Shown here one piece after another: positions 1 to 13,474 of a DNA stretch of 13,474 bases. Both the position numbers and the translations under genes were made by a program. This stretch comes from Bacillota bacterium (lineage in GTDB: Bacteria > Bacillota > Dehalobacteriia > UBA4068), in NCBI GenBank assembly GCA_017439615.1, contig JAFSIU010000041.1:1-13474 (forward strand). Direction: 5' to 3'. The notes beneath the pieces were generated by a model, which worked only from the letters and a program-made list of their open reading frames with translations, was not told the DNA's origin and made no database searches. Within the stretch, counting starts at the first letter, position 1; each line of letters starts with the position of its first letter.

Positions 1-2
1 AA

Positions 3-158
3 AGATTCTATAAAGGCAAGCGCGGCAATTATGGTCTTGGTCTTTCTATCTCCAAAGAAGCGATAGAAAAACACAGCGGCAAAATCACTGCCCGCAACAG
101 CGAGGAGACGGGCGGTGCGGAAATCATCGTCTATCTGCCGCTTCGCAAAGTAGAATAA
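3..158 (+). CDS. Sensor histidine kinase, C-terminal end (partial)
   Basis: This is the last 51 codons of a gene that begins upstream of the window. The frame contains GNYGLGLSISKEAIEKH, which matches the glycine-rich G2 region of the HATPase_c ATP-binding domain. It is followed by a GKI-x-A-x-N-S strand, a GG turn and a terminal I-V-Y-L-P-L strand, the standard end of a bacterial two-component sensor kinase. The protein would autophosphorylate on a histidine and pass the phosphate to a partner response regulator. The sensor domain, the phospho-acceptor histidine and the partner lie outside the window, so the signal is unknown. A hairpin follows the stop codon after about 10 bases, so the transcript probably ends here. 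Confidence 0.88.
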   Translation, partial: RFYKGKRGNYGLGLSISKEAIEKHSGKITARNSEETGGAEIIVYLPLRKVE

Positions 159-168
159 TTAAGCTTTT

Positions 169-203
169 AAATGGGAATGGCTATGCCATTCCCATTTATG
201 CTG
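169..203 (+). terminator. Hairpin after the histidine kinase gene
   Basis: AAATGGGAATGGC (169-181) pairs perfectly with GCCATTCCCATTT (185-197) around a 3-base loop. The stem is long, but the downstream T tract is short (TTTAT), so termination strength is uncertain. It sits between the kinase stop codon and the lipoprotein promoter, which fits a terminator role. Confidence 0.5.
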
Positions 204-212
204 TCAAAAGAT

Positions 213-241
213 TTGAAATCCTGATCATATATGTGTATAAT
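213..241 (+). promoter_or_regulatory. Sigma-A-type promoter of the lipoprotein gene
   Basis: The -35 element TTGAAA (213-218) and the perfect -10 element TATAAT (236-241) are separated by 17 bases. Transcription would start near 248, giving a leader of about 36 bases before the ATG at 284. Confidence 0.72.
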
Positions 242-283
242 CATATGGTGATTATGTGAATGCCTATGCCAAGGAGAACTATT

Positions 284-1150
284 ATGAAATTCAGGATTCT
301 TGTGCTGCTGAGTCTGCTTTTGCTGTGTCTTTGCAGCTGTTTTGACCTGCCTGCTGATGATGTGCAGCAAAATGCAGGAGGAAAAACAGAATATATTATC
401 GAAAATGAACTGCTCATTGAGCATGAATATTGTGATCTTTATCTTAAATCTGTCAGCGAAACGGCAGAAGGCATTGCTGTCAATTTCGTTGGCAAAAACA
501 AAACCGACAAAATCCATCTTTGGCTCTCGGCCTATGACCAATCGGTCAATGGCTTTATGATCGATGCTCCATGGGAGCTCTATCTTGATACGGGTGAATA
601 TACCGAGCTTGCAATGCTTTTTCGATATGAAGATTTGTCAGAATATGGCATCACCGCTGCCGAGGAGCTCAGCTTCGGTATTTCAGGCTTCAATGATGAT
701 GAGCTGGTCGAGGAATATCTTTTCTTTGTCGATTTCCGCTTTTTCCCCACAGGCAATGAGTCTTTCGTTCCGCCTGTCCGCAAGCTTGCTCTCGAAGAAA
801 AACTGCTGTTCGAAAATGATGACTTTTTGCTGATTGCCGAAGACTTGCATCAAAAAGAAAACGGTGATTGGTACCTGAATATTTATGCCGAGAACAAAAC
901 CTCGCAAGACCTCTATTTCGGTCTGCAGGAGCTCTCAAGCAATGGCAAAGATATTCCGGCAAAGAAAGTCAGCTATACCGCTGCCAAAAAGCGCTGCAAA
1001 ACGCAGCTGGTCATCCCCCAATCGCAATTAGCAGAGCAAATCCCCGCCCAAATCCCAGCCCTGCAGGGCAGCTTTAAGGTCTGGTATTATGACAACACGC
1101 AGCATAAAAATATCTTCGTGGTGGATTCACCGTGGAAGATAGGCTATTAA
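284..1150 (+). CDS. Putative lipoprotein with two related domains, function unknown
   Basis: I do not recognise this 288-residue protein as a named family. The start at 284 is preferred because AAGGAGA (271-277) lies 6 bases upstream; an in-frame ATG at 260 has no comparable site. Residues 1-19 form a lipoprotein signal: a short basic start, a leucine-rich core, and a lipobox L-C-S-C with C19 as the likely lipidated cysteine. The mature protein would be anchored on the outer face of the cytoplasmic membrane. The rest appears to contain two similar beta-rich segments, about 41-150 and 172-280. Each opens with an acidic LL(I/F)E stretch, has an N-K-T motif at about 72-74 and 204-206, and ends with alternating hydrophobic and aromatic strands. 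This suggests an internal duplication of an Ig-like fold. The gene has its own promoter and downstream hairpin, so it is probably monocistronic. Confidence 0.75.
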   Translation: MKFRILVLLSLLLLCLCSCFDLPADDVQQNAGGKTEYIIENELLIEHEYCDLYLKSVSETAEGIAVNFVGKNKTDKIHLWLSAYDQSVNGFMIDAPWELYLDTGEYTELAMLFRYEDLSEYGITAAEELSFGISGFNDDELVEEYLFFVDFRFFPTGNESFVPPVRKLALEEKLLFENDDFLLIAEDLHQKENGDWYLNIYAENKTSQDLYFGLQELSSNGKDIPAKKVSYTAAKKRCKTQLVIPQSQLAEQIPAQIPALQGSFKVWYYDNTQHKNIFVVDSPWKIGY

Positions 1151-1191
1151 AAGAATTCATATTCAAAGAATCAAAAATAACAAGCAAATTA

Positions 1192-1233
1192 AAACCGATT
1201 CATCTTGAAAGATGAATCGGTTTGTTGTTTCTG
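1192..1233. terminator. Shared hairpin terminator between convergent genes
   Basis: AAACCGATTCATCT (1192-1205) pairs perfectly with AGATGAATCGGTTT (1210-1223) around a TGAA tetraloop. On the plus strand it is followed by TTTGTTGTTT; on the minus strand a TTTTAATTT stretch follows. It lies about 40 bases after the lipoprotein stop and 24 bases after the isocitrate dehydrogenase stop on the other strand, so it can serve both transcripts. Confidence 0.8.
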
Positions 1234-1246
1234 TTTAATGGTATTT

Positions 1247-2410
1247 TTACAGCCCCTTAATTGTCTCCATGACATAATTGCCGAATTCTTCACAGGTGCA
1301 GCCGGTGTTGCGGCCGGTGATGGTAAGCTTCTTTTCTTCGAAGGAGCAGATGTCAAGAGCACGGGTGAGCTTATCACTCTTTTCCTGATATCCGATATGT
1401 GAAAGCAGCATGGCAGCGGCGCGGAGCATAGAGCAGGGGTCGGCATAGCAGCCTCTGCCCTCGGCAATCATTCTGGGTGCGGAGCCGTGAATGGCCTCGA
1501 ACATGGCGTATTTTTTGCCGAGGTTGGCAGCACCTGCGGTGCCTACGCCGCCCTGGAATTCGGCAGCCTCATCGGAGATGATATCGCCATAAAGATTGGG
1601 CAGCAGCAGGATCTGGAAATCCTTGCGGCGTTTTTCGTCAATCAGCTTGGCGGTCATGATGTCGGCATACCATTCATCGGTGGTGATTTCGGGATAATTA
1701 TCTGCGACCTTGTGGCAGTCCTCCAGGAAATTGCCGTCGGTGGTTTTGATAACATTTGCCTTGGTGACAAGGGAAACTCTTGTATAGCCGTTTTTCCTGG
1801 CATAGTCATAAGCCAGTTCGGCAATGCGGGTGCTGCCCTGCTTGGTGGTTACGACAAAGTCGAAGGCAAGATCCTCAGTAACATTGATGCCCTCGGAGCC
1901 GATGGCATAGCCGCCCTCGGTATTCTCACGGAAGATGACCCAATCGATACCCTTTTCGGGGACTTTGACAGGACGAACATTGGCGAAGAGATCGAGCTCC
2001 TTGCGCATTGCTACATTGGCGCTTTCGATATTCGGTCTGCCATCACCCTTCTGCGGAGTGGTGGTGGGGCCCTTGAGGATAACATCGCAGGCTTTCAGCT
2101 CTGCCAGCACATCATCGGGAATTGCTTTCAGCTTTTCGACACGGTTTTCAATGGTGAGGCCGTCAATCACCTTGAAGCTGATCTTGCCTGCTGCGACTTC
2201 ATCAGCCAGCAGGAATTCGAGCATTCTCTGTGCTTCGCCGGTGATGATGGGACCGATGCCGTCGCCTCCGCAAATGCCGATGATGATATTATCCTTATTT
2301 GCATAGTCCACGAAATCTCCCTGTGCCTTCATCATTTCCACTCTTTTGAGCTGTTCTTCGATCAAAGCGGCAAATTTTTCCGCTGCATTTTTGGTTGCTT
2401 CATTATTCAT
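1247..2410 (-). CDS. Isocitrate/isopropylmalate dehydrogenase family protein, probable isocitrate dehydrogenase
   Basis: This 387-residue protein is predicted to convert isocitrate to 2-oxoglutarate and CO2 with NAD(P)+. Visible family features are GDGIGP (49-54), the substrate segment S120-x-N-x-x-x-R126 with R136 and R161 (FREN), the K217 region, and the metal-binding aspartates of PNLYGDIISD (D276, D280). The cofactor loop HGSAPRM (308-314) is unusual: canonical NAD-type members have HGSAPDI, and here an Arg replaces the Asp and the loop is a few residues longer. Coenzyme preference therefore cannot be read directly. The ATG at 2410 is chosen over one at 2437 because AAGGGAG precedes it and it lies one base after the aconitase stop, consistent with translational coupling. 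Context with aconitase and citrate synthase supports isocitrate over isopropylmalate or homoisocitrate as substrate. Confidence 0.85.
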   Translation of the reverse strand: MNNEATKNAAEKFAALIEEQLKRVEMMKAQGDFVDYANKDNIIIGICGGDGIGPIITGEAQRMLEFLLADEVAAGKISFKVIDGLTIENRVEKLKAIPDDVLAELKACDVILKGPTTTPQKGDGRPNIESANVAMRKELDLFANVRPVKVPEKGIDWVIFRENTEGGYAIGSEGINVTEDLAFDFVVTTKQGSTRIAELAYDYARKNGYTRVSLVTKANVIKTTDGNFLEDCHKVADNYPEITTDEWYADIMTAKLIDEKRRKDFQILLLPNLYGDIISDEAAEFQGGVGTAGAANLGKKYAMFEAIHGSAPRMIAEGRGCYADPCSMLRAAAMLLSHIGYQEKSDKLTRALDICSFEEKKLTITGRNTGCTCEEFGNYVMETIKGL

Positions 2411-2411
2411 A

Positions 2412-4343
2412 TCAGTTTGCTCCCTTCGTATATTCAAGTAAGCCGCCGCTTAAGATGATTGCCTTTTGTCTTTCGGAAAGGCCTGCCGCAAGCGGAATTT
2501 CGGCATCATTATTCATATTTTTGAGAATGATTTTTCCGTCATTGGTGATGGCATCACGCAGATTCTCAAGCATCAGCTCATCGCCTTGGGTGATTTTGTC
2601 ATAATCCTCCGCATTTGCAAAGGTGAGGGGCAGAATACCTGCATTGATGAGGTTTGCCACATGAATTCGGGCAAAGCTCTTGGCGATGACGACCTTTATA
2701 CCGAGATAAAGAGGCACAAGCGCCGCATGCTCACGGGATGAGCCTTGGCCATAGTTGCTGCCGCCGATGATGAAGCCGCCGCCCTTGGCCTGTGCTCTTG
2801 CGGGGAATTCGGTATCCACCACGCCGAAGCAGAATTGCGAAAGGTGGGGGATATTGGAGCGATAGGGGAGTATTTTGGCTCCTGCGGGCATGATATGGTC
2901 GGTGGTGATATTGTCTCCGACCTTCAAAACTGCCTCCGCTTTATATTCTGCAGGCAGCGGTTCTCCTTTGGGAATGCTTTTGATATTCGGGCCCTTGACC
3001 AGCTCCGCACTTTTTGCTTCTGCTTCGGGCAGGGGAGCGAGTATGCCGTTATCATTTATTTTGAAGCTTTCGGGCATGGGCAGAACATCAATTTCACCGA
3101 TGTCACGCGGGTCGGTGAAACAGCCAGTGAGTGCTGATGCCGCCGCTGTTTCGGGACTGACGAGATAAACCTGACCGTCTGCCGTGCCGCTTCTGCCTTC
3201 AAAATTGCGATTGAAGGTTCTGAGGCTCACACCGCCGGAATTGGGAGAAAAGCCCATTCCTATGCAGGGGCCGCAGGCACATTCGAGCAACCTTGCACCG
3301 CTTTGCAGGATATCCTCCAGCGCTCCGCATTCGGCAAGCATTGCCAGAACCTGACGCGAGCCGGGAGAGATGGAAAGATCAACATTGGGTGCTATGGTCT
3401 TGCCCTTTAAGATAGCGGCAACCTTGAGCATATCAGAAAGTGAGGAATTGGTGCAGGAGCCGATGCAGACCTGATCAACCTTCATCCCTGCCAATTCTCT
3501 GACAGCCTTGATATTATCGGGGCTGTGGGGGCAGGCTGCCAAAGGCTGCAGCTTATCCAATTCGATAATGATTTTTTTGTCATAGACAGCATCCTCATCA
3601 GCCTTCAATTCCTGCCAGACTTCCGCTCTGTTTTGTGCTTTCAAGAAAGCAAGCGTGATCTCATCGGAGGGGAAAACGGAGGTGGTGGCACCAAGCTCCG
3701 CACCCATATTGGTGATGGTTGCTCTTTCGGGAACGGAAAGATTTTTGACACCTTCGCCGCTATATTCAATAACGCTGCCCACGCCGCCCTTGACGCTTAA
3801 AATCCGCAATACCTCAAGGATAATATCCTTGGCGCTGACAAGGGGAGAGAGCTTGCCTTGAAGCTCGACATTGATGATTTTCGGCATGGTGATATAATAT
3901 GTTCCGCCACCCATGGCAACTGCCACATCCAGACCGCCTGCACCCATGGCGAGCATACCGATACCGCCGCCTGTGGGGGTGTGGCTGTCGGAGCCGAGCA
4001 GGGTTTTGCCGGGTGCGCCGAAGCGTTCCAAATGCACCTGATGACAGATGCCATTGCCGGGACGGGAATAAAAGAGGCCGTATTTTGCTGCGGCACTTTT
4101 GATGAAGCGATGGTCATCGGCATTTTCAAAGCCGTTTTGCAATGTATTATGATCTATATAGGCCAGCGAAAGCTCGGTCTTTACTCCTGGGATATCCATA
4201 GCTTCGAATTCAAGATAAGCCATGGTGCCTGTGGCATCCTGTGTGAGAGTCTGGTCGATTCTGATGCCGATTTCGCTGCCGCGTTCCATTTTGCCGTCTC
4301 TGATATGAGCGGCAATTATTTTTTCTGTAATGGTATAGCCCAT
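2412..4343 (-). CDS. Aconitate hydratase, single-chain Aquifex-type
   Basis: This 643-residue enzyme would isomerise citrate to isocitrate through cis-aconitate using a [4Fe-4S] cluster in the cytoplasm. The cluster cysteines are visible as C297 in GSCTN and C357/C360 in ACGPC. The LLGSDSHTPTGGG motif is at 115-127. The C-terminal swivel domain carries GGSNYGQGSSREHAAL at about 527-542, including the catalytic Ser-Arg segment. The length is well below the roughly 890 residues of AcnA or AcnB and fits the shorter Aquifex-type aconitases, which combine the large and small domains of isopropylmalate dehydratase-like enzymes in one chain. AGGAGGG lies just upstream of the ATG. It starts 8 bases after the regulator gene stops and ends one base before the isocitrate dehydrogenase ATG. 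Isopropylmalate or homoaconitate activity is less likely given the neighbours. Confidence 0.92.
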   Translation of the reverse strand: MGYTITEKIIAAHIRDGKMERGSEIGIRIDQTLTQDATGTMAYLEFEAMDIPGVKTELSLAYIDHNTLQNGFENADDHRFIKSAAAKYGLFYSRPGNGICHQVHLERFGAPGKTLLGSDSHTPTGGGIGMLAMGAGGLDVAVAMGGGTYYITMPKIINVELQGKLSPLVSAKDIILEVLRILSVKGGVGSVIEYSGEGVKNLSVPERATITNMGAELGATTSVFPSDEITLAFLKAQNRAEVWQELKADEDAVYDKKIIIELDKLQPLAACPHSPDNIKAVRELAGMKVDQVCIGSCTNSSLSDMLKVAAILKGKTIAPNVDLSISPGSRQVLAMLAECGALEDILQSGARLLECACGPCIGMGFSPNSGGVSLRTFNRNFEGRSGTADGQVYLVSPETAAASALTGCFTDPRDIGEIDVLPMPESFKINDNGILAPLPEAEAKSAELVKGPNIKSIPKGEPLPAEYKAEAVLKVGDNITTDHIMPAGAKILPYRSNIPHLSQFCFGVVDTEFPARAQAKGGGFIIGGSNYGQGSSREHAALVPLYLGIKVVIAKSFARIHVANLINAGILPLTFANAEDYDKITQGDELMLENLRDAITNDGKIILKNMNNDAEIPLAAGLSERQKAIILSGGLLEYTKGAN

Positions 4344-4351
4344 ATTCCCTC

Positions 4352-5005
4352 CTATTTAACAATAAGGCTGAGCAGATTTGCATGTGCATTGGCGATATGC
4401 TCAACCGTCAGTTTTTCTGCCAGATCGGCATCATGCGCGATCAGCGCATTGAGAATATCTCTATGCTCCTTGATAGCCTTGGGTGCGCGTCCGTCAGAAG
4501 AAAAGGAGCGTTGGCGATAATGCTGAATCATATGATGCAGATTGGAAAGTGTGTGCTGCAAGGTGCGGCTGTCGGAATATTCATAAATGAGCTCGTGAAA
4601 ACGGGTGTCAAGGTCATTGATCTGCTCACTGCAGGCCCTGTTCTGATAGAATTCCTGAAGCTCCACGACTTCTGTCAGTCTTTCCAACTGCTCATCGGTG
4701 ATTTTTTGTGCTGCCCAACGGGAAGCAAGACCTTCAACATACATACGAATGGTATATATATCGGTCAAATCCTTTTCGGAAATACCGAGTACCACGGCGC
4801 CCTTATTGGGGGTTATCTGTACCAGACCCTTTTGCTCCAGCATACGCAAAGCCTCGCGAACAGGAGTGCGGCTGACGGAAAATTGTTCGCAAAGGCGGTT
4901 TTCTGTCAGTGAGGTTCCGGGGGTGAGCACTCCGTTGATTATCTGTCTTTCCAATTCATTGAAAACCTGAAAGCTTAAGGAGTTTGTGTTATAAAGCTTT
5001 TCCAT
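4352..5005 (-). CDS. GntR-family transcriptional regulator with FCD ligand domain
   Basis: This 217-residue regulator has an N-terminal GntR winged helix-turn-helix (about 8-75, with the recognition segment SVSRTPVREALRMLE) and a C-terminal all-helical FCD domain (about 85-212). The usual FCD metal and ligand residues are visible as D133, H137, H181 and H203. FCD domains commonly bind small carboxylates through a metal, so citrate, isocitrate or 2-oxoglutarate is a reasonable guess for the effector, but the sequence does not say which. The gene sits inside the operon, two bases after the citrate synthase stop and eight before aconitase, so it very likely autoregulates the pathway. A perfect TTGTATACAA palindrome in the operon leader matches the core of the operator known for Bacillus GntR. 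Its ribosome site AGGAGAGG lies within the end of the citrate synthase gene. Confidence 0.9.
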   Translation of the reverse strand: MEKLYNTNSLSFQVFNELERQIINGVLTPGTSLTENRLCEQFSVSRTPVREALRMLEQKGLVQITPNKGAVVLGISEKDLTDIYTIRMYVEGLASRWAAQKITDEQLERLTEVVELQEFYQNRACSEQINDLDTRFHELIYEYSDSRTLQHTLSNLHHMIQHYRQRSFSSDGRAPKAIKEHRDILNALIAHDADLAEKLTVEHIANAHANLLSLIVK

Positions 5006-5007
5006 TG

Positions 5008-6375
5008 TCAGAATTCCTCTCCTTTCAGCTCAGTAATGGCAGCTTCAAGCTCTTCATCGCTGAGATTTGTAGTTCTGCCTGCTGCATATTGCGAGTCGAC
5101 CCAATCCTTGATTTTTGCAACAAGCTCATCATTCTTTTTCAGATGTTTGTCTTCGGGCAGATTATAGTGATCGTTGATCCAATATGCAATTCCTGCCAGA
5201 CCGCTAGTATTGCTGATAACAACAGCAGGTTTGCGGTTCAGTATCTTTTCTGTGTCAAAAATGTTATATATTTCGGGGTTTTTCATCAAGCCGTCTGCAT
5301 GAATGCCTGCTCGGGTGCTGTTGAAGCTTTTGCCTGCAAAGGGTGTCATGGGAGGAATATGATATCCGATCTCATGTTCATAATATGAAGCGATCTCGGT
5401 GATAACAGTGGGATCCATTCCGTCAAGAGTACCTTTCAGGGAAGCATATTCGAAAACCATAGCTTCCAAGGGGATATTGCCGGTCCTTTCGCCGATGCCC
5501 AGAAGCGAGCAGTTCACGGCAGAAGCGCCGTGCAGCCAGGCAACAGTTGCATTGACCACCGCCTTATAAAAATCATTATGTCCGTGCCATTCGATCATCT
5601 CGGAAGGAACATCCGAATAATGCTGCAAGCCATAGATGATGCCGGGGACGGAACGGGGAAGTGCGACTTCGGAATAGGGAATGCCATAGCCCATAGTATC
5701 GCAGGCACGGATCTTGATGGGAATACCTGCCTGCTGACCGAGCTTTTGCAGTTCATTGACAAAGGGTACAACAAAACCGTAATAATCGGCACGGGTGATG
5801 TCCTCCAGATGACAGCGGGGACGGATACCCATTTCGAGAGCCTGAGAAACCACTGCCAGATACCCTTCCATGGCCTGCTTTCTTGTCTTGCCGAGCTTTT
5901 GGAAGATGTGATAGTCGGAGCAGGAAACAAGAATCCCCGTTTCCTCAATGCCGATATCCTTCACAAGCTGAAAATCCTGCTTGGAGGCGCGAATCCAGGT
6001 GGTGATGGCGGGGAATTCATAGCCGAGCTCGCGGCATTTTTCCAAAGCCTCTCTGTCCTTTTGGCTGTAGACAAAGAATTCTGTCTGACGAATAAGTCCC
6101 TTGGGGCCGCCCAGTCGATGCATCATTTTGTAAAGGTCGACTATCTGCTTGACGGTATAGGGTGCGCGGGATTGCTGCCCATCGCGGAATGTCGTATCCG
6201 TCATCCAGATTTCTTCCGGCATATTTATCGGAACACGTCTGTGGTTGAAGGCAATTTTGGGCACCTCTGTATAAGGATAAATCTCCCTGTATAAATTGGC
6301 TTCTTCAACATCCTGCAGAGAATAACGATAATTTTTTTGTTCCAGCAAATTGCTCTTTTTGCCGAGTTCTATCAT
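5008..6375 (-). CDS. Re-type citrate synthase (HMGL-like family)
   Basis: This 455-residue protein is predicted to condense acetyl-CoA and oxaloacetate to citrate with Re-face stereochemistry. It belongs to the DRE-TIM/HMGL-like barrel family of isopropylmalate and homocitrate synthases, unrelated to ordinary Si-citrate synthase (GltA). Visible residues are R64-D65 in TTFRDGQQ, the metal-binding H264-x-H266 in EWHGHNDF, GIGERTGN (293-300) and the family motif around H359 (TRAGIHADG). The N-terminal part, with WMTDTTFRDGQQSRAPYT, resembles what I remember of the Clostridium kluyveri enzyme. Position in an operon with aconitase and isocitrate dehydrogenase supports citrate over homocitrate or isopropylmalate as product. 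The ATG at 6375 is preferred over one at 6420 because GGAGGTG (6381-6387) lies five bases upstream. The enzyme known from C. kluyveri is oxygen-sensitive and Mn-dependent. Automatic pipelines often mislabel such proteins as generic pyruvate carboxyltransferases. Confidence 0.85.
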   Translation of the reverse strand: MIELGKKSNLLEQKNYRYSLQDVEEANLYREIYPYTEVPKIAFNHRRVPINMPEEIWMTDTTFRDGQQSRAPYTVKQIVDLYKMMHRLGGPKGLIRQTEFFVYSQKDREALEKCRELGYEFPAITTWIRASKQDFQLVKDIGIEETGILVSCSDYHIFQKLGKTRKQAMEGYLAVVSQALEMGIRPRCHLEDITRADYYGFVVPFVNELQKLGQQAGIPIKIRACDTMGYGIPYSEVALPRSVPGIIYGLQHYSDVPSEMIEWHGHNDFYKAVVNATVAWLHGASAVNCSLLGIGERTGNIPLEAMVFEYASLKGTLDGMDPTVITEIASYYEHEIGYHIPPMTPFAGKSFNSTRAGIHADGLMKNPEIYNIFDTEKILNRKPAVVISNTSGLAGIAYWINDHYNLPEDKHLKKNDELVAKIKDWVDSQYAAGRTTNLSDEELEAAITELKGEEF

Positions 6376-6407
6376 TAAAACACCTCCGTAATGATTAAAT
6401 GCGGGGA

Positions 6408-6417
6408 TTGTATACAA
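6408..6417. promoter_or_regulatory. Putative GntR-type operator TTGTATACAA
   Basis: A perfect 10-bp palindrome lies about 12 to 21 bases downstream of the predicted start of the citrate synthase operon and upstream of its ribosome site. It matches the core of the Bacillus subtilis GntR operator. The operon itself encodes a GntR/FCD protein, so this is the best candidate for its binding site. A bound repressor here would block promoter escape. Confidence 0.55.
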
Positions 6418-6435
6418 CAATACAAGAATACTATT

Positions 6436-6463
6436 ATTATATAAGAATATGCATTTTTGTCAA
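6436..6463 (-). promoter_or_regulatory. Consensus promoter of the citrate synthase operon
   Basis: On the minus strand, TTGACA (6463-6458) and TATAAT (6441-6436) are both perfect consensus hexamers separated by 16 bases. Transcription would start near 6429. A promoter this strong fits a locus controlled by repression. Confidence 0.78.
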
Positions 6464-6478
6464 GTAAAATATCTTTAT

Positions 6479-6492
6479 CCATCAATTGATGG
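6479..6492. promoter_or_regulatory. 14-bp perfect palindrome, possible operator
   Basis: CCATCAATTGATGG is a perfect palindrome between the divergent citrate synthase operon and tilS, about 16 bases upstream of the operon -35 element and about 66 bases before the tilS ATG. It has no loop and no T tract, so it is not a terminator. A dimeric DNA-binding protein could bind here, but its identity is unknown. Confidence 0.35.
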
Positions 6493-6557
6493 GTGAGGCA
6501 GGAAAAAAGCCTTTGATAACGAAAAATATATAATAAAATCACTGTGCTGAGGTAATT

Positions 6558-7898
6558 ATGAAAAATCTGCTTACTTCGATTGAAACCGAGGTCAAAAGAT
6601 ATATTATGGAAAAAGGTCTGTGCCCGAAGGGCAGCAGGCTGCTTTTGGCTGTCTCCGGCGGTGCGGATTCTCTTGCTATGCTTTATATTCTTTGTGCTCT
6701 GCGTGATGAACTGGGCATCAGCATTTGTGCAGCACATTTTGACCATATGACCCGCGAGGGGGCAAGTACAGCTGAAGGCGATATGGTCGAAAAGCTTTGT
6801 GTCGAATTGTCAATTCCCTGTTATCGTGGCAGAGCGGAAGAAAATGCATGGCAAAACGGCAATTTTGAAAATGAAGCCCGCAAGGTCCGCTATGCTTTTC
6901 TGCAGGAAACAGCAGCAAAAGCAGGCTGCGAGCTGATTGCCACCGCTCATCATCGTGATGATCAGGCGGAAACAGTTTTGCTTCAGCTTATACGCGGCTG
7001 CGGTACAGACGGTCTTTCTGCCATTGAACCGAAAATGCAGAACATCATCCGTCCACTGCTGAATTTAAGCCGCGAGCAGATCGAGCTCTATTGCCGCGAG
7101 CGTGGCATTGAATATGCAAAAGATATCAGCAACAGCGATTTGCACTATCGCCGCAACAAGATAAGACATCAGCTCCTTCCGCAGCTTGCCGAAATGAATC
7201 CTGCTGTTTGTGAGGAATTGAGTCAGACTGCAGAGATTTGCCGTGCGGAAAATGAATTACTGCAGGAACAGGCAATGTCAGCATTTGAAAAGCTTTATTC
7301 CGCTGCAGGTCTGGATTTTGCAGGCTTGCAAAAACAGCCTTTGGCTATGCAAAGACGCATAGTGAGAGCATATTGTCTGAAACAGCTCGGTATGACGATA
7401 TCCTTTTCTCAGACCGAGGCCTTGCTTGGATTACGACAGGGTGCGCATATCAGATTGGCAGAAACTGCATTTGGCTTCTTGAAGCAGGGATTTTTGGTGC
7501 TTGCTGCCGAATTGCCCGAATGGCCGCAGCCTTTTGTTAATAATGAATTTAAAATCGGCAGCTATGATTTAGGGCATAGTTTTGTCTGCAATGCTGCCAT
7601 CCGGGTCTATGATGGAAAAAGGGCAGATGATATGATATGGCTGCCGACAGATTCGCTGCCAAGGCTTGTATGGCGCGGCAGAAAAGACGGCGACAAAATG
7701 CGTGTCAAAGGTATGGAAGGCCGCAAAAGCGTAAAAGCTATTATGAATGAACTGCATTTTCCTCAGCAGGAAAGAACAGCTTTGCCGCTGCTGCTGCTTG
7801 ATGATGAGATAATCTGGCTGCCTTTTTTGAAGGAGACGCCGCATATCCTGCCTGCATTGGGTGAAGAAGCGCTTTGCATACAAATTTGCCGTAAATAA
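6558..7898 (+). CDS. tilS: tRNA(Ile)-lysidine synthase TilS
   Basis: This 446-residue enzyme ligates lysine to C34 of the CAU-anticodon tRNA-Ile using ATP, making lysidine and switching both decoding and charging from Met to Ile. The N-type ATP pyrophosphatase P-loop SGGADS is at 33-38. Further family features are the HFDHMTR segment (60-66), HHRDDQAETVLLQLIRG (131-147), and RRNKIRHQLLP (198-208). The C-terminal domain (about 355-446) includes WRGRKDGDKM. The length is typical of full TilS with its C-terminal tRNA-binding domains. GAGGT (6549-6553) lies 4 bases upstream of the ATG. No convincing promoter was found: TTGATA (6513) and TATAAT (6529) are only 10 bases apart. It lies directly upstream of ftsH; in Bacillus subtilis hprT separates the two. 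Confidence 0.95.
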   Translation: MKNLLTSIETEVKRYIMEKGLCPKGSRLLLAVSGGADSLAMLYILCALRDELGISICAAHFDHMTREGASTAEGDMVEKLCVELSIPCYRGRAEENAWQNGNFENEARKVRYAFLQETAAKAGCELIATAHHRDDQAETVLLQLIRGCGTDGLSAIEPKMQNIIRPLLNLSREQIELYCRERGIEYAKDISNSDLHYRRNKIRHQLLPQLAEMNPAVCEELSQTAEICRAENELLQEQAMSAFEKLYSAAGLDFAGLQKQPLAMQRRIVRAYCLKQLGMTISFSQTEALLGLRQGAHIRLAETAFGFLKQGFLVLAAELPEWPQPFVNNEFKIGSYDLGHSFVCNAAIRVYDGKRADDMIWLPTDSLPRLVWRGRKDGDKMRVKGMEGRKSVKAIMNELHFPQQERTALPLLLLDDEIIWLPFLKETPHILPALGEEALCIQICRK

Positions 7899-7902
7899 AG
7901 AT

Positions 7903-7931
7903 TTGCTCTTTATATATAGATTTGGTATAAT
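7903..7931 (+). promoter_or_regulatory. ftsH promoter
   Basis: TTGCTC (7903-7908) and a perfect TATAAT (7926-7931) are spaced by 17 bases. The -35 lies only a few bases after the tilS stop codon. Transcription would start near 7938, giving a leader of about 40 bases, so ftsH can be expressed independently of tilS. Confidence 0.65.
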
Positions 7932-7948
7932 ATTCTAATAAATCGTTA

Positions 7949-7963
7949 TCGGCCGAGAGCCGA
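7949..7963 (+). other. Small hairpin in the ftsH mRNA leader
   Basis: TCGGC (7949-7953) pairs with GCCGA (7959-7963) around CGAGA, placing a 5-bp stem about 10 bases from the predicted 5' end and touching the first base of the ribosome site AAGGGAGG (7963-7970). It could affect mRNA stability or translation; no function is shown. Confidence 0.3.
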
Positions 7964-7977
7964 AGGGAGGTCAAATT

Positions 7978-9972
7978 TTGGGTAAGGCTTTAAAAAATAC
8001 CACAATGTTTTTTCTTGTGGTGATGCTCATAATGTTTTTCTATACTCTGACAGGTCAGAATCAGCAAACTGTGGAAGAGTATAATTATAATGAATTTATG
8101 CAGCAGGTTGAGCAGGGCAATGTTGCAAGTGTTGTTATTGCCGGCGAACAAAACCGCTATATAATTTCAGGCGAGCTGAAGGATGAGACCAAATTCAGCG
8201 TCATCACTTTCCCCGATGCTGCTTTGGGCGAAATATTGCTGGCAGCCGGTGTCGAGGTCGAATATGACAAGGTTCCCGGTGCTTCCTGGTGGATGACCTT
8301 GCTGTCTACCATCATTCCCTTTGTCTTGATGATCGGTCTTTTCTTCCTGCTGATGAATCAGGCACAGGGCGGCGGCAAAATGGCTCAGTTCGGCAAAAGC
8401 CGCGCCAAGCTGAATATGGATGAACGCAGTAAGGTTACCTTTGCTGATGTTGCAGGCGTTGATGAAGTCAAAGAAGAGCTCGAAGAAGTTGTCGACTTTT
8501 TGAAGGATCCCCGCAAATTCAATGCTCTGGGTGCACATATCCCCAAGGGCGTTCTGCTTTATGGCCCTCCCGGCACAGGTAAGACTCTGTTGGCAAGAGC
8601 TGTTGCAGGCGAGGCGGGCGTGCCCTTCTTCTCTATCTCGGGTTCGGATTTCGTGGAAATGTTTGTCGGTGTCGGTGCTTCCCGTGTGCGTGATTTGTTC
8701 ACCGAAGCCAAAAAGCATGCTCCCTGCATCGTTTTCATCGATGAAATTGATGCTGTCGGCCGTCAGAGAGGCGCAGGCTTAGGCGGCGGTCATGATGAAA
8801 GAGAGCAGACTCTCAATCAGCTGCTTGTTGAAATGGATGGCTTTGCTCCCAATGTCGGCATTATCGTCATCGCAGCTACCAATCGCCCCGACATTCTCGA
8901 TCCCGCACTTTTGCGTCCCGGTCGTTTCGACAGACAGATCACCGTTGATGCTCCCGATATTCTGGGCAGAGAGCAGATTCTGGAGGTCCATGCCAAGAAC
9001 AAGCCTTTGTCAGAGGATGTCGATCTGAAGGTCGTCGCCCGTCGTACCCCCGGCTTCACAGGTGCCGATCTTGCCAATGTTGTCAATGAAGCAGCGCTGC
9101 TTGCTGCCCGCAATAACAGAAATCTCATTACAATGGAAGATTTCGAATATGCCGCCGAGCGTGTGATCGCAGGCCCTGAGAAAAAATCCGCTGTCATCAA
9201 TGACAAGGAAAAGAAGCTCGTTTCTTATCACGAGGCAGGCCACGCCGTTGTTGCTTATTATCTTGAGCATAGCGATCCCGTGCATAAGGTTTCTATCATT
9301 CCTCGCGGCAGAGCAGGCGGATATACTCTGCTTTTGCCCGAAGAGGACAAAAAATATGTTACCAAGGGGCAGATGCTTGATGACTTGTGCATGTTCCTTG
9401 GCGGCCGCGTTGCTGAAGAGCTGATCCTGAAGGATGTCAGCACCGGCGCGCAAAATGACCTTGAAAGAGCTACCGAGACCGTCCGCAATATGATCACCCG
9501 CTACGGTATGAGTGATGAGCTTGGTCTTCTTACCTTCGGCAGACAGACTGAACAGGTCTTCCTCGGCAGAGATATCTCTCATGAGCGTAATTACAGTGAG
9601 GCTATCGCCTATGCCATTGATAAGGAAGCACGTGCCATTATGGATGCAGCTCATAACAAAACCGTTGCTATCCTCACCGAGCATATTGACAGACTGCATC
9701 TTGTTGCACAGCATCTTATGCAATATGAAACTCTTGAAGGTGCTGATTTTAAGACATTGATGGAAACAGGTGAGCCTCTGCCCATCAAGAATGAATTTGC
9801 GGAAGAAGGCGAAATAGGATTCATTGGCAATGAATTTGCTGAAAATGAATTTGTTGCCGAGGCGGATGAACAGCCGAATCTTTTCAAGGTACCGGATATG
9901 AATATCTCTTTTACTGAAGGCATTGCAGGTGCAAGGCTGAAATCCGATGAAAAAAACAATGACGAGGAATAG
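7978..9972 (+). CDS. ftsH: ATP-dependent zinc metalloprotease FtsH
   Basis: This 664-residue membrane-bound AAA+ protease would degrade misfolded membrane proteins and short-lived regulators. Two transmembrane helices (about 9-24 and 104-127) flank a small extracytoplasmic domain. The AAA module shows Walker A GPPGTGKT (196-203), Walker B IVFIDEID (251-258) and the second region of homology [20 protein letters not shown] (300-319). The zinc site is HEAGH (418-422) with D494 as the probable third ligand. Translation starts at TTG, supported by AAGGGAGG ending 7 bases upstream. The C-terminal tail beyond about residue 600 is acidic and repeats NEF units (NEFAEE, NEFAEN, NEFVAE), which is not part of the conserved fold. 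The gene has its own promoter and a strong terminator, and follows tilS. Confidence 0.97.
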
Positions 9973-10001
9973 TCTTTCCTTTAATTAAAAAAGATGTTTT
10001 C

Positions 10002-10034
10002 AACAGGCGGTGTTTTTCACCGCCTGTTTTTTGT
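10002..10034 (+). terminator. Rho-independent terminator of ftsH
   Basis: AACAGGCGGTG (10002-10012) pairs perfectly with CACCGCCTGTT (10018-10028) around a TTTTT loop, and a run of T follows to 10032. It lies 30 bases after the ftsH stop. This is the clearest terminator in the window. Confidence 0.93.
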
Positions 10035-10101
10035 TAAAATGATGATTTGTCTGATATGCATTGGAGATGTCATTCTGAAGATGATCAAGCAAAAATGATA
10101 T

Positions 10102-10133
10102 AAGAAAAAGGTACCGCTGTTTGCGGTACCTTT
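10102..10133 (-). terminator. Terminator of the gltX/hydrolase transcript
   Basis: AAAGGTACCGC (10107-10117) pairs perfectly with GCGGTACCTTT (10123-10133) around TGTTT. Read on the minus strand, the stem ends in a run of T (complement of the A run at 10105-10109). It lies about 42 bases after the stop codon of the minus-strand hydrolase gene. Confidence 0.8.
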
Positions 10134-10174
10134 CTGCATATGCATACTTTTGTGAGAAAAAGACTTTTTGCGGT

Positions 10175-10699
10175 CTAAATGATATCGATCTGGCAGCAGC
10201 TCATTGCTGCAAGCGCATTCTCGTGGCTCTGAGGGCTGACGCCTGCGCAGGCATGCGCGATAACAGCGATTTTGGCTTCCGGCAGCTTCGCCTTCAAAAG
10301 CATTGCATTGGAGATAACGCAGATATCCGTGCAAAGACCGCAGAGATAAAATTCCAGTTCCTTTTCCTCGCCTAAGTCTGCAGCAAGCTCTGCCAATTCC
10401 CATGAACCAAAGGTGGGTTTTTCGATAAGGCGGGTGTTTTCGGGGAGTGCTGCCTGAATTTCCTTATTCAGCTCCCAACCTGGAGTGCCCTTAATGCAAT
10501 GCTCGACGGGCAGCTTTTTGCCTTCAGCGCTTTGTAGATAATCTTCATAATGCGTATCATAGGTGGCAAAGATACCATCATAACAGTCCTTTTTGATTTC
10601 CTCGACCACGGCAGGTACAATGCTGACAGCATCTGCATTGCCAAGGCTTCCGTCAATGAAATCATTTTGCATATCAATTACGATCAGATATTTCTTCAT
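10175..10699 (-). CDS. Isochorismatase-family cysteine hydrolase, nicotinamidase-like
   Basis: This 174-residue protein has the isochorismatase/nicotinamidase fold. The catalytic triad is visible as D9 (VIDMQNDF), K94 (EKPTFGSW) and C127 (CGLCTDICV). D48 and H50 (YDTH) and H67 (EHCIKGTPGWEL) correspond to the metal ligands of nicotinamidases, and the HC-x-x-GT-x-G-x-E stretch is typical of that subgroup. Nicotinamide hydrolysis to nicotinate for NAD salvage is therefore the best guess, though related amidases share these motifs. At 174 residues it is slightly shorter than many nicotinamidases. The ATG at 10699 is chosen over one at 10732 because GGAGGC lies 7 bases upstream and the earlier start would overlap gltX. 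It follows gltX by 19 bases and probably shares its transcript. I see no functional link to gltX. Confidence 0.82.
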   Translation of the reverse strand: MKKYLIVIDMQNDFIDGSLGNADAVSIVPAVVEEIKKDCYDGIFATYDTHYEDYLQSAEGKKLPVEHCIKGTPGWELNKEIQAALPENTRLIEKPTFGSWELAELAADLGEEKELEFYLCGLCTDICVISNAMLLKAKLPEAKIAVIAHACAGVSPQSHENALAAMSCCQIDII

Positions 10700-10718
10700 T
10701 TCAGCGCCTCCATATTTG

Positions 10719-12386
10719 TTAATGAGAAACAATGAAATTCTTCAGGCGTGATCTGGTGTTTTGCTCACCGATTGCCTGTATAATTGAGAAAAGATCGGGA
10801 GAATTGATCCTGCCGGTGATGGCAATACGCAGGAAGGTGCAGAAATCAGCAACAGAACCGGGGTAGGCGGTGGGATCAGCCTTATATGCCTTCATATCAG
10901 TGCAATAGCCCATTTCGGCAGCCAGCTCCTTGACTCCTGCAAACCATGCAGAAGAATCTGCAGGCTCGCTGTAGCGCAGCTCATATTCATTGACAACCCT
11001 TTTGATCTCGGCAATATCAAAGTTTTCGGGCAGCTGATAGCAGGGGAAAGGCTTGCTGTTATATTGCTCCTGATAGAGATAGTCATATTCTGCGGCAACC
11101 TGACTCCATTTGAAGATATCCTTGCGGGCCTTTTTGCCGCCGCCGCTCCAGATGGCGACAGTTTTTCTGAAATATTCATCATTGGCTTCAAGATACTCCG
11201 CAAATTCGGGATTATATTCCGCAGCCCATGCCTTGATTCCTGCAATAACATCCTCCTGACTCAATGCGGCAATGACATTTTTGCAGATATCATTGAGCTT
11301 GACAAGGTCGAAAAGCGCGCCCGAAACGGACATTTTCTTGACCGAAAGCTTGAAGTTGTGATAATCCTCAGCAGCATGAGCCATGCGCCATTCTTCATAG
11401 TCGGAGTTTGCAACTGTGAGCAGATATTCCAGAACACCGTCAACGGGATAGCCCTCTTCGAGATAGAAGCTGACAGCAGCCTCGGCATCCTTGCGTTTGG
11501 AGAGCTTGCGGCGATTGCCGTTATCAAGCTTCATGATGGGGGAGATATGCAGGAAGCGGGGCAGCGGGAATTCAAGCACCTGGAAAAGCTGATGATGTAT
11601 GGGATAAGAAGGCAGCCATTCCTCGCCGCGGATAACATCGGTGGTACGCATAAAATGATCGTCCACCGCATGAGCGAAGTGGTAGGTAGGAATGCCGTCC
11701 GATTTCAGCAAAACGATGTCCATAATATTTTCAGGGAATTCGATGATGCCTCTGACAGAATCCTTGAGCTTGATAGAGTTTTCTTTGCTGCCGGGGGATT
11801 TCAGACGCAGAGTGAATTTTTCGCCCTGCTCAAGCTTCGCCTTGATCTCTTCATAGGTCAGCTTGCGGCAAGTGGCATATTCTCCATAATATCCCAGGTC
11901 ATCTTCCTTGTTCTGTTCCTGCTTGCTGCGCAGGGCGGCGAGATCATCTTCGGAGCAGAAGCAGGGATATGCATAGCCCTTTTTGACAAGTTCCTTGCCG
12001 CAGATGGCATATATATCTGCACGCAGGCTCTGCTGATAGGGAGCATAAGCGCCGTTTGCGGTGCCGACTCCTGTTGCGCCTTCATCAAAGGTTATGCCAA
12101 AGCGGCCAAGAACGGAGATTATCTGCTCAATGCCGTTTTCGACCTCGCGTTTTTTGTCGGTGTCCTCAATACGCAGCATGAATACACCACCCGATTGCTT
12201 GGCTAAAAACCAGGAAATGAGTGTGGCATAAAGCCCGCCGATGTGCATAAAGCCTGTGGGCGAGGGGGCAAAGCGTGTTACCTTGGCATTCTCGTCCAGA
12301 TCGCGTTTGGGAAAACGCTGCTCCAGATCTTCTATTGTTTGTGTAACCTGCGGAAAAAGCAATTCCGCCAAAAGATTATTATCCAT
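10719..12386 (-). CDS. gltX: Glutamyl-tRNA synthetase
   Basis: This 555-residue class I aminoacyl-tRNA synthetase charges tRNA-Glu with glutamate. It shows FAPSPTGFMHIGG (39-51, containing the HIGH-type motif at 48-51), RIEDTD (71-76), and KLSKR (293-297) as the KMSKS loop. C141, C143 and C172 fall where some GluRS carry a zinc-binding insertion; a fourth ligand is not obvious. It is longer than the usual 460-500 residues, with about 35 residues before the catalytic core and a long C-terminal anticodon-binding region. GGAGGC lies about 9 bases upstream of the ATG. The leader is only about 30 bases, leaving no room for a T-box. Whether it also charges tRNA-Gln, as non-discriminating forms do in bacteria lacking GlnRS, cannot be decided here. 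Confidence 0.95.
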   Translation of the reverse strand: MDNNLLAELLFPQVTQTIEDLEQRFPKRDLDENAKVTRFAPSPTGFMHIGGLYATLISWFLAKQSGGVFMLRIEDTDKKREVENGIEQIISVLGRFGITFDEGATGVGTANGAYAPYQQSLRADIYAICGKELVKKGYAYPCFCSEDDLAALRSKQEQNKEDDLGYYGEYATCRKLTYEEIKAKLEQGEKFTLRLKSPGSKENSIKLKDSVRGIIEFPENIMDIVLLKSDGIPTYHFAHAVDDHFMRTTDVIRGEEWLPSYPIHHQLFQVLEFPLPRFLHISPIMKLDNGNRRKLSKRKDAEAAVSFYLEEGYPVDGVLEYLLTVANSDYEEWRMAHAAEDYHNFKLSVKKMSVSGALFDLVKLNDICKNVIAALSQEDVIAGIKAWAAEYNPEFAEYLEANDEYFRKTVAIWSGGGKKARKDIFKWSQVAAEYDYLYQEQYNSKPFPCYQLPENFDIAEIKRVVNEYELRYSEPADSSAWFAGVKELAAEMGYCTDMKAYKADPTAYPGSVADFCTFLRIAITGRINSPDLFSIIQAIGEQNTRSRLKNFIVSH

Positions 12387-12422
12387 ATTCCAAAAGCCTC
12401 CGAAATATTTGTTTCACCCTAT

Positions 12423-12452
12423 AATATATCATTTTGTAAGCCTGTTTGTAAA
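12423..12452 (-). promoter_or_regulatory. Probable gltX promoter
   Basis: On the minus strand TTTACA (12452-12447) and TATATT (12428-12423) are separated by 18 bases, giving a transcript start near 12416 and a leader of about 30 bases. The -35 directly abuts the first copy of the 59-bp repeat. A TATAAT at 12475-12470 on the same strand is an alternative but has no good -35. Confidence 0.45.
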
Positions 12453-12571
12453 GTTGCAAAAGCGTAGATTATACAGCAAAATGGGAAAGAGGTATTTTTT
12501 AAATATAATTTGTTGCAAAAGCGTATATTGTGTAGAAAAATAAGAAAAGGAAGTATTTCCAAATATTATTA
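12453..12571. repeat. Imperfect tandem duplication, about 59 bp per copy
   Basis: Copy 1 spans about 12453-12511 and copy 2 about 12512-12571. Both begin with the identical 14-mer GTTGCAAAAGCGTA (12453-12466 and 12512-12525). They continue with alignable AT-rich sequence including a shared GTATTT and a near-identical AAATAT-A/T-ATT end, with a short gap needed in the middle. The unit fills the intergenic space between gltX and the DUF975 gene. Confidence 0.75.
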
Positions 12572-12575
12572 AATG

Positions 12576-12583
12576 AAAGGGGA
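12576..12583 (+). promoter_or_regulatory. Ribosome binding site for the ATG at 12591
   Basis: AAAGGGGA lies 7 bases before ATG 12591 and is the only good ribosome site near the start of the DUF975 gene. It argues that the native start is 12591, although that frame is interrupted by the 13-bp repeat. No convincing -35/-10 pair was found upstream on the plus strand; a TATAAT at 12504-12509 lacks a partner. Confidence 0.6.
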
Positions 12584-12590
12584 ATTTCTT

Positions 12591-12758
12591 ATGACTCGTT
12601 CCGAATTGAAAGACCTGATTGAAAGACCTGTCCAGAAGTGCTATGTCCAATGCTTCACCCAGGGGTTGGGTGATTGTCCTTGTCTATATGCTATTAACCG
12701 GTTTTATAAGTCTTATAGGCGGCAGGGCGCTTCCTTTGATTTTTGGAGTTTCTGTTGA
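12591..12758 (+). pseudogene. Frameshifted 5' frame of the DUF975 gene
   Basis: The ATG with the good ribosome site opens with MTRSELKDL, which matches the typical N-terminus of DUF975 proteins. After the first copy of the 13-bp repeat the frame leaves the family sequence and reads 55 residues in total, the last part rich in Cys, Tyr and Arg, before a stop. Removing one repeat copy joins MTRSELKDL directly to SRSAMSNASPRGW of the main frame, giving an intact protein of 265 residues. As it stands, translation from this start makes only a short aberrant peptide. Confidence 0.7.
12605..12630 (+). repeat. Exact 13-bp tandem duplication inside the DUF975 gene
   Basis: ATTGAAAGACCTG occurs at 12605-12617 and again at 12618-12630 with no gap. 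Thirteen is not a multiple of three, so the second copy shifts the frame of the gene that starts at 12591. Confidence 0.95.
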
Positions 12759-13401
12759 ATATGTCCTGAGCTCTGATGGTACGGGAATCATTCTGACAGG
12801 TTGGCAAATGTTCGCTTCTTTTATATGCAGCACTGCTGCAAGTCTATTGGGAATTCCTCTCGGCTTTGCGATATATCATTGTGGTTTGGTGGTGGCACGA
12901 GGAGGCAAGGGTGGCTTGGAAGAGCTCTTCTATGCTTTTAAGCGAGGACTGGCCTGGAAGAGCATCGGTCTTTCCCTTTTGATTGGACTTTTCACATTCT
13001 TATGGTCTATTATTGGTCTTGTTCTCGGCTTTTTACTTGCTTATTATACACAGAATGTTATTTTTTACATAATCTCCTTGATTCCTGCTATTGCAGTTTC
13101 TTATCGCTATCGTCAGGCATTTTATATTCTGATGGACAATCCCGAAATCTCCTGCTGGGAGGCAATCCGCCAATCCAAACAAATGATGAGGGGTAATAAA
13201 GGCGACCTCTTTATTTTGGATATCTCCTTTATTCTGTGGTATTTATTGGGTATTGTAACCTTTGGCTTGGCAATTTTCTTTGTAACCTCCTATCAGCTTA
13301 CTGTTTGGGCCAATTATTATCGCAGTCTGAAGGGCGAATTCAATGGCCCTTCCGCAAAAAGAGATGAGTCTATGCATGCTGAATATGTAGTAACTCCCTA
13401 G
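12619..13401 (+). CDS. DUF975 family integral membrane protein, 5' end frameshifted
   Basis: The long frame encodes up to 260 residues with about five hydrophobic segments (about 16-36, 64-94, 114-142, 147-160, 197-225). The signature YRYRQAFYILMDNPEISCWEAI (162-183, shown in part as YRYRQAFYI), the following RQSKQMMRGNKGDLF and the W-A-N-Y-Y-x-x-L-K-G end match the DUF975 family of Firmicutes membrane proteins, whose function is unknown. The frame can open only at TTG 12619, created by the second 13-bp repeat copy, or at ATG 12643; neither has a good ribosome site. The original start was probably ATG 12591, now out of frame. The gene may therefore be inactive, poorly translated, or switched on when one repeat copy is lost. 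The body of the frame shows no other damage, suggesting a recent event. Confidence 0.8.
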   Translation: MKDLSRSAMSNASPRGWVIVLVYMLLTGFISLIGGRALPLIFGVSVEYVLSSDGTGIILTGWQMFASFICSTAASLLGIPLGFAIYHCGLVVARGGKGGLEELFYAFKRGLAWKSIGLSLLIGLFTFLWSIIGLVLGFLLAYYTQNVIFYIISLIPAIAVSYRYRQAFYILMDNPEISCWEAIRQSKQMMRGNKGDLFILDISFILWYLLGIVTFGLAIFFVTSYQLTVWANYYRSLKGEFNGPSAKRDESMHAEYVVTP

Positions 13402-13419
13402 AATATACACAATTTAATG

Positions 13420-13447
13420 GTCTGCATCGCCTGTGCAAGACTGTTTT
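13420..13447 (+). terminator. Weak hairpin after the DUF975 gene
   Basis: GTCTGCA (13420-13426) can pair with TGCAAGAC (13434-13441) with one bulged base, followed by TGTTTTG. The stem is short and imperfect, so this is only a possible terminator. Confidence 0.3.
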
Positions 13448-13474
13448 GAATATTAAAAGAAACGGAGCTATGGT

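Follow-up and report, generated by a model that had tools for sequence, protein, structure and literature searches.

Probable recent 13-bp tandem duplication in the first codons of an otherwise open DUF975 gene of a Bacillota draft genome

The window analysed here is the whole stretch of 13,474 nucleotides of contig JAFSIU010000041.1 from a Bacillota bacterium (GenBank assembly GCA_017439615.1); positions are those of the window, and features lie on the plus strand unless stated otherwise. Towards its downstream end it carries a gene of the DUF975 membrane protein family in which a 13-bp unit within codons 5-9, counted from the ATG at 12591, is present twice. The explanation that we regard as probably correct is a tandem duplication of recent, spontaneous origin by which an otherwise open DUF975 gene is silenced or its expression much reduced. 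The duplication would have arisen in codons 5-9; ribosomes would still load at ATG 12591, which is well placed, but after nine native residues they would leave the frame and stop at 12756-12758. Due to this early loss of frame and the stop that follows, expression of this allele is most likely absent or much reduced. We infer that the event is recent and that expression is lost, and also that one copy could later disappear by slippage or recombination, as for any short direct duplication. Taken alone, a single frameshifted allele from one draft assembly is of little weight.

A perfect 13-bp tandem pair

The unit ATTGAAAGACCTG is read at 12605..12617 and a second time at 12618..12630. As an earlier sequence-only reading of this DNA had claimed, the two copies lie back to back without a mismatch (100% identity, TRF score 52). 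Simulating 300 windows produced no pair with a period of 13; analytically, 2e-4 such pairs are expected per window. The genome itself was sampled by scanning the window's contig and 20 others (21 of the 206 contigs, 111,884 bases, with the remaining 185 outside the scan) for periods of 7-60, simple repeats of 1-3 bases being excluded. In the scanned bases no other perfect tandem pair has a unit between 10 and 60 bp long; the four other perfect pairs in the same 21 contigs have units of 7-9 bp, and this sample gives no hint that such pairs are in excess across the genome. A comparison scan of 27 loci of other genomes (90,118 bases, some of them overlapping) yielded 18 arrays, three of which have units of 14, 15 and 48 bp, and such pairs are thus uncommon but not exotic. 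A related genome (G002:C1) also carries two perfect tandem pairs close to the end of a contig, with units of 14 and 15 bp (L025:1771-1798 and 1837-1866); they occupy the 3' end of a DUF975 gene and the sequence immediately downstream.

The junction of the two copies shows no microhomology: on the left, the base flanking the first copy is not the one with which the unit ends, and on the right, the base flanking the second copy is not the one with which the unit begins. Simple slippage is therefore a less obvious origin, although this is not decisive. The same feature led us to consider the footprint of an insertion sequence; none is claimed.

Effect on the reading frame

The second copy puts the DUF975 frame at +1 relative to ATG 12591, the probable original start. 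Translation from this ATG runs through 55 codons (12591..12758), gives MTRSELKDL followed by IERPVQKC..., and stops at TGA 12756-12758. A frameshift at the ninth codon had been proposed; the shift is there, but codon 9 is the last of the nine native codons and the change begins with codon 10. The DUF975 (PF06161) coding frame itself (12619..13401) is open from TTG 12619 over 260 codons with zero internal stops and contains ATG 12643, GTG 12670 and TTG 12736 as further in-frame candidate starts. It was correctly predicted that with two copies the ATG would be out of frame and the remaining gene intact to 13401. The uninterrupted 260 codons suggest that there has been little time for decay. Removal of one copy was said to give 265 residues, which is arithmetically right for that reading; a real relative, P0002, has 266.

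The second copy had also been credited with creating a TTG. This TTG is codon 6 (Leu) of the ATG 12591 frame and is present in both copies; what the junction newly makes is a TGA stop in the DUF975 frame (12616..12618), directly before the second TTG. Programmed +1 frameshifting was considered on the sequence and set aside; the first long helix of the protein would be spoiled by a shift later than about position 12664.

Family membership and relatives

The assignment to DUF975 made in the earlier reading agrees with the Pfam profile PF06161, which matches window positions 12643-13398 with 107.8 bits against a gathering cut-off of 34.8 (E 1e-30). Read from TTG 12619 the frame scores 106.6 bits, compared with 117.4 bits for P0002. 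The family consists of membrane proteins with an N-terminal R..LK..A helix, and both P0002 and a paralogue in the same genome (read from its ATG) fit the whole profile from residue 1 and model position 1. The frame in the window differs in that it lacks the complete N-terminus: it covers the profile from model position 28 only, the first 27 positions being unmatched because of the duplication.

The N-terminal motif is common, but not universal, in DUF975. A strict regular expression finds it at 11 of 28 DUF975 places (L010 and L026 among them being one gene, and near matches such as L008 and L015 failing the strict form) and in 27 of 72 proteins; a relaxed expression finds it in 57 of the 72. 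No clear relative with a solved structure was detected by sequence (two hits, E 0.09 and 0.36). In a structure model of P0002, residues 3-16 are predicted to form the N-terminal helix and residues 21-46 the first long helix, and the predicted fold of the DUF975 protein resembles CysZ and choline-transporter-like proteins. The alignment and the model input comprised 48 hand-picked sequences of the 74 homologues found, together with the window frame and the paralogue.

P0002, from a contig of 997 bases, is the nearest relative (87% identical) and, besides the window's own, the only one of these 74 proteins with more than 50% identity; the next reaches 48% over a third of the query. It begins MTRSELKDLSRSAMSNASP, the N-terminus that had been expected for the family, and the frame from TTG 12619 aligns with it from residue 6. 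The sequence-only reading had also named a finding that would speak against its claim, namely two copies in all relatives; the close relative P0002, a single case, shows an undisturbed N-terminus. The paralogue lies on contig C107. Its N-terminus from the best-placed ATG is MSRAEIKQLSREALRNADP; at this start (ATG 1483 of locus L032, ribosome-binding energy -11.7 kcal/mol) the protein begins MSRAEIKQLSREALRNADPKGW, and the frame is also open further upstream, to a TTG. The duplication is absent from the P0002 protein and from the paralogue, the two relatives examined. Perfect adjacent copies, their absence from relatives (one relative and one paralogue) and an open remaining frame are the features by which a spontaneous duplication is recognised, and the pair shows all of them.

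Between P0002 and window positions 12619-13398 there are 33 differences, 23 of them in residues 81-165, one in residues 6-40 and two in residues 216-266. This clustering in the middle of the protein may reflect recombination or gene conversion between DUF975 genes. Because its differences cluster, P0002 could come from a paralogous gene and not from this locus, and in relatives several DUF975 places are found on one contig (G011:C106, G017:C170). In either case the N-terminus of P0002 shows the undisturbed reading.

Further relatives are distant. The genome contig collection contains two (38% and 39% identity); of 61 whole genomes, the window's own included, 19 have a match, with a top identity outside the window's genome of 46% over part of the protein. 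The 15 records from the phage collection are all below 60% identity, and no relative was confirmed in viral contigs. As for the host, the glutamyl-tRNA synthetase of the window, whose gene (gltX) lies upstream of the DUF975 gene, has, among the best 120 of 8000 scored proteins, one 99% cluster of three, the rest being at most 56% identical; the few named glutamyl-tRNA synthetases among these best 120 of 8000 come from Eubacterium, Ruminiclostridium, Lachnospiraceae and Clostridia. Elsewhere in the window, the minus strand at 1247-6420 holds a cluster of isocitrate/isopropylmalate dehydrogenase-like, aconitase-family, GntR/FCD regulator and HMGL-like (homocitrate/isopropylmalate synthase-like) genes, whose NCBIfam matches are all below the curated cut-offs and which perhaps form a small citrate pathway with its regulator. 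The contig end (13459-13474) shows a possible ribosome-binding site and a possible start codon (ATG 13470) of a next gene.

The undisturbed N-terminus of so near a relative would also be seen if the second copy were an assembly or sequencing artefact, an explanation which the fragmented state of the draft genome (1.26 Mb in 206 contigs, 74% complete, 4.45% contamination) makes worth weighing. We nevertheless find an artefact improbable. Between the pair and the nearer contig end there are 844 bp, the surrounding 221 bases match one place in the genome only, and no other pair with a unit of at least 10 bp turned up in the 21 contigs scanned. Moreover, a repeat of 26 bp is shorter than, or near, the usual words of short-read assembly.

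The original start and its alternatives

ATG 12591 is the probable original start, as had been proposed, because the N-termini of P0002 and the paralogue, the profile coverage from position 1, the spacing of an upstream motif and the ribosome-binding energy all point to it. A Shine-Dalgarno-like AAAGGGG, its position read from the sequence, precedes it at 12576..12582. The energy calculated from the 20 upstream bases is -7.8 kcal/mol, a value reached by 3% of 3000 random window sites and the best among the window starts tested.

The upstream motif is a 21-base sequence, GCAAAAGCGYAKATTRTRYAG, with a distal copy at 12456..12476 and a proximal copy at 12515..12535; these are the core of two copies of a 36-nt stretch within 12453-12547 that are 81% identical and spaced 59 from start to start. 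The motif is also found before the paralogue; the proximal copy begins 76 bp upstream of ATG 12591, and the paralogue's copy likewise 76 bp upstream of its ATG. Allowing up to two mismatches, it occurs in this genome (74% complete) only before the two DUF975 genes; with two mismatches there is one match each in five of 60 other genomes, compared with four matches of a reversed control pattern. This specificity is partly built in, since the pattern was written from the three sites that it finds. A fourth match (C113, three mismatches) was dropped, as it sits within another coding frame. The motif may be a shared promoter or operator.

A working protein might still be made from an internal start, either TTG 12619, which would give a product five residues shorter, or GTG 12670, which would give one without the N-terminal helix. 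The frame from TTG 12619 (260 aa) does align with P0002 from residue 6, the remaining frame is open, and GTG 12670 and TTG 12736 have intermediate ribosome-binding energies of -6.0 and -6.2 kcal/mol. Some function could therefore survive: TTG 12619 costs only five residues, and the two latter codons have some complementarity to the ribosome. Still, we consider such an internal start unlikely. TTG 12619 is practically without a ribosome-binding site (-0.9 kcal/mol, a value at least equalled by 68% of random sites), as is ATG 12643 (-0.6 kcal/mol). At GTG 12670 only some three bases separate the upstream pairing from the codon, and the pairing falls inside a predicted hairpin (12655-12673). Out-of-frame translation from ATG 12591 passes over all internal starts. 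The N-terminal PF06161 match would be lost and, judging by the model, also the R..LK motif with part or all of helix 3-16; a start at GTG 12670 is predicted to drop the N-terminal helix, and one at TTG 12736 the first long helix of P0002 as well. The database protein P0001 (221 aa, in a cluster with two member sequences) fits a start at TTG 12736, so that the damage appears there only as a short N-terminus. The hairpin, TCACCCAGGGGTTGGGTGA, is terminator-like and one of two such sites in the region, where 1.0 is expected; it lies inside the start of the DUF975 frame.

Comparison with known duplication-based systems

The earlier reading had left a choice between a recent mutation and a 13-bp slippage switch. 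The duplication and the frameshift stand, and we prefer the recent spontaneous duplication; the switch, with two copies, no microhomology and no second allele found, is kept as a possibility only. Under phase variation, the DUF975 protein would be turned off and on in the population as the second 13-bp copy came and went, at a site kept for switching. Two perfect copies near the beginning of a frame that is open elsewhere have the right appearance, and reversible sequence duplications have been described in capsule genes of Streptococcus pneumoniae, as excerpts from two papers relate (PMC4022640, PMC4243769). However, two copies are the minimum, the junction has no microhomology, and the P0002 protein and the paralogue are both without the duplication. 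What marks a contingency locus, several units or a repeat kept in relatives, is thus lacking (two copies; two relatives examined). The protein set contains no homologue of the 55-aa out-of-frame product, no candidate sharing even three words with it, so that this search yielded no other two-copy allele; the genus is represented by the window's own genome. Reversion of an insertion of nine bp at the longest is put at about 1e-5 at most in the text available from one of these two papers (PMC4022640), and in the accessible part of another report a set of 25 mutations in lrp of Xenorhabdus, including three tandem duplications, was judged not to arise by a phase-variation mechanism (PMC6786866).

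Phase variation at this site therefore appears very unlikely to us, as no second allele was found at the locus (the 55-aa product being without homologue in the protein set and the genus being covered by one genome). Slightly less likely still is the full proposal of a two-copy contingency site with a 13-bp unit that turns a regulated DUF975 membrane protein off and on in this uncultured, clostridia-like bacterium. Variation of the copy number in the population, were it to exist, would make DUF975 a new target of duplication-based switching and offer a handle on the function of this uncharacterised family. For phase-variable promoter repeats of another bacterium, deep long reads reveal copy-number variants, according to the portion of the report available (PMC12817950).

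The closest known parallels are the pneumococcal capsule loci cap8E, tts and type 3, whose duplications are spontaneous and reversible and which the excerpts at hand (PMC4022640, PMC4243769, citing Waite et al.) discuss under cited titles that speak of phase variation (Waite 2001, 2003). The likeness is that a tandem duplication within a coding sequence abolishes the product and that losing one copy would restore it. There, as far as these excerpts go, both the variants and their reversion appeared in culture, with a known phenotype, whereas the window offers one allele in a draft genome and no revertant, in a gene of an uncharacterised family. The lrp gene of Xenorhabdus nematophila, in the part of the report available, resembles our case in that tandem duplications, there of 26-116 bp, are one class of spontaneous mutation (three of 25; PMC6786866); it differs in being a selected regulator gene, with independent mutants from culture, for which a phase-variation mechanism was judged not to apply (PMC6786866).
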